In this document: piece after piece, positions 1 to 64,000 of the stretch | How positions within the stretch are numbered: position 1 is the stretch's first letter | Layout: each line of letters starts with the position of its first letter | NCBI RefSeq assembly: GCF_033095965.1 | Contig: NZ_AP026801.1 | Span: 682,001 to 746,000, forward strand | DNA: 64,000 nt | Direction of reading: 5' to 3' | Source of the DNA: Xylocopilactobacillus apis | Lineage (GTDB): Bacteria; Bacillota; Bacilli; Lactobacillales; Lactobacillaceae | Notes under the pieces: model-generated | Databases searched by the model: none | Told to the model about the DNA's origin: nothing | The model's input: the letters and a program-made list of their open reading frames with translations, nothing else | Program-made: the position numbers and the translations under genes

Positions 1-2
1 AT

Positions 3-680
3 ATTTTACGCCGCAAAGGGTTAAAAGTTGAAGTAGAGAAGGAATACTCAGATAAGATTAAAGAAGGATTAATTATTTCACAAAGTATTGAATCAGGTAA
101 AAATGTTCCTGAAGGGACCTCAATTACTTTAACGGTCAGTAAAGGTGTTGAAACATTTACGATGGATAATTTAATTGGTTCTTCGGGTGAAGATGTGATT
201 GATTTTGCAAATCGAACTGGTTTGAATCAAATTGCAGATCCTCCACAATATTCCGATCAATATCCAGCAGGAACGGTAATGTCTCAACAGCCTGCTTATG
301 GTTCAAAGTTAAAAAAAGGTGACAGTTTCCACGTTACGCTTTCTCTTGGCCCTGAACCGAAAAAAAATCTTCCAAATGATTATGACACGGATGATAGTGA
401 CAATTCAAATGACTCTGATTCAAAAGATAGTGACACAGATAGTGATTCTAAAGACTTAGTGGTTGAAGATCTAATTGGAATGAGTTTAATAGAAGCCAAT
501 GATTATGCCAGTGATAATGGGTTAAATGTAGTTGAAGATCCTGCTAAGTTTTCTGATAAGTACGAAGCTGGCCAAGTTATTTCTCAATGGCCGTCCAAAG
601 GGGCACACATAAAAGAAGGAGACACAATTCATATTACATTATCTAAAGGGTCACAACCCTCTAATGGCACATCTCATTGA
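3..680 (+). CDS. prkC: Ser/Thr protein kinase with PASTA repeats, C-terminal part only
   Basis: The frame is open from the first base of the window, so this is the 3' end of a longer gene. What is visible is extracellular PASTA repeats: a partial one (about nt 3-150), a complete one (about 165-350) and a last one (about 455-650). Each shows the usual pattern of a glycine/leucine helix, a D-P or E-Y turn, 'G.V.SQ.P..G..' and a terminal 'I.LTLSKG' strand. PASTA repeats bind muropeptides and tell the cytoplasmic kinase domain (outside the window) about cell-wall state. A serine/aspartate-rich linker of about 35 residues separates the last two repeats, which is unusual because PASTA repeats are normally joined directly. 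The kinase assignment rests on PASTA repeats plus rpe following; a PASTA-containing PBP is the alternative. Confidence 0.85.
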   Translation: MLRRKGLKVEVEKEYSDKIKEGLIISQSIESGKNVPEGTSITLTVSKGVETFTMDNLIGSSGEDVIDFANRTGLNQIADPPQYSDQYPAGTVMSQQPAYGSKLKKGDSFHVTLSLGPEPKKNLPNDYDTDDSDNSNDSDSKDSDTDSDSKDLVVEDLIGMSLIEANDYASDNGLNVVEDPAKFSDKYEAGQVISQWPSKGAHIKEGDTIHITLSKGSQPSNGTSH

Positions 681-727
681 TAATAAGTTATAATTGTTGA
701 TTAAATGCAATAGAAAAGAGAAAAATA

Positions 728-1384
728 ATGATAGTTCCTTCAATTTTGAATGCTAATTTACTGAACTTAAAAACAGATTTACAAGAGTTAGAAAATTTAG
801 ATATTGAAATGATTCATGTTGACATTATGGATGGCAATTTTGTACCAAATATTTCTTTTGGTTCAAGTTTTGTTGAAGCAATTGCTCAAGAGACAACATT
901 AAAGCAAGATATTCACTTAATGGTACAAAATCCTGAACGGATAATCGATCAATTATTAGAAATTCAACCAGCTGGAATAACGTTTCATTATGAAGCAACT
1001 CATGATAGTTTTCGACTTTTAGAAAAAATTAAATCAAAAGGGGTTAAAGCGGGCATTGCATTAAATCCCGGTACCTCTTATGAAGCAATTGAAGCTGCGA
1101 TTATGGCAGCGGATCGAGTTTTGGTGATGACAGTAAATCCGGGATTTGGCGGGCAATCATTTATTAAACCAATGCTTCATAAAGTAAGAAAATTAGATCT
1201 TACAAAACAAATTAATCAATATTCGTATCAAATTGAGGTTGATGGGGGTGTCAATGAACAGACAATAGCATTGTGTCGTGATGCAGGAGCAGATGAGTTT
1301 GTGGTTGGTTCATATATTTTTAACGAAACTGATTTAACAAAACCAGTTTCAAAATTACGAAATATTTTAGGTTCTGAGCAATAA
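728..1384 (+). CDS. rpe: Ribulose-phosphate 3-epimerase
   Basis: Interconverts ribulose-5-phosphate and xylulose-5-phosphate in the pentose phosphate pathway, which is central to carbon flow in lactobacilli. The 218-residue length is normal. Visible family motifs are 'PSILNANLLNL' at the N-terminus, 'HVDIMDGNFVPNISFG' with the metal-binding His and Asp, 'DIHLMV', the loop 'MTVNPGFGGQSF' and the C-terminal 'EVDGGVN' phosphate-binding region. It starts 47 bases after the PASTA kinase. In most related genomes rsgA lies between these two genes, and thiN usually follows rpe; neither is present here. The ribosome binding site upstream of the ATG is weak (A/G-rich only). Confidence 0.95.
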   Translation: MIVPSILNANLLNLKTDLQELENLDIEMIHVDIMDGNFVPNISFGSSFVEAIAQETTLKQDIHLMVQNPERIIDQLLEIQPAGITFHYEATHDSFRLLEKIKSKGVKAGIALNPGTSYEAIEAAIMAADRVLVMTVNPGFGGQSFIKPMLHKVRKLDLTKQINQYSYQIEVDGGVNEQTIALCRDAGADEFVVGSYIFNETDLTKPVSKLRNILGSEQ

Positions 1385-1409
1385 AAAAAGCAACTACATT
1401 AGTTGCTTA
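1383..1409 (-). terminator. Rho-independent terminator of rpmB
   Basis: The inverted repeat AAGCAACT / AGTTGCTT with a 5-base loop is followed, read on the minus strand, by a run of T. It overlaps the rpmB stop codon and lies just after the rpe stop, so it separates the convergent rpe and rpmB. On the plus strand no T-run follows. Confidence 0.75.
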
Positions 1410-1592
1410 AACTCTAGTAAGCTTACCAGATTTTAAAGTTCGAGCTGAAACCCAAACTCTTTTCTTTTTGCCGTTAACTAAAATACGGACTTTTTGTAAA
1501 TTTGGTTTCCACGAACGACGGCTAGAATTTAAAGCGTGCGAACGGTTATTACCAAATGTGGTATGTTTACCTGTAAAATAATCTTTTGCCAT
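1407..1592 (-). CDS. rpmB: 50S ribosomal protein L28
   Basis: A 61-residue basic protein of normal L28 length for Firmicutes. It opens with '[26 protein letters not shown]' style sequence, followed by the '[33 protein letters not shown]' L28 signature. It carries no zinc cysteines, so it is the Cys-minus form. It is on the opposite strand to its neighbours and shares the 141-bp upstream gap with asp23, as in other lactobacilli. An SD-like GGAG precedes the ATG. Confidence 0.96.
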
Positions 1593-1733
1593 TTGTCTGC
1601 TCCATTAAAAAGTATCTTAAAAATATTATCATCAAAGATGTATTTTTGCAAATTATTAGTATTATAGAGAGAGTAATTTTGAGTTTTGCGGTACACTAAC
1701 ATTATTGTTTTATTTTTGTGAAAGGAGTTCTCA

Positions 1734-2096
1734 ATGGGACTGAAAGTTAATACAAAATATGGTAAGGTTGACGTTTCAAATCGGGTAATCTCAACAATTG
1801 TGGGAAATGCTGTAGCTGATGTGTTTGGAGTTGTTGGTCTTGCACCTAGTCGTAATCTTCGTGATAATATTTTAGTGTTGTTGAATAAAACAAATTATCA
1901 AAAAGGAATTCAGATCAAACAGGTAAAAGGCGAAATTGAAGTAGAGGTTTCTGTTGTAGTTGGTTTTGGAATGAAGATTTCAGAAATTGGGAAGAATGTT
2001 CAAGATCGCATTAGGTATAATTTAGAATTGATGTTGTCTGTAAGTCCTTCAATCGTTAATGTGGTTGTACAAGACGTAAAGTTGATTGATGATTAA
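1734..2096 (+). CDS. Asp23/Gls24 family envelope stress protein (YloU-like)
   Basis: A 120-residue protein of the Asp23/Gls24 family, small cytoplasmic or membrane-associated proteins linked to envelope homeostasis. The N-terminal 'G.V.VSNRVISTIVGNAVADVFGVVGLAP' and C-terminal 'V...V.DRIRYNLELMLSVSPSIVNVVVQDV' are typical. An AAAGGAG site stands 7 bases before the ATG. It is followed after 18 bases by fakA, the usual YloU-YloV pair of Firmicutes, so the two are very likely co-transcribed. Confidence 0.92.
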   Translation: MGLKVNTKYGKVDVSNRVISTIVGNAVADVFGVVGLAPSRNLRDNILVLLNKTNYQKGIQIKQVKGEIEVEVSVVVGFGMKISEIGKNVQDRIRYNLELMLSVSPSIVNVVVQDVKLIDD

Positions 2097-2114
2097 TGAG
2101 AATGGGGAGTACCA

Positions 2115-3767
2115 TTGAGTAAGCAAATAATTGATTCTGATATTTTCAGAGATATGATCAAGATGGGAGCACACCGTCTAAATAAGAATGTTGATTTTAT
2201 CAATTCATTAAATGTGTTTCCAGTTCCTGATGGTGACACTGGGACTAATATGAACCTGACTTTTCAAAGTGGTGCTAAATTTGTTAATGAGTCAGAATCT
2301 AAAAGCGTTGGTGAACTAGCCGTTTCTTTTAGTAAAGGCCTTTTAATGGGCGCTCGAGGAAATTCTGGAGTAATTTCATCGCAAATTTTTCGCGGATTTC
2401 AAAAATCAGTCAGCGAAAAGGAAACTTTAGATGCCAAAAGTTTTGCTGCTGCTTTACAGCAAGGAGTTGATTCAGCCTATAAGGCTGTTATGAAACCAGT
2501 TGAAGGAACAATTTTAACAGTTGCTAAGTATGCTGCTCATAGTGGCCTCGAAGCAGCAAATCAAAGTGACGATTTGGCAGAAGTTATGGAGGCGGTAGTA
2601 AAAGGAGCTAAAGAAGGGCTTAAAAAGACTCCTGATTTACTTCCAGTCTTAAAAGAAGTTGGTGTCGTTGATTCTGGCGGTCAAGGGCTTGTTTTCCTTT
2701 ATGAAGGATTTTTAAATGGAATCAAAGGTGAAGTTAACGATGACGTTTATACCCCGAGCGATGAACAGATGAACGAAATGGTTAATGCAGCTCATCACCA
2801 AAGTGTTCAGAGTCAATTAGCAACAAATGATATCGAATTTGGGTATTGTACGGAAATGATGATTACTTTAGATCCAGAGGTTCATTTTGATCTTTCGGAA
2901 TTTAGAACTTATTTAGATCAACTAGGGAATTCACTTTTAGCTGTTTCTGATGATGAAGTAGCGAAGGTTCATGTCCATACTGAAAGTCCTGAGAAGGTTT
3001 TTAGTTATGGAGCTCAATTTGGTCAACTAGGTAAAATTAAAATTGACAATATGCGGCTGCAGCATGAGACAATTATTGAGAATGATAGCAATAGTGATAA
3101 AGGCGATGATATTACTACCGAAATAATAGTTGTTGCCCAAGGTAAAGGGTTGATTGAATTAATGAAGAGCTTAGGTGCAACCCACGTTATTACTGGTGGT
3201 CAAACAATGAATCCGAGTACTGAAGACTTCTTAAAAATTTTAAATCGGACTCATGCTAAAAATGCGATTATTTTACCAAACAACGGGAATGTTTTAATGA
3301 CTGCCCAAGCAGCTGCCAGTTCAGTAGATCTGCCCGTTGAAGTGATTGCAACTAAATCGATTCAACAAGGTATCTCAGCACTGTTCTCTTTTGTTAAGGA
3401 AAATTCTTTATCAGAAAATGCTGAAATGATGAAAGAAGATATCATGATGGTCAAATCGGGTGAAGTGACCAATGCAGTTCGTGACACTAAAATTAATGGT
3501 ATCGAGATTCATTCAGGTGATTTTATGGGGATTGCAGATGGTGAAATTGTAACAACTGCTGAAAGAAGACCAGACGCCTTAATTCAATTAATTGAACATA
3601 TGATTGATGATGATAGTGAAATTGTTTCAATTTTTTATGGAATCGATGCTTCTAAACGAGAAGCCGCAAAACTTGAAAGTGAAATTCAAAAGAAATATCC
3701 CGATCTTGAATTAGAAATTCATGCAGGAGATCAAGCAGTCTATCCATATCTTGTTTCAGTTGAGTAA
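2115..3767 (+). CDS. fakA: Fatty acid kinase subunit FakA (DhaK-like domain, YloV)
   Basis: ATP-binding subunit that phosphorylates fatty acids carried by FakB proteins, so exogenous fatty acids can enter phospholipid synthesis through PlsX/PlsY. The 550 residues have an N-terminal DhaL-type kinase domain (about 1-200) with 'NVFPVPDGDTGTNM' and 'GARGNSGVISSQIFRG', then a middle domain, then a C-terminal EDD-like domain. The start is TTG with GGGGAG upstream. plsX, which uses the acyl-phosphate made by FakA, lies two genes downstream; this functional link is known for the pathway. Confidence 0.95.
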   Translation: MSKQIIDSDIFRDMIKMGAHRLNKNVDFINSLNVFPVPDGDTGTNMNLTFQSGAKFVNESESKSVGELAVSFSKGLLMGARGNSGVISSQIFRGFQKSVSEKETLDAKSFAAALQQGVDSAYKAVMKPVEGTILTVAKYAAHSGLEAANQSDDLAEVMEAVVKGAKEGLKKTPDLLPVLKEVGVVDSGGQGLVFLYEGFLNGIKGEVNDDVYTPSDEQMNEMVNAAHHQSVQSQLATNDIEFGYCTEMMITLDPEVHFDLSEFRTYLDQLGNSLLAVSDDEVAKVHVHTESPEKVFSYGAQFGQLGKIKIDNMRLQHETIIENDSNSDKGDDITTEIIVVAQGKGLIELMKSLGATHVITGGQTMNPSTEDFLKILNRTHAKNAIILPNNGNVLMTAQAAASSVDLPVEVIATKSIQQGISALFSFVKENSLSENAEMMKEDIMMVKSGEVTNAVRDTKINGIEIHSGDFMGIADGEIVTTAERRPDALIQLIEHMIDDDSEIVSIFYGIDASKREAAKLESEIQKKYPDLELEIHAGDQAVYPYLVSVE

Positions 3768-3769
3768 AG

Positions 3770-5812
3770 ATGGTCAAAAGTAAAAGTTCGCATTTATATG
3801 AATCTGTTTCGATTCTTTCGGGGGTCGGTGCTAAGAAAGTTGAAGCACTTAGTGGTCTCGGAATCAGAACGGTGATGGATCTTTTTTATTATTTTCCTTA
3901 TCGGTATGAGGATTTTTATGAACAAAATGTTTATAATCTGGCTGATGGTGATAAGGCGGTTTTGCATGGTCAAGTTGTAACTACACCTGTGTTAAGCAGA
4001 TTCGGTTATAAAAAGAGCTCTTTACGATTTAAAATGGAAGTGCAGGATCTTGTAATTAACGTTGTATTTTTTAATCAGCCTTATTTACGGGATAAAATTA
4101 TGATTGGTGAGGATCTTGCTGTCTATGGAAAATGGGAACAGGCAAAGCTTAGCTTGACTGCAAGTAAAACTGTGGACTTGAAAAAGACCGACCAGTTGGA
4201 GCCAGTTTATTCAACAACAGCTTCTATCAAACAGTGGGCAATTCGAAAACTAATTAAATCAGCTTTTGAAGATTATGGCTCTGAGTTAATTAATATAGTG
4301 CCTAATGAAATCAGAGATCCGTTACATCTGATGGATGAACACGACATGATTTTTAAAATTCATTTTCCTAAATCATATGATGATGTGAAAGAAGCACGGC
4401 AGTCAGCGGTTTTTGAAGAATTTTTTCTGTATTTAGGCCGTTTAAAGTGGTTGAAAAAGGATGACGATCAACTCGGAATTCAAGTTAACTATAATCTAAA
4501 TGAATTAAAACAATTTATTGAAACTCTACCCTTTGAATTAACTGATTCGCAAAAACATGCAGTTAACGAAATTTGTTTTGATTTAAAAAGTGAACAGGCA
4601 ATGAATCGCTTATTGCAGGGAGATGTTGGATCTGGTAAAACAATTGTGGCTGCACTGGGTATTTATGCAGCTTTTACTGCGAAAATGCAAAGTGCTTTAA
4701 TGGTTCCAACAGAAGTTCTTGCAGCGCAGCATTACGATAATTTAAAACAACTTTTTAATGATACTAATCTTCAAGTTGCACTTTTGACAAGTGGGACCTC
4801 AAAGAGTGAGCGGAAAGCTTTACTTGAAGATTTGAAAAACGGGAAAATTGATCTATTAATTGGAACTCATGCATTGATTCAGCCAGATGTGGAATTTAAT
4901 AATTTGGCATTTGTAATTATTGATGAACAGCATCGATTTGGTGTTAATCAAAGAAGAGCTCTAAGAGTTAAAGGTTTAATGCCTAACATTTTATCAATGA
5001 CTGCAACCCCAATTCCTCGAACTCTAGCAATTACTATTTACGGAAGTATCAAGATATCGACCATTAAAGAAATGCCGAAGGGTCGTTTGCCAATTAAAAC
5101 TATTTGGGTAAAAGGAGCAAGCGATCCATTAATTGATCGAGCTGTGCGATATGAACTAGAACATGATCATCAAGTTTACGTCGTAGCTCCTTTGGTCGCA
5201 GAATCTGAAACAATGGACCTAAGAAATGCTGAAGAAATTTATGATCAATACGTGCAAAATTATCCCAAAGTGGAAGTTGCATTGCTCCACGGAAAGATGA
5301 AGCCGGATGATAAAGAGCAAATCTTGAACGATTTTGCTGCCAAAAAGTATCGGATTTTGGTCTCCACAACGGTTATTGAAGTTGGTGTTGATGTAAAAGA
5401 TGCAACTTTGATGATTATTTATGATGCAAATCGATTTGGCCTTTCGCAACTGCACCAGCTTCGAGGGCGTGTAGGACGCAGCAGTATTCAGTCTTATTGT
5501 ATCTTAGTTGCTAATCCGCAAAATGAAGTTGCCAAGAAAAGGCTTGAATTGATGGTTGAATCAAATGATGGATTCTTTCTGGCGGAAAATGATCTTAAAT
5601 TGCGAGGTGCAGGTGAAGTGTTTGGTAATCGTCAGTCTGGTGAAATTAATTTTAAAGTCGGTGATCCGCTAGAAGATCAAAAAAGTCTGCAGCTAGCAAG
5701 AGACGCAGTTGATCAAGTATTTAGCAAAGATCCAGAATTAACTGATGCAGAGAATCAAAACTTTCATGAATTTTTAGTTCATACTAAAGATCAAGACGAA
5801 ACTATTGATTAA
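3770..5812 (+). CDS. recG: ATP-dependent DNA helicase RecG
   Basis: Branch-migrating helicase that remodels stalled replication forks and Holliday junctions. The 680 residues are the normal length. The N-terminal wedge/OB region (about 1-160) is followed by superfamily 2 motor motifs: Walker A 'GDVGSGKT' (about 288), 'TEVLAAQH', the DExH box 'IIDEQHRFG', 'SMTATPIPRT', and motif VI 'QLHQLRGRVGRS'. It begins 2 bases after fakA and shows only a weak SD, so translation is probably coupled. The order fakA-recG-plsX is the standard Firmicutes arrangement. Confidence 0.97.
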   Translation: MVKSKSSHLYESVSILSGVGAKKVEALSGLGIRTVMDLFYYFPYRYEDFYEQNVYNLADGDKAVLHGQVVTTPVLSRFGYKKSSLRFKMEVQDLVINVVFFNQPYLRDKIMIGEDLAVYGKWEQAKLSLTASKTVDLKKTDQLEPVYSTTASIKQWAIRKLIKSAFEDYGSELINIVPNEIRDPLHLMDEHDMIFKIHFPKSYDDVKEARQSAVFEEFFLYLGRLKWLKKDDDQLGIQVNYNLNELKQFIETLPFELTDSQKHAVNEICFDLKSEQAMNRLLQGDVGSGKTIVAALGIYAAFTAKMQSALMVPTEVLAAQHYDNLKQLFNDTNLQVALLTSGTSKSERKALLEDLKNGKIDLLIGTHALIQPDVEFNNLAFVIIDEQHRFGVNQRRALRVKGLMPNILSMTATPIPRTLAITIYGSIKISTIKEMPKGRLPIKTIWVKGASDPLIDRAVRYELEHDHQVYVVAPLVAESETMDLRNAEEIYDQYVQNYPKVEVALLHGKMKPDDKEQILNDFAAKKYRILVSTTVIEVGVDVKDATLMIIYDANRFGLSQLHQLRGRVGRSSIQSYCILVANPQNEVAKKRLELMVESNDGFFLAENDLKLRGAGEVFGNRQSGEINFKVGDPLEDQKSLQLARDAVDQVFSKDPELTDAENQNFHEFLVHTKDQDETID

Positions 5813-5850
5813 AGTGGTATATTTATATGATCAAGCTAAAGGAGTGAGTG

Positions 5851-6837
5851 ATGAAAATTGCAATTGATGCGATGGGAGGAGATTTTGCTCCCCAAGCAGT
5901 CGTTGAAGGGGTACAGAAATTTTTAAGTGAAGATCAAGAAACTAAGATTAGACTATTTGGTCAACAAGAAGCAATAGAAAAACTAATCGAACCTTCGAAC
6001 CAGCTTGAAATTATAAACACTACTGAAGTGGTTGATGGTAATGATGAACCAGTAGCTGCAATTAGACATAAAAAAGATTCATCACTTGTTCGAGCAGCTC
6101 AAGATGTTAAAGAAGGTAATTCCGATGGTTACTTATCTTTTGGTAATACAGGGGCAGTTTTGGCAGCTGGAATTTTTGTCATTGGACGGATTAAAAATGT
6201 TGAGCGGCCAGCCTTAATGCCAACTTTGCCGACAAAGGTCCTAAATACATTTTATAACATGCTTGATGTTGGAGCTAACGCTGAATCAAAAGTTAAATAT
6301 CTAGTTCAGTTTGCCCAAATGGGCTCAATTTATGCGTCTGATTTAAGAGGCGTAAAAAAACCAATTGTAAAATTATTAAATATTGGATCTGAAGAGCATA
6401 AAGGAGACGAACTGCATCAGAGTGTTTATCAAGAATTAAAGCAATTGAAAGAAATTAATTTTCAGGGTAATATTGAACCCAACGAAATTATGGATGCCAA
6501 GGCTGATGTGATTGTAACTGATGGTTTCACTGGGAATGCTGTCTTAAAAACAATGGAAGGCACGATGAAAACAGTTCTACACCTTTTAAAAGATTCCTTA
6601 ATGTCAGGCAATCTTAAAACTAAGATGGGAGCCCTTTTAGTTAAAGGAAGTCTTGGTAATTTAGCAGAACAATTTAATAATTCTCGTTTTGGCGGTGCTG
6701 TGTTGTTGGGGGTTAATGCGCCAGTGATAAAAGGGCATGGAAATTCTCAGCCGGAAACAGTATACTATGCAATTAAGCAGGTTAAAGAGATGATTCAAGG
6801 ACAGACTGTTCAAAAATTTAAAAACTTGTATGAATGA
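5851..6837 (+). CDS. plsX: Phosphate acyltransferase PlsX
   Basis: Converts acyl-ACP and phosphate to acyl-phosphate, the donor for PlsY in phospholipid synthesis. It begins 'MKIAIDAMGGDFAPQAVVEG', the family hallmark, and holds 'VDGNDEPVAAIR.KKDSSLVRA' and 'GFTGNAVLKTMEG'. A GTG directly before the ATG (5848) is possible, but the ATG at 5851 is better placed, 6 bases after GGAG. It overlaps the following acpP region by a few bases; PlsX and ACP work on the same substrate. Confidence 0.95.
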   Translation: MKIAIDAMGGDFAPQAVVEGVQKFLSEDQETKIRLFGQQEAIEKLIEPSNQLEIINTTEVVDGNDEPVAAIRHKKDSSLVRAAQDVKEGNSDGYLSFGNTGAVLAAGIFVIGRIKNVERPALMPTLPTKVLNTFYNMLDVGANAESKVKYLVQFAQMGSIYASDLRGVKKPIVKLLNIGSEEHKGDELHQSVYQELKQLKEINFQGNIEPNEIMDAKADVIVTDGFTGNAVLKTMEGTMKTVLHLLKDSLMSGNLKTKMGALLVKGSLGNLAEQFNNSRFGGAVLLGVNAPVIKGHGNSQPETVYYAIKQVKEMIQGQTVQKFKNLYE

Positions 6838-6845
6838 GGTTAAAA

Positions 6846-7085
6846 ATGACTGACGAAGAAATATTCAATAAAATAAAGGATGTTATTATCCAACAATTTG
6901 AAATCGATCCAGCTAAAGTAACACCCGATCTAAACTTTAAAAATGATTTAGATGCAGACTCAATTTCACTATTAGAATTTTCGCTAGAGCTGGAAAATGA
7001 ATTTGGCAAAGAAATATCCGATGATGATGCAGAAAAGCTTCAAACTGTACAAGATGCGGTAAACTTTATCAAAGCACAAAACTAA
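6846..7085 (+). CDS. acpP: Acyl carrier protein
   Basis: A small acidic helical protein carrying acyl chains on a 4'-phosphopantetheine arm. The attachment serine is in 'DLDADSISLLEFSLELENEFG'. The start at 6846 gives MTDEEIF (79 residues) with GAGGT 5 bases upstream. An in-frame ATG at 6834 inside the plsX end would add four residues and is less likely. The attachment motif is DSI instead of the common DSL, a conservative change. A strong terminator follows directly. Confidence 0.93.
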   Translation: MTDEEIFNKIKDVIIQQFEIDPAKVTPDLNFKNDLDADSISLLEFSLELENEFGKEISDDDAEKLQTVQDAVNFIKAQN

Positions 7086-7133
7086 AGCCCTAAACAAAAA
7101 ATTGAAGAAAAATTCATTTTTAGGGGCTTTTTT
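7084..7133 (+). terminator. Rho-independent terminator after acpP
   Basis: AAAGCCCTAAA pairs with TTTAGGGGCTTT and is followed by a run of T. It starts in the acpP stop codon and closes the fakA-recG-plsX-acpP unit before the opp operon. Confidence 0.85.
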
Positions 7134-7141
7134 AGTATAAT
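7113..7141 (+). promoter_or_regulatory. Probable promoter of the opp operon
   Basis: A perfect TATAAT at 7136-7141 has a weak TTCATT 17 bases upstream, inside the preceding terminator. The oppD start lies 28 bases downstream with GGAGG in between. The -35 box is poor, so the call rests mainly on the -10. Confidence 0.5.
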
Positions 7142-7168
7142 TAAAACTATTAGTTTGGAGGAAATGTT

Positions 7169-8170
7169 TTGGATACGGAAAAAGATAATACGCTTTTAGA
7201 GATTGAGCACCTACACACGTCTTTTCGAATAGGCGAATCATTTTATGATGCTGTGGATGATTGTTCGTTGAAACTGCATAAAAATGAAATCTATGCTCTA
7301 GTCGGAGAATCAGGTTGTGGCAAGTCGACGCTTGCGACCAGTATTATTGGTTTACTAGATGCAAAAAACTCGAAAATTGAGGGATCAATAAAATACCGCG
7401 ATCAAGAGTTAATTGGGATGAATTCTGATGAATATGACAAGATTCGGGGCGAAGATATTGGAATGATTTTCCAAGATCCATTGTCTTCTCTAAATCCTTT
7501 AATGCGGGTTGGGGATCAAATTACGGAATCTCTGTTATATCACACAAAAATGACTAGTGAAGAACGCGAAAAGAAGGCGTTAAGTTTACTTGAAAGAGTT
7601 GGGATTGTAAATCCTGAAGAGACTTATCGCAGATATCCTCATGAACTTTCAGGCGGAATGCGTCAGAGAATTATGATTTCAATTGCTGTAGCCTGCAGTC
7701 CAGAAATAATTATTGCAGATGAACCTACAACCGCGCTTGATGTGACAATTCAAGCTCAGATTATTGATCTTTTAAAGGATATTCAAAAAGAGAAAGAGTC
7801 AGGAATTATTTTAATTACCCATGATCTTGGTGTTGTTGCTGAAACTGCTGATCAAGTAGGTGTAATGTATGCTGGTCAAATTGTTGAAACTGGCAGCGTT
7901 TATGATATCTTTGAAGATCCAAAACATCCTTATACCCGTTCACTATTAAACTCAATTCCTCAAGCAGATTCATTGGGTGATAAATTACATGTTATTCAAG
8001 GGAACGTTCCGCCGCTAACCGAAATGAAGCGTTCCGGCTGTCGTTTTGCACCACGAATTCCGTGGATTCCTGATTCTGCACACGAAGAAAATCCAACATA
8101 TCATGAAGTGGGAGATGGACATTACGTTTTATGTACGTGTTATCAAGATTTCCACTTTGAGGATCAATAG
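7169..8170 (+). CDS. oppD: Oligopeptide ABC transporter ATPase OppD
   Basis: One of two ATPases that drive oligopeptide import. It has Walker A 'GESGCGKST', Q-loop 'MIFQDPLSSLNPLMRVG', signature 'LSGGMRQR', Walker B 'IIIADEPTTALD' and switch His 'LITHDLG'. The C-terminal oligopeptide-transporter extension 'HPYTRSLLNSIP' and a cysteine-containing tail are typical of OppD/DppD. The start is TTG, 6 bases after GGAGG. It is the first gene of oppDFBCA; uptake of casein- or host-derived peptides is a core nutritional route in lactobacilli. Confidence 0.95.
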   Translation: MDTEKDNTLLEIEHLHTSFRIGESFYDAVDDCSLKLHKNEIYALVGESGCGKSTLATSIIGLLDAKNSKIEGSIKYRDQELIGMNSDEYDKIRGEDIGMIFQDPLSSLNPLMRVGDQITESLLYHTKMTSEEREKKALSLLERVGIVNPEETYRRYPHELSGGMRQRIMISIAVACSPEIIIADEPTTALDVTIQAQIIDLLKDIQKEKESGIILITHDLGVVAETADQVGVMYAGQIVETGSVYDIFEDPKHPYTRSLLNSIPQADSLGDKLHVIQGNVPPLTEMKRSGCRFAPRIPWIPDSAHEENPTYHEVGDGHYVLCTCYQDFHFEDQ

Positions 8171-8184
8171 TAGGGGTAATCGTT

Positions 8185-9144
8185 ATGAGTTTAATTGAAA
8201 TAAAAAATTTAAAAGTCTGGTATCCCATTAGAGGTGGATTTTTTAACACAATTAAGGGGTATGTAAAAGCCGTTGATGATGTAACCTTTGACATTGAAGA
8301 AGGAGAAACATACGGCTTAATTGGGGAGTCTGGTTCCGGTAAAACAACAATTGGAAAGTCAGTCGTTGGAATTGAAAGAGTTTCTTCTGGCTCAATTCTT
8401 TATAAAAATGAAGACGTTACAAAATCGCATAATCGTAAATCACTCAAATATAATCGTGACGTTCAGATGATCTTCCAAGATTCACTTTCAAGTTTAAATC
8501 CACGTAAGCGGATCTTTGATATTATTGCCGAACCAATGCGAAATTTTGAACACCCCTCCAAAACTGAAGAGAAACATCGGGTTAAAGAATTGCTCGACAT
8601 TGTTGGAATGCCTTCTGGTTCAATGTATAAATATCCGTTTGAATTTAGTGGCGGACAGCGTCAGAGAATTGGAATTGCAAGAGCAGTTGCAACTCACCCA
8701 AAAGTTATTGTTGCAGATGAACCTGTTTCAGCACTAGATCTCTCAGTTCAAGCACAAGTTTTAAATTATATGCAGGATATTCAAAAAGAATTTAATATCT
8801 CTTATCTTTTAATATCACATGATTTAGGGGTTGTGCGTCATATGTGTAAAAATCTTGCAATTATGACTCGTGGAAGATTAGTAGAAGTCGGGACTCGTGA
8901 AGATATTTATAATAATCCGCAGCATATTTATACTAAGCGTCTTTTAGCAGCGATTCCGGATATTAATCCACGTAATCGAGAAGAAGATACAAAAGAACGT
9001 CTTAAAGTTGAAAAAGAATATGATGAAGACGAAAAGTCTTGGTATGATAAAGATCATCGGGTTCTTGATTTAAAACCAATATCAGAAACTCATTTTGCAG
9101 CAGTACCTGAAGAAACGCTGAAATCAAATGAAGGGGGAGAGTAA
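8185..9144 (+). CDS. oppF: Oligopeptide ABC transporter ATPase OppF
   Basis: The second ATPase of the importer, 319 residues. Motifs are Walker A 'GESGSGKTT', Q-loop 'MIFQDSLSSLNPRKRI', signature 'FSGGQRQRIGIARA' and Walker B 'VIVADEPVSALD'. The N-terminal 'KVWYPIRGGFFNTIKGYVKAVDDV' is typical of OppF. The C-terminal tail is long, charged and rich in Glu/Asp/Lys. It pairs with OppD; the genes are 14 bases apart. Confidence 0.95.
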   Translation: MSLIEIKNLKVWYPIRGGFFNTIKGYVKAVDDVTFDIEEGETYGLIGESGSGKTTIGKSVVGIERVSSGSILYKNEDVTKSHNRKSLKYNRDVQMIFQDSLSSLNPRKRIFDIIAEPMRNFEHPSKTEEKHRVKELLDIVGMPSGSMYKYPFEFSGGQRQRIGIARAVATHPKVIVADEPVSALDLSVQAQVLNYMQDIQKEFNISYLLISHDLGVVRHMCKNLAIMTRGRLVEVGTREDIYNNPQHIYTKRLLAAIPDINPRNREEDTKERLKVEKEYDEDEKSWYDKDHRVLDLKPISETHFAAVPEETLKSNEGGE

Positions 9145-9146
9145 AA

Positions 9147-10106
9147 ATGTGGAAAACAATTTTAAGACGAGTTCTTTTAATGATCCCGCAAATTATTATT
9201 TTGAGCATTTTGGTTTTTTTCTTAGCCAAATTAATGCCGGGCGACCCCTTTAGTGGGAAAATTACCCCGAAAACTGATCCCGCAACGATTGCAAGATTAA
9301 AACAGCAACTGGGGTTAAATGATCCACCGTTGGTTCAGTATTGGCATTGGGTTGTTAATGTCTTTCATGGTAACTTGGGGATGAGTTATACATATGAACG
9401 TCCAGTGATTGGTTTAATAGGTGAAAGAGCCGCAAATACTTTTTGGCTTGGCTTGTTAACGGCAATCCTAACTTATGCTTTGGCAATTCCTTTAGGAGTA
9501 ATTGCAGGACGTCATGAAGGACAATGGCCTGATCGAGTTATTGCTTTTTATAATTTTATCGTTAATGCAATTCCGCCTTTTGCAATTTACTTAATTCTCT
9601 TAATTCTATTTTCATTTATTTTGAAAATTTTTCCTTCCAGTGGAACCGTTTCTGCTAATGCTCACGGATTTTTCGGAGTGGTGATGTCGCGGCTGTACCA
9701 TATGATACTCCCGGCAATTGCGATGACGTTATCAGGAACAATTAGTATTGTTCAATACTTACGTTCAGGAATTATTGATAATACGCAGGAAGATTATGTT
9801 AAGACCGCTCGTTCAAAAGGGGTACCAGAAAATGTTATCTTCAGAAAACACATTTTAAGAAATTCATTTTTACCAATTGCTTCTTCAATTGGATTGACAA
9901 TTCTTAATTTACTTAGTGGAGCTTTAGTAGCTGAACAGATCTTCTCATATCCGGGGATGGGACAGTTGTTTATGCAGTCAGTAATGAGTCGTGATTATTC
10001 GGTAATGATTGCGTTAACGTTATTGTTTGGAATCTTAACCCTGATTGGTAATTTACTGTCAGATATAATTATGAGTATCGTGGATCCACGGATTAGAATT
10101 CAGTAG
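9147..10106 (+). CDS. oppB: Oligopeptide ABC transporter permease OppB
   Basis: Integral membrane permease, 319 residues, about six membrane segments. The N-terminal segment is followed by 'LMPGDPF' and 'LGLNDPPLVQYWHWV', standard in OppB/DppB. The EAA loop that contacts the ATPases is 'DYVKTARSKGVPENVIFRKHILRNSFLP'. It starts 2 bases after oppF with a GGGGGAG site inside that gene's end, so the two are translationally linked. Confidence 0.95.
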   Translation: MWKTILRRVLLMIPQIIILSILVFFLAKLMPGDPFSGKITPKTDPATIARLKQQLGLNDPPLVQYWHWVVNVFHGNLGMSYTYERPVIGLIGERAANTFWLGLLTAILTYALAIPLGVIAGRHEGQWPDRVIAFYNFIVNAIPPFAIYLILLILFSFILKIFPSSGTVSANAHGFFGVVMSRLYHMILPAIAMTLSGTISIVQYLRSGIIDNTQEDYVKTARSKGVPENVIFRKHILRNSFLPIASSIGLTILNLLSGALVAEQIFSYPGMGQLFMQSVMSRDYSVMIALTLLFGILTLIGNLLSDIIMSIVDPRIRIQ

Positions 10107-10114
10107 GTGAAGTT

Positions 10115-11026
10115 ATGGAAAATAAAGATCAAAAAAATGAAAAATTAAATAATCAAGAAGAAGTAACCCCATCTACCTTTAAAGTAATTTACCGGGAAAT
10201 TATTCATGATAAGCTGGCAATGTTTTCGCTTTTTGTTGCCTTATTCATTATTTTATTTTCACTTATCGGCAGCTTTTTCTTAAACCAAAATCAAATTTTA
10301 AAAGTTGATATTATGAACTCTTGGTTAAAACCGGGACAAAACGGACACCTTTTAGGAACTGATAATTCAGGTTACGATTTATTGGGATTTTTAATTCTTG
10401 GTGCCAGAAACTCTATTTTGATGGGATTTGCTTTAGCAATCATTATTGAAGTTGTTGGGATTTTTGTTGGTTTGATAAGTGCATACTTCGGGGGAGTCGT
10501 TGATTTAATCATTATGCGGATCGTTGATTTCTTTATGATTTTGCCGTTCTTAATGACGATTATCTCAATCGTTTCAATTTGGCAGCACTATACACCTCTT
10601 AATTTAGTGCTGTTAATGGCCGCATTTTCTTGGATGGGGACAACTCGTTTAATGAGGTCGCTTGCTTTATCTCAAAGAGACCGCGATTATGTTTTGGCCT
10701 CTAAAACATCAGGAACTAGTACATTTGCCATTATTTTTCGAGAGATTCTTCCTAATATCTCAACTTTTATTATCACTGATTTTACGTTAACTCTTGCTAG
10801 TATGATTGGTTTTGAGGTCACACTTAGTTATCTAGGATTTGGTTTGCCGACAAGTGTTCCAAGTCTTGGGACACTGATTGGATATGCAAGTGACACTAAC
10901 TTTATGTTGACCTATCCATGGGGCTGGTTACCGGCGTTAATTTTATTAATTGTTTTAACTGTTAGTATTAATTTTTTTGGTCAGGCTTTAAGAAGAGCAG
11001 CTGACGCAAGACAAAGAACAGCATAA
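10115..11026 (+). CDS. oppC: Oligopeptide ABC transporter permease OppC
   Basis: The second permease, 303 residues, with a charged cytoplasmic N-terminus of about 35 residues before the first membrane segment. 'HLLGTDNSGYDLLGFLILGARNSILMG' is the usual OppC periplasmic-loop motif. The EAA loop reads 'DYVLASKTSGTSTFAIIFREILPN'. It forms the translocation channel with OppB. Confidence 0.95.
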   Translation: MENKDQKNEKLNNQEEVTPSTFKVIYREIIHDKLAMFSLFVALFIILFSLIGSFFLNQNQILKVDIMNSWLKPGQNGHLLGTDNSGYDLLGFLILGARNSILMGFALAIIIEVVGIFVGLISAYFGGVVDLIIMRIVDFFMILPFLMTIISIVSIWQHYTPLNLVLLMAAFSWMGTTRLMRSLALSQRDRDYVLASKTSGTSTFAIIFREILPNISTFIITDFTLTLASMIGFEVTLSYLGFGLPTSVPSLGTLIGYASDTNFMLTYPWGWLPALILLIVLTVSINFFGQALRRAADARQRTA

Positions 11027-11040
11027 AAAAATAAATAAAT

Positions 11041-11069
11041 TTGTAAAAATATTCAAAAACTGGTATAGT
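11041..11069 (+). promoter_or_regulatory. Internal promoter for oppA
   Basis: TTGTAA at 11041-11046, a 17-base spacer, and TATAGT at 11064-11069 with an upstream TGG (extended -10). It lies in the 77-base gap between oppC and oppA. A separate oppA promoter would give the binding lipoprotein in excess over the membrane parts, as these systems need. Confidence 0.7.
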
Positions 11070-11103
11070 ACGATTAAAATTTATTTTGTTGGGAGATGAA
11101 TTT

Positions 11104-12906
11104 ATGATTAAATTCAAAAAAGCCTTGACTACGGGGATAACATTATTGGCGACAACAATGCTAGTTGCTTGTGGGTCAAGTAGTTCAAGCAGTAGCTCTT
11201 CAAGCACTGATTCAAGCAAGAATGATGCAGCTAAATCTTCACTTAAGTTTAAAACTGCTACCAAAAAGGGCAATACAATGGGCGGCACTTTAAATGTAGC
11301 TGAGATTAATGACACTCCATTTACAGCTTTATGGCTGCCTGAAATTCAAACTAGTGCTATTGATGCGGATATTATGAGATGGTCGTATGAGCCGTTGTTT
11401 AAAACTGATGAGCATTTCAATTTTGTAGATGGTGGACCAGCAGATATTAAGCTTGATAATAAGGCAAAGACTGCCACAATCACCCTTAATCCTAAGTTGA
11501 AATGGTCTGATGGTGAGAAAGTAGTTGCTAAAGATATTGAGTATCCTTATGAAATGGTAGCTAATAAAGATACGATTACTGAAAGATATAATGATCAGTA
11601 TGAAAATATCGAAGGCGTTAAGGAGTATCACGAAGGAAAAGCAAAGACTATTTCTGGAATTACTTATCCAAACGGTGAAAATGGTGATAGCGTTGTTCTT
11701 CATTTTAAAGAAATGAAACCAGGAATGGACGTTTCAGGTAATGGTTGGTTCTGGGAAAATGCTGAACCTTATCATTACTTGAAAGATGTTGCATTTAAAG
11801 ATTTAAAATCTTCAAAGAAGAATAATACTAATCCTGTATTTTATGGTCCATATAAAGTAGATAATATTGTAAGCGGACAGTCAGTTACTTTTGTACCTAA
11901 CAAATATTACTATCAAGGGACTCCACATTTAAAGAAAGTTACAGTTTCAATCGTGAGCCCAGCAACGTTAGCGCAACAGATTAAAGCTCATAAATATGAT
12001 CTAATCGATGTAAAGTCAAGCGTTTGGGATAATGTTAAGAATACTAAAGGTTATGATTTCTTAGGTGTAAAACCGCTTGAATATTCATACATGGCATTTA
12101 GAGTTGGTAAATTTGACAAAGATAAAGGTACTATCGTTCAGGATCCAAATGCCAAAATGGGTAACGAAAAATTACGTCAAGCAATGGCTTATGCAATGAA
12201 TGTTGATCAAGTTGTTGAGAAATTTAGTCATGGCTTAGGTTATCGTGATACAACTCTAGTTCCAACTGGTTTTGGTGAATTCCACGATTCTAAAGCTAAA
12301 GGCTTCCCTTATAACCCAACTAAGGCTAAGAAACTCTTAGACGAAGCTGGATACAAGATGGGTAAAGATGGTTACAGAACTGATCCTAAAGGTAAGAAAT
12401 TAGTTATTACTTTAAGTGCAATGTCTGGGAAACCTGAACAACAGTCTATTATGGATAATTACATCCAGAAATGGAAAGATGTTGGTCTCCATGTTAAATT
12501 AATGAATGGTAAATTAACTGAATTTAATTCCTTCTATGATAATTTGACAAAAGATGCTAAAGGATTTGATATCTTCATGGCAGCATGGTCACTTTCTACT
12601 GAGCCAAGTAATGCAGCAACAATGTGGAGCGCAAATCAGCCAATGAATTATGGTAGATTTAATAGCGCTAAGAATAACCAATTGATTAAAGATGTTCAAT
12701 CTGAAAAATCTATAACTGATCATGATTATTTTGTTAATGCAATGATTAAGTGGCAGGATAATATGAACAAGGAAGCTTATATAATTCCTATCGATCGTGC
12801 ATATAAAGTAACTGCCCTTAATAGTAAAGTTGAAAACTACTCACAGAAATTAGCTGATCAACAAAATGCTACAATGAACTATTACAAGATTGGTATCAGC
12901 AAATAA
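11104..12906 (+). CDS. oppA: Oligopeptide-binding lipoprotein OppA
   Basis: Surface lipoprotein that captures peptides for OppBCDF. From the ATG at 11104 it has a basic N-terminus, a hydrophobic core and the lipobox LVAC with the modified Cys at residue 23. A tract of ten serines encoded by mixed codons follows and acts as a linker. The SBP_bac_5 domain fills the rest, with 'LDNKAKTATITLNPKLKWSDGEKVVAKDI' and 'NEKLRQAMAYAMNVDQVVEKF' typical of the family. A TTG at 11086 would add six residues before the signal peptide and is unlikely. Length after processing is about 578 residues. Confidence 0.95.
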   Translation: MIKFKKALTTGITLLATTMLVACGSSSSSSSSSSTDSSKNDAAKSSLKFKTATKKGNTMGGTLNVAEINDTPFTALWLPEIQTSAIDADIMRWSYEPLFKTDEHFNFVDGGPADIKLDNKAKTATITLNPKLKWSDGEKVVAKDIEYPYEMVANKDTITERYNDQYENIEGVKEYHEGKAKTISGITYPNGENGDSVVLHFKEMKPGMDVSGNGWFWENAEPYHYLKDVAFKDLKSSKKNNTNPVFYGPYKVDNIVSGQSVTFVPNKYYYQGTPHLKKVTVSIVSPATLAQQIKAHKYDLIDVKSSVWDNVKNTKGYDFLGVKPLEYSYMAFRVGKFDKDKGTIVQDPNAKMGNEKLRQAMAYAMNVDQVVEKFSHGLGYRDTTLVPTGFGEFHDSKAKGFPYNPTKAKKLLDEAGYKMGKDGYRTDPKGKKLVITLSAMSGKPEQQSIMDNYIQKWKDVGLHVKLMNGKLTEFNSFYDNLTKDAKGFDIFMAAWSLSTEPSNAATMWSANQPMNYGRFNSAKNNQLIKDVQSEKSITDHDYFVNAMIKWQDNMNKEAYIIPIDRAYKVTALNSKVENYSQKLADQQNATMNYYKIGISK

Positions 12907-12919
12907 TCTAAGTAGATTT

Positions 12920-12948
12920 AAAAAACTAGGGAAACCTAGTTTTTTTTT
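12920..12948 (+). terminator. Rho-independent terminator of the opp operon
   Basis: AAAACTAGG, loop GAAA, CCTAGTTTT, followed by T8. A GNRA-type loop and perfect stem make this a clear terminator 14 bases after oppA. Confidence 0.9.
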
Positions 12949-13003
12949 ACTCAAAAATTAGCTGAATGAATATTTTTTTCTTTAATGTAGCTTTTGATTC
13001 TTG

Positions 13004-13009
13004 TATAAT
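13004..13009 (+). promoter_or_regulatory. -10 box of rnc, placed for a leaderless mRNA
   Basis: A perfect TATAAT ends only 7 bases before the ATG that begins conserved RNase III sequence. The usual start site would fall at or one base before that ATG. No good -35 box is visible (best TTTAAT region), and no Shine-Dalgarno sequence lies between the -10 and the ATG. Confidence 0.55.
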
Positions 13010-13016
13010 CACAATT

Positions 13017-13730
13017 ATGGATACAAAAATAGAACGAATAATAAAATTACAGAATAAATTAGAAAGTCGCTTTGGAATTAAAGTTGACTATGCTCTTTTA
13101 GTTCAGGCCATGTCACATACTAGTTATATTAATGAAATTAATGAAGACCGTTCTAAGAGTTATGAGAAGTTGGAATTTTTGGGTGATGCAGTTCTTCAAT
13201 TTGTAATCACCTCGTATATTTATAAAAATTACTCTGATCTTGATGAAGGAGAATTGACGAGATTTCGGGCTAATATTGTCCAGTCTGCAAGTCTTAGTCA
13301 ATTTTCACTTGAAATTGGACTTGATAAAGCAGTCTTACTAGGACAAGGTGAATTAAAAAATAGCGGCAATAAAAGAAGATCATTAATGGAGGACGTTTTT
13401 GAATCTCTTTTAGGAGCGATCTATTTAAGCACGGGTTTATCCGATGTCGTTAAGTTTTTAAATGAAAGCGTCATTAAAGATATCAAAAATGGCACTTTAA
13501 AAATGAATGTCGATTACAAAACAACGCTGCAGGAATTACTTCAAGAAGACGGGACTATAAAGATTGAATATATTCCGCGAGAGCACATTGATCAGAAAGA
13601 GGACTGGACGACAGATCTTTATGTTAACGGTGAATTACTAAGCAGTGGAATCGGTCATAATCGAAAATTAGCGGAGCAGGAAGCCGCAAAGGAAGCACTT
13701 CAAAAAATTCAAACAGATAAGGAAAATTGA
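13017..13730 (+). CDS. rnc: Ribonuclease III
   Basis: Cuts double-stranded RNA for rRNA maturation and regulatory RNA decay. The catalytic domain holds the signature 'YEKLEFLGDAVLQFV' with its acidic metal ligands and 'LMEDVFESLLGAIYL'. A double-stranded RNA-binding domain follows from about residue 155 ('DYKTTLQELLQEDG'), ending in 'AEQEAAKEALQKI'. The ATG at 13017 gives MDTKIERIIKLQ (237 residues). An ATG at 12966 would add 17 hydrophobic residues that do not fit the family and also lacks an SD. The start choice implies translation without a leader. smc follows after 3 bases. Confidence 0.94.
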   Translation: MDTKIERIIKLQNKLESRFGIKVDYALLVQAMSHTSYINEINEDRSKSYEKLEFLGDAVLQFVITSYIYKNYSDLDEGELTRFRANIVQSASLSQFSLEIGLDKAVLLGQGELKNSGNKRRSLMEDVFESLLGAIYLSTGLSDVVKFLNESVIKDIKNGTLKMNVDYKTTLQELLQEDGTIKIEYIPREHIDQKEDWTTDLYVNGELLSSGIGHNRKLAEQEAAKEALQKIQTDKEN

Positions 13731-13733
13731 TCC

Positions 13734-16700
13734 TTGTATTTAAAATCTTTAACATTAACAGGTTTTAAATCTTTTCAAAAAAAGACAACAATAGATTTTG
13801 ACCCGCAGATTAATGGGGTTATTGGCCCTAATGGTTCAGGTAAAAGCAACTTAATTGAAGCAATCCGTTTTGCGATGGGTGAACAATCCGGGAAAAGTCT
13901 TCGGGGAAATACCATGAAAGACATTATTTTTTCTGGCTCAGAGACTGAAAGTGCCTTAAATCGTGCGAAGGTTCAAATTGTTTTAGATAATTCTGATCAT
14001 CTTCTAAGTGAATTTGGTGACTTAGTCGAAGTTGGAAGAACTTTGTATCGTGACGGGACTTCTGATTATCAGATTAATAAACAGAATGTCCGTCAAAAGG
14101 ATGTTCAGAATTTATTCTTAAGTGCTGGTCTTGGTCGAGACACGATGGCATTTATCAATCAAGGTAAAGTTCAAAGTATTATTGATAGCGACCCAGTTTC
14201 TCGCCGGGGCGTATTTGAAGAAGTTGCTGGTGTTTATAAATATAAATTAAATCGTCGTGAAGCAGTAAGTAATCTTGATGCGACTGATTTTGAGGTTCAA
14301 CGTCTAAAGGACCTCTTATTTGAGTTAAACAATAATTTAAAGCCTTTAGAGGTCGAAAGTAAAAGAGCCACTGAATATTCTAATTTAAAAGAGTTATATG
14401 ATCGCATTCATCTTTTTAGCATTGTCAAAAAAATTGATCAGTTAGTTTCTAAACGTGAACAAAAAGAAGTTCAGCAAAAGCTTTTAAATGAAGATTTAAT
14501 ATCTAAAGATCAACAGATTCAAAGTTCTAAACAGCAATTACAAAAATATACTGAACAATCTAATCAGCAGCAAATTGAACAAGATGCGCTGCAGCAAAAA
14601 TTAGTTCAAATTATTAAAGAACGTGACGATACTAGTTCAGAGCATCAAGTTTTACTGACCAAAAAAGATCAGCACGAAAATCAGATAAAAGAACTAGATG
14701 AGCGAATTATTGTTTTGCGCAAAGAAGCTAAACAGATTACTTCTGAACAAGAGTCGACGACTCAGAATATTCAAAAAATTACTGATGAATTAGTACTTAA
14801 AGAAAAAGAGCAAAGTGCTTTTGTTGAAAACAGCGGTGCCAGTTTAGAGGAATTAAACCATCAACTTGATGAGCTAAAAGAACAATATTTTGACCTGTTG
14901 AATAAAAAAACAGGTTTAAGAAATGAACTGAATGTTTTAGAGAGTGCTCAAACTGCAGGAAATAACTTAATTGCTAGTTATCAAAAACGGATTGATGAAA
15001 AGTCAGAAACTTTAACTGAATTAGATCAGCAATTAGAAGCAATAAATAAAGAAATTCAGTTAAACCAGACTGCAATTGAAAATAATCGCAAGAAAATTGA
15101 TGAATTAACTAGTCAGCGAACAGAAATTCAAGCAATGCGTTCCAAATTAGAGCATGAGATAGCTTTAAACAACAATAAAAAGCAATTATTAAGCGGTCAA
15201 ATCAGAGATTTAAAAAATCAAGAACGTGCGATGAACGGTTTTTTTGAGGGTGTTAAAGCAGTTATTCAAAATTCAGAACAAATTGGCGGAATTGTTGGGA
15301 CAATTTTCCAATTAGTAACCGTTCCTGTTAAATATCAAAAAGCACTATCAGAAGCTCTAGGCACTAGGTTTCAAAACATTGTCACAAGTGATGAGGTTTC
15401 TGCAAAGCGGGCAATTAGTTATTTAAAGAAGGCTAATAAAGGAAGGGCAACTTTTTATCCGCAAGATCGGATTCAAGAGCAGACAGTTAGTGATTCTTTG
15501 AAAGATCAATTAGCTCAAGTTCCTGGGTTTTTAGGAATTGCAATTGATTTAATAAGTTTTGATGAGAAATATCGTAACGTTATTTCCAATTTTTTTGGTA
15601 AATTAATTATCGCCGAAAATCTTGATGAGGCGACTAAAATTGCCCATTTAACTCAAAGTCGTTATCGAATTGTCACATTAGATGGTGATTTAATAAATAT
15701 TGGCGGTTCGATGACGGGTGGAAAATCAAGTACCCGAAACGATTATTTCCGTCAAACCGAAATTGATGAGAAAGCTAAGCTTTTAACTGAAGTAGAGAGT
15801 AATATTTCTAAAAATGAGGTTGAAGATAAAAAGCTTATTTCTAAATCGCAGGAAATTGAAAAACTTTTAAATCAGTGTCGGTTAGAAGTAGAGTCTTTAC
15901 GTAAAGAAACAGAAGAGCAGAATCGACTGCAGGCGCAAATTAATGCGAAAAGAAATAGTGTTAATGAACAAATTGAAGAACTAAAATTAGAAATTTCTGA
16001 ACAGGAAAAACACCAGCAGAGTGCCGAAAAAATTGAAGAGTTAAAAGGGCAATTAAAGGAAAATTCTGAAACTACTACGAAACTTGATCAAGAAATGGCT
16101 TCAATTAACGAACAAGTTGATAAACGGTTACGTGAGGATGAATCAGGAAAAAGAAGTGAGTTAGAATCAGCACTCGCTACCTTAAGGGAAAGAAAGCTTA
16201 ATTTAAAGCAGCGTCAAAAGGATTTTGATACTCAACTTAAAAAGAATCAGACTGAACAAAAAACAACTCAAGATCGAATTGAAAACTTAAAAAATGATCT
16301 TAAAAATTTGATTGTTGAGATTAAGGAATCATCAGATAAACTTAAACAGTCAAACGATCGTGAACAAAAACTAAATGATGAGAAAAAGGCGTTAATTGAA
16401 AAGTCTCAAGAAATAACTTCAAAGCATTCAGAATTAGATCGAAAACTTGAATTACAGCAAAAAGAGCGATCTGATGTTGCTGAGAAGTTAAATGATCTAA
16501 CAGTTCAGTTAACTAGGTTTAAGGTTCAATTAGATTCACTTTTAGACGATTTATCAAATGAATATGAAATGACCTTTGAAGGTGCAAAGCATTTTGTAGA
16601 CGAAAATGAGCTAACCGATGAAGAACTAAAATCAGATCCTCAGAAATTACAAAAGAAGCTGCGGGATTTTGGTAATGTCAATTTAGATGCGGTTAATGAA

Positions 16701-17282
16701 TATCAAAAATTAAAGGAACGAGTTGATTTTTCTGAAAAACAGCTGAATGACGTTTTGCAGGCAAGAGTTGAGCTGCAGGAGTCAATTGATAAATTAGATG
16801 ATCGAGTTCGGGATCTTTTTAAAGAAGCGTTTGATGCAGTAAATGAAGCTTTCCAAGAGATTTATCCAACCATGTTTAGTGGTGGAACGGCAGAGCTGAA
16901 ATTAACTGACCCGGATGATTTACTAAAAACTGGAGTTGAAATTGTTGCTGCACCCCCTGGCAAGAAGACGCGCTCACTTAGTTTACTTTCAGGAGGAGAA
17001 AAATCACTAAGTGCGATTACTTTACTTTTTGCGATAATTAATGTTAGTACCGTTCCTTTTTCAATTCTTGACGAGGTTGAAGCAGCTTTAGATGATGCTA
17101 ATGTTGATCGTTTTAGTCAGTACTTGGAACGGTTTAATGGGAAAACTCAGTTTATTATTATTACTCACCGACGTTCAACAATGAGATCTGCACAAAGGCT
17201 TTTTGGCGTTACAATGGTGGGGACAGGAATTTCCAAGATGGTATCGGTGAAGCTTGACGATGAGCTTACTAACGAGGAGTAA
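13734..17282 (+). CDS. smc: Chromosome segregation protein SMC
   Basis: Large ATPase that, with ScpA and ScpB, extrudes DNA loops and aligns chromosome arms. 1182 residues is the normal length. The N-terminal Walker A is 'GPNGSGKSN'. Long coiled coils rich in Gln, Glu and Lys flank the hinge (about residues 510-670, with the glycine-rich 'NIGGSMTGG'). The C-terminal head has 'LSGGEKSLSAITLLFA' signature and Walker B 'ILDEVEAALDDANVDRF'. The start is TTG 3 bases after rnc, with AAGGA inside the rnc end. It precedes ftsY, the usual rnc-smc-ftsY order. Confidence 0.97.
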   Translation: MYLKSLTLTGFKSFQKKTTIDFDPQINGVIGPNGSGKSNLIEAIRFAMGEQSGKSLRGNTMKDIIFSGSETESALNRAKVQIVLDNSDHLLSEFGDLVEVGRTLYRDGTSDYQINKQNVRQKDVQNLFLSAGLGRDTMAFINQGKVQSIIDSDPVSRRGVFEEVAGVYKYKLNRREAVSNLDATDFEVQRLKDLLFELNNNLKPLEVESKRATEYSNLKELYDRIHLFSIVKKIDQLVSKREQKEVQQKLLNEDLISKDQQIQSSKQQLQKYTEQSNQQQIEQDALQQKLVQIIKERDDTSSEHQVLLTKKDQHENQIKELDERIIVLRKEAKQITSEQESTTQNIQKITDELVLKEKEQSAFVENSGASLEELNHQLDELKEQYFDLLNKKTGLRNELNVLESAQTAGNNLIASYQKRIDEKSETLTELDQQLEAINKEIQLNQTAIENNRKKIDELTSQRTEIQAMRSKLEHEIALNNNKKQLLSGQIRDLKNQERAMNGFFEGVKAVIQNSEQIGGIVGTIFQLVTVPVKYQKALSEALGTRFQNIVTSDEVSAKRAISYLKKANKGRATFYPQDRIQEQTVSDSLKDQLAQVPGFLGIAIDLISFDEKYRNVISNFFGKLIIAENLDEATKIAHLTQSRYRIVTLDGDLINIGGSMTGGKSSTRNDYFRQTEIDEKAKLLTEVESNISKNEVEDKKLISKSQEIEKLLNQCRLEVESLRKETEEQNRLQAQINAKRNSVNEQIEELKLEISEQEKHQQSAEKIEELKGQLKENSETTTKLDQEMASINEQVDKRLREDESGKRSELESALATLRERKLNLKQRQKDFDTQLKKNQTEQKTTQDRIENLKNDLKNLIVEIKESSDKLKQSNDREQKLNDEKKALIEKSQEITSKHSELDRKLELQQKERSDVAEKLNDLTVQLTRFKVQLDSLLDDLSNEYEMTFEGAKHFVDENELTDEELKSDPQKLQKKLRDFGNVNLDAVNEYQKLKERVDFSEKQLNDVLQARVELQESIDKLDDRVRDLFKEAFDAVNEAFQEIYPTMFSGGTAELKLTDPDDLLKTGVEIVAAPPGKKTRSLSLLSGGEKSLSAITLLFAIINVSTVPFSILDEVEAALDDANVDRFSQYLERFNGKTQFIIITHRRSTMRSAQRLFGVTMVGTGISKMVSVKLDDELTNEE

Positions 17283-17284
17283 CG

Positions 17285-18730
17285 ATGGGATTATTTGATA
17301 AATTAAAAAAGTCACTTTTTGGCAATAATTCTGAAGAAGAAAAAAATGAGGAACAAGCAAATTTATCAGAGACTGATGATTTAAAAGAATCCGAAAATGA
17401 TTCTGCTGATGAAGGACCTGCTTCTGAAACCAATGTACCTTTAGATCAAAAAACAGATGAGACTGATATTTCAGATCAAGAGCCAGAAGAAGCAGAAATA
17501 CCAACACATGAATCAGAGAAAGATGAAGTAGATAATTTTCCTGAAGAATCTGATCATGATAAAGATCAAAAAGAAAAAGAGACAATTGAAGTTACTTCCA
17601 ATGAAACTGAAGACAAAGCCGATAAAAATGAGAACGATCAAGAAGAAAATATCGAAGTAGATAATTCTCCTGAAGAATCTGATCATGGTGAAGATCAAAA
17701 AGAAGAAGAGACTATTGAAGTTACTTCTAATGAAACTGAAGAAAAAACTGATATAACGGGAGTTGCATCTGAAGATCAGCCTGAAAAAGAAAATGATGAC
17801 TCTAAGCCCGATCAAAAGTATCAATCAGGCCTAAAAAAATCACGAAATAGTTTTGCTGCGGGCTTTAATCACTTTTTAGCTAAATTTAGAACAGTTGATA
17901 ATCAATTTTTTGATGATCTTGAAGATTTTTTAATTGAGTCTGATGTTGGTTATGAATTAACGATGGATTTAACAGACCAGCTTAAAGAAATGGTTAAAGA
18001 AGAGAATCTTAAGACTAAAGAACAGATCGGACAGGCGATTGTTCAATATTTGGTTGATAGTTATGATACTGATGAGGCAGGGAAAGCTCTTAATCAGCAA
18101 GATGGTTTAAATATTTATCTATTTGTCGGTGTAAATGGTGCTGGCAAAACTACAACAATTGGTAAATTAGCCAATCGGCTCGTTAAAGAAGGAAAAAAAG
18201 TTATTTTAGTTGCGGGTGATACTTTTAGAGCAGGTGCTACTGAGCAGTTAGATCGCTGGGCAGTAAAAACCGGAGCAGAAATTGTAAAAGGGAAAACCAA
18301 TCAAGATCCTGCATCACTTGTTTTTGAGGGAATTCATCGAGCAAAAGAGGAAAACGCGGACTATTTAATGATTGATACAGCTGGACGCCTTCAAAATAAA
18401 GTGAATTTGATGAATGAGCTTGATAAAATTAAGCGTACGATCAAAAAAGAGGCCGAAACTGATCCGACAGAGACTTTGCTGGTAATTGATGCCACCACGG
18501 GGCAAAATGGCTTAAATCAGGCAAAAGAGTTCAATCAAGTAACTAAATTATCAGGACTCGTTTTAAGTAAGCTTGATGGAACTGCCAAAGGTGGAATTGT
18601 CCTGCAAATTAAAAAGTCACTTAACATTCCAGTGAAATTAGTTGGTTTAGGAGAGCACGTAGATGATTTGGTTGATTTTGATCCCGTAGAATTCATGCGT
18701 GGTTTCTTCAGCGGAATCTTACAAGTATAA
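17285..18730 (+). CDS. ftsY: Signal recognition particle receptor FtsY
   Basis: GTPase receptor that docks SRP-ribosome complexes at the membrane. The C-terminal NG domain (about residues 185-481) carries 'GVNGAGKTTTIGKLA', 'DTFRAGATEQLDRWA', 'DTAGRLQNK' and 'KLDGTAKGG'. The first ~180 residues form a highly acidic A domain, longer than in many Firmicutes, and include a 43-residue tandem duplication. The acidic domain tunes membrane contact in better studied species; here this is inference. Its stop codon overlaps the ylxM start by one base. Confidence 0.96.
   Translation: MGLFDKLKKSLFGNNSEEEKNEEQANLSETDDLKESENDSADEGPASETNVPLDQKTDETDISDQEPEEAEIPTHESEKDEVDNFPEESDHDKDQKEKETIEVTSNETEDKADKNENDQEENIEVDNSPEESDHGEDQKEEETIEVTSNETEEKTDITGVASEDQPEKENDDSKPDQKYQSGLKKSRNSFAAGFNHFLAKFRTVDNQFFDDLEDFLIESDVGYELTMDLTDQLKEMVKEENLKTKEQIGQAIVQYLVDSYDTDEAGKALNQQDGLNIYLFVGVNGAGKTTTIGKLANRLVKEGKKVILVAGDTFRAGATEQLDRWAVKTGAEIVKGKTNQDPASLVFEGIHRAKEENADYLMIDTAGRLQNKVNLMNELDKIKRTIKKEAETDPTETLLVIDATTGQNGLNQAKEFNQVTKLSGLVLSKLDGTAKGGIVLQIKKSLNIPVKLVGLGEHVDDLVDFDPVEFMRGFFSGILQV
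17525..17752 (+). repeat. Tandem duplication (129-bp period) in the ftsY acidic domain
   Basis: Two near-identical stretches of about 99 bp, starting at 17525 and 17654 and offset by exactly 129 bp (43 codons). Both encode EVDN.PEESDH followed by .DQKE.ETIEVTSNETE.K. Differences are mostly single bases, so the duplication looks recent or maintained. Confidence 0.85.
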
Positions 18731-19062
18731 TGAATTACGTAGAAAAACTGCGGATTACCCAATTAATTGATGTTTACGGCGAGTTGTTAACTGATAAGCA
18801 GCGTGACTATTTGACGTTTTATTATGATGAAGATCTTTCATTAAATGAAATCGGCGAATATTTTAAAATTAGCCGGCAGGCAGTTTCTGAAAATTTACGG
18901 CGCTCAGTTCAGCAGTTAGAGAATTATGAAGAAAAAATTGGTGTTTTAAATCGGCTAGATCAACTTGAGCAAGTTTTGAACCAGGCTGAAGAAAAAGAGC
19001 AGGCACCAAAGGATTTAATCGAAAAAATCCGCACAATTATGGATTTTGAAAGAGGTAATTAA
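18730..19062 (+). CDS. ylxM: YlxM-family helix-turn-helix protein
   Basis: A 110-residue protein of the YlxM/p13 family, always coded between ftsY and ffh and thought to modulate SRP assembly or Ffh GTPase activity. It has a sigma-70 region 4-like helix-turn-helix: 'LTDKQRDYLTFYYDEDLSLNEIGEYFKISRQAVSENLRRS'. It overlaps ftsY by one base and ffh by one base (TAATG), so the three are translationally coupled. The role in SRP is known only from homologues. Confidence 0.93.
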   Translation: MNYVEKLRITQLIDVYGELLTDKQRDYLTFYYDEDLSLNEIGEYFKISRQAVSENLRRSVQQLENYEEKIGVLNRLDQLEQVLNQAEEKEQAPKDLIEKIRTIMDFERGN

Positions 19063-20504
19063 TGGCATTTGAAGGATTAACAGAAAGATTAAAAGAAACT
19101 TTTAAGAAAATAAGCGGCAAAGGCCGAATTAATCAAACTGATCTTGATAACGCAATGCGTGAAATTCGAGCAGCCTTGCTTGAAGCTGATGTTAGTTTGA
19201 AGGTAACTCGTGAAATAACCCGCCGAGTGTCAGAGAAGGCGATAGGTGCTGATGTTCTTGAGAGTATTACACCTGATCAGCAGATCGTTAAAATTGTTAA
19301 CGATGAATTAACAGATGTAATGGGTGCTGAGGCTGCAAGTTTAAATAAATCTAAGCATATTCCGACGATTGTTTTGATGGTTGGTCTCCAAGGTGCTGGT
19401 AAAACAACTGCGGTTGGTAAGTTAGCGCGAAAACTAGTTGAAGAAAATAATGCTAGACCATTGTTAATTGCAGCCGATGTGTACCGTCCCGCTGCGATCG
19501 ATCAGTTGAAAACTCTTGGTAAAACTTTAAACGTACCAGTTTATGACGAAGGGACCGATGTAGATCCAGTCGAAATTGTCAAAAATGGGCTTGAAAAAGC
19601 ACATGAAAACAACAACGACTACGTCTTTATTGATACGGCTGGCCGATTAACAATTGACGAAGAGTTGATGGATGAGTTGAAGAGAATTAAAGATTTAACT
19701 CAGCCGACCGAAATTCTTCTAGTTGTTGATGCAATGACTGGTCAAACTGCCGTTGATGTTGCAAATGATTTTAATGACGCTTTAGGCATTACCGGGGTTG
19801 TTTTAACTAAACTTGATGGCGATACGAGAGGTGGGGCTGCCCTTTCAATTCGCTATGACACAGGAGTTCCAATTAAGTTTGTCGGAACTGGTGAAAAGTT
19901 AAGCGATCTTGATGTATTTTATCCAGATCGAATGGCTAGCAGAATTTTGGGAATGGGAGATATTTTATCTCTGGTTGAAAAAGCCCAACATCAGTATGAT
20001 GAACAGCAAGCTCAAGATTTGGCACGCAAGATTCAAGAAAATAATTTTGATTTAGATGATTTTATTGAACAAATGAATCAAGTTCAAAAAATGGGACCAG
20101 TTGATGAATTAGTCAAAATGGTCCCAGGTCTTTCAAACATGCCGGGAGCTTCTAATATCCAATTTGGTGATAAAGATTTTGCTCATATGCGGGCAATTGT
20201 GTCCTCAATGACTCCAGATGAGAGAATGGATGCTAATCTTTTAACGCCAAAACGTAGAAAACGAATTGCTGCAGGTTCTGGCCGTGATGTAATGGAAGTC
20301 AATCGTTTGATTAAACAATATAAACAAACTTCAACCCTTATGAATAAGATGCAAAAAGGAAATATGGGTGGCATGGATCAGATGTTTGCGGGACAAGGTG
20401 TCAAAGGCAAACTTGGTCAGATGGCAATGAATTCCATGATTAAGAAAAATAAAAAGAAGAAAATGAAACGTTTGAAGAAAGTTAAACGTTTTAAAACAAG
20501 CTAG
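19062..20504 (+). CDS. ffh: Signal recognition particle protein Ffh
   Basis: The SRP54 GTPase that binds signal peptides on ribosomes. It has an N domain (1-90), a G domain with 'GLQGAGKTTAVGKLA', 'ADVYRPAAIDQLK', 'DTAGRL', 'TKLDGDTRGGAALS', and a methionine-rich M domain from about residue 300. The M domain ends in a very basic Lys-rich tail that would contact 4.5S RNA. 480 residues is the normal length. Confidence 0.97.
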   Translation: MAFEGLTERLKETFKKISGKGRINQTDLDNAMREIRAALLEADVSLKVTREITRRVSEKAIGADVLESITPDQQIVKIVNDELTDVMGAEAASLNKSKHIPTIVLMVGLQGAGKTTAVGKLARKLVEENNARPLLIAADVYRPAAIDQLKTLGKTLNVPVYDEGTDVDPVEIVKNGLEKAHENNNDYVFIDTAGRLTIDEELMDELKRIKDLTQPTEILLVVDAMTGQTAVDVANDFNDALGITGVVLTKLDGDTRGGAALSIRYDTGVPIKFVGTGEKLSDLDVFYPDRMASRILGMGDILSLVEKAQHQYDEQQAQDLARKIQENNFDLDDFIEQMNQVQKMGPVDELVKMVPGLSNMPGASNIQFGDKDFAHMRAIVSSMTPDERMDANLLTPKRRKRIAAGSGRDVMEVNRLIKQYKQTSTLMNKMQKGNMGGMDQMFAGQGVKGKLGQMAMNSMIKKNKKKKMKRLKKVKRFKTS

Positions 20505-20511
20505 TCAAATT

Positions 20512-20537
20512 AATGCCCATCGTCGGGTATTTTTTTG
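20512..20537 (+). terminator. Rho-independent terminator after ffh
   Basis: AATGCCC, loop ATCGTC, GGGTATT then a T run. Ends the rnc-smc-ftsY-ylxM-ffh unit. Confidence 0.8.
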
Positions 20538-20591
20538 ACCCTTTTGCGTAATTTTTAGATGTAGGCAAATAAATTATGCAAAAGGAGTTTT

Positions 20592-21509
20592 ATGAAAAAA
20601 TATATTTTACCTTCAAACGATCTGGTCTTCAAAAAAACTTTTGCCAGTCCAGAAAATATTCACATTTTAAAAGGTCTTATCTGGGACTTTCTTCACATCA
20701 AAGCAAAAGATATTAAAATCGGGTCCCCTTACAACATCAGATCGCTTAAAGAAATCAAAAATAATGCCCGACTTCAGGTAACCATTGTTGATCTATATGC
20801 TCAGCTGGAAGATGGGACAGGGATCATTGTTGAACTGCAGGTCCTGCCTGAGTTATACTTAGCGGAAAGATTGATGCACTATTGGTCGGAGAAATACAGT
20901 GCGAATTATGGAATAAAAGGACTGGCAGATATTGAAACGGATAAGTACAATTCGTTAAGACCGGTGTATCAAATCGTAGTTTTATATCATAATTTTTTTG
21001 ATGATGAGTTGCCGATTCATACGGTTGAAACGACAATAAGAGAAACTAAAGATACATTTAACGGTGGAGACGGCAGACAGCTGATGAAGATGGTAATAGT
21101 TGAGCTTAAGAAAGCGGCTGATAATCTACCAGCAGATGTGATTGAATGGTTTCAATATTTTAAAGGTAAACCGGTTGGAAAAAAAGCACCTAATTACATC
21201 AAAGATGCGCACAGAAAAGCAGAATACATTAATTTCAGTGAGGAGGAGAGAGAAATGTTAAGTGAAATTGAGAGAATCAAAGCAGATAATGAGAGCAGTC
21301 TTGCTTATGCGAGAAAACAAGCGATGGAGCAGGGTTTGGAACAGGGTTTAGAACAAGGTTTGGAGCAGGGCTTGGAGCAAGGCCTTGAAGAAGGAATTAA
21401 TAAAGCTAAACTTGAAGATGCCAGTAAGATGTTAGACGAAGGCTTAGACATTGAACTTATTCAGAACATTACTGGACTTAGTTACGAGGAAATTAAAAAA
21501 CTAAATTAA
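20592..21509 (+). CDS. Rpn family recombination-promoting nuclease / PD-(D/E)XK transposase-like protein
   Basis: The 305 residues match the PDDEXK_2 (Rpn) group: N-terminal 'LPSNDLVFKKTFASPENIHILKGLIWDFL', then the nuclease core with Asp67 in 'TIVDLYAQ' and Glu81-Leu-Gln83 in 'IIVELQV'. These families cut DNA and are often annotated as putative transposases, though many look like defence or toxin-like nucleases. Near the C-terminus lies a repeat of five EQGL units, then a helical tail 'DASKMLDEGLDIELIQNITGLSYEEIKKLN' common to the family. It has its own AAAGGAG site and terminator and sits between ffh and rpsP, neighbours in many genomes, so it is probably an acquired gene. Confidence 0.85.
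   Translation: MKKYILPSNDLVFKKTFASPENIHILKGLIWDFLHIKAKDIKIGSPYNIRSLKEIKNNARLQVTIVDLYAQLEDGTGIIVELQVLPELYLAERLMHYWSEKYSANYGIKGLADIETDKYNSLRPVYQIVVLYHNFFDDELPIHTVETTIRETKDTFNGGDGRQLMKMVIVELKKAADNLPADVIEWFQYFKGKPVGKKAPNYIKDAHRKAEYINFSEEEREMLSEIERIKADNESSLAYARKQAMEQGLEQGLEQGLEQGLEQGLEEGINKAKLEDASKMLDEGLDIELIQNITGLSYEEIKKLN
21327..21386 (+). repeat. Five 12-bp repeats encoding EQGL
   Basis: Five in-frame 12-base units (GAGCAGGGTTTG and close variants) code for Glu-Gln-Gly-Leu. Unit length is a multiple of three, so changes in copy number alter length but not frame. Such repeats are a family habit of Rpn proteins. Confidence 0.9.
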
Positions 21510-21519
21510 CAATAGATGA

Positions 21520-21542
21520 AGCAGAGTAAAATCTGCTTTTTT
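21520..21542 (+). terminator. Rho-independent terminator after the Rpn gene
   Basis: AGCAGA, 6-base loop, TCTGCT, then T run. Confidence 0.8.
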
Positions 21543-21652
21543 AGTATTTAAAATTTGTTATTAACTACATTGCATAGTTTTTTAACTTAAATTTGAATTG
21601 CTGACACCGATACTAGTGTTGAAATGTTCAAAAAACTGTCAAGTAAAAATAC

Positions 21653-21681
21653 TTTACACCACCCAAAAAAGTTGGTAGAAT
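21653..21681 (+). promoter_or_regulatory. Promoter of the rpsP operon
   Basis: TTTACA at 21653-21658, 17-base spacer, TAGAAT at 21676-21681 preceded by TGG (extended -10). The ATG of rpsP is 34 bases downstream with AAAGGAG between. Good fit to sigma-A consensus for a ribosomal protein operon. Confidence 0.8.
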
Positions 21682-21714
21682 ATTTAAGTTATCTTAACAA
21701 AAGGAGTACGTTTA

Positions 21715-21990
21715 ATGGCAGTAAAAATTAGAATGACGAGAATTGGTAGAAAAAAGAAGCCGTTTTATCGGATCGTAGTAGCTGATTCTAGAATGCCCCG
21801 TGATGGCCGTTACATCGAACAGTTAGGTTATTTTGATCCTTTAGCTAATCCTCAAAAATTAGAATTAGATCAAGATAAGGCATTAGATTGGTTAAAGAAA
21901 GGTGCTCAGCCATCTGATACGGTCAGAAGTTTTCTTTCTAACCTTGGCGTCATGAAGAAATATCACGACGAAAAATATACAAAAAAATAA
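21715..21990 (+). CDS. rpsP: 30S ribosomal protein S16
   Basis: A 91-residue S16, with '[41 protein letters not shown]' covering the whole family signature and '[24 protein letters not shown]' at the C-terminus. First gene of rpsP-khpA-rimM-trmD-rplS. AAAGGAG lies 8 bases before the ATG. Confidence 0.98.
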
Positions 21991-22000
21991 TTGATAAAAT

Positions 22001-22252
22001 ATGAATGATGATCTAAACAAAATGGTCAGGACGTTAATTGCGCCTTTAGTGGCATATGAAGATAAGTTGGATATAGAGATTGATGATCAACCGGATGTAA
22101 TTCAATTTATTATTCATTCAGCACCAAGTGATGTTGGTCGGCTAATTGGTCGTAATGGCAGCGTTGCTGAAAATATTCAGCAGATTATTCGAGCTTTCGG
22201 GCACCTTGGGTTAAAGAAAGTTCAAGTCTCTGTTATTGGTAATAATGACTAA
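22001..22252 (+). CDS. khpA: KH-domain RNA-binding protein KhpA
   Basis: An 83-residue single KH-domain protein that acts with KhpB (Jag) on RNA and cell division in Firmicutes. The KH core is 'DVGRLIGRNGSVAENIQQIIRAFG', including the GxxG loop (IGRNG). It overlaps the rimM start by 8 bases and lies 10 bases after rpsP. No strong SD precedes its ATG, so it probably depends on ribosomes finishing rpsP. Confidence 0.93.
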   Translation: MNDDLNKMVRTLIAPLVAYEDKLDIEIDDQPDVIQFIIHSAPSDVGRLIGRNGSVAENIQQIIRAFGHLGLKKVQVSVIGNND

Positions 22253-22763
22253 AAATCAAAACTTCTTTCAAGTAGGAATTATTTTAAAAACTCATGGTCT
22301 TAAAGGAGAATTAAAAGTTAAATCAACTACTGATTTTCCAACGCGCTTTAAAATTGGTTCAAAACTTTTGATTAAATCTAAAAGTGGAGATATTCCAGTA
22401 GAAATAGCCAAAAGCCGTGAACAAGCAGGTTTTTGGTTCATAACGTTTAAAGACCTTAATGATATCAATCAAGTTGAAGATTTTGTCGGTCAAACACTTT
22501 TTGTAACTGAGCGTAATGATCAGTTAGAAAAAGATGAATTTTATGTTTCTGATGTAGTAGATTTACCAGTATATACGGTTAATCAAGAGAAATACGGCAA
22601 GTTAAAAGATGTTTTAAAATATGGACCAAACGATGTTTGGGTGATTGAAAACCAAGCAGGAAAAGAAATTTTATTACCGTATACAACAGATTTTATTAAA
22701 AGCGTTGACCTTGTGAATCAAAAAATAATTATTGATTTGGAATTATACGCAGATGAAAGTTGA
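22245..22763 (+). CDS. rimM: Ribosome maturation factor RimM
   Basis: Assists late 30S assembly by binding S19. The N-terminal RimM barrel starts '[28 protein letters not shown]', and the PRC-barrel domain holds '[38 protein letters not shown]'. The ATG at 22245 ([11 protein letters not shown], 172 residues) is preferred over a TTG at 22236. It overlaps khpA by 8 bases, the usual coupling in this operon. Confidence 0.94.
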
Positions 22764-23448
22764 TGTTTTAACCCTTTTTCCTGAGATGTTTGCAGCTTTA
22801 GAGTCTTCGGTCATTGGAAAATCTTTTGAAAGTGAATTAGTAAAGTTAAATCTTATTAATTTTCGAGATTTTACGGACAATAAACAGCGGCATGTCGACG
22901 ATGCACCATTTGGCGGTGGACCCGGAATGCTTTTGATGCCTCAACCGATTTTTAGTGCCTATGATACAATCGATCAAAGTGATTCTCCGCGGACTATTAT
23001 TTTAGATCCCGGCGGCAAAACATTTGATCAAGCACTAGCGAGTGATTTATCCCAAAGTGAGCATTTAGTTTTCATCTGCGGGCACTACGAAGGATACGAT
23101 GAAAGAATCAAAAGTTTAGCTACTGATGAAGTTTCCTTAGGAGATTTTGTCTTATCAGGCGGTGAACTTGCCAGCATGGTCATGTTAGATAGTATTATTC
23201 GATTGATTCCTGGAGTGTTAGGCAACAGCGATTCGACTGAGACAGAATCTTTTTCCCATTATTTACTGGAGTATCCGCAGTATACGAGACCCCGTGAATT
23301 TAGGGGGATGCAAGTGCCTGATATTTTAGTTAGCGGCGATCATCAAGCAATTAGAGATTATCAATTACAAGAAGCAATAAAAAGAACGCAAGAAAAAAGG
23401 CCAGACTTATATCAAAAGTTTATGGCACAAGATACAAATGATAGTTAA
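22753..23448 (+). CDS. trmD: tRNA (guanine-N1)-methyltransferase TrmD
   Basis: Methylates G37 of tRNAs, preventing frameshifting. SPOUT fold with the trefoil knot: '[13 protein letters not shown]' start, '[19 protein letters not shown]', '[15 protein letters not shown]', '[31 protein letters not shown]', 'LEYPQYTRP'. The ATG at 22753 gives the classic N-terminus; an upstream in-frame TTG at 22732 would add seven non-conserved residues. It overlaps rimM by 11 bases. Confidence 0.96.
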
Positions 23449-23465
23449 TATTTTTGGAGGTTAGA

Positions 23466-23816
23466 ATGAATCCAGTTATTGAAGAAGTTACAAAAGATCA
23501 AAAGAAAACGGATCTTCCTAAATTTAAAGCCGGAGATACGATCAGAGTTCATGCTCGGATCGTCGAAGGTAAGCGCGAAAGAATCCAGATTTTTGAAGGT
23601 GTTGTAATCAAACGTAAAGGTGGAGATAGTATCAGTGCCACTTATACAGTTCGTAAAATTTCTAGCGGTGTTGGAGTGGAAAGAACATTTCCTCTTCATT
23701 CACCACGTGTTGCAAAGATCGAAGTTATTAAAATCGGTAAAGTTAGAAGAGCTAAATTGTATTACTTCCGTAAACTTCGTGGTAAAGCAGCTCGTATTAA
23801 AGAAGTTAGAAAGTAA
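23466..23816 (+). CDS. rplS: 50S ribosomal protein L19
   Basis: A 116-residue L19 at the 30S-50S interface, with '[33 protein letters not shown]' and '[42 protein letters not shown]'. The ATG at 23466 lies 5 bases after GGAGG; the earlier in-frame TTG overlaps that site and is not the start. Last gene of the operon. Confidence 0.97.
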
Positions 23817-23828
23817 TCAACAATCAGC

Positions 23829-23855
23829 AAAAGTCCTTGGATTGAGGGCTTTTTC
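23829..23855 (+). terminator. Rho-independent terminator after rplS
   Basis: AAAGTCCT, 7-base loop, AGGGCTTT (one G-U), then T run. Confidence 0.85.
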
Positions 23856-23878
23856 TTTTGTTTTTTTCAAGTAATAAT

Positions 23879-23907
23879 TTGCCGAAAATTGGTATTTATT
23901 TTATACT
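23879..23907 (+). promoter_or_regulatory. Promoter for the DUF896 / UPF0154 / ABC exporter run
   Basis: TTGCCG at 23879-23884, 17-base spacer, TATACT at 23902-23907. The first ATG downstream is at 23950. Confidence 0.65.
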
Positions 23908-23949
23908 AGTAATCAATGTTTTACGGTAAAAAGATCGGTGGGTGAAAAA

Positions 23950-24186
23950 ATGGAAAATAAATATTTAGAACGAATCAATGAATTAGCTCACTTACAGAAG
24001 ACCGTTGGGCTTTCTGAAGAAGAAAAGAAGGAACAAGCTGAATTACGCCAAAAGTATTTGGAAGAATTCAAGAAAGGCTTTCGTTCGCAGATTGAAAGTT
24101 TAAAGGTTATTGATCCAGAAGGAAACGATGTAACACCTGAAAAACTAAAAGAAATTCAAAAGAAAAAAGGGTTACGAAAAGATTAA
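23950..24186 (+). CDS. DUF896 family small protein (YnzC-like)
   Basis: 78 residues, highly charged and helical: 'YLERINELAHLQKTVGLSEEEKKEQAELRQKYLEEFKKGFRSQIESLKVIDPEGNDVTPEKLKEIQKKK'. This is the DUF896/UPF0291 family, which is widespread in Firmicutes; B. subtilis YnzC is a helical hairpin. The biological role is unknown; a link to the SOS operon has been noted in Bacillus. The ATG at 23950 is preferred over a GTG at 23938 that adds four residues. Confidence 0.9.
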   Translation: MENKYLERINELAHLQKTVGLSEEEKKEQAELRQKYLEEFKKGFRSQIESLKVIDPEGNDVTPEKLKEIQKKKGLRKD

Positions 24187-24204
24187 ATTTAGGGAGAGAG
24201 ATTA

Positions 24205-24438
24205 ATGGCATGGATTATTTTGGCCTTAGTTATTGGCCTTTGTGGTGGAGTAGTAATTGGAATTTTTATTGCTCGTTCAACGATTAAAAAACAATTGGTT
24301 GAAAATCCACCGATTACAGAAGATATGATGCGCGCGATGATGATGCAGATGGGACAAACACCATCAAGTAAAAAATTACACCAGGTCATGGAAAGTATGA
24401 AAGATGCGCAGCGCAAAGCAAATAAACGAAAGAAGTAA
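24205..24438 (+). CDS. UPF0154 (YneF-like) small membrane protein
   Basis: 77 residues with a single N-terminal glycine-rich membrane segment (about 3-24) followed by 'ARSTIKKQLVENPPITEDMMRAMMMQMGQTPSSKKLHQVMESM', the YneF signature. Function unknown. It lies between DUF896 and an ABC exporter, 18 bases and 2 bases apart, so all are likely co-transcribed. Confidence 0.9.
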   Translation: MAWIILALVIGLCGGVVIGIFIARSTIKKQLVENPPITEDMMRAMMMQMGQTPSSKKLHQVMESMKDAQRKANKRKK

Positions 24439-24440
24439 GG

Positions 24441-26192
24441 ATGAATATATTTTCGAAACTTTCGTGGTTTATTAAAGCTGAATGGAAGCGGTATTTAATT
24501 GGGATTGCAGATCTTTTATTCCTTGCAATAATCCATATGCTGCCTCCTTATATTATTGGCTTAATTGTTGATGAGCTTAATAAACACACTCTGACCTGGA
24601 ACAAGTTATTATTCCAGGTTTTTTTGATATTAGTTTTAACATTAGTTGATTACGGAATGCGTTTTATTTGGCGTTACGCCCTTTTTGGTGGAGCGGCCAA
24701 ATTAGAACAAACTTTAAGAAGAAGACTTTTTCAACATTACTTACAAATGGATGAAAAGTTTTTTCAAAAATATCGCGTCGGCGATTTAATGGCTCATGCC
24801 ACTAATGATATTAATGCAGTTCAGCAGGTTGTCGGAAGCGGGGTCTTATCACTGGTCGACGCAGTTGTAACCGGTTTGACAACAATTTTTGCTATGGTTT
24901 TTATTGTTAGTCCTAAGCTAACAGCAATGACATTGATACCGATGCCTTTTCTAGCTGTAACAGCTTTCCTATTAGGTCAATGGATGCACAAGGCTTTTGA
25001 TCGATATCAGGCATCATTCTCACGGCTTGATGATAAAGCACAAGAGAGTATGAGCGGGATCAAAGTTATCAAAGCTTTAGGGCAGGAAAAAGAAGATTAC
25101 GAAGATTTTGCTCAAATGACTCAAAGTTCTTATCGAGCAGCTCGTAAAATTTTCTATATTGATCCATTGTTCGATTTATCTTCTCAGCTTTTCATTGGAA
25201 TGACTTATGTTTTAACCATTTTTATCGGTGGCGGAATGGTAGCAGCTGGGACTTTAACAGTTGGAAAATTAGTATCTTATTTTTCTTATATTTTAAATTT
25301 AACTTGGCCGATGTTTGCGATTGGACAGATTTTTAATATCGTAGAGCGGGGGAACGCTAGTTATGATCGAATTAACTTTTTGATGCATGAAAAAAGCAGC
25401 ATCATTGAATCAATTCATGACGATCATCAAATTCCAAGTGGCGATTTAAATTATCACATTGAGGAATTTAAGTATCCGGATGATTCCAAAACTGCGTTAA
25501 CTAACGTGAACTTTGATTTAAAGAAAGGTCAGATCTTAGGTATTGTGGGACCCGTTGGGGCTGGGAAGAGCAGCATTATTAAATTATTACTGCGGACTTT
25601 TGACGATTATAACGGTGAAATAGTTTACTCAGGCAAAAACATCAAAGATTACTCACTTGATTCTTATTTAAAAGCAATTGGTTATGTTCCACAAGATAAC
25701 TTTTTGTTCACCTCAAGTATTGCGGAAAATATTAAATTTGCGCGCTTTGAAGCTTCAATGGATGAAGTTAAAAAAGCAGCTCATATTGCTGATATTGATA
25801 AAGATATTAGTGAATTTCCAGAACAATACGATACTAAAGTAGGACAAAGAGGAGTTTCGCTTTCAGGCGGACAGCAGCAGCGTATTGCGATTGCGAGAGC
25901 TCTAATTACTGATCCTGATATTCTAATTCTTGATGACGCTTTATCAGCAGTCGATGCTTTAACTGAAAAAAATATTCTGCATAATTTAAAGTATGAACGA
26001 AGCGGAAAAACGACAATTATTTTGGCTCAGCGTTTAAGCAGTGTAATGAATGCAAATGAAATAATAGTTATGAGTAACGGAAAGATATCAGAACGTGGAA
26101 ATCACGATGAACTGCTTGCTGCAAAAGGCTGGTATTACGATACTTGGAATAAACAGGAATCAGACCGGATGGGAGGTTTAACAGATGGTTAA
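24441..26192 (+). CDS. Heterodimeric ABC exporter, subunit with degenerate ATP site (YheI/BmrC-like)
   Basis: 583 residues: six membrane segments (about 15-300), then one nucleotide-binding domain. Walker A is 'GPVGAGKSS', the signature 'LSGGQQQR' is intact, but the Walker B catalytic Glu is replaced by Asp ('ILILDDALSAVDALTE') and the switch His by Gln ('LAQRLSS'). This is the non-hydrolysing partner of an asymmetric multidrug or lipid exporter. The next gene supplies the complementary half. Substrate unknown. Confidence 0.9.
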   Translation: MNIFSKLSWFIKAEWKRYLIGIADLLFLAIIHMLPPYIIGLIVDELNKHTLTWNKLLFQVFLILVLTLVDYGMRFIWRYALFGGAAKLEQTLRRRLFQHYLQMDEKFFQKYRVGDLMAHATNDINAVQQVVGSGVLSLVDAVVTGLTTIFAMVFIVSPKLTAMTLIPMPFLAVTAFLLGQWMHKAFDRYQASFSRLDDKAQESMSGIKVIKALGQEKEDYEDFAQMTQSSYRAARKIFYIDPLFDLSSQLFIGMTYVLTIFIGGGMVAAGTLTVGKLVSYFSYILNLTWPMFAIGQIFNIVERGNASYDRINFLMHEKSSIIESIHDDHQIPSGDLNYHIEEFKYPDDSKTALTNVNFDLKKGQILGIVGPVGAGKSSIIKLLLRTFDDYNGEIVYSGKNIKDYSLDSYLKAIGYVPQDNFLFTSSIAENIKFARFEASMDEVKKAAHIADIDKDISEFPEQYDTKVGQRGVSLSGGQQQRIAIARALITDPDILILDDALSAVDALTEKNILHNLKYERSGKTTIILAQRLSSVMNANEIIVMSNGKISERGNHDELLAAKGWYYDTWNKQESDRMGGLTDG

Positions 26193-27978
26193 TGATGAAC
26201 AAAATGAATCAGTCTGGGCCAAACACTTTACGCTTAAAGAACAATTTCAAATTATTAATCGGCTCAATCGCTATCTTCTTAAATATCCCTGGCATTTAAT
26301 TTTTTCTGTGGTTTTAGGAGTTGTTTCAAGTATTACTTATATTGAGATGATGACTTTGATTCAAACTCTTTTGGATCAGCATTTAAAGCAGGGACAGACG
26401 GCAGCAAAATTATTGTTGGGTTTTACGCTATCTTATTTAGTTTTTGTATTTATTAGGGTTATAACCCAATATATTTCAGCATTTGTGTATTACAACGGGA
26501 TGGAAAGAGCAAAGCAGGATCTTCGTAAAGACCTATACAAAAAAGTGATGGGCCTTGGAATGACATTTTTTGATCGAGTTCCTGCGGGTTCAATTGTGTC
26601 TCGATTAGTTAATGATACCGAGACAATGAACGATTTTTGGTACCTTTTTTACGCAATCGTAGCAGGTATTGTCTCAATTGTTACTTCACTAGTGACGCTT
26701 TATTTTAAAAACGTTCAGTTAACTCTATATTTAATGTGCTTCATTCCGGTAATTTTAATTATTGCGAGAATTTATTTCTATGTAAGTACTAAGAACTATC
26801 GTCAGATGCGCCAGCGATTGTCAGAAATCAACGTTAAAATTTCTGAATCAGTCGAAGGAATTAACATTATTCAACGGTTTCGCCAGGAAAAAAGAATTCA
26901 AAAAGAGTTTGATAAAACGAATGATGCATATTATAAGGCACGAAAAGATGTAATTAAAATGAACGCTTTATTGCTTGCCCCGATTATCAATCTCTTAAAT
27001 GGATTAGCAAACATTTTAATCCTTTCATTTTTTGGAATTATGAGTTTTCATAATTCAATTGAGGTTGGGTATGTATTTTTATTTGTTAATTTAGCAAGTA
27101 ATTTCTTTAATCCTTTTGTTAATATCATGGATGTTTTGTCTACTTTCCAAGATGGGATTGTGTCTGGAAGCCGAATTTTTCGGATTATGGATAGTGATAT
27201 CAAAAATCCTAAACAGCACCCAAAAGAAGGTCTTGAAATTACTAAAGGAAAAGTCGAATTTCGTCACGTGACTTTTTCTTATAATGGCAAGGATCAGATT
27301 TTAAAAGATATCTCATTTGTCGTTGAACCGGGTGAAACTTTGGCTTTAGTAGGACACACTGGAAGCGGCAAAAGTTCAATCATTAATGTTTTAATGAGGT
27401 TTTATGAATTTGGATCGGGAGAAGTTCTGATTGATGATCGAGATATTCGTGATTATCCAATTTCTGAGATCAGAAAGAAGCTCGGCTTGGTTCTGCAGGA
27501 TTCATTTATTTTTTATGGTGATGTTAAATCTAATATTCGGATGTTCAATCATAAAATTACTGATGAACAAGTTAAACAAGCTGCACAAATTGTTCATGCA
27601 GATCGATTTATCGAAAAATTACCGCAGCAATATAACGAAACGGTTATTGAAGGAGGAAAGCAATTTTCCACTGGTGAAAAGCAGCTTTTAGCATTTGCCA
27701 GAACGGTCGTTACTGACCCGAAAATTTTGGTTCTTGATGAAGCAACTGCTAATATCGATACTCAAACTGAGGAGCAGATTCAAGCTAGTCTTGCATCAAT
27801 GAAGAACGGTCGGACTACGATTGCAATAGCACATCGACTTTCAACTATTGTTGATGCTAATCAGATTTTAGTTCTCGATGACGGACAAATTATTGAAGCT
27901 GGAACTCATGAAACATTGATTAATAAAGGTGGTTATTATGCTAAGATGTTTAAACTTCAGCATAGTACAGTAGATTAA
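26185..27978 (+). CDS. Heterodimeric ABC exporter, catalytic subunit (YheH/BmrD-like)
   Basis: 597 residues with the same layout as the preceding gene. Walker A 'GHTGSGKSS', Walker B with catalytic Glu 'ILVLDEATANIDTQTE' and switch His 'IAHRLST' are intact, while the signature is degenerate ('FSTGEKQ' in place of LSGGQ). Together the pair would have one good and one impaired ATP site, as in BmrCD and LmrCD. The start overlaps the preceding stop by 8 bases, fitting an obligate heterodimer. Confidence 0.9.
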   Translation: MVNDEQNESVWAKHFTLKEQFQIINRLNRYLLKYPWHLIFSVVLGVVSSITYIEMMTLIQTLLDQHLKQGQTAAKLLLGFTLSYLVFVFIRVITQYISAFVYYNGMERAKQDLRKDLYKKVMGLGMTFFDRVPAGSIVSRLVNDTETMNDFWYLFYAIVAGIVSIVTSLVTLYFKNVQLTLYLMCFIPVILIIARIYFYVSTKNYRQMRQRLSEINVKISESVEGINIIQRFRQEKRIQKEFDKTNDAYYKARKDVIKMNALLLAPIINLLNGLANILILSFFGIMSFHNSIEVGYVFLFVNLASNFFNPFVNIMDVLSTFQDGIVSGSRIFRIMDSDIKNPKQHPKEGLEITKGKVEFRHVTFSYNGKDQILKDISFVVEPGETLALVGHTGSGKSSIINVLMRFYEFGSGEVLIDDRDIRDYPISEIRKKLGLVLQDSFIFYGDVKSNIRMFNHKITDEQVKQAAQIVHADRFIEKLPQQYNETVIEGGKQFSTGEKQLLAFARTVVTDPKILVLDEATANIDTQTEEQIQASLASMKNGRTTIAIAHRLSTIVDANQILVLDDGQIIEAGTHETLINKGGYYAKMFKLQHSTVD

Positions 27979-27984
27979 AAATTG

Positions 27985-28009
27985 CCTGAGATTTTTCTCA
28001 GGTTTTTTT
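27985..28009 (+). terminator. Rho-independent terminator after the ABC exporter
   Basis: CCTGAG, loop of six, CTCAGG, then T7, beginning 7 bases after the stop codon. Confidence 0.9.
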
Positions 28010-28022
28010 ATGGAAAAATCCG

Positions 28023-28051
28023 TTTAAATTAAAGCGCTTTTACCTTACAAT
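28023..28051 (+). promoter_or_regulatory. Promoter with palindromic operator-like site between -35 and -10
   Basis: TTTAAA at 28023-28028, 17-base spacer, TACAAT at 28046-28051. The spacer holds AAAGCGCTTT (28031-28040), a perfect palindrome. With flanks it matches the catabolite-response (cre) consensus except for two positions. A repressor bound there would block polymerase, a common control for carbohydrate genes. Which protein binds is not known. Confidence 0.55.
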
Positions 28052-28083
28052 AGAACGTAGATTATAGATGAAAGGCAGTATTA

Positions 28084-30108
28084 ATGGAACATCAATATCG
28101 TTATGATCTTCGCTATTCATTTGATCCCAAAACATTTAGTGAACAACAAAAACAAGATTTAATTGATTTTTTATCAGAAAGCACAACTGATGGAGTCACT
28201 TTTTTCCTCAATCAAGAAGAATTAAATCGCGGTCATGTAACAGAAGTTGAGGCTGACGAGTGGCTTGATATCATGAAGGAACTGACTCCTAAGCTTCATG
28301 AAATGGGTGTGAGTGTTAGTGTAAATCCTTGGACAACGCTTTTGCATAGTGATCGGGGGCCAAAAATTAATCCTGTTTTAGGCTTTTCTCCGATGGTTGA
28401 TTATACTGGTGAATCAGCAGTTGCAGTTGCTTGTCCTGCGGATCCTAAATGGAAAAAATATATTGCTCGAATATATGGACACTATGCCACAATTAAACCC
28501 GATTATCTTTGGTTAGAAGATGACTTTAAGCATTACAAGCATACGCCACATATTACAACTGGCTGTTTTTGTGAGCGGCATATGGAAATTTATTCTAAAA
28601 AACTTGGTTACGAAATCAGTCGAGAAGATTTTGTTAATCGGATATTAGAAGATGGAGCTCCCACTAAAGAACGGCAAGTTTATTTGGCAGTTGCAAGAGA
28701 AGAAATGATTGATGCAGCTGCGGGCATTGAAAAGAGAGTTCATGAAGTGTCGCCGAAAACTCGTTTAGGATTGATGTGTTCGTTTCCCGAAATGCATGCG
28801 ATGGAAGGACGAGACTGGCATAAGCTGCTTAGAACGTTAGCAGGGTCTGTCGGAGCTGCGGTAAGACCGCATCTGCCAGCTTATGAAGAAGTTGCAGGGG
28901 TAATCTATTCACGAGTGTTTAACCAATATACGAGAACTACTGCTGCCTTGGTGCCGGATGATATTCAAATTTTTCCAGAGTTAGAGAATTATATGTACTC
29001 TCCTTATGCTAAATCTAAACGATTTACGCAGTTTCAGATCGAGTCAACGGCAATCTTGCCGGCTGATGGGATTCTTTTAAATTTATATGACATGATTGGC
29101 AGTGGAGTTGTTAAAAGCTTTGATTATGCTTCAATGCTGCAAGAATCTCGTTCATTAATGGAATTTTTAACATCACATAAATTAAATCAGCGTCAAGGTG
29201 TAAAAGTCTTGCTAAATCAGGACGAATCATTTTACCGCGTAAATTCTCAGCCGGGAACATTAGCAGGCCTTTATCCGACTGCCTATCAGTGGGTTTCCTT
29301 ACTATCAACTTTTGGAATTCCGACCGTACCCGTTTTCTATGACGGACAAGAATATCATAACGCGACAATTGCGATTTCAGGTCAGGTGCTAAGAGGATTT
29401 GATGCTTCAAAAGTTCGTCAGTTGCTGGAAGATAATTTTGTAATTCTTGATGGAGAAGCAATTCAGGTCGTTATCGATTTAGGATTGCAAGATCTTCTAA
29501 ATATTGAAGATAGTACTTGGCATGAGGAAAGAACTAATTATCAGTCATTTGAAGAATATCGCAAATCAATGGAAGGAATTGAAAAACCACGAGTAAGCAT
29601 GCTGCAGCATATAGGAGCTTACCTGCAGAATGATTATCAAAAAGGTTCTGATACCCAAATATTATCCGATGCTTATAACGCGAAAACTGAAAAACTTGGT
29701 TCAGTAATGGCATTAGTTAATAAGAAAACCTTGTTAATGCCACTGGCGGTAGATCCTAAATATGGTTATGGTGATCAATATACTAACTTTAAAGCAGATA
29801 TTTTCCAAGAAATCTTAAGTAAATATTGTGAGCTTCCTTACGTTTCAGAAATGCCGGCAGTAAACGTCAGCGTTGGAGAGGATAATCACCATTTAGCACT
29901 AGTTTTAGCTAATTTTTCATTGGATGACTATAAAGAAATTAAGCTTCATTTACCTAATGAGTTCGAAGCTAATATCGAGTTTGAGGTATCTTTTAGAGAT
30001 GGTTCCGATGTTGTTCATCAAACTCTAACTGCAAAAAAAGTAGGTAATGATTATATTTTACCCGTGAATATTTCAGGACTCAGTTTGATGTATTTGGTCA
30101 AGAAATAA
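28084..30108 (+). CDS. Putative glycoside hydrolase, GH42-like three-domain layout
   Basis: 674 residues, no signal peptide, so cytoplasmic. The N-terminal half looks like a TIM barrel with 'PDYLWLEDDF' (Glu145), a GH42-like 'CFCERHMEIYSKKLG' and 'IFPELENYMY' (Glu299). The spacing of these two acids fits acid/base and nucleophile in GH42 beta-galactosidases. Residues about 375-500 resemble the amidotransferase-like trimerisation domain, and the last ~80 residues form a small beta domain. The typical Asn-Glu pair is absent (Leu-Glu here), so it may be a distinct, divergent family. It stands alone behind a carbohydrate-type operator; no transporter is adjacent. Substrate unknown. Confidence 0.55.
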   Translation: MEHQYRYDLRYSFDPKTFSEQQKQDLIDFLSESTTDGVTFFLNQEELNRGHVTEVEADEWLDIMKELTPKLHEMGVSVSVNPWTTLLHSDRGPKINPVLGFSPMVDYTGESAVAVACPADPKWKKYIARIYGHYATIKPDYLWLEDDFKHYKHTPHITTGCFCERHMEIYSKKLGYEISREDFVNRILEDGAPTKERQVYLAVAREEMIDAAAGIEKRVHEVSPKTRLGLMCSFPEMHAMEGRDWHKLLRTLAGSVGAAVRPHLPAYEEVAGVIYSRVFNQYTRTTAALVPDDIQIFPELENYMYSPYAKSKRFTQFQIESTAILPADGILLNLYDMIGSGVVKSFDYASMLQESRSLMEFLTSHKLNQRQGVKVLLNQDESFYRVNSQPGTLAGLYPTAYQWVSLLSTFGIPTVPVFYDGQEYHNATIAISGQVLRGFDASKVRQLLEDNFVILDGEAIQVVIDLGLQDLLNIEDSTWHEERTNYQSFEEYRKSMEGIEKPRVSMLQHIGAYLQNDYQKGSDTQILSDAYNAKTEKLGSVMALVNKKTLLMPLAVDPKYGYGDQYTNFKADIFQEILSKYCELPYVSEMPAVNVSVGEDNHHLALVLANFSLDDYKEIKLHLPNEFEANIEFEVSFRDGSDVVHQTLTAKKVGNDYILPVNISGLSLMYLVKK

Positions 30109-30127
30109 ATTAACAAACCAAATTACG

Positions 30128-30176
30128 AGCTTTATTTTAGAGAGTGGTCATTCTAAAATAAGGCTATTCTTTTGTT
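30128..30176 (+). terminator. Rho-independent terminator after the glycosidase-like gene
   Basis: A 14-bp stem (AGCTTTATTTTAGA with TCTAAAATAAGGCT, one G-U pair) and a 10-base loop, followed by a T-rich stretch. Confidence 0.8.
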
Positions 30177-30193
30177 TTATTGGAGGTGATCAT

Positions 30194-31051
30194 TTGAAGA
30201 AAAAGTTTCTAATAGGAACCATAATTGGTTTAGTTTGCATTTTAGTATTTGGAGCAATTTATTTATCAAAAAAAGTCGATTCTAAACCGCAAGTTGCAGA
30301 ATTTCCAAGTTTAAAATCAGGAAAAGTAACAATCAAAGAGCCACTAATTATGGTTCCAGGATCAGGTGGGACCGCTGATAGTTATGACACAATGATTGAT
30401 CAGCTCAAAAAAGACGAAAAAGGAGTTAATTGGTTAAAATTAACAGTAGATCAAAAAGGTAAAGTGACTTCTCAAGGAAATTTACATAAAACAGACAAAA
30501 TTCCGATTGTCGTGATTGGTTTTGCTGACAGTAGTGATGAATCTGTTCCAGCGCAAGGACAATGGTTAGGCAATGCTTTTCAATATTTAAAAAAGTATTA
30601 TAAATTTAAGAAATTCAATTATTTAGGTCACTCTAATGGAGGTTTGATTATCACTTATTATTTAGAATCTCATGTCAAAAATGGTGATCCAATTCCAGAT
30701 AAATTAATGTTTTTAGGAGCTCCTTTCAATGGAATTGAAGCAGACGAAAACAAGCTTGATAATCATAATAAATTAAAAACAATTTCTAGTGACTTAAAAC
30801 CATTACTCGCGGCAAAGAATAAACTGCCACGGAATATTGAAGTAAGTAACATTTATAGTAATCTTGAAGATGATTCAGACGGGATTGTTCCAGTAGAAAG
30901 TGTTAAAGCCGGCAAAATGTTATATGGTCACAGTAGAGAGTATGAAGATCATGAATTAAAAGAAAAAGTTGCTCATGCATGGCTTGTTGAAAATAATACG
31001 GTCTTTGATGAAGTAGAGACTTTTTTCTTTCAGAAAAAGCTGAGGTTATGA
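30194..31051 (+). CDS. Cell-surface alpha/beta hydrolase, DUF915 family
   Basis: 285 residues with one N-terminal hydrophobic segment (about 5-24) acting as signal or membrane anchor, then an alpha/beta hydrolase fold. Visible are 'PLIMVPGSGGTADSYDTMI' (oxyanion region), nucleophile elbow 'LGHSNGG' with the catalytic Ser, and a late 'DGIVPVESV' Asp and 'AHAW' His. These surface-exposed hydrolases are common in lactobacilli and enterococci; substrates are mostly unknown. The start is TTG, 3 bases after an almost perfect GGAGGTGAT. Confidence 0.87.
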   Translation: MKKKFLIGTIIGLVCILVFGAIYLSKKVDSKPQVAEFPSLKSGKVTIKEPLIMVPGSGGTADSYDTMIDQLKKDEKGVNWLKLTVDQKGKVTSQGNLHKTDKIPIVVIGFADSSDESVPAQGQWLGNAFQYLKKYYKFKKFNYLGHSNGGLIITYYLESHVKNGDPIPDKLMFLGAPFNGIEADENKLDNHNKLKTISSDLKPLLAAKNKLPRNIEVSNIYSNLEDDSDGIVPVESVKAGKMLYGHSREYEDHELKEKVAHAWLVENNTVFDEVETFFFQKKLRL

Positions 31052-31311
31052 ATTTATTTTTTCAATAATTTTTACCTTATAAAATTTGTAAAAAATTATT
31101 AGAACTTTCTTTTTTGATTTTTTGAATTAATATCACATAATGTTCAAAGATATAGATTATTTTATTTATCTAAGATATTGAAGTTTTATTTCAAAAATTA
31201 TAATATTTATTTTTAAATTTCGGACAATAATAATTCAAATTCAAATTATAATAAGAAATATCTTAAATATAATGCTAAAACTATGTGCATAGAAAGGAAG
31301 AAAATATCGGA

Positions 31312-33909
31312 ATGAAAAAAAAGAGTTTAAAATTTACATTTACTTTTATTTTTTCATTTCTTTTAATTCTTACTTTGATTTTCCTACAGGTTACGAATGG
31401 TTTTCTTTCTCGTGCAGACGGCAACATTAATGAAGACTCTGCTGTCAACGAAAGTTTAAAAGCGCCTTCTAATAATAAAGTTGAAAATAATTCAACAGGC
31501 AAAAATGATTCAAAAAAAAGTTTGGTCAGAATTGGGGAAACTGACGTAAGTGATTTTACTTTTGATTCTTTCAATGATCTTAATTTAACGTGCAATGTAG
31601 TTAAGTATAACGGAACTGATCCTATTGTAGTGATGCCAGATACCGTTGATTACAATGGAAAGATTTATCGGATAACTACCTCAGGAGCAGTTTTTTTCAC
31701 AAACAATTATGTAAAAAGCATTACTACTGGTAGAAACCTTAATAAATTGGGAACAAATTTTGCCAGCAGTTGTGCAAATCTTGAAACAGTATCTTTGAAT
31801 GAAGGGATCACTTCAATTGATGGATCTTCTCTTCAAAATGATCCAAAGCTTGTTAGCTGTAATTTGCCTGAGAGTCTAATTTCAATGGGTGATTGGGCGT
31901 TTACGAATGACACTTCTTTGCAAAGAATTGATCTTCCTACTAATTTAACAACAATGGGATATGGTGCTTTTCAAAGTTGTACGAGTCTTAAAACACTTAC
32001 TTTTGGAGCTGATTCTAAATTATCGATAATACCAACAGCTGCTTTTGCCTATTGTAGTAATCTTCAAGGAATAATTACAATTCCAAAAAATGTGACTGAA
32101 ATCAAAGATACAGCTTTTTTTGCATGTTGTTCAAATGGCGTAAGTAGTTTAAATTTTGAGACAGGATCTAAACTTACTGCGATCGGAGAAAAAGCTTTTG
32201 AATCTTGTAAAAAGATGCAGGGTAGTTTAGTTTTACCAGAAGGGTTGTTAAGTATAGGGATAGAGGCTTTTGCAAGTACTGAAATATCAAGCTTAACGAT
32301 TCCATCAACGTTAACATCAATTCCTAACGGCTGTTTTCAATATGCCAAAATCACTGATTTAACAGTGCCAGGTACGATAAAGACAATTGGTAAAGATGCA
32401 TTTTCAGTAAATCCAATAAAAAAATTGATTTTAGAAAATGGACTCGAAACGATTGCTCCTCAAGCTTTTCAATTTATTCAAGCAAAAGAACTAATTATTC
32501 CAGACACCGTTACTGAAATAGGTTATCAAGCTTTTTGGAGCGGTAAATTAGAGAAAGTCGTAATTCCATCACAAGCAAAACTTGGGTATCAAAATTTTCT
32601 TTATGATGCATTTTCTTGGAACAATTTGTGGGACATTGAAATGAGTCCTTATAATGCACCAATTGGAATTGGGGATCAAACATTCAATGGACAAAGTATT
32701 TATAAACATTTAACTTATCAAACAGATATTCCAGTTGATGATCTGTTTGATGTACACATTGACGGAATTGATCAAGCAAAAAAATTGCTTTTTTCTAATA
32801 TGACTAACGGTGTTACCTATTCAAATGGAAGTTTTCATGTTCCAGCAAATGTGACAAGGTTTGTCTTTAATTTTGATGGATATATTTCTTCAAGTGGTCA
32901 AGAGGATAAATCTTACAACGGGATTTATACAGTTGATTTTGGAGATAGCAATATTAGAGTGCGAGATGTTATTGTTATTCAAGATTCCACCTGGAATCCA
33001 GTTGATAATTTTGTCAGTGCAGTAGATAATGCAGGTAATGATGTCCCATTTTCTGAAATAACGGTAAATCCTACAACGGTTGATACTCATATATTAGGCA
33101 CTTATCCAGTTGAGTATTCGTATCAAGGGTCTTCTTCAACGGCAAATGTGATTGTTACTAAAAGAACGACTCCTACATCATCGGTTAAAATTAATTATTT
33201 TCAGATAAACGACGACGGAAGTTTAAGTTCAACACCAGTTCCGGGAGCCCCTGTAACTCCTAACATTGAAGGATTCGTTGGATTAAATTGGTCTTTTGCA
33301 GCTGTTAGTCAGATTGGTGATTATGAATTAGTAGGATCTAGTGATACAGAAGGACATTTTAGTCCAGGTTTAGATACCCAAAACGGTACTTTTAAAGAAG
33401 ATACGGGGACCAATCCGCATATTGATTTTTATTATGCTAAAAAAACATCGTCTTTCTTTACAAAAGCCCCGCCAAATTTAAACTTTGGAAGCATGCATTT
33501 TAATGGATCAACTAATAAATTAGTAAATGGTCCTGCTCGTTTAGGCTTCCATATTGGAAGTGGAGTATCTAATATCCAGCTTACGGCTCAAATGAGTAAT
33601 TTTATGCCTGTTGGGCATGGCGGTCCTGACGTTGATGGAACAATTAAAATTAATGCAGATAACAGCATGATTGAAAAGGATGGAAATCTTGATTCTCTGA
33701 CAAAGCCTTCTTTTACATCTAGTCAATACAATATTTCTTCAACTGATCAAACAGCAACAATTTTATTTGATAGTCTAACAGCTTCAAATAAAGGTAATTG
33801 GACCGTATCTTTTAAAAGCGAAAATACTTCACTATTTATTCCGCGAGTTGGCAGTGCCGGCAACTATAGGGCCAAAATTTCTTGGACTGTTGTGAGTGAT
33901 TATCCTTAA
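31312..33909 (+). CDS. Leucine-rich-repeat (BspA type LRR_5) surface protein with WxL-like C-terminus
   Basis: 865 residues from the ATG at 31312, with AAAGGAAG upstream (a GTG at 31285 adds nine residues). A signal peptide covers about residues 1-40. Residues ~100-420 are LRR_5 repeats with 'L..I...AF..C..L....LP..L..IG..AF' spacing. A bacterial Ig-like domain with 'DSTWNPVDNFVSAVDNAGNDV' and 'LGTYPVEYSY' follows, then a MucBP-like stretch. The C-terminus 'NYRAKISWTVVSDYP' fits the end of a WxL domain, which attaches non-covalently to peptidoglycan. The protein likely binds host or environmental ligands; this is inference. Two TATAAT boxes (31247 and 31268) precede it in a 260-bp AT-rich gap that holds no gene. 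Confidence 0.85.
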   Translation: MKKKSLKFTFTFIFSFLLILTLIFLQVTNGFLSRADGNINEDSAVNESLKAPSNNKVENNSTGKNDSKKSLVRIGETDVSDFTFDSFNDLNLTCNVVKYNGTDPIVVMPDTVDYNGKIYRITTSGAVFFTNNYVKSITTGRNLNKLGTNFASSCANLETVSLNEGITSIDGSSLQNDPKLVSCNLPESLISMGDWAFTNDTSLQRIDLPTNLTTMGYGAFQSCTSLKTLTFGADSKLSIIPTAAFAYCSNLQGIITIPKNVTEIKDTAFFACCSNGVSSLNFETGSKLTAIGEKAFESCKKMQGSLVLPEGLLSIGIEAFASTEISSLTIPSTLTSIPNGCFQYAKITDLTVPGTIKTIGKDAFSVNPIKKLILENGLETIAPQAFQFIQAKELIIPDTVTEIGYQAFWSGKLEKVVIPSQAKLGYQNFLYDAFSWNNLWDIEMSPYNAPIGIGDQTFNGQSIYKHLTYQTDIPVDDLFDVHIDGIDQAKKLLFSNMTNGVTYSNGSFHVPANVTRFVFNFDGYISSSGQEDKSYNGIYTVDFGDSNIRVRDVIVIQDSTWNPVDNFVSAVDNAGNDVPFSEITVNPTTVDTHILGTYPVEYSYQGSSSTANVIVTKRTTPTSSVKINYFQINDDGSLSSTPVPGAPVTPNIEGFVGLNWSFAAVSQIGDYELVGSSDTEGHFSPGLDTQNGTFKEDTGTNPHIDFYYAKKTSSFFTKAPPNLNFGSMHFNGSTNKLVNGPARLGFHIGSGVSNIQLTAQMSNFMPVGHGGPDVDGTIKINADNSMIEKDGNLDSLTKPSFTSSQYNISSTDQTATILFDSLTASNKGNWTVSFKSENTSLFIPRVGSAGNYRAKISWTVVSDYP

Positions 33910-33938
33910 TAAATTAGTTAAGTGATTTTTTAGGTTAT

Positions 33939-33947
33939 TGCTATGAT
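33939..33947 (+). promoter_or_regulatory. Extended -10 promoter for the NfeD/SPFH run
   Basis: TGC directly followed by TATGAT (33942-33947), 33 bases before the ATG at 33980. No convincing -35 box; extended -10 promoters tolerate this. Confidence 0.5.
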
Positions 33948-33979
33948 AAAATGTTCTTATATTTAGGAGATTGATAATT

Positions 33980-34195
33980 ATGGACTATAATTTCGATGAT
34001 CGCCTTTTATGGGAATCAGTAATATTAGACAAAGAAAATTTTCATGATGATCGACTGAGGTTAAATGGCATTTATTATCGTTATGAAAGCAGGATGCCGT
34101 TAAAGCTAGGGGACACCGTGATAATTACTGGAACCAAAGGGAATATTTTAATTTTAGAAAAAAAGATGGTAGGAGATAGTGATGTTACCTTTTAA
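33980..34195 (+). CDS. Short NfeD-like OB-fold protein
   Basis: 71 residues from the ATG at 33980 (TTG at 33971 possible). The C-terminal 'YRYESRMPLKLGDTVIITGTKGNILILEKK' looks like the OB-fold of NfeD proteins, which partner SPFH/stomatin proteins in membrane microdomains. The protease-like and membrane parts of full NfeD are missing, and no membrane segment is seen. Its stop overlaps the SPFH gene start, supporting a working partnership. The call is by context plus motif shape. Confidence 0.6.
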   Translation: MDYNFDDRLLWESVILDKENFHDDRLRLNGIYYRYESRMPLKLGDTVIITGTKGNILILEKKMVGDSDVTF

Positions 34196-35066
34196 TATGA
34201 TTGCTTTGATAGTATTAGTAGTTTTTGTACTTTTTTTAATAATTAGTCATGCAGTAGCTGTAATTCCGCAGAATCAGGTTGGAATGGTTTCGACACTTGG
34301 GAAATATTCAAAAAAAATTGAACCAGGACTTCATATTATTTTGCCTTATATCACAAGAGTGGATCGAGTTGATTTAGCGCAAGTACCTTTGAAATTAAAT
34401 GAACAGTCGGTTATTTCAAAAGATAATGCCGAAGTAATAATAAGCCTTTCTTTAAATTATCATGTTACAGATCCTTATAAGTTTACATTTGAAAATGCCG
34501 ATTCAGTTCAGAGTATGATTCAACAGTCGCGGGCCCACTTACGAGGAATTATTGGGACAATGGATCTAAATGAAGTTTTAAATGGAACTGAACGAATTAA
34601 TGCTGAACTCTCAAAAGAGCTTGATTCTATTACTGACTCATATGGGGTTAATGTTGATCGAATTAATATTGATACAATTCAACCCACACCAGAAATTCAA
34701 GAATCAATGAATAAACAAATTAATGCAACTCGGGAAAGAGAAGCAGCCATTGCAAAAGCTGAAGGGGAAGCAAGAAGTATCGAATTAACGAACAAAGCAA
34801 ACAATGATGCTTTAATTGCTACCGCAGAAGCTAATGCCCAAGCTGTAAAAGTAGCAGCTGATGCTGAAACTTATCGAATTACTAAAGAAAATGAAATTTT
34901 GAGTCAAACTTCTGATCAATATTTAGCAGCTCAAAGTATTGATGCTTTTAGAAAATTGGCAGGCAGTGAAACAAATACTGTTGTTGTTCCAACTTCAGTT
35001 ACTGATTCGTTGGGCAGTATTAAAACTTTAAGTGCAGTTGTTGAAAGTAAGAAGGCAAAGAACTAG
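34182..35066 (+). CDS. SPFH/stomatin-like membrane protein (QmcA/YbbK-like)
   Basis: 294 residues: an N-terminal membrane segment (about 2-25), then an SPFH domain starting 'AVIPQNQVGMVSTLGKYSKKIEPGLHIILPYITRVDRVDL' with 'RAHLRGIIGTMDLNEVLNGTERIN', and a C-terminal helical region rich in Ala and Glu ('REREAAIAKAEGEARSIELTNKANNDALIATAEANA') that drives oligomerisation. Such proteins form membrane scaffolds. The ATG at 34182 follows AGGAG; a GTG directly before it is possible. Confidence 0.92.
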   Translation: MLPFNMIALIVLVVFVLFLIISHAVAVIPQNQVGMVSTLGKYSKKIEPGLHIILPYITRVDRVDLAQVPLKLNEQSVISKDNAEVIISLSLNYHVTDPYKFTFENADSVQSMIQQSRAHLRGIIGTMDLNEVLNGTERINAELSKELDSITDSYGVNVDRINIDTIQPTPEIQESMNKQINATREREAAIAKAEGEARSIELTNKANNDALIATAEANAQAVKVAADAETYRITKENEILSQTSDQYLAAQSIDAFRKLAGSETNTVVVPTSVTDSLGSIKTLSAVVESKKAKN

Positions 35067-35626
35067 TGAAATTTAAAAAATTTGGTCAAAAAGGAAAAGT
35101 TTTAAAAGAAGATAAAATTTATGAAGGCCCAATTTTTGATCTCGTTAAACAAGAAATTCAAACACCTGATAATCTGGTGGTAAAAAGAGATTTAATTAAA
35201 CACGGACCAGCGGTTAATCTGCTAGCAATTACGCCAGATCATAAAATTATTTTAAACGAAGAATATCGACCGGGTGTAAATAGTGAAGTAATTGCTTTAC
35301 CAGCAGGGCTGACCGATCTCGGAGAAACTGATGAAGAAGCTGCTAGAAGAGAACTGAAAGAAGAAACTGGTTATATTGCTCAAGACGTTAAAATGATGAC
35401 TTATGTTACTAGTTCCGATGGATTTACTACTGAAATGGTGGGGTTAGCACTGGTCAAGTTTGATCCAAATGTCAGAGGAGAGCAGCATTTTGATTCAGAT
35501 GAGTTTGTAACGAATCATCTTGTTCCATTTGAAGAAGTTTTGGAACTAGTTAAAGAAGGTAAGATTTTTTCAGCTCATACAGTGGCTTCAATTATGTATT
35601 TCAATGCATTTGAGAGAGACTTTTAA
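35066..35626 (+). CDS. Nudix hydrolase, ADP-ribose pyrophosphatase type
   Basis: 186 residues. A complete Nudix box is present: 'GLTDLGETDEEAARRELKEE' followed by TGY (G-x5-E-x7-REUxEExGU). The preceding 'LNEEYRPGVNSEVIALPAG' is typical of ADP-ribose/ADP-sugar pyrophosphatases (YqkG/NudF-like). The GTG start overlaps the SPFH stop by one base, and its stop overlaps the next gene start. Confidence 0.88.
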   Translation: MKFKKFGQKGKVLKEDKIYEGPIFDLVKQEIQTPDNLVVKRDLIKHGPAVNLLAITPDHKIILNEEYRPGVNSEVIALPAGLTDLGETDEEAARRELKEETGYIAQDVKMMTYVTSSDGFTTEMVGLALVKFDPNVRGEQHFDSDEFVTNHLVPFEEVLELVKEGKIFSAHTVASIMYFNAFERDF

Positions 35627-36330
35627 TGACAGTTATTTTTGCTCACCGAGGGGTTCATAATTTGGATCCAGAAAATTCGATGGCTTCCTTTAAGGAAGCT
35701 ATTTCTATAGGGATTGAAGGAATCGAAACTGATGTTCATTTAACAAAAGATTTTGTACCGGTAATTATGCATGATGAATCTTTACAAAGAATGACGGGTG
35801 ACGAACGTTATATTAAGGATTTAACTTTATCTCAATTAAAAGAATTGAGGTTGAATAATTCTAATGAACAAATTCCGACTTTGATAGAATTTTTAGCGTT
35901 TTTAAAAGAAAGCAATTTTCAAGGTGTTTTAAATTTAGAAGTTAAAACAGACAAAATTCATTATCCACGAATTGAAGAAATAACAGTTGAGCTGATTAAA
36001 GAATATTCGGGAAATTACCGAGTAATTTTTTCTAGCTTTTATCCACCTTCAGTTGTTAAATTACACGATATTTCTGATTTTGAATGTGCTCTTTTGTTTA
36101 AGTGTAGTGATCGAAAAGCAAAAGATTTGTATCGAAAAGGCATCATTCAAAGCTTTCATCCAATGTATTTATATGTTTATCTCAACAGTTCTATTCCAAT
36201 CCGGCCTTGGACAATAAATAACAGTCGTCAATTGCAAAAGTGCTTTTTAAATGGGATTGAGGGAGTATTTACTGATGAACCGCAATTAGCTGCCAAGATA
36301 AAAAAAGAGATTCAACTTTTAGACAATTGA
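35626..36330 (+). CDS. Glycerophosphodiester phosphodiesterase
   Basis: 234 residues. GDPD hallmarks are 'IFAHRGVHNLDPENSMASF', 'GIEGIETDVHLTKDFVPVIMHDESLQRMTG' (metal-binding Glu and Asp, catalytic His) and C-terminal 'PWTINNSRQLQKCFLNGIEGVFTDEPQL'. No signal peptide, so it acts on glycerophosphodiesters inside the cell, giving glycerol-3-phosphate. It follows the Nudix gene at an overlapping TAATG. Its 3' end overlaps the convergent glycosylase gene by 19 bases. Confidence 0.92.
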   Translation: MTVIFAHRGVHNLDPENSMASFKEAISIGIEGIETDVHLTKDFVPVIMHDESLQRMTGDERYIKDLTLSQLKELRLNNSNEQIPTLIEFLAFLKESNFQGVLNLEVKTDKIHYPRIEEITVELIKEYSGNYRVIFSSFYPPSVVKLHDISDFECALLFKCSDRKAKDLYRKGIIQSFHPMYLYVYLNSSIPIRPWTINNSRQLQKCFLNGIEGVFTDEPQLAAKIKKEIQLLDN

Positions 36331-36956
36331 ATCTCTTTTGCGAGGAAACTATTATTAAAGATGACATCATTTTTTAAATAAATTTTGCCAAATTCGTCAA
36401 TTAAACCATGAAAGTCTTGAGCCTCGTGATAAGTAAATTCTTGAGGTAAAGTTATATGACACTTTAAATCTTCATAACGATTAGTATGTGAAAATCCTAA
36501 CTTTTTAAATAGACGCCTAGTGTACGAATCAGGAATAAATTCAACTTGGTCAAAAATATAAACCAGATATACATCAGCTGTCTCATTTCCAATTCCAGTA
36601 ATATTTAAAAGTTCTTTTCGAAGCTGACTTTTGGTCTCTCCATTTTGAAGTAAAAAATTCCAATCTCGGTTGTTAAACCATTGATAAATAAGTTTGATAG
36701 TTCGAGATTTATTGCGATAGAATCCACTCGGTTTAATTGTTTCGATTAATTCTTGATCAGTTAAGTGCAAAATCTTTTCTGGTTTAAAATTAGTTTTATT
36801 TTTAAGTGCTTGAAGCGACAAATCGGCATTTTTCCAAGTGGTATTTTGAACTAAGATGGCACCAATAATAATTTCTTGTTTAGAGTCAGCGGGCCACCAA
36901 CCAGATGGTCCCATGTGTTTTGATAAAGTTTGATATAACCAGTTTAGTTCAATCAT
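36312..36956 (-). CDS. HhH-GPD DNA glycosylase (MagIII / Endo III-related, no Fe-S cluster)
   Basis: 214 residues. The helix-hairpin-helix is 'LLNITGIGNETADVYLVYIF' and the catalytic Asp is in 'FIPDSYTRRLFKKLG'. The N-terminal 'GWWPADSKQEIIIGAILVQNTTWKNADLSLQALK' is family-typical. The Lys of bifunctional Endo III (in the GVG.KTA motif) is Glu here, and the four C-terminal Cys of the Fe-S cluster are absent. This points to a monofunctional base-excision enzyme for alkylated bases, by analogy to MagIII. Coded 8 bases after the RpiR regulator gene on the same strand. Confidence 0.82.
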   Translation of the reverse strand: MIELNWLYQTLSKHMGPSGWWPADSKQEIIIGAILVQNTTWKNADLSLQALKNKTNFKPEKILHLTDQELIETIKPSGFYRNKSRTIKLIYQWFNNRDWNFLLQNGETKSQLRKELLNITGIGNETADVYLVYIFDQVEFIPDSYTRRLFKKLGFSHTNRYEDLKCHITLPQEFTYHEAQDFHGLIDEFGKIYLKNDVIFNNSFLAKEIQLSKS

Positions 36957-36964
36957 AACGATGA

Positions 36965-37813
36965 CTATTTTTTACGAGGTCCGTGGGTTTTTTCATAAGA
37001 ATTTTGAATTTGGAAAAAATGTTTTTCAAAGTTATTTTGAAAATATCGATAGTAAAGTAAATCAATTGAATAAAGCTGTGCTAGCAAACTAGTAGTCTCA
37101 GAAGTTCTCATTTTATTAGGAAAAGAGGTGGCGCTATAGTTCAGGACGTAATCAGCACATTTTGCTAAGGAACTTTTTGGGGTTTTAGTGAGAACGACGG
37201 TTTTTATTTCTTCTGGAATAGATTTAAGTAAATTTTTTAAAAGAGGCCTTTCTCCGCTATTAGAAATTACAATAAATAAACCAGGAACTTCTTGATTTAC
37301 AACATGAGCAATTACTTCATCAACATCGTGACCGACAAAAGGAGTCAAACCAAGCCGCCCAAACTTTTGAGCAAAATCTGATGCTGCTAAAAGAGAAGAC
37401 CCCATTCCATATACACTAATACTTTTACTTTTATCAATTAATTTTACAACTTCATTGATTGTACTATCGTTTAAAGTTTTATTTGTGTCAGAAAGTGTTT
37501 GTTGAATTCGAACCGTTAGTTTCTCTTTGACGGTGCTCAAATCTTCATCTGGAGAAATTTCTTCAAGTAATGTTTTATCAAGATTTTGTAAAGCTGAAAG
37601 TCGAATTTTAAAATCTGAAAAACCTGTCGCACCGACAGTTCTGGAAAAACGTACAATAGTAGCCTGACTAGTTTCACAAGCATCGGCTAATTCTTTAATG
37701 CTCATTTGGAGAACATCATTTTGATTATTAAGAACGTAAACCGCAATTCTTTTTTCGGCAAAACTGAAGTTCTTTAGATTCTCTTTTATTTTTAATAGTA
37801 TATTTTCGGCCAT
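36965..37813 (-). CDS. MurR/RpiR family transcriptional regulator
   Basis: 282 residues. The N-terminal RpiR helix-turn-helix domain holds 'FSFAEKRIAVYVLNNQNDVLQMSIKELADACETSQATIVRFSRTVGATGFSDFKIRL'. The C-terminal SIS sugar-isomerase domain holds 'SISVYGMGSSLLAASDFAQKFGRLG' and 'LFIVISNSGERPLLKNLLK', which binds phosphosugars. No sugar gene is beside it; only the DNA glycosylase follows, so the target is unclear. The SD is weak and upstream DNA is AT-rich. Confidence 0.9.
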   Translation of the reverse strand: MAENILLKIKENLKNFSFAEKRIAVYVLNNQNDVLQMSIKELADACETSQATIVRFSRTVGATGFSDFKIRLSALQNLDKTLLEEISPDEDLSTVKEKLTVRIQQTLSDTNKTLNDSTINEVVKLIDKSKSISVYGMGSSLLAASDFAQKFGRLGLTPFVGHDVDEVIAHVVNQEVPGLFIVISNSGERPLLKNLLKSIPEEIKTVVLTKTPKSSLAKCADYVLNYSATSFPNKMRTSETTSLLAQLYSIDLLYYRYFQNNFEKHFFQIQNSYEKTHGPRKK

Positions 37814-38253
37814 TTGTTTAATCTTTTAGTTCCTATAATACATCATACTAAGCATATACCTATATATATAAAGTATCTCATATGAAATTAAATGATAAAA
37901 ATTTTCCTAATTTTCTTACTTTGTTAAAATTATACCAAAAAACAGAGAAAAACCCACTGAGATATTGCTTTTAACTGAAAATGTAAAAAAAGACTTTCGT
38001 TATTTATAAATAATATTGATAGCATTCTGTTTTATTCTTCGTATCTATTTTTTCTAAAAAAAAATTTTAGAAAATAAGGAATATAAAATTGTTTTGCTTA
38101 ACTTTTTAAAACGATAACTAATTATTATCCTTTCTATAATAAAAAGCTAATTGCAAAATTGTCAATATTTTTTTTGGTCTTTGAATTAAAATAATATTAA
38201 ATGCATTTTACATGCCTGCCAAATTTTAAAATATAAATTTAATTAAAATTAAT
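37814..38253. other. AT-rich intergenic region between divergent genes
   Basis: About 440 bases without a gene. It holds the start region of the RpiR gene (minus strand) and an AT-only 10-bp hairpin at 38050-38074 (TTTTCTAAAA / TTTTAGAAAA). The hairpin has no GC pairs beyond one and no U-tract in the right place, so it is not a convincing terminator. A TATAAT-like box occurs near 38134. No ORF, RNA gene or repeat was recognised. Confidence 0.5.
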
Positions 38254-38282
38254 TTGATTATTTATTGAATATTCGTTAGTAT
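38254..38282 (+). promoter_or_regulatory. Candidate promoter of the ABC-F gene
   Basis: TTGATT at 38254-38259, 17-base spacer, TAGTAT at 38277-38282. The transcript would begin near 38289, just before the leader ORF and its AAAGGAG. Confidence 0.55.
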
Positions 38283-38312
38283 GTAACAAAATAAGAACAA
38301 AGGAGTAAGCCG

Positions 38313-38339
38313 TTGAAGAATGATCTGCACTGTAAATAG
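38313..38339 (+). CDS. Leader peptide of the ABC-F gene (8 residues)
   Basis: TTG start with AAAGGAG 7 bases upstream, coding MKNDLHCK and ending in TAG at 38337-38339. The stop codon forms part of the first arm of the attenuator hairpin. Short leaders in front of ABC-F and erm genes sense stalled ribosomes. The good SD and location support real translation, but the short length leaves the peptide unproven. Confidence 0.6.
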   Translation: MKNDLHCK

Positions 38340-38431
38340 AAATTTTTTAGATTTCTAAAGCGGGGTAGATTGTGTCTTTTTTCGGTTATCTTTTGGTTAA
38401 CCTCTATTTCGCTTTGGAAGAAATGGAGGTT
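38337..38431 (+). promoter_or_regulatory. Translational attenuator of the ABC-F gene
   Basis: Three mutually exclusive pairings are visible. (1) 38337-38343 with 38351-38357, 7 bp, at the leader stop codon. (2) 38353-38369 with 38403-38419, 17 bp including four G-U pairs. (3) 38399-38410 with 38420-38431, 12 bp with one G-U, which buries the GGAGG (38425-38429) of the ABC-F gene. A ribosome stalled on the leader would break (1), allow (2) and so prevent (3), freeing the SD. This is the logic of erm and ABC-F attenuators. Confidence 0.72.
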
Positions 38432-38434
38432 TTT

Positions 38435-39925
38435 TTGACTGTAATTCAAATTAAGAATTTAAACTTTTCATATGAGAGTGGCTTAGCACCCATTTTTTCA
38501 AATATTAATCTTGATTTCGACAGTAGTTGGAAATTAGGAATAATTGGACGAAATGGTCGAGGGAAAACTACATTATTAAAAATTTTGTCAGGGGATTTGA
38601 TCGGGCAGGGAGAAATTGTAACCAATCTTAATTTCGTTTATTTTCCCAAGTTTATTTCGAATAAAAATTTGCTGACGATTGATGTTTTAACTCAGAATCA
38701 AGAATTTCCTTTATGGAAACTCGAATGTGAATTTATGAAACTTGCTCTAAATCCAGAAGCTCTTCATCGCCATTTTAATACATTGAGCGGAGGAGAACAA
38801 ACCAAAGCACTTTTAGCAGTTTTATTTTTAAAAGAAAATGTTTTTCCCTTGTTAGATGAACCAACGAATCATTTGGATTTAAAAACACGGCAGATAATCG
38901 CAAAATATTTAAAGAATAAAAAGCAAGGTTTTATCATAGTTAGCCACGATCGGTCATTTATTGATGCTACGGTAGATCACGTCGCAGCAATTGAACGAAC
39001 CCAAATGATAGTTCATCAAGGCAATTATTCAGTTTATGAAGAAGAAAAGTCTATGCGGGATCATTATGAAGCTGAAAAAAATAAAACCTTAAAAAAAGAA
39101 ATTGGTCGTTTAAAGAAAACCGCTTCTGACAAGGAACAATGGTCTAAACGGCGTGAGAAAGATAAACATGGTGATCGACATATCAAAAATAGCGGTCTTA
39201 TTGTAAATAAAGATCAGATTAGTGCTCGAGCTAAAAGAGTAATGAAAAAGGCTAAAAATTTGGAACATCGGATGGAGAAAAGAATTAAAGAGAAAAAGGG
39301 CCTTTTAAAAGATATTGAAGTGACTTCAGAACTTCAAATGAATTATCAGCCGGATGTTCATAAAAATTTATTATCAACTCAAAACTTGGTTTTATCTTAT
39401 TCTGATCGAGAAATTAAGATTCCTGATTTAAATTTGTATCAAGGAGATCGTTTGCTGGTTAGAGGAGATAACGACAGTGGAAAATCAACATTTTTAAAAG
39501 CAATCGTGAAAAAATTTGATGGACTTCAAACGGGAAATCTAGTAACAACACCAGTTAAATTTTCATATTTATCACAAAATCTGATCGATTTTTCAGGTAA
39601 TTTGAAACAATTTGGTGAGCAGGAGGGACTGGAATTATCATTGTTTTTAAATATTTTACGTAAGTTAGGTTTTGAGCGTGACAATTTCTTTACGCCAATT
39701 AATTCTTTAAGTCAGGGGCAAAGAAAAAAAGCAGCACTTGCAAAATCGTTGTGCCTACCTACGACCTTATATATTTGGGATGAACCGCTTAATTATCTGG
39801 ACGTTTATAATGTTAAACAGGTTGAAGAAGTGATTGAACGAACCCAGCCGACGATGATTTTTGTTGAACATGATCGAACTTTTAGCGATAAAATAGCAAC
39901 AAAGGAAATAAAGTTAGGAGAATAA
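38435..39925 (+). CDS. ABC-F protein, ribosome-protection type (Lsa/Vga-like)
   Basis: 496 residues from TTG 38435, 5 bases after GGAGG; this length fits Lsa/Vga proteins. There are two ATPase domains and no membrane segments. NBD1 has Walker A 'GRNGRGKTT', signature 'LSGGEQTK' and 'LDEPTNHLD'. The interdomain linker is Lys/Arg-rich ('ISARAKRVMKKAKNLEHRMEKR'), as in antibiotic-resistance ABC-F factors that displace drugs from the peptidyl-transferase centre. NBD2 has 'GDNDSGKST', 'LSQGQRKK' and 'IWDEPLNYLD'. An in-frame GTG at 38372 would add 21 residues and run through the attenuator. The drug range (lincosamide, streptogramin A, pleuromutilin in relatives) is inference. Confidence 0.88.
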   Translation: MTVIQIKNLNFSYESGLAPIFSNINLDFDSSWKLGIIGRNGRGKTTLLKILSGDLIGQGEIVTNLNFVYFPKFISNKNLLTIDVLTQNQEFPLWKLECEFMKLALNPEALHRHFNTLSGGEQTKALLAVLFLKENVFPLLDEPTNHLDLKTRQIIAKYLKNKKQGFIIVSHDRSFIDATVDHVAAIERTQMIVHQGNYSVYEEEKSMRDHYEAEKNKTLKKEIGRLKKTASDKEQWSKRREKDKHGDRHIKNSGLIVNKDQISARAKRVMKKAKNLEHRMEKRIKEKKGLLKDIEVTSELQMNYQPDVHKNLLSTQNLVLSYSDREIKIPDLNLYQGDRLLVRGDNDSGKSTFLKAIVKKFDGLQTGNLVTTPVKFSYLSQNLIDFSGNLKQFGEQEGLELSLFLNILRKLGFERDNFFTPINSLSQGQRKKAALAKSLCLPTTLYIWDEPLNYLDVYNVKQVEEVIERTQPTMIFVEHDRTFSDKIATKEIKLGE

Positions 39926-39926
39926 A

Positions 39927-40775
39927 ATGACACTATTAACAGATACATTTACATTAAATAATGGGATTAAGATTCCACAGGTAGGTTTTGGAACTTGGGA
40001 AATTCCAGATGGGGAAGAGGCATATAATTCCACCAAATGGGCATTAGAGGCTGGGTATCGTCATATAGATACAGCGCTTGTCTATGAAAATGAAAAAAGT
40101 GTTGGAAAGGCAATTAAAGATTCTGGGATTCCTCGGTCAGAAGTTTTCATTACAACTAAACAGCCGGCTGAAAATAAATCTTACGATCAAGCATTGAAAG
40201 ACTTTGATCAATCTTTAAAAAATTTAGGCATTGATTATGTCGATCTTTATTTAATTCACGCTCCATGGCCTTGGGATTTGGCAGGAAAAAGATACAATCA
40301 GGAAAATTTAGATGTTTGGAAAGCTTTCACTGAAATTTACCAAAGCGGTCGAGCTAAAGCTGTCGGGGTTTCCAACTTTGATGTTATAGATTTACAGAAT
40401 ATTTTGGATAATAGCAAGCTTAAGCCGGCAGTTAATCAGATCCAGTATTATATTGGTTTTACTGAACCAAAAATATCTAAGTTCTGTAAAGATAATGATA
40501 TTTTAGTTGAAGCCTATTCACCTCTAGCAACTGGCAAAATGTTAAACAATCCGCAGGTAAAAGAAATTGCAGCTAAATACGGGGTTACTACAGCACAGCT
40601 TGCATTGCGCTTTGTTTTAGAGAATGGAGTGTTGCCATTACCTCGTTCTACTAAAAAAGATCATATAGTAGATAATACCAATCTCAATTTTCAAATTGAT
40701 GCAGAAGATTTAAGTACTCTGAATTCTTTAAAAGATACTGCTAGTAACATGTATCATAATGAAACTCAAGGTTAA
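39927..40775 (+). CDS. Aldo/keto reductase (2,5-diketo-D-gluconate reductase type)
   Basis: 282 residues, NADPH-dependent carbonyl reductase fold. Signatures are 'VGFGTWEIPDGEEAYNSTKWALEAGYRHIDTALVYENE' with catalytic Asp and Tyr, 'ITTKQP' Lys, 'LIHAPWP' His, and C-terminal 'LPLPRSTKKDHI' that binds the cofactor phosphate. It starts one base after the ABC-F stop, so it is co-transcribed and would share its induction. Substrate unknown. Confidence 0.93.
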   Translation: MTLLTDTFTLNNGIKIPQVGFGTWEIPDGEEAYNSTKWALEAGYRHIDTALVYENEKSVGKAIKDSGIPRSEVFITTKQPAENKSYDQALKDFDQSLKNLGIDYVDLYLIHAPWPWDLAGKRYNQENLDVWKAFTEIYQSGRAKAVGVSNFDVIDLQNILDNSKLKPAVNQIQYYIGFTEPKISKFCKDNDILVEAYSPLATGKMLNNPQVKEIAAKYGVTTAQLALRFVLENGVLPLPRSTKKDHIVDNTNLNFQIDAEDLSTLNSLKDTASNMYHNETQG

Positions 40776-40823
40776 AGAATGTTTAAATAAATATTTTATT
40801 AAGTGTTTTAAAGATAATTTTGT

Positions 40824-40829
40824 TATGAT
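40824..40829 (+). promoter_or_regulatory. Extended -10 promoter of the DedA gene
   Basis: TATGAT preceded by TGT (extended -10), 33 bases before the ATG. No clear -35 box. Confidence 0.5.
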
Positions 40830-40862
40830 TATTGATAACTATTTATTTAAAAAGGATTTTTG

Positions 40863-41516
40863 ATGCAATTTTTAGATTACATTATTCATTTAGAAAAGTA
40901 CTTACCGCAGTTTATTCAACTCTATGGTTCTTGGATTTATCTTTTATATTTTCTGGTTCTTTTTGTCGAGACGGGGTTGGTAATTTTTCCGTTTTTACCA
41001 GGTGATTCGATTCTCTTTTTAGGAGGATCGCTAGCTGCCCTAAGAAACGGAGGGATCAATCTTTGGTATTTGATAATCATTTCAATTGTTGCTGCAATAT
41101 TGGGCGATTTTGTTAATTTTGAAATCGGTAAAAGATTCGGACATCATATTGAAAATAGTCCGCGTTGGCAGCGATTTATCAAACCTGAGTATTTAAAGAG
41201 AGCTCAAAACTTTTTTAATAAATACGGGAAAATCTCAATCTTCTTAGGCCGCTTTATGCCAATTATTAGAACAATGGTGCCCTTTGTTGCAGGAACCGCA
41301 AAAATGACTTATCGCCACTTTGTGATTTATAACCTGGTTGGAGGAACTACTTGGGTGATGTTAATGACGCTTCTAGGTTATTTCTTCGGGCAGCATCCAT
41401 TTGTTCAAAAGCATTTTTCACTGATTTTAATTGCCATTATCATCATTTCAGTTTTACCGGCGGTAATTGTCTGGGTCCGCGGTTTATTTAATAAAAAAGA
41501 ATCAAATAACGATTAA
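40863..41516 (+). CDS. DedA family membrane protein
   Basis: 217 residues with about five membrane segments. Family motifs include 'FVETGLVIFPFLPGDSILFLGGSLAA', 'GDFVNFEIGKRFG' and 'FLGRFMPIIRTMVPFVAGTAKMTYRHF' with the essential Arg residues. DedA proteins move lipids (undecaprenyl phosphate or phosphatidylethanolamine scramblase/flippase roles in relatives). The ATG at 40863 follows AAGGA; a TTG directly before is possible. Confidence 0.92.
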   Translation: MQFLDYIIHLEKYLPQFIQLYGSWIYLLYFLVLFVETGLVIFPFLPGDSILFLGGSLAALRNGGINLWYLIIISIVAAILGDFVNFEIGKRFGHHIENSPRWQRFIKPEYLKRAQNFFNKYGKISIFLGRFMPIIRTMVPFVAGTAKMTYRHFVIYNLVGGTTWVMLMTLLGYFFGQHPFVQKHFSLILIAIIIISVLPAVIVWVRGLFNKKESNND

Positions 41517-41525
41517 TAATAAAGT

Positions 41526-41555
41526 CTGTCTAGTGAATTTACTAGGCAGTTTTTT
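41526..41555 (+). terminator. Rho-independent terminator after DedA
   Basis: CTGTCTAGT, 6-base loop, ACTAGGCAG (one G-U), then T6. Confidence 0.9.
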
Positions 41556-41620
41556 GTTTTATCGTTATCATCGCATATAAGATGTATAATTAAACAAAAT
41601 ACGATTAGGAAGGTGACAAT

Positions 41621-42637
41621 ATGTGCACTAGTATCACAATTACTTCAAAAGAAGGTCAAGTGTTTTACGGCCGAACGATGGATTTCAATATGGGAATGTT
41701 TGGCGAAGATCCAGGGACTTTAACGAGTATTCTAACGTTTCCGAAAGGTTCTAAATTAGAGAGTCAATATACTCCTTGGGACAGTAAATATGCGGTAATG
41801 GGAGTAGGGTCTAAAGGAACAATTTGTTTATACGATGGAGTTAATGAAGCGGGCTTAAGCGGTGATTTACAAGTATTAATGGAATGTACTCATGCAACTA
41901 GCGATGAATTAGCTAAGCGCAACTTAACTGGTTTAATGGCTGAAGAATTTGTGACCTATGTTCTAAGTAATTTCAAAGATGTTGCTGATATTAAAGAGCA
42001 TATTAATGAATATGGTTTAATTGATCAGCCATACAAAGTGGCAGGACAATCCATCCAAGTTCCTGCTCATTACACGTTTGTTGATGAAACTGGTGCAAAA
42101 ATTGTTGTTGAGCCAACTAATCAAGGCGGTTTTAAAGTTTATGACAGTATTGGAATAATGACTAATAGTCCTGAGTACAGTTGGCATTTAACAAATATTA
42201 GAAATTATATTAGTTTAGATAATATTGATCCTAAAAAGCCACGTCAAATCAGCAAAGATGTCACTTTGTCACCAATTGAGATGGGAACCGGATATGGAAT
42301 GTTCGGCCTTCCTGGTGACTATACTTCACCTTCTAGATTTGTCCGTTCAACAATGATCTCTAATCATTTGGATGATTTTTCAAGTGATGATGGGATTAAT
42401 CAATTATATTCTGCATTTAGAACCGTAATGGTACCTAGAGGTTTAGAACGGGCAAGTAAAGAAGATCCATTAAGCGATTTTACGCGATATTGGGCTGGCT
42501 ATAATTTAAGCGAGCGTAGAATTTATGTTCAAACTTGTCGGGGAATTGGTTTTAGTACCATGAAGCTTGATCCTAATCAAAAAGAAATAACCAATACAGA
42601 GATTGACATGTCTAATTCTGCCAAAGAATTATCATAA
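41621..42637 (+). CDS. Choloylglycine hydrolase family protein (bile salt hydrolase / penicillin V acylase type)
   Basis: 338 residues, N-terminal nucleophile hydrolase. The Met is removed to expose Cys2 in 'MCTSITITS'. 'FYGRTMDFNM' carries the conserved Arg and Asp, and 'IMTNSPEYSWHL' the conserved Asn. Family members deconjugate bile salts, cleave penicillin V or degrade acyl-homoserine lactones; the sequence alone does not say which. No signal peptide, so cytoplasmic. A TATAAT at 41585-41590 and AGGAAGGTGA site precede the ATG. Confidence 0.9.
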   Translation: MCTSITITSKEGQVFYGRTMDFNMGMFGEDPGTLTSILTFPKGSKLESQYTPWDSKYAVMGVGSKGTICLYDGVNEAGLSGDLQVLMECTHATSDELAKRNLTGLMAEEFVTYVLSNFKDVADIKEHINEYGLIDQPYKVAGQSIQVPAHYTFVDETGAKIVVEPTNQGGFKVYDSIGIMTNSPEYSWHLTNIRNYISLDNIDPKKPRQISKDVTLSPIEMGTGYGMFGLPGDYTSPSRFVRSTMISNHLDDFSSDDGINQLYSAFRTVMVPRGLERASKEDPLSDFTRYWAGYNLSERRIYVQTCRGIGFSTMKLDPNQKEITNTEIDMSNSAKELS

Positions 42638-42683
42638 ATCGATTGGACGAATTTTATTTATAAAAATGAAAATAATATATGAA

Positions 42684-42715
42684 AGCAGCTAATTTATAGG
42701 TTAGTTGCTTTTTTT
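42684..42715 (+). terminator. Rho-independent terminator after the choloylglycine hydrolase gene
   Basis: AGCAGCTAA, 8-base loop, TTAGTTGCT (one G-U), followed by T7. Confidence 0.88.
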
Positions 42716-42738
42716 GTAAAAAATTTTTGTTAAAGTAA

Positions 42739-42767
42739 TTAATGTAAAAACAAATCGTTGGTATAAT
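42739..42767 (+). promoter_or_regulatory. Promoter of the first BspA/WxL gene
   Basis: TATAAT at 42762-42767 with TGG directly upstream (extended -10); weak TTAATG 17 bases before. The ATG is at 42800 after GAGGGAG. Confidence 0.65.
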
Positions 42768-42799
42768 TAACTAATAAATATAGAGTGAGGGAGAAATTG

Positions 42800-45700
42800 A
42801 TGAGAAAATTTGTGAAAAAAATATCATTTTTTGATTTTGTTTCTTTATATAACGACGAAAAGAATCAGAATGTAGCAAATGAAGTCAATGGTAGCGTTTC
42901 CAGGGGGGGGCGTTTAGCTAACCCTCTAAAATTTATTTTTGCGCATCATAGAAGAATTGGATTAATGACCGTAATGATGATTGCGGTCTTTTTGTGTGTT
43001 TTGACGGGGGTAAAACGGGTTGATGCATTTGTTGGTACACCATTGCCTCAATCCCCAATGGTTAGCACGGATTTAACAACCCAATTAGATGGGAAATATG
43101 CTTTTTCTCCAGTTGTGAGTTCACAGACAAGAGTAATTACTACTTCGATTAACAATTGTACAATTAAGCTGTATGAACCAAGTCTTAATGTCCCTAACAT
43201 GCCTGCTGATATTTCGAAGGTTTATGTAATGTGGCCAACTGCAGGTTCTAATGGTAACATGCAAGCTAAATTTACTTATACTAACGTTGGATTTGATAAT
43301 TTAGGTAGATCCATTGATGTAGTAACCACTGTTACTACCACTAATTCTAATAAGTATGCACTTGTTTTGCCAATTGGAGCTGTTACGACTAGTAATGTTA
43401 TTCCCGGGCAAATGAGCGCTCAAGCTAAGTTAAATTTTGTGTTACACGGAACTAACACTCCGGCAACAGTTTCAGGTGGTCATTTGACCTTTGGTCCAAT
43501 TAATAGTGCAAAAATTGTATCCTTAAATACAGATAATTTTACAAAAATTTATACTAGAAGCGACACAATTATTCAGTATGCTCCGGGGTCAGGAGGTTTA
43601 ACAGATTTTTCTAGTGATGTATGGAAAATTGATGAAACTGCGAGACTTACTGCAATTTTTGAAAATAAATCTGAGTTTCAATATGGTTTTACCACAAAAC
43701 CTTATGAATTGGCTTATATAGGAAGTGGTTTTCTTTTAGGGTCGATAGTTAATATCGCAATGCCAAATCCAAATAAAGCTGGAAATGATGAAAGCTTAGA
43801 TCCGCTTATAGATGCATCCGCTCAAACTTTACCGTTAAATAATGAATTATTAACTGAAAACAAAAAAGAAGAATCATTTTTAACACCAAGAATTAATCCC
43901 AATCTAGCTACTGTTCAACCGGGACAGGTTAGAACGCTTTATTCAGTTACCCAAATTTTAACGTACCCGCAATCAACAGCCGATTATTTAACTAGATATC
44001 AAATTGATGATAACTTGAATCCAGCTTGGAAAGTTAATCCAACCGATATCATGGTAACCGATGAAGACAATAATAATGTAACTGCCAAATTTAATATTAG
44101 TATTGATACCTTAAATCATTTGATAATTGCGGCTAAACCGACAGAGTTGAGTAAGGCTGATTTCTATGGCACAGCGGGACATATTTTTACTTTTCTGATT
44201 AAAGGAAGTGTCGATAGAAGTAAAATTACAACTTGGCAGCCGCAGCTGCAGCCGACAGCCGATCCTCAGAATTTTTATTTGGGTTATCCCAATACGGCAA
44301 CGTTTACTTATCAGGTGGGGACAAATCCAGTAACTACAGGAAGTACAAATACAGTAACCAATAAAATTTTGGTTTATAAGCCGACAGTAACAACCGATCA
44401 GCCAAGCTATAACGGTGATCACGCAACGATAACAGGTAAAGTAAATAATCGCTACACGGGAACTGCAGCCAATCCAGCGTATCTGGACTTTTACATCACC
44501 TATAAAAGCAATACAGGTCTCACTAAAACAGTTCCATGGAATTTAAAGAATCCGACGACGTTAGTTCAAAATCGATTAATAACCAATACAGCAGGAGTTG
44601 ACCAAGCGTGGACGGCACAGCTGCCGAGTGATATGGGTTATGGGAACTTATCTTCTTATAACCAAACGGTGACAGTGACGGTGAAGGATCAGGAGGGGAT
44701 GAGCAGTCAAGCGACGTTTATTGTTGGAAGCTGGTGGAATTTTAATGCAGCAACGAATGTTTTGACGATTTATCCGCATGAACTTAATTTTGATAAAGAT
44801 CACGTTAACTTCACGAGTTCTGAGGGTAAACCCACTTCAGACTGGCCGTGGTATCAAAAAGACAGTCAGATTGTCAAAACAGTTATTTCCCCGGGGGTCA
44901 CAGCCAAGGATTCACTGTTTGGACTTTTTAATAAAATGAGTGCAATGACTGCAATTGAAGGTCTTACGCAGCTTGATACCAGTGAAGTAATCAACATGAA
45001 CTCGATGTTTTCTTCGTGTTCATCGCTACCGGTCTTGGATGTAACCCATTTTAATACAATTAAAGTGACAGATATGTCAAGTATGTTCAGTTACTGCAGT
45101 CAGCTCACCAATTTGGATGTAACTCACTTTAACACTAGTAATGTGGATAACATGGCAGCGATGTTTAAGGAGTGTAATAACCTAACAAGCTTAGATGTGA
45201 CGAAATTTGATACAAGTAAGGTACTCAATATGTCAGCAATGTTTATGAGCTGTAAGAAATTAACAAGCTTAGATGTAACGCAATTTAACACGAGTCAGGT
45301 TACGGATATGACTTCGATGTTTTTTGAATGTACCTCGTTACCGACTATAAATTTAAATAATTTTACTACAAACAGCGTATTGGATATGAGTTCGATGTTT
45401 GGTTTTTGTACTGGGTTAACATCATTAGATCTGAGAAGTTTCAATACAACAAATGTCACACGGATGTTAGGCATGTTTCAACTCTGTCGGTCACTGACCG
45501 ATCTTAAGATAGATCAAGCTAAATTTAAAACCATTAATGTGACAACAATGGAGAATATGTTTAATGGGTGTGCAGCGATAACAAAGTTAGACGTAGGTGG
45601 TTTTAACACGGAGAAAGTGAACAACTTCAATTCAATGTTTTCAGGGTGCAGCAAGTTAAAGACTTTAGATTTAAAGAATTTCAACACGAAGCGGGTATAT

Positions 45701-46426
45701 AGTGATTACCGCAAGGCAATGTTAGCCAATACGCCGAAGCTGTGGAAGATAACGTTTGGACCGAACTTTATTCTAGAAGATTATGTTGAAGGGAACAAAT
45801 TAAAGGATCCAACGGTAGGGGGAGATGATGGTAAGATCTATGATGATGATATCCCCAATCGCGTGTTTTATGTAACAAATCCACAGTGGAGAGAAGTAGG
45901 AACTGGGAGCGCGCACGAACCAAAGGGAAATGCGCTCAATGTAACTCAAATGATGAATGAATCGGCAGTGAGAAATGATACTAGAACGTATGTATGGGAT
46001 CAGTTGGGAACTCAGACATTAGAGGCAGAAGCAGGAAATATAGACTTAGGGACTCATGCGGGGTATTTAAGTAATCAAGAATACAAGAGTACGGCACAGA
46101 ACTTAAAGATGACCGACAACCGCAATAGTGAAGTTAACAAGCAGTGGCATATCGAGGCAGCGGTAACGAAAGCGTTTGCTTTGGCAACAAATTCGACAAA
46201 GAAAATTAGTGGAGATCCGTTATATTATCATGATACAACTTCAGGGACGACTACCCACTTAACAGCAACAGGCCAGGCTATCTATAGTGGGACCAGGAGT
46301 GATAATCAACCTGACACCAAGATCTATCCGTGGACGTTAAGTTTTAAAGCAAGTCCAAGTGATATCCCGAGTGCAGGGAGATATAATGCGACCGTAACAT
46401 TTACGTTAGTGAATGACACACCTTAA
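42800..46426 (+). CDS. BspA-like (DUF285) surface protein with WxL-like C-terminus, phase-variable, ON
   Basis: 1208 residues from ATG 42800. A 35-residue N-terminal part carries a run of 8 G (42903-42910) that keeps the frame open. The signal/membrane segment follows only at about residues 58-75 ('GLMTVMMIAVFLCVLTG'), so the N-region is unusually long. Residues ~75-700 are beta-rich domains, some resembling pilin/isopeptide adhesin modules. Residues ~715-980 are DUF285 repeats of about 25 residues ('LDVTHFNTS.V..M..MF..C..LT'). The C-terminal ~140 residues hold 'QWHIEAAV' and 'PWTLSF', the two W-x-I/L motifs of a WxL cell-wall binding domain. Adhesion or host contact is the likely role. A slip in the G run would silence it. 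Confidence 0.87.
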   Translation: MRKFVKKISFFDFVSLYNDEKNQNVANEVNGSVSRGGRLANPLKFIFAHHRRIGLMTVMMIAVFLCVLTGVKRVDAFVGTPLPQSPMVSTDLTTQLDGKYAFSPVVSSQTRVITTSINNCTIKLYEPSLNVPNMPADISKVYVMWPTAGSNGNMQAKFTYTNVGFDNLGRSIDVVTTVTTTNSNKYALVLPIGAVTTSNVIPGQMSAQAKLNFVLHGTNTPATVSGGHLTFGPINSAKIVSLNTDNFTKIYTRSDTIIQYAPGSGGLTDFSSDVWKIDETARLTAIFENKSEFQYGFTTKPYELAYIGSGFLLGSIVNIAMPNPNKAGNDESLDPLIDASAQTLPLNNELLTENKKEESFLTPRINPNLATVQPGQVRTLYSVTQILTYPQSTADYLTRYQIDDNLNPAWKVNPTDIMVTDEDNNNVTAKFNISIDTLNHLIIAAKPTELSKADFYGTAGHIFTFLIKGSVDRSKITTWQPQLQPTADPQNFYLGYPNTATFTYQVGTNPVTTGSTNTVTNKILVYKPTVTTDQPSYNGDHATITGKVNNRYTGTAANPAYLDFYITYKSNTGLTKTVPWNLKNPTTLVQNRLITNTAGVDQAWTAQLPSDMGYGNLSSYNQTVTVTVKDQEGMSSQATFIVGSWWNFNAATNVLTIYPHELNFDKDHVNFTSSEGKPTSDWPWYQKDSQIVKTVISPGVTAKDSLFGLFNKMSAMTAIEGLTQLDTSEVINMNSMFSSCSSLPVLDVTHFNTIKVTDMSSMFSYCSQLTNLDVTHFNTSNVDNMAAMFKECNNLTSLDVTKFDTSKVLNMSAMFMSCKKLTSLDVTQFNTSQVTDMTSMFFECTSLPTINLNNFTTNSVLDMSSMFGFCTGLTSLDLRSFNTTNVTRMLGMFQLCRSLTDLKIDQAKFKTINVTTMENMFNGCAAITKLDVGGFNTEKVNNFNSMFSGCSKLKTLDLKNFNTKRVYSDYRKAMLANTPKLWKITFGPNFILEDYVEGNKLKDPTVGGDDGKIYDDDIPNRVFYVTNPQWREVGTGSAHEPKGNALNVTQMMNESAVRNDTRTYVWDQLGTQTLEAEAGNIDLGTHAGYLSNQEYKSTAQNLKMTDNRNSEVNKQWHIEAAVTKAFALATNSTKKISGDPLYYHDTTSGTTTHLTATGQAIYSGTRSDNQPDTKIYPWTLSFKASPSDIPSAGRYNATVTFTLVNDTP
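42887..42922 (+). repeat. Poly-G phase-variation cassette, copy 1 (8 G)
   Basis: AATGGTAGCGTTTCCA, then 8 G (42903-42910), then CGTTTAGCTAAC. The same flanks, with 9 G, occur in the next gene (46703-46739). In this gene 8 G gives the open frame NGSVSRGGRLAN. Identity stops sharply at both ends. Confidence 0.92.
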
Positions 46427-46436
46427 AATGATTAAG

Positions 46437-46475
46437 CGACTAATAGCCAATAAGACGGCTGTTGATCGTTTTTTT
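46437..46475 (+). terminator. Rho-independent terminator between the two BspA/WxL genes
   Basis: Core stem AATAGCC / GGCTGTT with an 8-base loop, extended by CGA/TCG across a mismatch, then T7. The two genes are therefore separate units. Confidence 0.82.
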
Positions 46476-46500
46476 GCTAAAAATTTTATGAAAATTAGAA

Positions 46501-46527
46501 TTGAAAAAACCCACTTTTTGATATAAT
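46501..46527 (+). promoter_or_regulatory. Promoter of the second BspA/WxL gene
   Basis: TTGAAA at 46501-46506 and TATAAT at 46522-46527 with TGA directly upstream (extended -10). The 15-base spacer is short. Intact promoter signals argue that the frameshifted gene is kept functional. Confidence 0.6.
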
Positions 46528-46570
46528 AAATCTAACTTTGTATAAATAAATCAATTTAGGGAGTGAGTTT

Positions 46571-49500
46571 ATGAACAAGTTAGTCAAAAGATTAGGATAT
46601 TTAATAGTAGTGATTGTGAGTATCGCGACTATTGGGATTGCTTTAAACAATAAACAAGAGAGTAAAGCAGCAGATTTTCCACAGAACACAGCGAATGTAA
46701 ATAATGGTAGCGTTTCCAGGGGGGGGGCGTTTAGCTAACAAGCTTACACCGAGTTTCAGTGATCCATTGAAACAATTATCACTCCCTAAAATACAGCCAA
46801 GAGGAATCTCATCAGTAATTAATTCAACAGTTGTAACTCCAGGCAGTTTTCAGATGACTGGTCAAAGCTATTGGAATGATACTGATAATCGTAACGATGT
46901 TAATTTAACATGGGTACCGCCGACAAACATTAGCGGGGGATACCATGTTGAGAAAGATACTAGTCCATCATTTACAACAGCAAATGAAATTGGGACTAAC
47001 TACGGTAAACATTTTAATATTTTAAACGTAGCACCTAAAACTGCAGCTGCTGAGACATGGTTTAAAAACTGGATGAAGATGACGAATGTTGATGGGACAG
47101 GTCCTGTAGATCAGGGCTTATTCAATATTACAACGGTATGGCTGAAAGATTTTAATGATAATCCAGGCATGCTTAAGAATCCAGATGGAACTTATAAGTA
47201 CGACAGTATCTTCTTTGGCGCGTCAGACTGGAATTCAGACAATTATGATCCAGACAATCAAGATTTGAATGAAGCTTCGTATCAAGCAACAAAAGCATTT
47301 GGAGATACCGGTCGAGCTATTACGATGGGCCATGATACCGTTGAGGGATTTGCTTGGACTGGTCTACCTAATGTGCCTTATCATACTTATTTTAATCGCT
47401 TTGCTTCATCTTTAGGGGTTCAAGTATCAGCTGATTACAAGCCAGTTGGTAGCGATAAGATTCAAGTGGCTACTCCAGGTTCACTAACAGAACAACCGTA
47501 TTTTTTGGATCCAACAGTGACTTATCAAGTGTCGCCTTCTCATAGTTTTTCTTCATATTTCATGTACAATTCAGGTGCTATAAGGTGGTTAAAGTATGAT
47601 CCTGCAAATATTACTTCGGGAAAATATGAAGAGTTAAAAGACGCTAACGGCAATGTTATTGGTGACAATAACTGGTATTTAGTGTCGAAAAATAATTACG
47701 CCCAGATTCAAACAGGCCATACTGTAAATCAATGTACGCCACAGGAAGCAGAAGTTATTTTCAACATGATTTACTATACGTCAAGTTTAAATACCAGTAC
47801 TAATGGTAAAGATATCATGACTAAAGATACTGCTGCTCCTAACGCACCGACGTTGGTATCAAGTTCAGTTGTTAATGATAATGCGAGTTTAAGAATTGAT
47901 GCCAACGACAATGCTACTGATTACTATTATCGAGCTCGCGCAGATACATCAGCAGGAAATGCGTATTCAGATATTATCAAAGTTCCGGTTATGAGTGGAA
48001 TGAGGGGATATGTTTATACAGTTGATGATAATCCAAATGGAAGTCCAACAATTGTAAGAGATCCCGCGACCCAAAAAGTAACAAATATTAATTTAATGCC
48101 AAATAGTGGTGGGACTGATGGAACGATTAATTTGACAAGAGCAGCAGATGCGGGAAAGTATCTTCATGTTGTAGCGGTGGATAACAATAGTAATGTATCA
48201 GCAGTAAAGACGATTAGCTTAAGTGAATACTTATGGTGGAAATATGAAAGTGGGACATTAACGATTTATCCCCATGTTTTAAATGCAAATGTTGACGCTC
48301 AACAGACTCATCCTGATCCAGATGATCCATATGATGACCTAGTTAAATGGCCTTGGAATGATTATTTATCTCAAATTCAAAAAGTTGTGATTAGTCCGGG
48401 AGTATCAGGAAACGACAATTTAATTCATTTATTTTATGGGATGACTAATCTAACCACAATTGAGGGTCTTGCTAATTTAGATACGAGCAAAGTAGTTAAT
48501 ATGTCTGGTGTTTTTGCTAAGTGTACAAGTTTAACTTCCCTTAACATTCCATGGGATACGAGTTCGGTTGTTTCACTGTATCGATTTTTGCGGGGTTGTA
48601 CAAGTTTAACCAGTGTTAAATTTGGTCCAGCGTTTAAAACTAGTAATGTAACTAGTTTCGGTGGCATGTTTATTTCAGATACATCCTTAACCGATTTAGA
48701 TATTAGTAAATTTGATACCAAAAATGCGTTTGATTTTGATTCAATGATTTCAAATTGTTATTCATTGGAACAAGTTGATGTAAGTCATTTTGATACTTCA
48801 AAAGCAACACAAATGAGATGGATGTTTTACGGAGATAAAAAATTAAAGTCCATTGATGTTAGTCATTTTGATACTAGTAAAGTTGTTGCAATGCCGGGAA
48901 TGTTTTTTGATTGTGAAGAGTTAACAAAACTTGATTTGAGTAGTTTTGATGTTTCAAAGGTAACTGATTTTAGATGGTTATTTGATAGTTGTTTAAATTT
49001 AACTAGCTTAGATTTATCAAATTTTAATATTCAATCTACAGCATCAACAACTTCTATGTTTCGATATACTAATAAACTATGGAAATTGACATTAGGAAAC
49101 GGAACTAAATTAGGAAGTGATACGTTGCTTGCTGATCCGACCGCAGGGACTCCGATTACTGATTTAGACAATCCAACACCAGTGTATTATGCGACTAATC
49201 CTCAGTGGCGGGAGGCGCTAACTCCGGCAACCGTTCATGCACCAACGGGAGCAGCAAGAACGGCAGCTCAGATTGCAACTGAATCACAAACTAGAACTGA
49301 TACAAGAACTTATGTTTGGGATCAGGTTGGTACTCAGACGTTAACATCAATACCAGGAAGTATTGATTTAGGGACCCATGCGGGATATTTAAAGAATCAG
49401 GAGTACATAAGTAGTGCTCAGAATTTAAAACGAACAGATAATCGGAATAGTAATGCAACAAGTCAGTGGCACATTGAGGCCGCGGTAACGAAGCCGTTCA

Positions 49501-49748
49501 CTCATACGACAGATTCAAGTAAAGTGATTAGTGGCGATCCGCTGTATTATCAGGACACTGACGGGGGCACAACGACTCATTTAACATCAACAGCTCAGAC
49601 TATCTATAACGGAACTAGAAGTGATAATCATCCTGAAGACAAGAACTATCCGTGGACATTAAGCTTTAAGGCAAATCCAAATGATATTCCGAAGGCTGGT
49701 ACTTACAATGCGTCGGTAACATTTACGTTAGTGAATGATATTCCTTAA
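46571..49748 (+). CDS. BspA-like (DUF285) surface protein with WxL-like C-terminus, phase-variable, OFF (frameshift at 9 G)
   Basis: The natural start is ATG 46571 after GGGAGTGAG, giving a good signal peptide ('YLIVVIVSIATIGIAL' then a likely AxA-type cleavage near 'SKAAD'). With 9 G at 46719-46727 this frame stops at 46736-46738 after 55 residues. With 8 G it would run on for 1058 residues to 49748. The downstream frame is fully open (from ATG 46704, which has no SD and no signal peptide). It holds an N-terminal domain with 'YDSIFFGASDWN' and 'AITMGHDTVEGFAW' (DUF5057-like, by resemblance), DUF285 repeats (about nt 48440-49080) and a WxL-like end with 'QWHIEAAV' and 'PWTLSF'. No other damage is seen across 3 kb, so this is a switched-off gene, not a decayed one. 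Confidence 0.85.
46703..46739 (+). repeat. Poly-G phase-variation cassette, copy 2 (9 G)
   Basis: Same 16-base and 12-base flanks as copy 1 around 9 G (46719-46727). The extra G shifts the signal-peptide frame into a TAA 8 bases after the run ends (46736-46738). Here the cassette lies after the signal peptide; in copy 1 it lies before the membrane segment. Confidence 0.92.
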
Positions 49749-49785
49749 AATTATTTAATAAATTGAAGAATGAAAAAATTAAGGG

Positions 49786-49812
49786 CTATCCTGAAATTAT
49801 GGATAGTTTTTT
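49786..49812 (+). terminator. Rho-independent terminator after the second BspA/WxL gene
   Basis: CTATCC, 9-base loop, GGATAG, then T6. Confidence 0.88.
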
Positions 49813-49874
49813 GCGTTTCAAATTATTTAGTATCCGAAAAAAAAGTAAGCGTTTCTTTTATTTTAATAAAAGTA

Positions 49875-49883
49875 TGCTACACT
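49875..49883 (+). promoter_or_regulatory. Extended -10 promoter of the riboflavin transporter operon
   Basis: TGC followed by TACACT (49878-49883), about 28 bases before the FMN aptamer. The -35 region is T-rich with no clear box. Confidence 0.5.
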
Positions 49884-49910
49884 TACATTAAGTAAATAGA
49901 TAACTTCTTC

Positions 49911-50031
49911 GGGGTCGGGTGTAATTCCCAATCGGCGGTAACAATTAAAATTGAAGTCCGCGACCTGCCTATGGCAGCTGATCCGGTGTGAGACCGGAAC
50001 CGACAGTTAAAGTCTGGATGGAAGAAGAAGT
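49911..50031 (+). ncRNA. FMN riboswitch aptamer (RFN element)
   Basis: Conserved blocks are in order: CTTCGGGGTCGGGTG, AATTCCCAATCGGCGGT, AAGTCCGCGACC, CCGGTGTGAGACCGGAACC, and GACAGTTAAAGTCTGGATG, closed by P1 (CTTCTTC near 49913 with GAAGAAG near 50021). FMN binding lowers expression of the riboflavin uptake genes downstream. The aptamer is followed by an 11-bp hairpin (50033-50060) and two terminators. Confidence 0.96.
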
Positions 50032-50076
50032 TTCTTCAATAAAATTTTATTTATTGAAGATTCTTCGTCGTGTACC

Positions 50077-50100
50077 CCCGCAAAATTGCGGGATTTTTTT
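50077..50100 (+). terminator. Terminator of the FMN riboswitch expression platform
   Basis: CCCGCA / TGCGGG around a short A/T loop, then A and T7. This is the likely FMN-controlled terminator. Confidence 0.85.
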
Positions 50101-50147
50101 AGCTATGGCTCAGCTGAGGTTATTCAATTGAGTCATAGCTTTTTGTT
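50101..50147 (+). terminator. Second terminator-like hairpin before ribU
   Basis: AGCTATGGCTCA pairs with TGAGTCATAGCT (12 bp, one G-U) and is followed by TTTTT. It starts directly after the first terminator's T run and is 20 bases before ribU. Confidence 0.7.
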
Positions 50148-50167
50148 TTTGATAAGGAGAATTCAAA

Positions 50168-50824
50168 ATGAAACGTGATCAGAGTTATATCCGATATTTA
50201 ACATTTTTAGCTGCTTTTGGGGCGCTAGCATATTTATCTACTTTTATTAAAATAAAAATGTTTTTCTTTTTAAGTTATGAACCAAAAGATGTAATTTTAA
50301 CAATTGGTGGGATGATATTTGGCCCGATTTTTGCAATTTTACTATCAGTTTTAGTACCATTTTTTGAGATGATTACAGTTAGTTCGACTGGAGCAATAGG
50401 TTTTGTTATGAATGTGATTGCTGCGATCTGTTTTGTCTTGCCGCCGGTCATTGCTTATTCCAGAAAAAAGAATGCAAAAAATTTAATTGTTGGATTAATA
50501 ATTGGAATTATCATGCAGACAATATCGATGCTGCTTTGGAATTATTTACTTTCTCCGATTTTCTTTGGTTACACTAGAGCATCAGTTGTTAAAATGTTAG
50601 TTCCAATTATTTTGCCGTTTAATTTAATCAAAGGCGGCCTAAATTCCTTGTTTACGGTTATTCTTTATCGGCCAGTAGTTGAGGCTTTAATGAAAGGTAA
50701 TGTGTTAAGAACAACTGATTTTAAGATGATTAACCATGAAGAAAAATGGACGGCTTTTGCAGTGATCTTCTTAGTGATTGCAACAGTTGCGCTATTGTTC
50801 ATGAGCTATTTTAAATTGATTTAG
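50168..50824 (+). CDS. ribU: Riboflavin ECF transporter S component
   Basis: 218 residues with six membrane segments. The region 'LSTFIKIKMFFFLSYEPKDVILTIGGMIFGPIFAILLSVLVPFFEMIT' followed by 'STGAIGFVMN' is typical of RibU and captures riboflavin. Control by an FMN riboswitch confirms the substrate. The start ATG follows AAGGAGAA. Three genes for an energising module follow directly, which is not the usual RibU setting. Confidence 0.94.
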   Translation: MKRDQSYIRYLTFLAAFGALAYLSTFIKIKMFFFLSYEPKDVILTIGGMIFGPIFAILLSVLVPFFEMITVSSTGAIGFVMNVIAAICFVLPPVIAYSRKKNAKNLIVGLIIGIIMQTISMLLWNYLLSPIFFGYTRASVVKMLVPIILPFNLIKGGLNSLFTVILYRPVVEALMKGNVLRTTDFKMINHEEKWTAFAVIFLVIATVALLFMSYFKLI

Positions 50825-50833
50825 GAGAATAAT

Positions 50834-51706
50834 TTGAACGCAACACCTTTGTTAGAAATACGTAATCTTAGTTATGCAGCTGAACAACTGATTAATCTGC
50901 AATTAGAAACTAAAAAGCAAGAAATTATTAACAATCTTAACTTTAGTATTTTTGAAGGAGAATTTGTGGGACTTGTCGGTCCTAATGGGTCGGGAAAAAC
51001 CACAATTAGTAAATTATTAACTCGCATTATTGAGCCAACAGGAGGGGAAATTTTACTCAATGGTATTAATTATGAGCAGATTGAACCTCAGTGGAAGCTG
51101 CACCATGAAATTAGTTTAGTGTTTCAAAATGTAGATTCGCAGTTTATTGCACCTAATTTTGTGGAAGATCTTAGTTTATATTTAGCTAATTTTGGCTGGA
51201 GCAAGGAAAAAATTAAAAGCAGAATGATGAAAATCGTTAATGAGTTGGGAATTGAGTCGATAATTAAGCAATCTTTTAAAACTTTATCAGGCGGTCAAAA
51301 ACAACTTTTAGCTATTGCAGAAGCCTTAGTATTAGAACCCAAAATCCTAATTTTAGATGAGCCTACAGCTCAGCTTGATCCAGAAAATTCTCAATTAGTA
51401 TATAAATTGATGCGAGAATTGCAGGAAAAAAGAAAAGTTACGATTCTTTTAATTACCCATAAATTAGCAGAGTTAGCTCTAACAAAACGAGTTTTAATTT
51501 TAAATCAAGGACAAATTACTAATAAAATTGAGACCAATGATCTTTTGCTTAATCCAAGTTTGTTAAAAGAAAATCAAATGCCAATTCCGATTACTGTTGA
51601 TATCATTAATCGCTTGGCTGATTTGATTAATGACCCCATTAGTCTCCAAGATTCGAGTTTAGCTACATTTATCAAAACAGTGGAAGAATTATATGTTAAC
51701 CGTTAA
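50834..51706 (+). CDS. ECF transporter ATPase (EcfA-type, first)
   Basis: 290 residues. Walker A 'GPNGSGKTT', Q-loop 'VFQNVDSQFIAPNFVEDL', signature 'LSGGQKQL' and Walker B 'ILILDEPTAQLD' with 'LITHKLAE'. The Q-loop 'FQN.D.Q' form is characteristic of EcfA ATPases. The start is TTG with AGGAG upstream. It overlaps the next gene by 14 bases. Confidence 0.9.
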   Translation: MNATPLLEIRNLSYAAEQLINLQLETKKQEIINNLNFSIFEGEFVGLVGPNGSGKTTISKLLTRIIEPTGGEILLNGINYEQIEPQWKLHHEISLVFQNVDSQFIAPNFVEDLSLYLANFGWSKEKIKSRMMKIVNELGIESIIKQSFKTLSGGQKQLLAIAEALVLEPKILILDEPTAQLDPENSQLVYKLMRELQEKRKVTILLITHKLAELALTKRVLILNQGQITNKIETNDLLLNPSLLKENQMPIPITVDIINRLADLINDPISLQDSSLATFIKTVEELYVNR

Positions 51707-52490
51707 AAATCTTAATTATCAAGTGTCAAAAAAGCATCCCTTTTTGTGGCATGATTTAAATTTTAGTTTAGAATTAGGCAAAATTTATACTTTAGTAGGG
51801 ATTAATGGAGTAGGAAAAACGACTCTGCTTAATCTTTTAAGCGGTCTTATTAAACCGACTAAAGGTGAAATCTATTTTGAGGATCAGCCGATTCATCAAT
51901 CAAAAGCGAGTTTACGAAATTACCTGACAAATGTTGGTTATTGTTTACAAAACGCAGAAAATTTATTTTTTAATCAAACGGTGGAAGAAGAACTTCAGTA
52001 TCATTATTCTGGAGATCTCACAGCAATTATTGAAGAACTTAAATTAGAATCTTTATTAAAGCAATCACCTTTTGAACTTTCAGGTGGGCAGCAAAAAAGG
52101 TTAGAGTTGGCAATCATGCTGCTAAAAAAGCCTAAAATTTTATTTTGTGATGAAATTACAGCTGGTCTTGATGCTAAAAATCTTCAATTAACTATGGATG
52201 AAATCAATTACTTTAAGTCTAATCACATTGTATTAATGGTTACTCATAATTTAAGTGAAGCCTTGACCTATGGAGATGAGTTTTTATTTTTAAAAAATGA
52301 TGGAATTGAACAGCAATCAAAAAAGCAGGTCTTGAGAAATCCCCATGTTTTTAAAAATGCTGGTTTAATTGATCCACCGACTATTGCAGTTTGTCAGGCA
52401 TTAATTAATCAAAAAATATTCTCAAAGGGGTCTTATTATAAAAGCAATCAAGAAATTGCTCAAGCATTGGCAGAAAAGGTGCTTTCATGA
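51693..52490 (+). CDS. ECF transporter ATPase (EcfA'-type, second)
   Basis: 265 residues. Walker A 'GINGVGKTT', signature 'LSGGQQKR' and Walker B 'ILFCDEITAGLD' with 'VTHNLSE'. Q-loop 'CLQNAENLFFNQTVEEEL'. It overlaps both neighbours (14 and 4 bases). With the previous gene it forms the ATPase pair under EcfT. Confidence 0.9.
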   Translation: MLTVKNLNYQVSKKHPFLWHDLNFSLELGKIYTLVGINGVGKTTLLNLLSGLIKPTKGEIYFEDQPIHQSKASLRNYLTNVGYCLQNAENLFFNQTVEEELQYHYSGDLTAIIEELKLESLLKQSPFELSGGQQKRLELAIMLLKKPKILFCDEITAGLDAKNLQLTMDEINYFKSNHIVLMVTHNLSEALTYGDEFLFLKNDGIEQQSKKQVLRNPHVFKNAGLIDPPTIAVCQALINQKIFSKGSYYKSNQEIAQALAEKVLS

Positions 52491-53236
52491 AATTAATTAA
52501 TCGAATCGATGGGCGCACAAAACTAATCACATGGATTTTGTTGACTCTTCTGATGTTTAATTTCCATTATTATTTCCAATATTTAGTTATGATTATACTT
52601 TTAGGATTGACTGTATTTACTGAATTAAATTCTTCTGAAAGAGGTCAAATTTTTCGTCACTGGAAACTGATCTTAATTTTGCCAATTTTAAACCTATTAA
52701 TTAATTTATTTTTTGTAAATGGTCCTGTTATTTGGCGTTGGGGCTGGTTAAAGTTAACTAATTTAGATTTACAAATTTTTATTCGTCTCATAATCCTTTT
52801 GATTTTGGCATTAGGTTTAATTGTTATAACGAGTCCAGAAGAAATGGCATTAGCTGTGGGAAAAATTGCACATGATATAACGCTTGGGCACTATAATGGT
52901 CTAGGCATTCCTTTAGTAATAATAATTATGTCGTCATTTATTAACGAATTTCAGGAGACATTTCGATCAGTTCGTTATGCTTATACTTTGCGTAATTCAA
53001 AAACTGATAGCAGTTATCTTAAAAGAGCAATGAATTATATTTTTATGCTTCAGCCGGTAATTTTAATTGCGCTTAGAAAAGCTGACCGAGTGTCTGATGC
53101 TTTAATTGCAAAAGGGTATCATCGAGGAGCACGTCTTTTTAATTATCAAGAGATTAAGTATCATCGGCGAGATTATTTAATCTATTTAGGTTTATTCATT
53201 TTTATCCTTTTTAACCAATTAAAATTTACATTTTAA
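52487..53236 (+). CDS. ECF transporter transmembrane subunit EcfT
   Basis: 249 residues with several membrane segments. The C-terminal coupling region reads 'RKADRVSDALIAKGYHRGARLFNY', matching the Ala-Arg-Gly-like coupling helix that grips the ATPases. ATGA overlap with the preceding gene. EcfT + two EcfA + RibU give a complete riboflavin importer in one FMN-controlled operon. Confidence 0.88.
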   Translation: MKLINRIDGRTKLITWILLTLLMFNFHYYFQYLVMIILLGLTVFTELNSSERGQIFRHWKLILILPILNLLINLFFVNGPVIWRWGWLKLTNLDLQIFIRLIILLILALGLIVITSPEEMALAVGKIAHDITLGHYNGLGIPLVIIIMSSFINEFQETFRSVRYAYTLRNSKTDSSYLKRAMNYIFMLQPVILIALRKADRVSDALIAKGYHRGARLFNYQEIKYHRRDYLIYLGLFIFILFNQLKFTF

Positions 53237-53245
53237 AATTGTCTG

Positions 53246-53578
53246 TTAATCTTGCCATAAGCTTAACTTTTCTCCAGTCCAAGGATCATAGTTTGGATAT
53301 TCATCCCATTCGATATAAGCAGGATTTGGATTAAAACCCATTTCTTTAATAAAATCAGAAGGAGACATAACTATCGGATTTCCTTTTTTAAGACGCTCAA
53401 ATCTTTTTGCCAAATTCTCATCATGGTCTTTATTTTCATCGTAAATAAGATAATCAATTTTCTTTTCACTAATTGTAACCTGATTACCACCGAGTTCTTT
53501 TAATCTTTTAACGATTAAAGTTAAATCAATGGGGGTATCATTATCAATTAAGTAAACATTTTTGTTTTTAAATTCCAT
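53246..53578 (-). CDS. Small protein with BRCT-like domain
   Basis: 110 residues from the ATG at 53578 (an earlier in-frame start adds 20 hydrophobic residues and is unlikely). 'FKNKNVYLIDNDTPIDLTLIVKRLKELGGNQVTISEKKIDYLIYDEN' followed by 'IVMSPSDFIKEMGF' follows the BRCT pattern: strand, helix, L-G-G turn, 'T/S-x-K-x-D-Y-L-I', and terminal 'S..DF'. BRCT domains usually recognise DNA ends or NAD-ligase contacts; alone, the role is unknown. The C-terminus is Trp/Tyr-rich. Confidence 0.6.
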   Translation of the reverse strand: MEFKNKNVYLIDNDTPIDLTLIVKRLKELGGNQVTISEKKIDYLIYDENKDHDENLAKRFERLKKGNPIVMSPSDFIKEMGFNPNPAYIEWDEYPNYDPWTGEKLSLWQD

Positions 53579-53732
53579 ACGTTTTATTATACGCAAGACT
53601 AAGAAAAAATCATTGTGAAAGATTATGAGAAAATACAAATTTTTTCCTGAAATTAAATAATAATTTTCATTCTATATAAGGCGGTATAACTCACAAAATG
53701 CCTTAAATAAAGGCTTGAAGTAAAAAAATGGG

Positions 53733-53760
53733 TTTACTTTCTTTAGGGGTATGCTATGAT
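53733..53760 (+). promoter_or_regulatory. Promoter of mntH
   Basis: TTTACT at 53733-53738, 16-base spacer, TATGAT at 53755-53760 with TGC directly upstream. The ATG follows 26 bases later after AGGAGGT. No clear MntR site was recognised. Confidence 0.7.
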
Positions 53761-53785
53761 TTAAATGAAAAAAAGGAGGTATTAA

Positions 53786-55357
53786 ATGTCTGATGAAAGA
53801 GAAAAAAAGCAGAAGAAACAGCATTTAATTCATTATGCTAACGGCCCTTCGCTGGAAGAAATAAACGGATCGGTTGAAGTGCCAAAAGGAATGAGCTTTT
53901 GGAAAACTTTGTTCATGTATTCTGGCCCTGGAGCATTGGTAGCGGTTGGTTATATGGATCCTGGTAATTGGTCAACTTCAATTACTGGCGGACAAAATTT
54001 TCAATATCTATTGATGTCAGTTATCTTACTGTCGAGTTTAATTGCGATGTTATTACAATATATGGCAGCTAAACTGGGCATCGTAAGTCAAATGGATTTA
54101 GCACAAGCGATTAGAGCTCGAACAAGTCGATCTTTGGGAATCGTTTTGTGGGTTTTAACAGAGCTGGCAATTATGGCAACTGATATTGCTGAAGTAATCG
54201 GAGGAGCTATTGCTCTTTATCTGTTGTTTCACATTCCATTATTTTACGCAGTTTTAATTACCGTATTTGATGTTTTGTTACTACTCTTATTGACTAAGGT
54301 TGGATTTCGTAAAATTGAAGCTATTGTTGTTTGTCTAATTTTAGTAATTTTGCTAGTTTTTGTTTATCAAGTAGCTCTTTCTAATCCAGATTGGGCGGCA
54401 GTAATTAAAGGATTAGTTCCAACGACTAAGACTTTTGCTTCGACTCCTAATATTGGCGGACAAAATCCAATTCAGGGAGCACTTGGAATTATTGGTGCAA
54501 CGGTAATGCCGCATAATCTTTATTTACATTCTGCAATTTCTCAAACTCGTAAAGTTAATCACGATGACGAAGAGGATATCGCTAGAACTGTTAAATTCAC
54601 AACTTGGGATTCAAATATTCAACTTTCATTTGCATTCGTAGTAAATTCATTACTTTTAATTATGGGAGTTGCAGTATTTAAAACGGGAGCAGTTAAAGAT
54701 CCTTCATTTTTCGGATTATTTAAAGCTTTGTCGGATACTTCGACTTTAAGTAATGGGGTTTTAATTAGTGTTGCCAAGTCAGGTATACTATCTGTATTAT
54801 TTGCGGTTGCATTGTTAGCTTCAGGTCAGAACTCTACAATTACCGGGACCTTAACGGGTCAGGTAATTATGGAAGGTTTTGTCCATATGAAAATGCCATT
54901 GTGGCTGCGTCGACTTGTTACTCGTTTGATATCAGTTGTTCCAGTTTTAATCTGTGTTGGAATGACTAGTCATTTATCTGAACTTAAACAGCATGAAGCA
55001 CTAAATACTTTGATGAATAATTCACAAGTGTTCCTAGCATTTGCCTTACCTTTTTCGATGCTTCCGCTATTATTAATGACAGATAATAAAGTAGAAATGG
55101 GAAACAGATTTGTTAATTCACTTTGGGTAAGAATTGCTGGATGGATTTCAGTAATTGGGCTTACTGCTCTTAATATGAAAGGTTTACCAGATTCGATAGC
55201 TTCATTTTATGGTGATAACCCAACAGCAAGTCAACTTCAACAAGCAAATATCATCGCATATACAGCAATAGTTGTTATTTTGGGTCTTCTTGCGTGGACG
55301 ATTATTGATATGCGTAGAACTAACAATAAAATTTTAAAACAGGCCGGAACTGAATAG
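53786..55357 (+). CDS. mntH: Nramp-type divalent metal (Mn2+) transporter
   Basis: 523 residues, about 11 membrane segments. The metal-binding motif '[15 protein letters not shown]' (Asp-Pro-Gly-Asn) and '[15 protein letters not shown]' are diagnostic of Nramp. Lactobacilli accumulate manganese in place of superoxide dismutase. The long charged N-terminus (about 40 residues) is usual in this group. The next gene, a universal stress protein 13 bases away, is a conserved neighbour in lactobacilli. Confidence 0.95.
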
Positions 55358-55370
55358 TTAAGGAGGTCAT

Positions 55371-55856
55371 ATGAAAGAGACACCTGATCAATTAAAAAAT
55401 CAAACACCAGAACAATTAAGAAATGATGAGAATGCCTTTAAAAGAATCTTAGTTGGGGTTGATGATTCTGCTGACGCCCAGTTAGCATTTAAGTATGCGA
55501 TTAATGCGGCACGTGAAGCTGATGCAGATCTAATAATTACATCGATTCTTGAAAACAGTGAAATGAATATCTATCAAGCTTTAAGTCGTGATTATGTTCA
55601 TGGAGAACGGGAAGACTTGGAAAAGCACATTGAAGAATATCGAGATTTTGCAATTAAAGCAGGAGTAAAGAACGTTGAGATGGTTGTTAGCGAGGGTGAT
55701 CCCGGCGAAACGATCGTTAAAAATGTTATTCCAGCAACGAAAGCTGATTTATTAGTTATTGGATCACTTGCAAAAAAAGGTATCCGTAAACATTTTGGCT
55801 CACAAGCAGCTTACATGGCTAAATATGCACCAATTTCAGTTATGGTTATTAGATAA
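55371..55856 (+). CDS. Universal stress protein UspA family
   Basis: 161 residues. 'FKRILVGVDDSADAQLAFKYAINAAREADADLIITSI' opens the Usp fold, and 'ADLLVIGSLAKKGIRKHFGSQAAYMAKYAPISVMVIR' contains the G-2x-G-9x-G(S/T) ATP-binding motif variant. A 20-residue N-terminal extension precedes the fold. Co-transcribed with mntH (start after AGGAGG). Confidence 0.92.
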   Translation: MKETPDQLKNQTPEQLRNDENAFKRILVGVDDSADAQLAFKYAINAAREADADLIITSILENSEMNIYQALSRDYVHGEREDLEKHIEEYRDFAIKAGVKNVEMVVSEGDPGETIVKNVIPATKADLLVIGSLAKKGIRKHFGSQAAYMAKYAPISVMVIR

Positions 55857-55865
55857 AAGTATTAA

Positions 55866-55899
55866 GAGGAGTTGGCATTTTTATTGCTAGCTCTTTTTG
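55866..55899 (+). terminator. Terminator after the Usp gene
   Basis: AGTTGGCA pairs with TGCTAGCT (two G-U), extended by GAGG/CTC-type pairs, followed by T5. Weaker than others in the window. Confidence 0.65.
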
Positions 55900-55926
55900 T
55901 TTGCTTTAAACTAGAATCATTATACT
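55897..55926 (+). promoter_or_regulatory. Promoter of the fetAB genes
   Basis: TTGTTT at 55897-55902, 18-base spacer, TATACT at 55921-55926. The ATG at 55943 is close (16 bases) with GAGGAG between. Confidence 0.5.
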
Positions 55927-55942
55927 TTAGAGGAGTTTTTTA

Positions 55943-56572
55943 ATGATTAAAATTCATAATCTTTCTTATCAAGCGGATAACAAAGTCTTATTTCAAAACT
56001 TGAATTTTTCAGTTGATGAGGGAGATAGTTTGTTATTAACGGGGCCTTCAGGCAGTGGTAAAAGCACAATCTTAAAAATTATCGCTAGATTAGTTGCTAT
56101 TCAACAAGGAGAGATATTTCTAGATCAGCAAAATATATCAGATCTTCCGATTGAAAATTATCGTCAAAAAGTTTCTTATGCTGCGCAAAGTGTGCAGCTT
56201 TTTGGTGAAACGGTACGCGATAATCTAGATTTACCTTTTTTAGTCAGAAATCTACCAATTGATGAACAGCAAGAAATTTCAGGTTTAGAAAAAATGGAAT
56301 TACCGGCTGAATACCTAGATAAGTCGATTAATGATATTTCCGGTGGTGAAAGGCAGCGTGTTGGAGTTTTAAGGAATTTACTTTTTCCACCACAAGTGCT
56401 TTTACTTGATGAAATATCCACTGGTCTTGATTCTGATACTAAAAGCAAAATTTGGCAGGTAATTGATCAATTACAGGAAGAAAATCACTTCAGTCTAATT
56501 TCTGTAAGCCATGATCCAGAAGAAATTTCTCAAGCTAAAAGAAAAATTCAAATTGGAGGAAGCAATGAATAA
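55943..56572 (+). CDS. fetA: ABC transporter ATPase FetA-like
   Basis: 209 residues. Walker A 'GPSGSGKST', Q-loop 'YAAQSVQLFGETVRDNL', signature 'ISGGERQRVGVLRNLL', Walker B 'VLLLDEISTGLD' and 'VSHDPEE'. It overlaps a UPF0014 membrane protein gene by 8 bases. In E. coli the FetAB pair exports iron and protects from oxidative stress; that function is inferred here. Confidence 0.85.
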   Translation: MIKIHNLSYQADNKVLFQNLNFSVDEGDSLLLTGPSGSGKSTILKIIARLVAIQQGEIFLDQQNISDLPIENYRQKVSYAAQSVQLFGETVRDNLDLPFLVRNLPIDEQQEISGLEKMELPAEYLDKSINDISGGERQRVGVLRNLLFPPQVLLLDEISTGLDSDTKSKIWQVIDQLQEENHFSLISVSHDPEEISQAKRKIQIGGSNE

Positions 56573-57344
56573 TTTAAAAATATCTAATCTTTCATTGGCT
56601 TTAGCAGCATTAATGGTAACAATCACTCTAATTATTAGTTACTATCAGAAGCTTCGGTTAAATAAAGAAATAATTTGGTCAATTTTTCGAGCAATTGTTC
56701 AGTTAATTATTATCGGTTTTGCTTTAAGATTTATTTTTAAAGTTAACAACTTATTTTTGACAATTTTAATGATGATTTTTATTGTTGTAAACGCTGCATA
56801 TAACGGCAAAAAAAGAGCTCATGGAATTAATCATGCGTTCTTAATTAGTTTTGTAGGATTATTTTGTGGAACTGCAATTACGGTTAGTTTAATGTTGCTT
56901 ACTAAAGTAATGAAGCCAGCACCTTTTCAGACAATTCCAGTAACTGGGATGATTGCTGGAAATGCAATGGCAGCAGTAGGACTAGTATATTCAAATCTCA
57001 ATCAAAGTTTTAGAGAAAATTCTGAAAAAATTGAAGAGATGTTGGCATTAGGAGCAAGTCCAAAATTGGCTGCAGGAGAAATAGTTAGGCAGGCTTTACA
57101 TTTTGGCTTGCAGCCGACAATTGATTCTGTAAGAATGTATGGATTAGTTCAGCTGCCCGGAATGATGAGTGGTTTAATAATGGCAGGATTTGATCCTGTA
57201 GAAGCCATTAAGTATCAGATTTTAGTTGTTTTTATGCTATTTTGTTCTACTGGGATTTCCACCAGCATTACTGGCTTTTGGGCTTATCGACAATATTTTG
57301 ATCAAAATTGGCGTCTGACGATTCCTAAAGTTGAGAAAAAATAA
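56565..57344 (+). CDS. fetB: UPF0014 membrane permease FetB-like
   Basis: 259 residues from the ATG at 56565, after GGAGG; an in-frame upstream TTG would add 18 residues inside fetA. About seven membrane segments. Family sequence 'IPVTGMIAGNAMAAVGLVYSNL' and 'EEMLALGASPKLAAGEIVRQALHFGLQPTIDSVRMYGLVQLPGMMSGLIMAGFDPVEAIKYQILVVFML' is diagnostic of FetB/YbbM. Works with the preceding ATPase. Confidence 0.9.
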   Translation: MNNLKISNLSLALAALMVTITLIISYYQKLRLNKEIIWSIFRAIVQLIIIGFALRFIFKVNNLFLTILMMIFIVVNAAYNGKKRAHGINHAFLISFVGLFCGTAITVSLMLLTKVMKPAPFQTIPVTGMIAGNAMAAVGLVYSNLNQSFRENSEKIEEMLALGASPKLAAGEIVRQALHFGLQPTIDSVRMYGLVQLPGMMSGLIMAGFDPVEAIKYQILVVFMLFCSTGISTSITGFWAYRQYFDQNWRLTIPKVEKK

Positions 57345-57350
57345 CCATTC

Positions 57351-57614
57351 TTAAATTAAATTGTTTTTATCATGCTTGTTACGAGGATGGTCATGAAAAT
57401 ATAATTTAAGAAAGATAGCAATGGAGTTGGTAACAATCATAAATATTGCGTAAACCCAAAAAAAGGTCATATCATTATGGTCAAGGTTAAGCTCTAAAAG
57501 CGCCAAAAATACAATAACAGCAACATTAATTGGGATTGATAAATACAATCTCAATTTAGCACCAATTATAAAGATTAAAATACATGATAAAAGAATTATT
57601 AAAGCATAAGTCAT
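57351..57614 (-). CDS. Small membrane protein of unknown function
   Basis: 87 residues with three predicted membrane segments (about 3-22, 25-42, 50-70) and a charged tail 'HDHPRNKHDKNN'. It is not a family I recognise. It is convergent with fetB and lies upstream of the divergent ileS leader. Coding status is supported by hydrophobic periodicity and by fitting the gap with no overlap. Confidence 0.55.
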   Translation of the reverse strand: MTYALIILLSCILIFIIGAKLRLYLSIPINVAVIVFLALLELNLDHNDMTFFWVYAIFMIVTNSIAIFLKLYFHDHPRNKHDKNNLI

Positions 57615-57655
57615 GCAGTTATTATATCAAGGATCCATTGTTTGTGCGAAACAAC

Positions 57656-57683
57656 TTGACGAATTGCCCTGTTGTTTTATAAT
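57656..57683 (+). promoter_or_regulatory. Promoter of ileS
   Basis: TTGACG at 57656-57661, 16-base spacer, TATAAT at 57678-57683. The RNA would start near 57690, where the T-box stem I begins (AAGGAC). Confidence 0.8.
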
Positions 57684-57690
57684 TTTGACT

Positions 57691-57849
57691 AAGGACAAGT
57701 GGGTCTAGTGGAACATCACAGCGAGCTGAAAACGGTGAAAGTCAGCATGTGAAGCTAGTCCTTTATCACCTAAAGCATTTTGAATTAATGATAATCACGT
57801 AAATGAGTGGTATAGCGATTAACTCGTCTCAAAAAGGCGAGTTTTTTTA
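57691..57849 (+). ncRNA. T-box leader of ileS with terminator
   Basis: Stem I is closed by AAGGAC (57691) with GTCCTT (57758), with inner helices CACA/TGTG and GCTGA/TCAGC. The T-box core is at about 57801-57830 (GAGTGGTATAGCG then ACTCGTCTC). The competing terminator is AACTCGTC / GGCGAGTT followed by T7 (57821-57848). Uncharged tRNA-Ile would favour the antiterminator. The specifier codon is not certain: ATC occurs at 57715 and 57765 but neither sits clearly in the 3' side of the specifier loop. Confidence 0.85.
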
Positions 57850-57866
57850 TACAATGAGGAGGATTT

Positions 57867-60632
57867 ATGAAAGTTAAAGATACCCTTAACCTAGGATCTA
57901 CAAATTTTCCAATGCGGGGAAAACTTCCAACAACTGAACCAGTTCGAGAGAAGAGATGGGAAGATGATAATCTTTATGAAAAGCGGCTTGAATTAAATAA
58001 AAATAAAAGACATTTTAATTTACATGATGGGCCGCCATATGCCAACGGGAGAATTCATATCGGACATGCGATGAATAAAGTCATCAAAGATATCATTGTT
58101 CGTTATAAGAATATGAATGGTTTTTACGCACCATATGTGCCTGGCTGGGATACCCATGGTCTACCAATTGAACAACAATTGACAAAAGCCGGTCATGATC
58201 GTAAGAAAATGGATATTGTTGAGTGGCGCGAATTAGCCCGAAAGTTTGCCTTAGAACAAGTTGATCTCCAACGTGAAGATTTTAAACGCCTAGGAGTTAT
58301 AGGAGATTGGGACAATCCATATTTAACCTTAAATCCAGAATTTGAAGCTCAAGAAATTAGAGTGTTCGAAGCAATGGTTAAGAAAGGTTTGATTTATCGT
58401 GGTTCAAAACCAATCTTTTGGTCATGGTCCTCAGAATCAGCATTAGCAGAAGCTGAAGTTGAATATCATGATTTAGAATCTACATCACTTTTTTATGCAA
58501 ATAAGGTTATTGACGGCAAAGGTTTGTTAGATGATGATACTTATTTAGTAGTTTGGACGACAACTCCTTTTACAGTTACTGCAAGTCGGGGAATCACAGT
58601 TGGTCCTGATTTCGAATATTCATTGGTTCAGCCAGCAGGAAGTGCTAATAAATACGTCATTGGTTCAGACTTGCTTGAACAGGATGCACAAAAATTTGGT
58701 TGGGATGAATATCAGGTTCTAAAAACCTTTAAAGGTCAGGAAATGGATCGAATTACAGCTGCTCACCCATGGGATAGTGATGTTGAATTATTGGTCATGG
58801 TGGGTGATTATGTAACTCTTGACAGTGGAACTGGATTAGTTCATACGGCACCTGGTTTTGGGGAAGATGACTGGAACGAGGGTCAAAAATATGGACTGCC
58901 AGCTGATGTAACTGTTGATTCAAGAGGAATAATGATGAAAAATGCCGGACCGGATTTTGAAGGTGTTTTTTATGAAAAGGCAACGCCAATCGTAATTGAT
59001 AAGTTAAAATCATCAGATTTACTATTAGCCGTTGAGAAAATTACTCACTCGTATCCATTTGATTGGCGAACAAAAAAACCTGTAATTTGGCGGGCTATTC
59101 CGCAATGGTTTGCTTCGGTTGAAAAAATTAGACAAGAGATTTTAGATCAGCTCGATCATGTTGAATTTAGTCCAGAGTGGGGCAAACAAAGGCTTTACAA
59201 TATGATCCGTGATCGTGGAGATTGGGTCATTTCTCGTCAACGTGCATGGGGCGTTCCGATTCCGATTTTTTATGCAGAAGATGAAACGCCAATTTTAGAT
59301 CCTGAAGTTATTGATCATATTGCTGATTTATTTGAAAAACATGGATCTAATTATTGGTTTGAGCATGATGCTAAAGAATTGCTTCCAGAAGGTTATACTA
59401 ATGAACATTCACCAAACGGGAAGTTTACTAAAGAAAATGATATTTTAGATGTGTGGTTTGATTCGGGATCATCTTGGAATGGAGTTTTAAATACTAGAGA
59501 TAATTTAGATTATCCGTGTGATATTTATTCAGAAGGTTCAGATCAGTTTAGAGGATGGTTTAATTCTTCGCTAATCACTTCAGTTGCAACGAATGGAATT
59601 CCACCATATAAAGGAATTTTACATCAAGGTTTCACTTTAGATGATCAAGGGCGCAAGATGAGTAAATCTCTAGGTAACGTGATTAGTCCAATTAAAGTTG
59701 CTGATCAAATGGGAGTTGAAATTCTTCGCCTTTGGGTCATGAGTATTGATACAGGACGGGATGTAAAAGTTTCAATGGATCTGTTTAAACAGGTTAGTGA
59801 CGCTTATCGAAAAATCCGTAACACTGTGCGATTTTTACTTTCAAACACTGATGACTTTGATCCGCAAAAAGATGAAATTCCTTTTGATGATTTGAAGCCA
59901 ATTGATAAATATATGGCTGTTAAATGGAATGACATCGTTGCTAAATACCTGAATAATTTTGATAAATATAATTTTCAAGATACTTTTAAAATGTTAATGA
60001 ATTTTATTAATGTTGATCTTTCTGCTTTTTATCTTGATGTGGCAAAAGACATCGTCTATATCACAAAACCTGATGATCCGACTCGCCGGAGCATGCAGAC
60101 AGTATTTTACCGAATTGCAAAAGAATTGACACAGCTTCTAGCCCCTGTATTGCCACACACTAGTGAAGAAATTTGGGAAAATCTTAAAGAATATGAATCA
60201 TATGCTTACTTAAGTGAAATGCCAAAGGTTCGTAACTTTGAAGCTTATAAAGAAAAGATGGATCAGTGGGCAATTTTTATGAAATTTAGAGACGTTGCTA
60301 ATAAAGCGCTAGAAGAAGCACGTCAAAGTGAACTTATTGGGAAGAATGCGGAAGCAGCACTTACGATCACTTATGCGCCAGAAGTAGCAAAAGCAGTTAG
60401 TGATCTTGAATTAGATGTTCGTGAAATTTTAATGGTCAGTTCACTTAATGAGACTGAAGGTTCTGACACTAACGTTAAAGTTGATCGAGCAAAAGGATCA
60501 GTTTGTCAGCGCTGTCGATTAACTAAAGAAGATGTAGGAAGTGATTCTCATTATCCTGATTTTTGTGCCAGCTGTGCAGAAATCGTTAGTGATGTTTATC
60601 CAGAGACCGTTACGGAAGGTTTTGATTCCTAA
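57867..60632 (+). CDS. ileS: Isoleucyl-tRNA synthetase
   Basis: 921 residues, normal length for bacterial IleRS. Class I motifs: '[15 protein letters not shown]' (HIGH, about residue 65) and '[10 protein letters not shown]' (about 597). The editing domain lies between (T-rich '[13 protein letters not shown]'). The C-terminal zinc site is '[24 protein letters not shown]'. This is the non-eukaryote-like form, so probably mupirocin-sensitive. T-box controlled. It overlaps the MFS gene at TAATG. Confidence 0.98.
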
Positions 60633-62068
60633 TGAGAAATTCAGTTGCATTTAGTGAAGATCCCAAGATTCAAAAAAATCGTTGGTGGATTATTACGGCA
60701 ATTGGCTTATTTACTTTTATGTCGACGCTTGATACGTCAATTGTAAATATTGCAATACCGACCATTAGTCGAGATTTACACGTCTCCATGAGTCAAACCG
60801 AGTGGGTGGCGACCGTTTATTTGTTAGTCGTCTGCAGTCTCTTATTACTATTTGGTAAAATTGGTGATTTAATCGGTAAAATTAAAGTTTTTAAAATTGG
60901 CATGATTATTTTTACTCTTGGTTCTTTCCTTTGTGGATTTAACATTAGTTTTTGGATGTTACTCGGATCCCGATTAATTCAAGGAATCGGAGCCTCGATG
61001 ACAATGAGTACGAGTAACGGGATTGTCACAGAAGTGTTTAAAGACAGCGAACGGGGACGATCGCTTGGCTGGATTGGTACGTTTGTAGCTTTAGGAAGTA
61101 TTGCAGGTCCCGGCATTGGTGGAATCGTCTTAGGATTCTTACCTTGGGGCTACATCTTTTGGATTAATATTCCAGTTGGAATTTTTGCATATTTGTTGGG
61201 ATTAAAAGTTTTACCAAAAGACATCACATTTCAAAAATCACCGATTGATTATGGCGGTTCTGTAACATTTTCCCTGGCAGTTATTAGTATTGTTGGTTTA
61301 ATGAGTTACGCTCAGCTTAACGGTTTTGTGAATTTGCCGGTGTTAATTTTAGCAGTTGTATTTATTGTTAGTTTTTTAGTTTTTATTCGCTTGGAAAAGA
61401 AAAATTCTCATCCTTTAGTTGAATTAAGCCTTTTTCGCAAATTACCATTTTCAATAAGTTTAATTTCCGTACTATTAGTTTTTATCGGTAATTTTGCTTT
61501 TAATGTTGTTGGTCCATATTATTTGCAGAATTTAAGAGGTATGAATCCGAGTCATTCGGGATTAGTTTTAATGGCTTTTCCAATTGCGCAAGTGATTTTC
61601 TCGCCAATTGCTGGACGTTTAACTGATAAATATGGAGCCTCATTACTAATTAGAATCGGTGTAGGGGCAATTATTATAAGCCAGATTGGTTTTTGTTTCT
61701 TTAGTGGCAACTCTTCAATGTGGTTTGTGATCTTAACGATCGGTGTTTTAGGATTTGGTAATGGATTATTTCAATCACCTAATAATGCTTTAACTATGGC
61801 AAGCATTGATGTTAAGCATTTAGGAATTGCCGGAGGCTTAAATGCACTCTTTAGAAATTTAGGAATGGTTTTTGGCCTTACAATTTCTACGACCATCCTT
61901 TTCTCAGCAATGTCTGTAAAAGCTGGTCATAAAGTTATTTCATACGTGAACGGACGTCCAGATTTGTTTATGTTTGGAATGAAAGTTTTATTTTTGGTGA
62001 TGATCGTTCTGTCGGTTATTGCTTTAATTTTAAATTTTTTAAAATTGGATAAAAAAATAAGTAAATAA
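60632..62068 (+). CDS. MFS exporter, DHA2 (14-segment) family
   Basis: 478 residues with about 14 membrane segments. Motif D1 'FMSTLDTSIVNIAIPTISRDL', motif A 'GKIGDLIGKIKVF', 'GSRLIQGIGASMTMSTSNGIV' and motif C 'GSIAGPGIGGIV' place it with EmrB/QacA drug-proton antiporters. The start overlaps the ileS stop by one base, so its transcript comes from the ileS T-box promoter. Whether it moves an amino acid, a toxic analogue or a drug is unknown. Confidence 0.88.
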   Translation: MRNSVAFSEDPKIQKNRWWIITAIGLFTFMSTLDTSIVNIAIPTISRDLHVSMSQTEWVATVYLLVVCSLLLLFGKIGDLIGKIKVFKIGMIIFTLGSFLCGFNISFWMLLGSRLIQGIGASMTMSTSNGIVTEVFKDSERGRSLGWIGTFVALGSIAGPGIGGIVLGFLPWGYIFWINIPVGIFAYLLGLKVLPKDITFQKSPIDYGGSVTFSLAVISIVGLMSYAQLNGFVNLPVLILAVVFIVSFLVFIRLEKKNSHPLVELSLFRKLPFSISLISVLLVFIGNFAFNVVGPYYLQNLRGMNPSHSGLVLMAFPIAQVIFSPIAGRLTDKYGASLLIRIGVGAIIISQIGFCFFSGNSSMWFVILTIGVLGFGNGLFQSPNNALTMASIDVKHLGIAGGLNALFRNLGMVFGLTISTTILFSAMSVKAGHKVISYVNGRPDLFMFGMKVLFLVMIVLSVIALILNFLKLDKKISK

Positions 62069-62102
62069 AAAAACCCGTTGGCAAACGACCAGCGGTTTTT
62101 TT
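62069..62102. terminator. Terminator shared by the convergent MFS and dipeptidase genes
   Basis: AAACC..TGG and CCA..GGTTT arms around a 7-base loop, flanked by A7 on one side and T7 on the other, so it can work in both directions. Confidence 0.75.
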
Positions 62103-62112
62103 AATGCTTAAA

Positions 62113-63543
62113 TTAAAGATTTTTATCCATATTAAAAGTGAGACGGGAAACAGTAATTCCTTTAGTGTAAAGTTCACCCATAAATTTACGGGTAGTATCT
62201 TCAATTTCACTAACAGTCTTTTGATTTTCTTTAGTTAGATAATCTGTGAGGTCTTCACCTTTTAAGTTGCTATTAAGTGCATCATTGGTTATTTCAGCAA
62301 CTCTAGCTCTTAAGGTTCGGCGAGCTTCTGTTAAGTAATCACGATCCATTTGAATAAAGTTTTTGTAATCAGATTCAACTAAAACTGAAAGTGATTTGTA
62401 AAGCCAATATGCATCCTGATCGCAATAGTCTAATTTAGTATCGTTATATGAAGGAGCAGTATCATTCATATTAGTAAAGAATGGAACAAATGGGGTAAAT
62501 GTAGGATAACCAAGACATAACCACATTACGGCAGCAACTTCTTCAGGAACATCATTTCTAATTTGTAAGACGTGAGCGTTTTGAGTTCTGTTTAAACCAA
62601 TTGGACGATAGAGATACTTTCTAGGATCGTCACCTTTACTTAATGGATCAAAAGGCGTCTCATTGTAGTGTGATCCCAAAACATATTCGATATCATCGGG
62701 TGAAATCTTTTTAGAGGTCCGACAAATAAATGGAAGTTCTGAGCTTTCTGGATCTTGTTCAATTTCAGGATTGAAATATCTTTGACCGTACCAAACACGA
62801 GGTGTGTTATAATGGCGGTCTTTTTCGTTAGATGTGCCAAAAATGTGACGGTAATTAAAGCCCTCTTGATCAGTATTTAAGTGATGCTTCTCAACAAATT
62901 CTTGAATACCTTCTGACCACATAAAGTTATCAGAGTCATTGAAATCAACTTGTTGAATTGAAACCTGATTAGCGCAAATTGCATATGCGTCGTCAGGAAT
63001 TCTTTGAGCAACCCAATGATGACCACTGGAAATTTCCATGTACCAGACTTCGTCTTTATCACTAAAAAGAACTGAATTTCCAGCCGGAGATCCGTATTGT
63101 TTGATTAAGTTTCCAAGGTATTTAACTGCTCCACGTGCGGAATCAACATACGGCAAAGTCATATTTACAATACAATCTTCGTCTAGTCCATCTTTAACCA
63201 ATGGATCAAAAGCGAGAACCCGTTCGTTGCCATAAGTGCTTTCAGTAGCGCTCATTGCAACGTTTTTTTCATTGATTCCACTTTCTTCGTAGTAACCTAA
63301 TTTTTTGTAATCAACATTTGGAACTGCCGGGTAGCGATAGCTATTTTCAGGCAGTTCAGCGGAAAAACCATTCAGCCATGATTTTAATACCCGTCCAGGT
63401 TCGTTATGAACTGCCGGATGTTGAATAAATTTATGTGGTGCAACAGCATGAAATGTATCGTCATTACGAGCTATCATTGTTGATCCATCAATCGAGGCTT
63501 TTTTTCCCACTAAGATTGAAGTACAACTAGAACCAATTTTCAT
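62113..63543 (-). CDS. pepD: C69 family dipeptidase
   Basis: 476 residues, N-terminal nucleophile hydrolase. 'SSCTSILVGKKASIDGSTMIARNDD' at the N-terminus carries the catalytic Cys7 (a short propeptide is cleaved). 'ESTYGNERVLAFDPLVKDGL' and 'EVWYMEISSGHHWVAQRIPDDAYAICANQ' are family motifs. It breaks dipeptides delivered by peptide uptake systems such as the Opp in this window. Cytoplasmic, no signal peptide. Confidence 0.94.
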   Translation of the reverse strand: MKIGSSCTSILVGKKASIDGSTMIARNDDTFHAVAPHKFIQHPAVHNEPGRVLKSWLNGFSAELPENSYRYPAVPNVDYKKLGYYEESGINEKNVAMSATESTYGNERVLAFDPLVKDGLDEDCIVNMTLPYVDSARGAVKYLGNLIKQYGSPAGNSVLFSDKDEVWYMEISSGHHWVAQRIPDDAYAICANQVSIQQVDFNDSDNFMWSEGIQEFVEKHHLNTDQEGFNYRHIFGTSNEKDRHYNTPRVWYGQRYFNPEIEQDPESSELPFICRTSKKISPDDIEYVLGSHYNETPFDPLSKGDDPRKYLYRPIGLNRTQNAHVLQIRNDVPEEVAAVMWLCLGYPTFTPFVPFFTNMNDTAPSYNDTKLDYCDQDAYWLYKSLSVLVESDYKNFIQMDRDYLTEARRTLRARVAEITNDALNSNLKGEDLTDYLTKENQKTVSEIEDTTRKFMGELYTKGITVSRLTFNMDKNL

Positions 63544-63677
63544 TTATAATCCTTCTTTCTTTCAATACAATTTATTTTACCGTAACTACTAAAAGTTTTG
63601 ATTAGAAAATATTAAAAATTTAAATAAATTTATTTTAAAATCAATACAAAATACGGATTTTATTAAATTATTACAGA

Positions 63678-63715
63678 AAAAATACCCTGGAAATTATTTT
63701 TTCTTTCGGGTATTT
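63678..63715 (-). terminator. Terminator of telA
   Basis: On the minus strand AAATACCC pairs with GGGTATTT and runs into T6; 15 bases after the telA stop. The loop is long (about 20 bases), so it is only moderately convincing. Confidence 0.55.
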
Positions 63716-63729
63716 AGAATCAATTATTT

Positions 63730-64000
63730 TTATTCAAAATTATTTTTTTCTTTAGTTACGTAGTTTAATAGCTGATCTTTTAATTGTTTGTCCATATCAT
63801 TAAGCTGTCTGGATGCTTCTTCACGTCGCTTACGGCCTTCAGCTTGAATTTGTAAAGTTTCATTTAAGGTTTCAATTAAATTATTCTGAGTTTGAGTTAA
63901 TGTCTCGATATCAATTACGCCTCGTTGATTTTCTTTTTCAGCTTCAATAGAAGATCCCTTAATCATTTCACTATTTTTCTTCAAAAGATCATTAGTGGTT
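63730..64000 (-). CDS. telA: Toxic anion resistance protein TelA, C-terminal end
   Basis: The frame is open to the window edge, so the gene starts outside. The visible C-terminus reads 'DLLKKNSEMIKGSS' then 'RGVIDIETLTQTQNNLIETLNETLQIQAEGRKRREEASRQL', which matches the conserved end of TelA/KlaA proteins. These cytoplasmic coiled-coil proteins are linked to tellurite and cell-wall antibiotic resistance. An internal TTG at 63984 is not the start. Confidence 0.85.
   Translation of the reverse strand, partial: TTNDLLKKNSEMIKGSSIEAEKENQRGVIDIETLTQTQNNLIETLNETLQIQAEGRKRREEASRQLNDMDKQLKDQLLNYVTKEKNNFE

Follow-up and report, generated by a model that had tools for sequence, protein, structure and literature searches.

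Introduction

Campylobacter and Neisseria carry poly-G contingency tracts in many unrelated genes. Slippage at these simple repeats switches surface structures, and surface genes that vary by poly-G slippage are a familiar category. The described systems nearest to the present one in our searches are those of Mycoplasma agalactiae and Bifidobacterium breve. In M. agalactiae the PARCEL (DUF285-type) lipoproteins MAG1330 and MAG3260 have an N-terminal poly-G tract and were proposed to undergo frameshift phase variation (PMC2996958). In B. breve UCC2003, sortase-dependent pilus genes contain intragenic G-tracts at which slippage was measured and found to shift in the host (PMC9187656), and for the bee-associated Apilactobacillus kunkeei phase variation by DNA inversion was proposed for an LPxTG surface protein encoded beside a serine recombinase (PMC9648514). 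No poly-G phase variation in Lactobacillaceae was found in our literature searches, which reached few subscription journals.

The present study concerns a 64,000-nucleotide stretch of the Xylocopilactobacillus apis genome (the window; G+C 34.8%). X. apis KimC2 (2.27 Mbp, G+C 34.9%) and X. apicola XA3 (2.31 Mbp) were obtained from carpenter bees and PacBio-sequenced (PMC10433979). Four genomes of the genus were compared, namely that of the window (G000, 2,271,855 bases), a sister genome (G002, 2,311,735 bases) and two smaller ones, each about 85% complete (G001 and G003). An initial interpretation made from the letters of the window (the sequence-only reading) had described a surface-protein gene switched off by one extra G in a poly-G run, and had called such slippage unusual for WxL/BspA proteins in lactobacilli. 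For BspA-type proteins this judgement needs qualifying, given the poly-G tracts printed for the PARCEL (DUF285-type) lipoprotein genes of M. agalactiae (PMC2996958).

Like the M. agalactiae lipoproteins, the gene described here combines this repeat module with poly-G in the N-terminal coding part, but where the account of that species notes two lipoproteins found by curation, here the proteins are putatively secreted, belong to a lactic acid bacterium and are encoded by 24 copies in two genomes behind one cassette with twin stops (PMC2996958). An intragenic G-tract in a Gram-positive gut commensal is shared with B. breve, which is described as having tracts of about 9-12 G in two pilus operons (PMC9187656) rather than a large family of single genes with a common cassette. 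Phase variation of a surface protein is again proposed in a bee-associated lactobacillus, as in A. kunkeei, through G-run slippage instead of DNA inversion (PMC9648514). Compared with Campylobacter and Neisseria, the proteins are different and all long G-runs of the genome lie in one family. Three features are new: the cassette and its twin stops are common to the family, they occur in the sample only in two genomes, both of one genus, and gene bodies show an apparent joint-like exchange.

The window gene and its neighbour

The nine-G run and the early end of the frame from ATG 46571, both pointed out by the sequence-only reading, are present in the sequence (Table 1), and as assembled the translation from this ATG is MNKLVKRLGYLIVVIVSIATIGIALNNKQESKAADFPQNTANVNNGSVSRGGAFS. 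With one G fewer the frame extends to 1058 aa, exactly as had been predicted, whereas runs of 7 or 10 G give 53-54 aa. Beyond the run the body continues for 1006 codons without a further stop, so that the claim of no other defect in 3 kb holds. AGGGAG precedes the ATG, in agreement with the Shine-Dalgarno sequence that had been proposed. The extended -10 element that had been described is likewise visible in the sequence, although the promoter is missing from the list produced by a simple -35/-10 scan; start region and promoter recur near-identically before three more cassette genes (G000 1565357, 1577743 and 1681989).

Table 1 Coordinates of features in the window
Feature	Position	Strand	Basis or content
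Extended -10 of the window gene, TGaTATAAT	46519-46527	+	Sequence
Ribosome-binding region, TTTAGGGAGTGAG ahead of ATG	46555-46570	+	Sequence
Frame as sequenced, OFF, 55 aa	46571-46738	+	Signal-peptide-like leader (by eye) and cassette; TAA 46736-46738 ends the frame
Poly-G cassette of the window gene, AATGGTAGCGTTTCCA-(G)9-CGTTTAGCTAAC	46703-46739	+	Wrong-register stops TAG 46732-46734 and TAA 46736-46738
Nine-G run	46719-46727	+	Sequence
Surface-protein body, frame out of reach as assembled	46728-49748	+	N-terminal region, DUF285/PARCEL leucine-rich repeats, conserved C-terminal domain
Neighbouring family gene, ON, 1208 aa, 8 G	42800-46426	+	Frame, cassette, Pfam
Second window cassette, eight G at 42903-42910	42887-42922	+	Precedes a hydrophobic segment instead of trailing one

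The initial framing around a single gene requires correction: the window gene belongs to a family, and the adjacent upstream gene has a cassette too, in the ON state. At 42800-43030 this neighbour looks like a cassette leader fused ahead of another gene's signal peptide. A layout resembling its cassette-before-hydrophobic order, but unfused, is seen in the sister genome (G002:1811432, L100).

In the window gene, a perfect 12-nt complementarity between the ribosome-binding region (46555-46566) and the early body (46779-46790) could hide the start site in the RNA. RNA pairing was dropped as a general mechanism because it is present in 2 of the 24 copies, and these two are almost identical to one another in that region.

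Distribution and structure of the cassette

Runs of at least 8 G number 11 in G000 and 13 in G002, with none in G001 or G003. All of them (11/11 and 13/13) sit in the cassette near a gene start, which in 23 of 24 cases is that of a DUF285/BspA-type gene. An exact match search of G000 with the window gene's own version of the cassette returned six copies, and a search with the leader gave 15 matches (14 loci) in G000, 20 in G002 and none in the two less complete genomes. Simple Markov models fitted to the window predict about 4-7 runs of at least 8 G/C in 2.27 Mb, so the 11 seen are no large excess; the count alone is unremarkable, and the evidence lies in the concentration of the runs in one gene family at the same place. 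Exact 7-G runs occur four times in G000, the nearest 35 kb from a cassette.

The pattern ARCGWTTNCAGGGGGGG matched 2 of 397 Lactobacillaceae genomes, G000 and G002, with 11 and 13 copies, and a reversed control pattern had no match in either; the pattern is strict, and poly-G systems with other flanks may therefore exist among the 397. Scans of a collection of genome contigs gave no match to the cassette pattern and, for the shared C-terminal domain, 11 candidate stretches of which none was confirmed. This domain has 30 matches in G000 and 32 in G002, partial ones included, which puts the cassette on roughly two in five family genes. At most one such domain was seen in G001 and G003. Two pairs of C-terminal domains in G000 (C1 2141886/2187221 and 20153/2169163) have equal scores within each pair and are possibly recent duplications.

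The consensus cassette reads AATGGTAGCG[A/T]TT[T/C]CA-(G)8-10-C[G/A]TTTAGCTAAC, and nine of the 14 bases preceding the run are identical in all 24 copies. In frame it mostly encodes GSDFRGG or GSVSRGG, followed by [R/H]LAN or similar. Its RGG is written with AGG and GGG, a rare spelling: in 33 other frames of the window AGG makes up 3% of Arg and GGG 15% of Gly codons, and in the family bodies the shares are 6% and 17%. Stops for both wrong registers lie at most 11 bases past the run in 23 of the copies and 17 bases past it in the remaining one, compared with 8% of random body points that have stops in both wrong registers within 15 bases. The second of these stops is TAA in 18 copies, TAG in three and TGA in two, the remaining copy being laid out differently; a stop is thus preserved at this place even though its spelling, and with it the residue, varies. 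The copies are related, and the conserved cassette and codons are accordingly not 24 independent events.

Assembled states of the tract genes

A single register opens a frame of 869-1358 aa in 23 of the 24 copies. As assembled, eight copies are ON, 15 are OFF and one has another layout. G000 has five ON genes (8 G) and six OFF genes (9 G), and G002 has three ON (two with 8 G and one with 9 G, owing to its differing flank), nine OFF and the copy of other layout. Run lengths of 8, 9 and 10 thus occur among paralogues and between genomes, with the ten-G copies in G002. The exceptional copy, G002 1811432, has no register that gives a long frame; its tract frame continues for 116 residues and ends ahead of another gene, which has a leader to itself.

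As controls, we took 12 leader-bearing paralogues without a G-run (four in G000 and eight in G002; within the first 400 bases their G-runs reach 5 at most), all of which are open for at least 429 residues from the leader. Breakage at the tract in 15 of 24 tract genes compares with breakage near the leader in none of these 12 (Fisher p 0.0003). In one G-run-free paralogue (L102, G002:C1 ~101600), ASDFKGALDN stands against ASDFRGG in a cassette relative at 214052, which suggests that L102 once had a cassette, has since been deprived of the G-run and is now permanently open.

Three hallmarks of poly-G contingency genes are found here: a homopolymeric tract positioned such that the reading frame depends on its length, lengths that differ among paralogues and between two genomes, and OFF copies that are intact in 15 of 15 cases and, judging by dN/dS in the pairs tested (below), apparently under selection. 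The best explanation, which we consider very probable, is an adhesin repertoire in which each copy has its own poly-G phase variation. The genes would form a family of large secreted repeat proteins, many of them with an individual contingency switch consisting of the short conserved cassette just after a hydrophobic leader segment (before one in the neighbour gene). Replication slippage at the G-run would change its length by one in either direction; one register would yield a protein of about 870-1360 residues, and the two others would soon end at the stops that the cassette provides for each of them, a few codons on. Since at least four copies have near-identical promoters, the choice of proteins that a cell displays would fall to the G-runs and not to the promoters, and cells with different surfaces would coexist in a population. 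We infer slippage as the cause, switching over time and display on the surface, as well as a function in adhesion or in escape from phages or the host.

The reversible OFF state put forward by the sequence-only reading is thereby supported from a 24-gene family with lengths of 8, 9 and 10, ON and OFF members, open OFF bodies and apparent purifying selection, and this family evidence goes beyond what one gene could give. Against the phase-variation explanation count the modest length of the G-runs, 8-9 G where tracts in B. breve were measured at about 9-12 G, the misfit of G002 1811432, the relatedness of the copies and the ordinary decay also seen in the family (below). A further point against it is that MutS is present in all four genus genomes; slippage is therefore not raised by MutS loss, and mismatch-repair loss was rejected as a driver.

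Assembly error and slippage at expression as rival explanations

The main worry for the ON/OFF calls is assembly error, in which case the strain would truly have 8 G and the window gene would simply be ON. Long-read assemblies are known to be unreliable in the length of homopolymers. The G000 and G002 assemblies are probably PacBio RSII/Sequel products (PMC10433979). An individual G count may be one too high or too low. Nevertheless, we judge this reading unlikely, as runs of nine G are found repeatedly in both genomes and runs of ten in G002, 43 A/T runs of at least 7 lie inside 38 open frames of the window (the survey covered open frames only), and 23 of 24 family bodies are unbroken. An error of this kind would alter single lengths, not the existence of the tract or of the twin stops.

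Programmed slippage at expression would leave the tract to set a level rather than an ON/OFF state, with RNA polymerase or the ribosome slipping so that 9-G and 10-G genes yield some full-length protein. Long G-runs can slip in transcription, and with 9 G the body frame can also be entered from ATG 46704, which lies within the cassette, though without the signal peptide. No ribosome-binding site is visible in the sequence before this ATG, however, a fixed programmed site does not need lengths that differ from copy to copy, and the paired wrong-register stops are what a tightly closed OFF state would call for; this mechanism appears quite improbable.

Selection on bodies and their apparent exchange

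Two OFF genes with 9 G each, G000:1828947 and G002:337221, are 93.6% identical over 3057 bases without a gap, and over 1018 codons they have dS 0.27, dN 0.025 and dN/dS 0.09. G000:1888297 (9 G) and G002:1729317 (10 G), the other pair in which both genes are OFF, have dS 0.18 and dN/dS 0.32, and OFF genes compared with ON paralogues gave dN/dS of 0.20-0.21 in two pairs. These values support purifying selection on OFF bodies in the pairs tested. For IleRS, the sole core gene compared, G000 and G002 share 78% DNA identity at dS 1.73; against this value, the dS of 0.27 and 0.18 suggest that the two bodies passed between the species at some time after these had diverged. In both pairs similarity starts shortly before the run, at 27 and 67 bases, and the DNA upstream is unrelated. 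Within G000, the genes at 728719 and 1681989 share about 550 bases from the promoter through the early body at roughly 80-100% identity, followed by mostly 45-80%, and over 276 gene pairs leader and body similarity are weakly correlated (r 0.27). We read these patterns as modular exchange with the cassette as a frequent joint, the two clear cross-species cases being few.

The same observations could mean that the cassette owes its conservation mainly to service as a recombination joint, at which bodies are swapped under a resident leader and promoter while the G-run is incidental. Low divergence of the two cross-genome bodies, the positions at which their similarity begins and the loose coupling of leader and body would all suit this reading. 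A joint, however, needs neither an unbroken G-run nor twin stops, yet none of the 24 copies has lost either, the second stop remaining a stop in spite of its varied spelling; we regard this account as very unlikely. A tentative possibility, which we think more doubtful than not, is that the cassette is a socket that acts both as ON/OFF switch and as recombination joint, so that new adhesin bodies, some from other species, recombine behind a resident promoter, leader and G-run and come under immediate phase control. If true, this would amount to a combinatorial surface system with exchangeable bodies and one conserved element of about 37 bases.

That the extra G is a dead-end frameshift in a fixed pseudogene is hardly credible: the assembled frame is broken, and the break mid-body in the control paralogue G002 1537980, which has no G-run, shows that ordinary decay also occurs in the family, but 1006 codons without another stop, full bodies in all 15 OFF genes and dN/dS of 0.09 and 0.32 in the pairs OFF in both genomes argue against it.

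An invertible-DNA switch was rejected, as there are no suitable inverted repeats around the switched segment: repeats of at least 12 are absent from the 501-base stretch around the first cassette, and that around the second (501 bases) has one 12-nt pair, formed by the ribosome site and the early body. Phage origin was rejected on finding no match to the cassette pattern in viral contigs, a set from which records near the window's genome may be left out.

Implications of the proposed switchable repertoire

If the phase-variation explanation is correct, each genome would have up to 11-13 independently switchable surface proteins, in principle 2^11 combinations, in a genus of probable bee-gut symbionts. 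Genes annotated as frameshifted in G000 and G002 may then be functional. A G-run followed by twin stops offers a usable signature for genome scans.

Protein domains, predicted structure and downstream region

The DUF285 repeats assigned to the body by the sequence-only reading were recovered (E 5.9e-40), and the window gene scored 136 bits with PF03382 (cut-off 25) and 139 bits with TIGR02167 (cut-off 30), as a DUF285/PARCEL protein would. PF03382 matched all 23 scanned bodies, with L092 and L096 below the cut-off and L013, L090, L093 and L094 listed without scores; TIGR02167 was scanned in five genes, one of which fell below the cut-off. The WxL-like end that had also been suggested is weakly supported, since neither the body nor its last 182 aa matched the Pfam WxL domain (PF13731, gathering score 25 bits) at E up to 1; in relatives matches stayed below the cut-off, at 19.6 and 18.3 bits, and also in two of the nine members of set A3. 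The L-type lectin domain PF18483 was found in 8 of 23 scanned bodies, six above and two just below the cut-off. These lectin domains make it testable whether phase variation serves host or niche specificity or acts against phages in a solitary-bee symbiont.

An AlphaFold model had a mean pLDDT of 72 and a pTM of 0.47, the leucine-rich part being its best part. Two matches with E below 0.001 came from a PDB fold search with the model, each of them a chain of TLR9 (5zln), and a PDB sequence search returned matches named leucine-rich proteins, plus one chain labelled tubulin.

The open reading frames at 50168-53236, which resemble a riboflavin ECF transporter set, follow an FMN riboswitch. The riboswitch occupies positions 49901-50033 of the window, directly after the window gene (Rfam RF00050, 119 bits).
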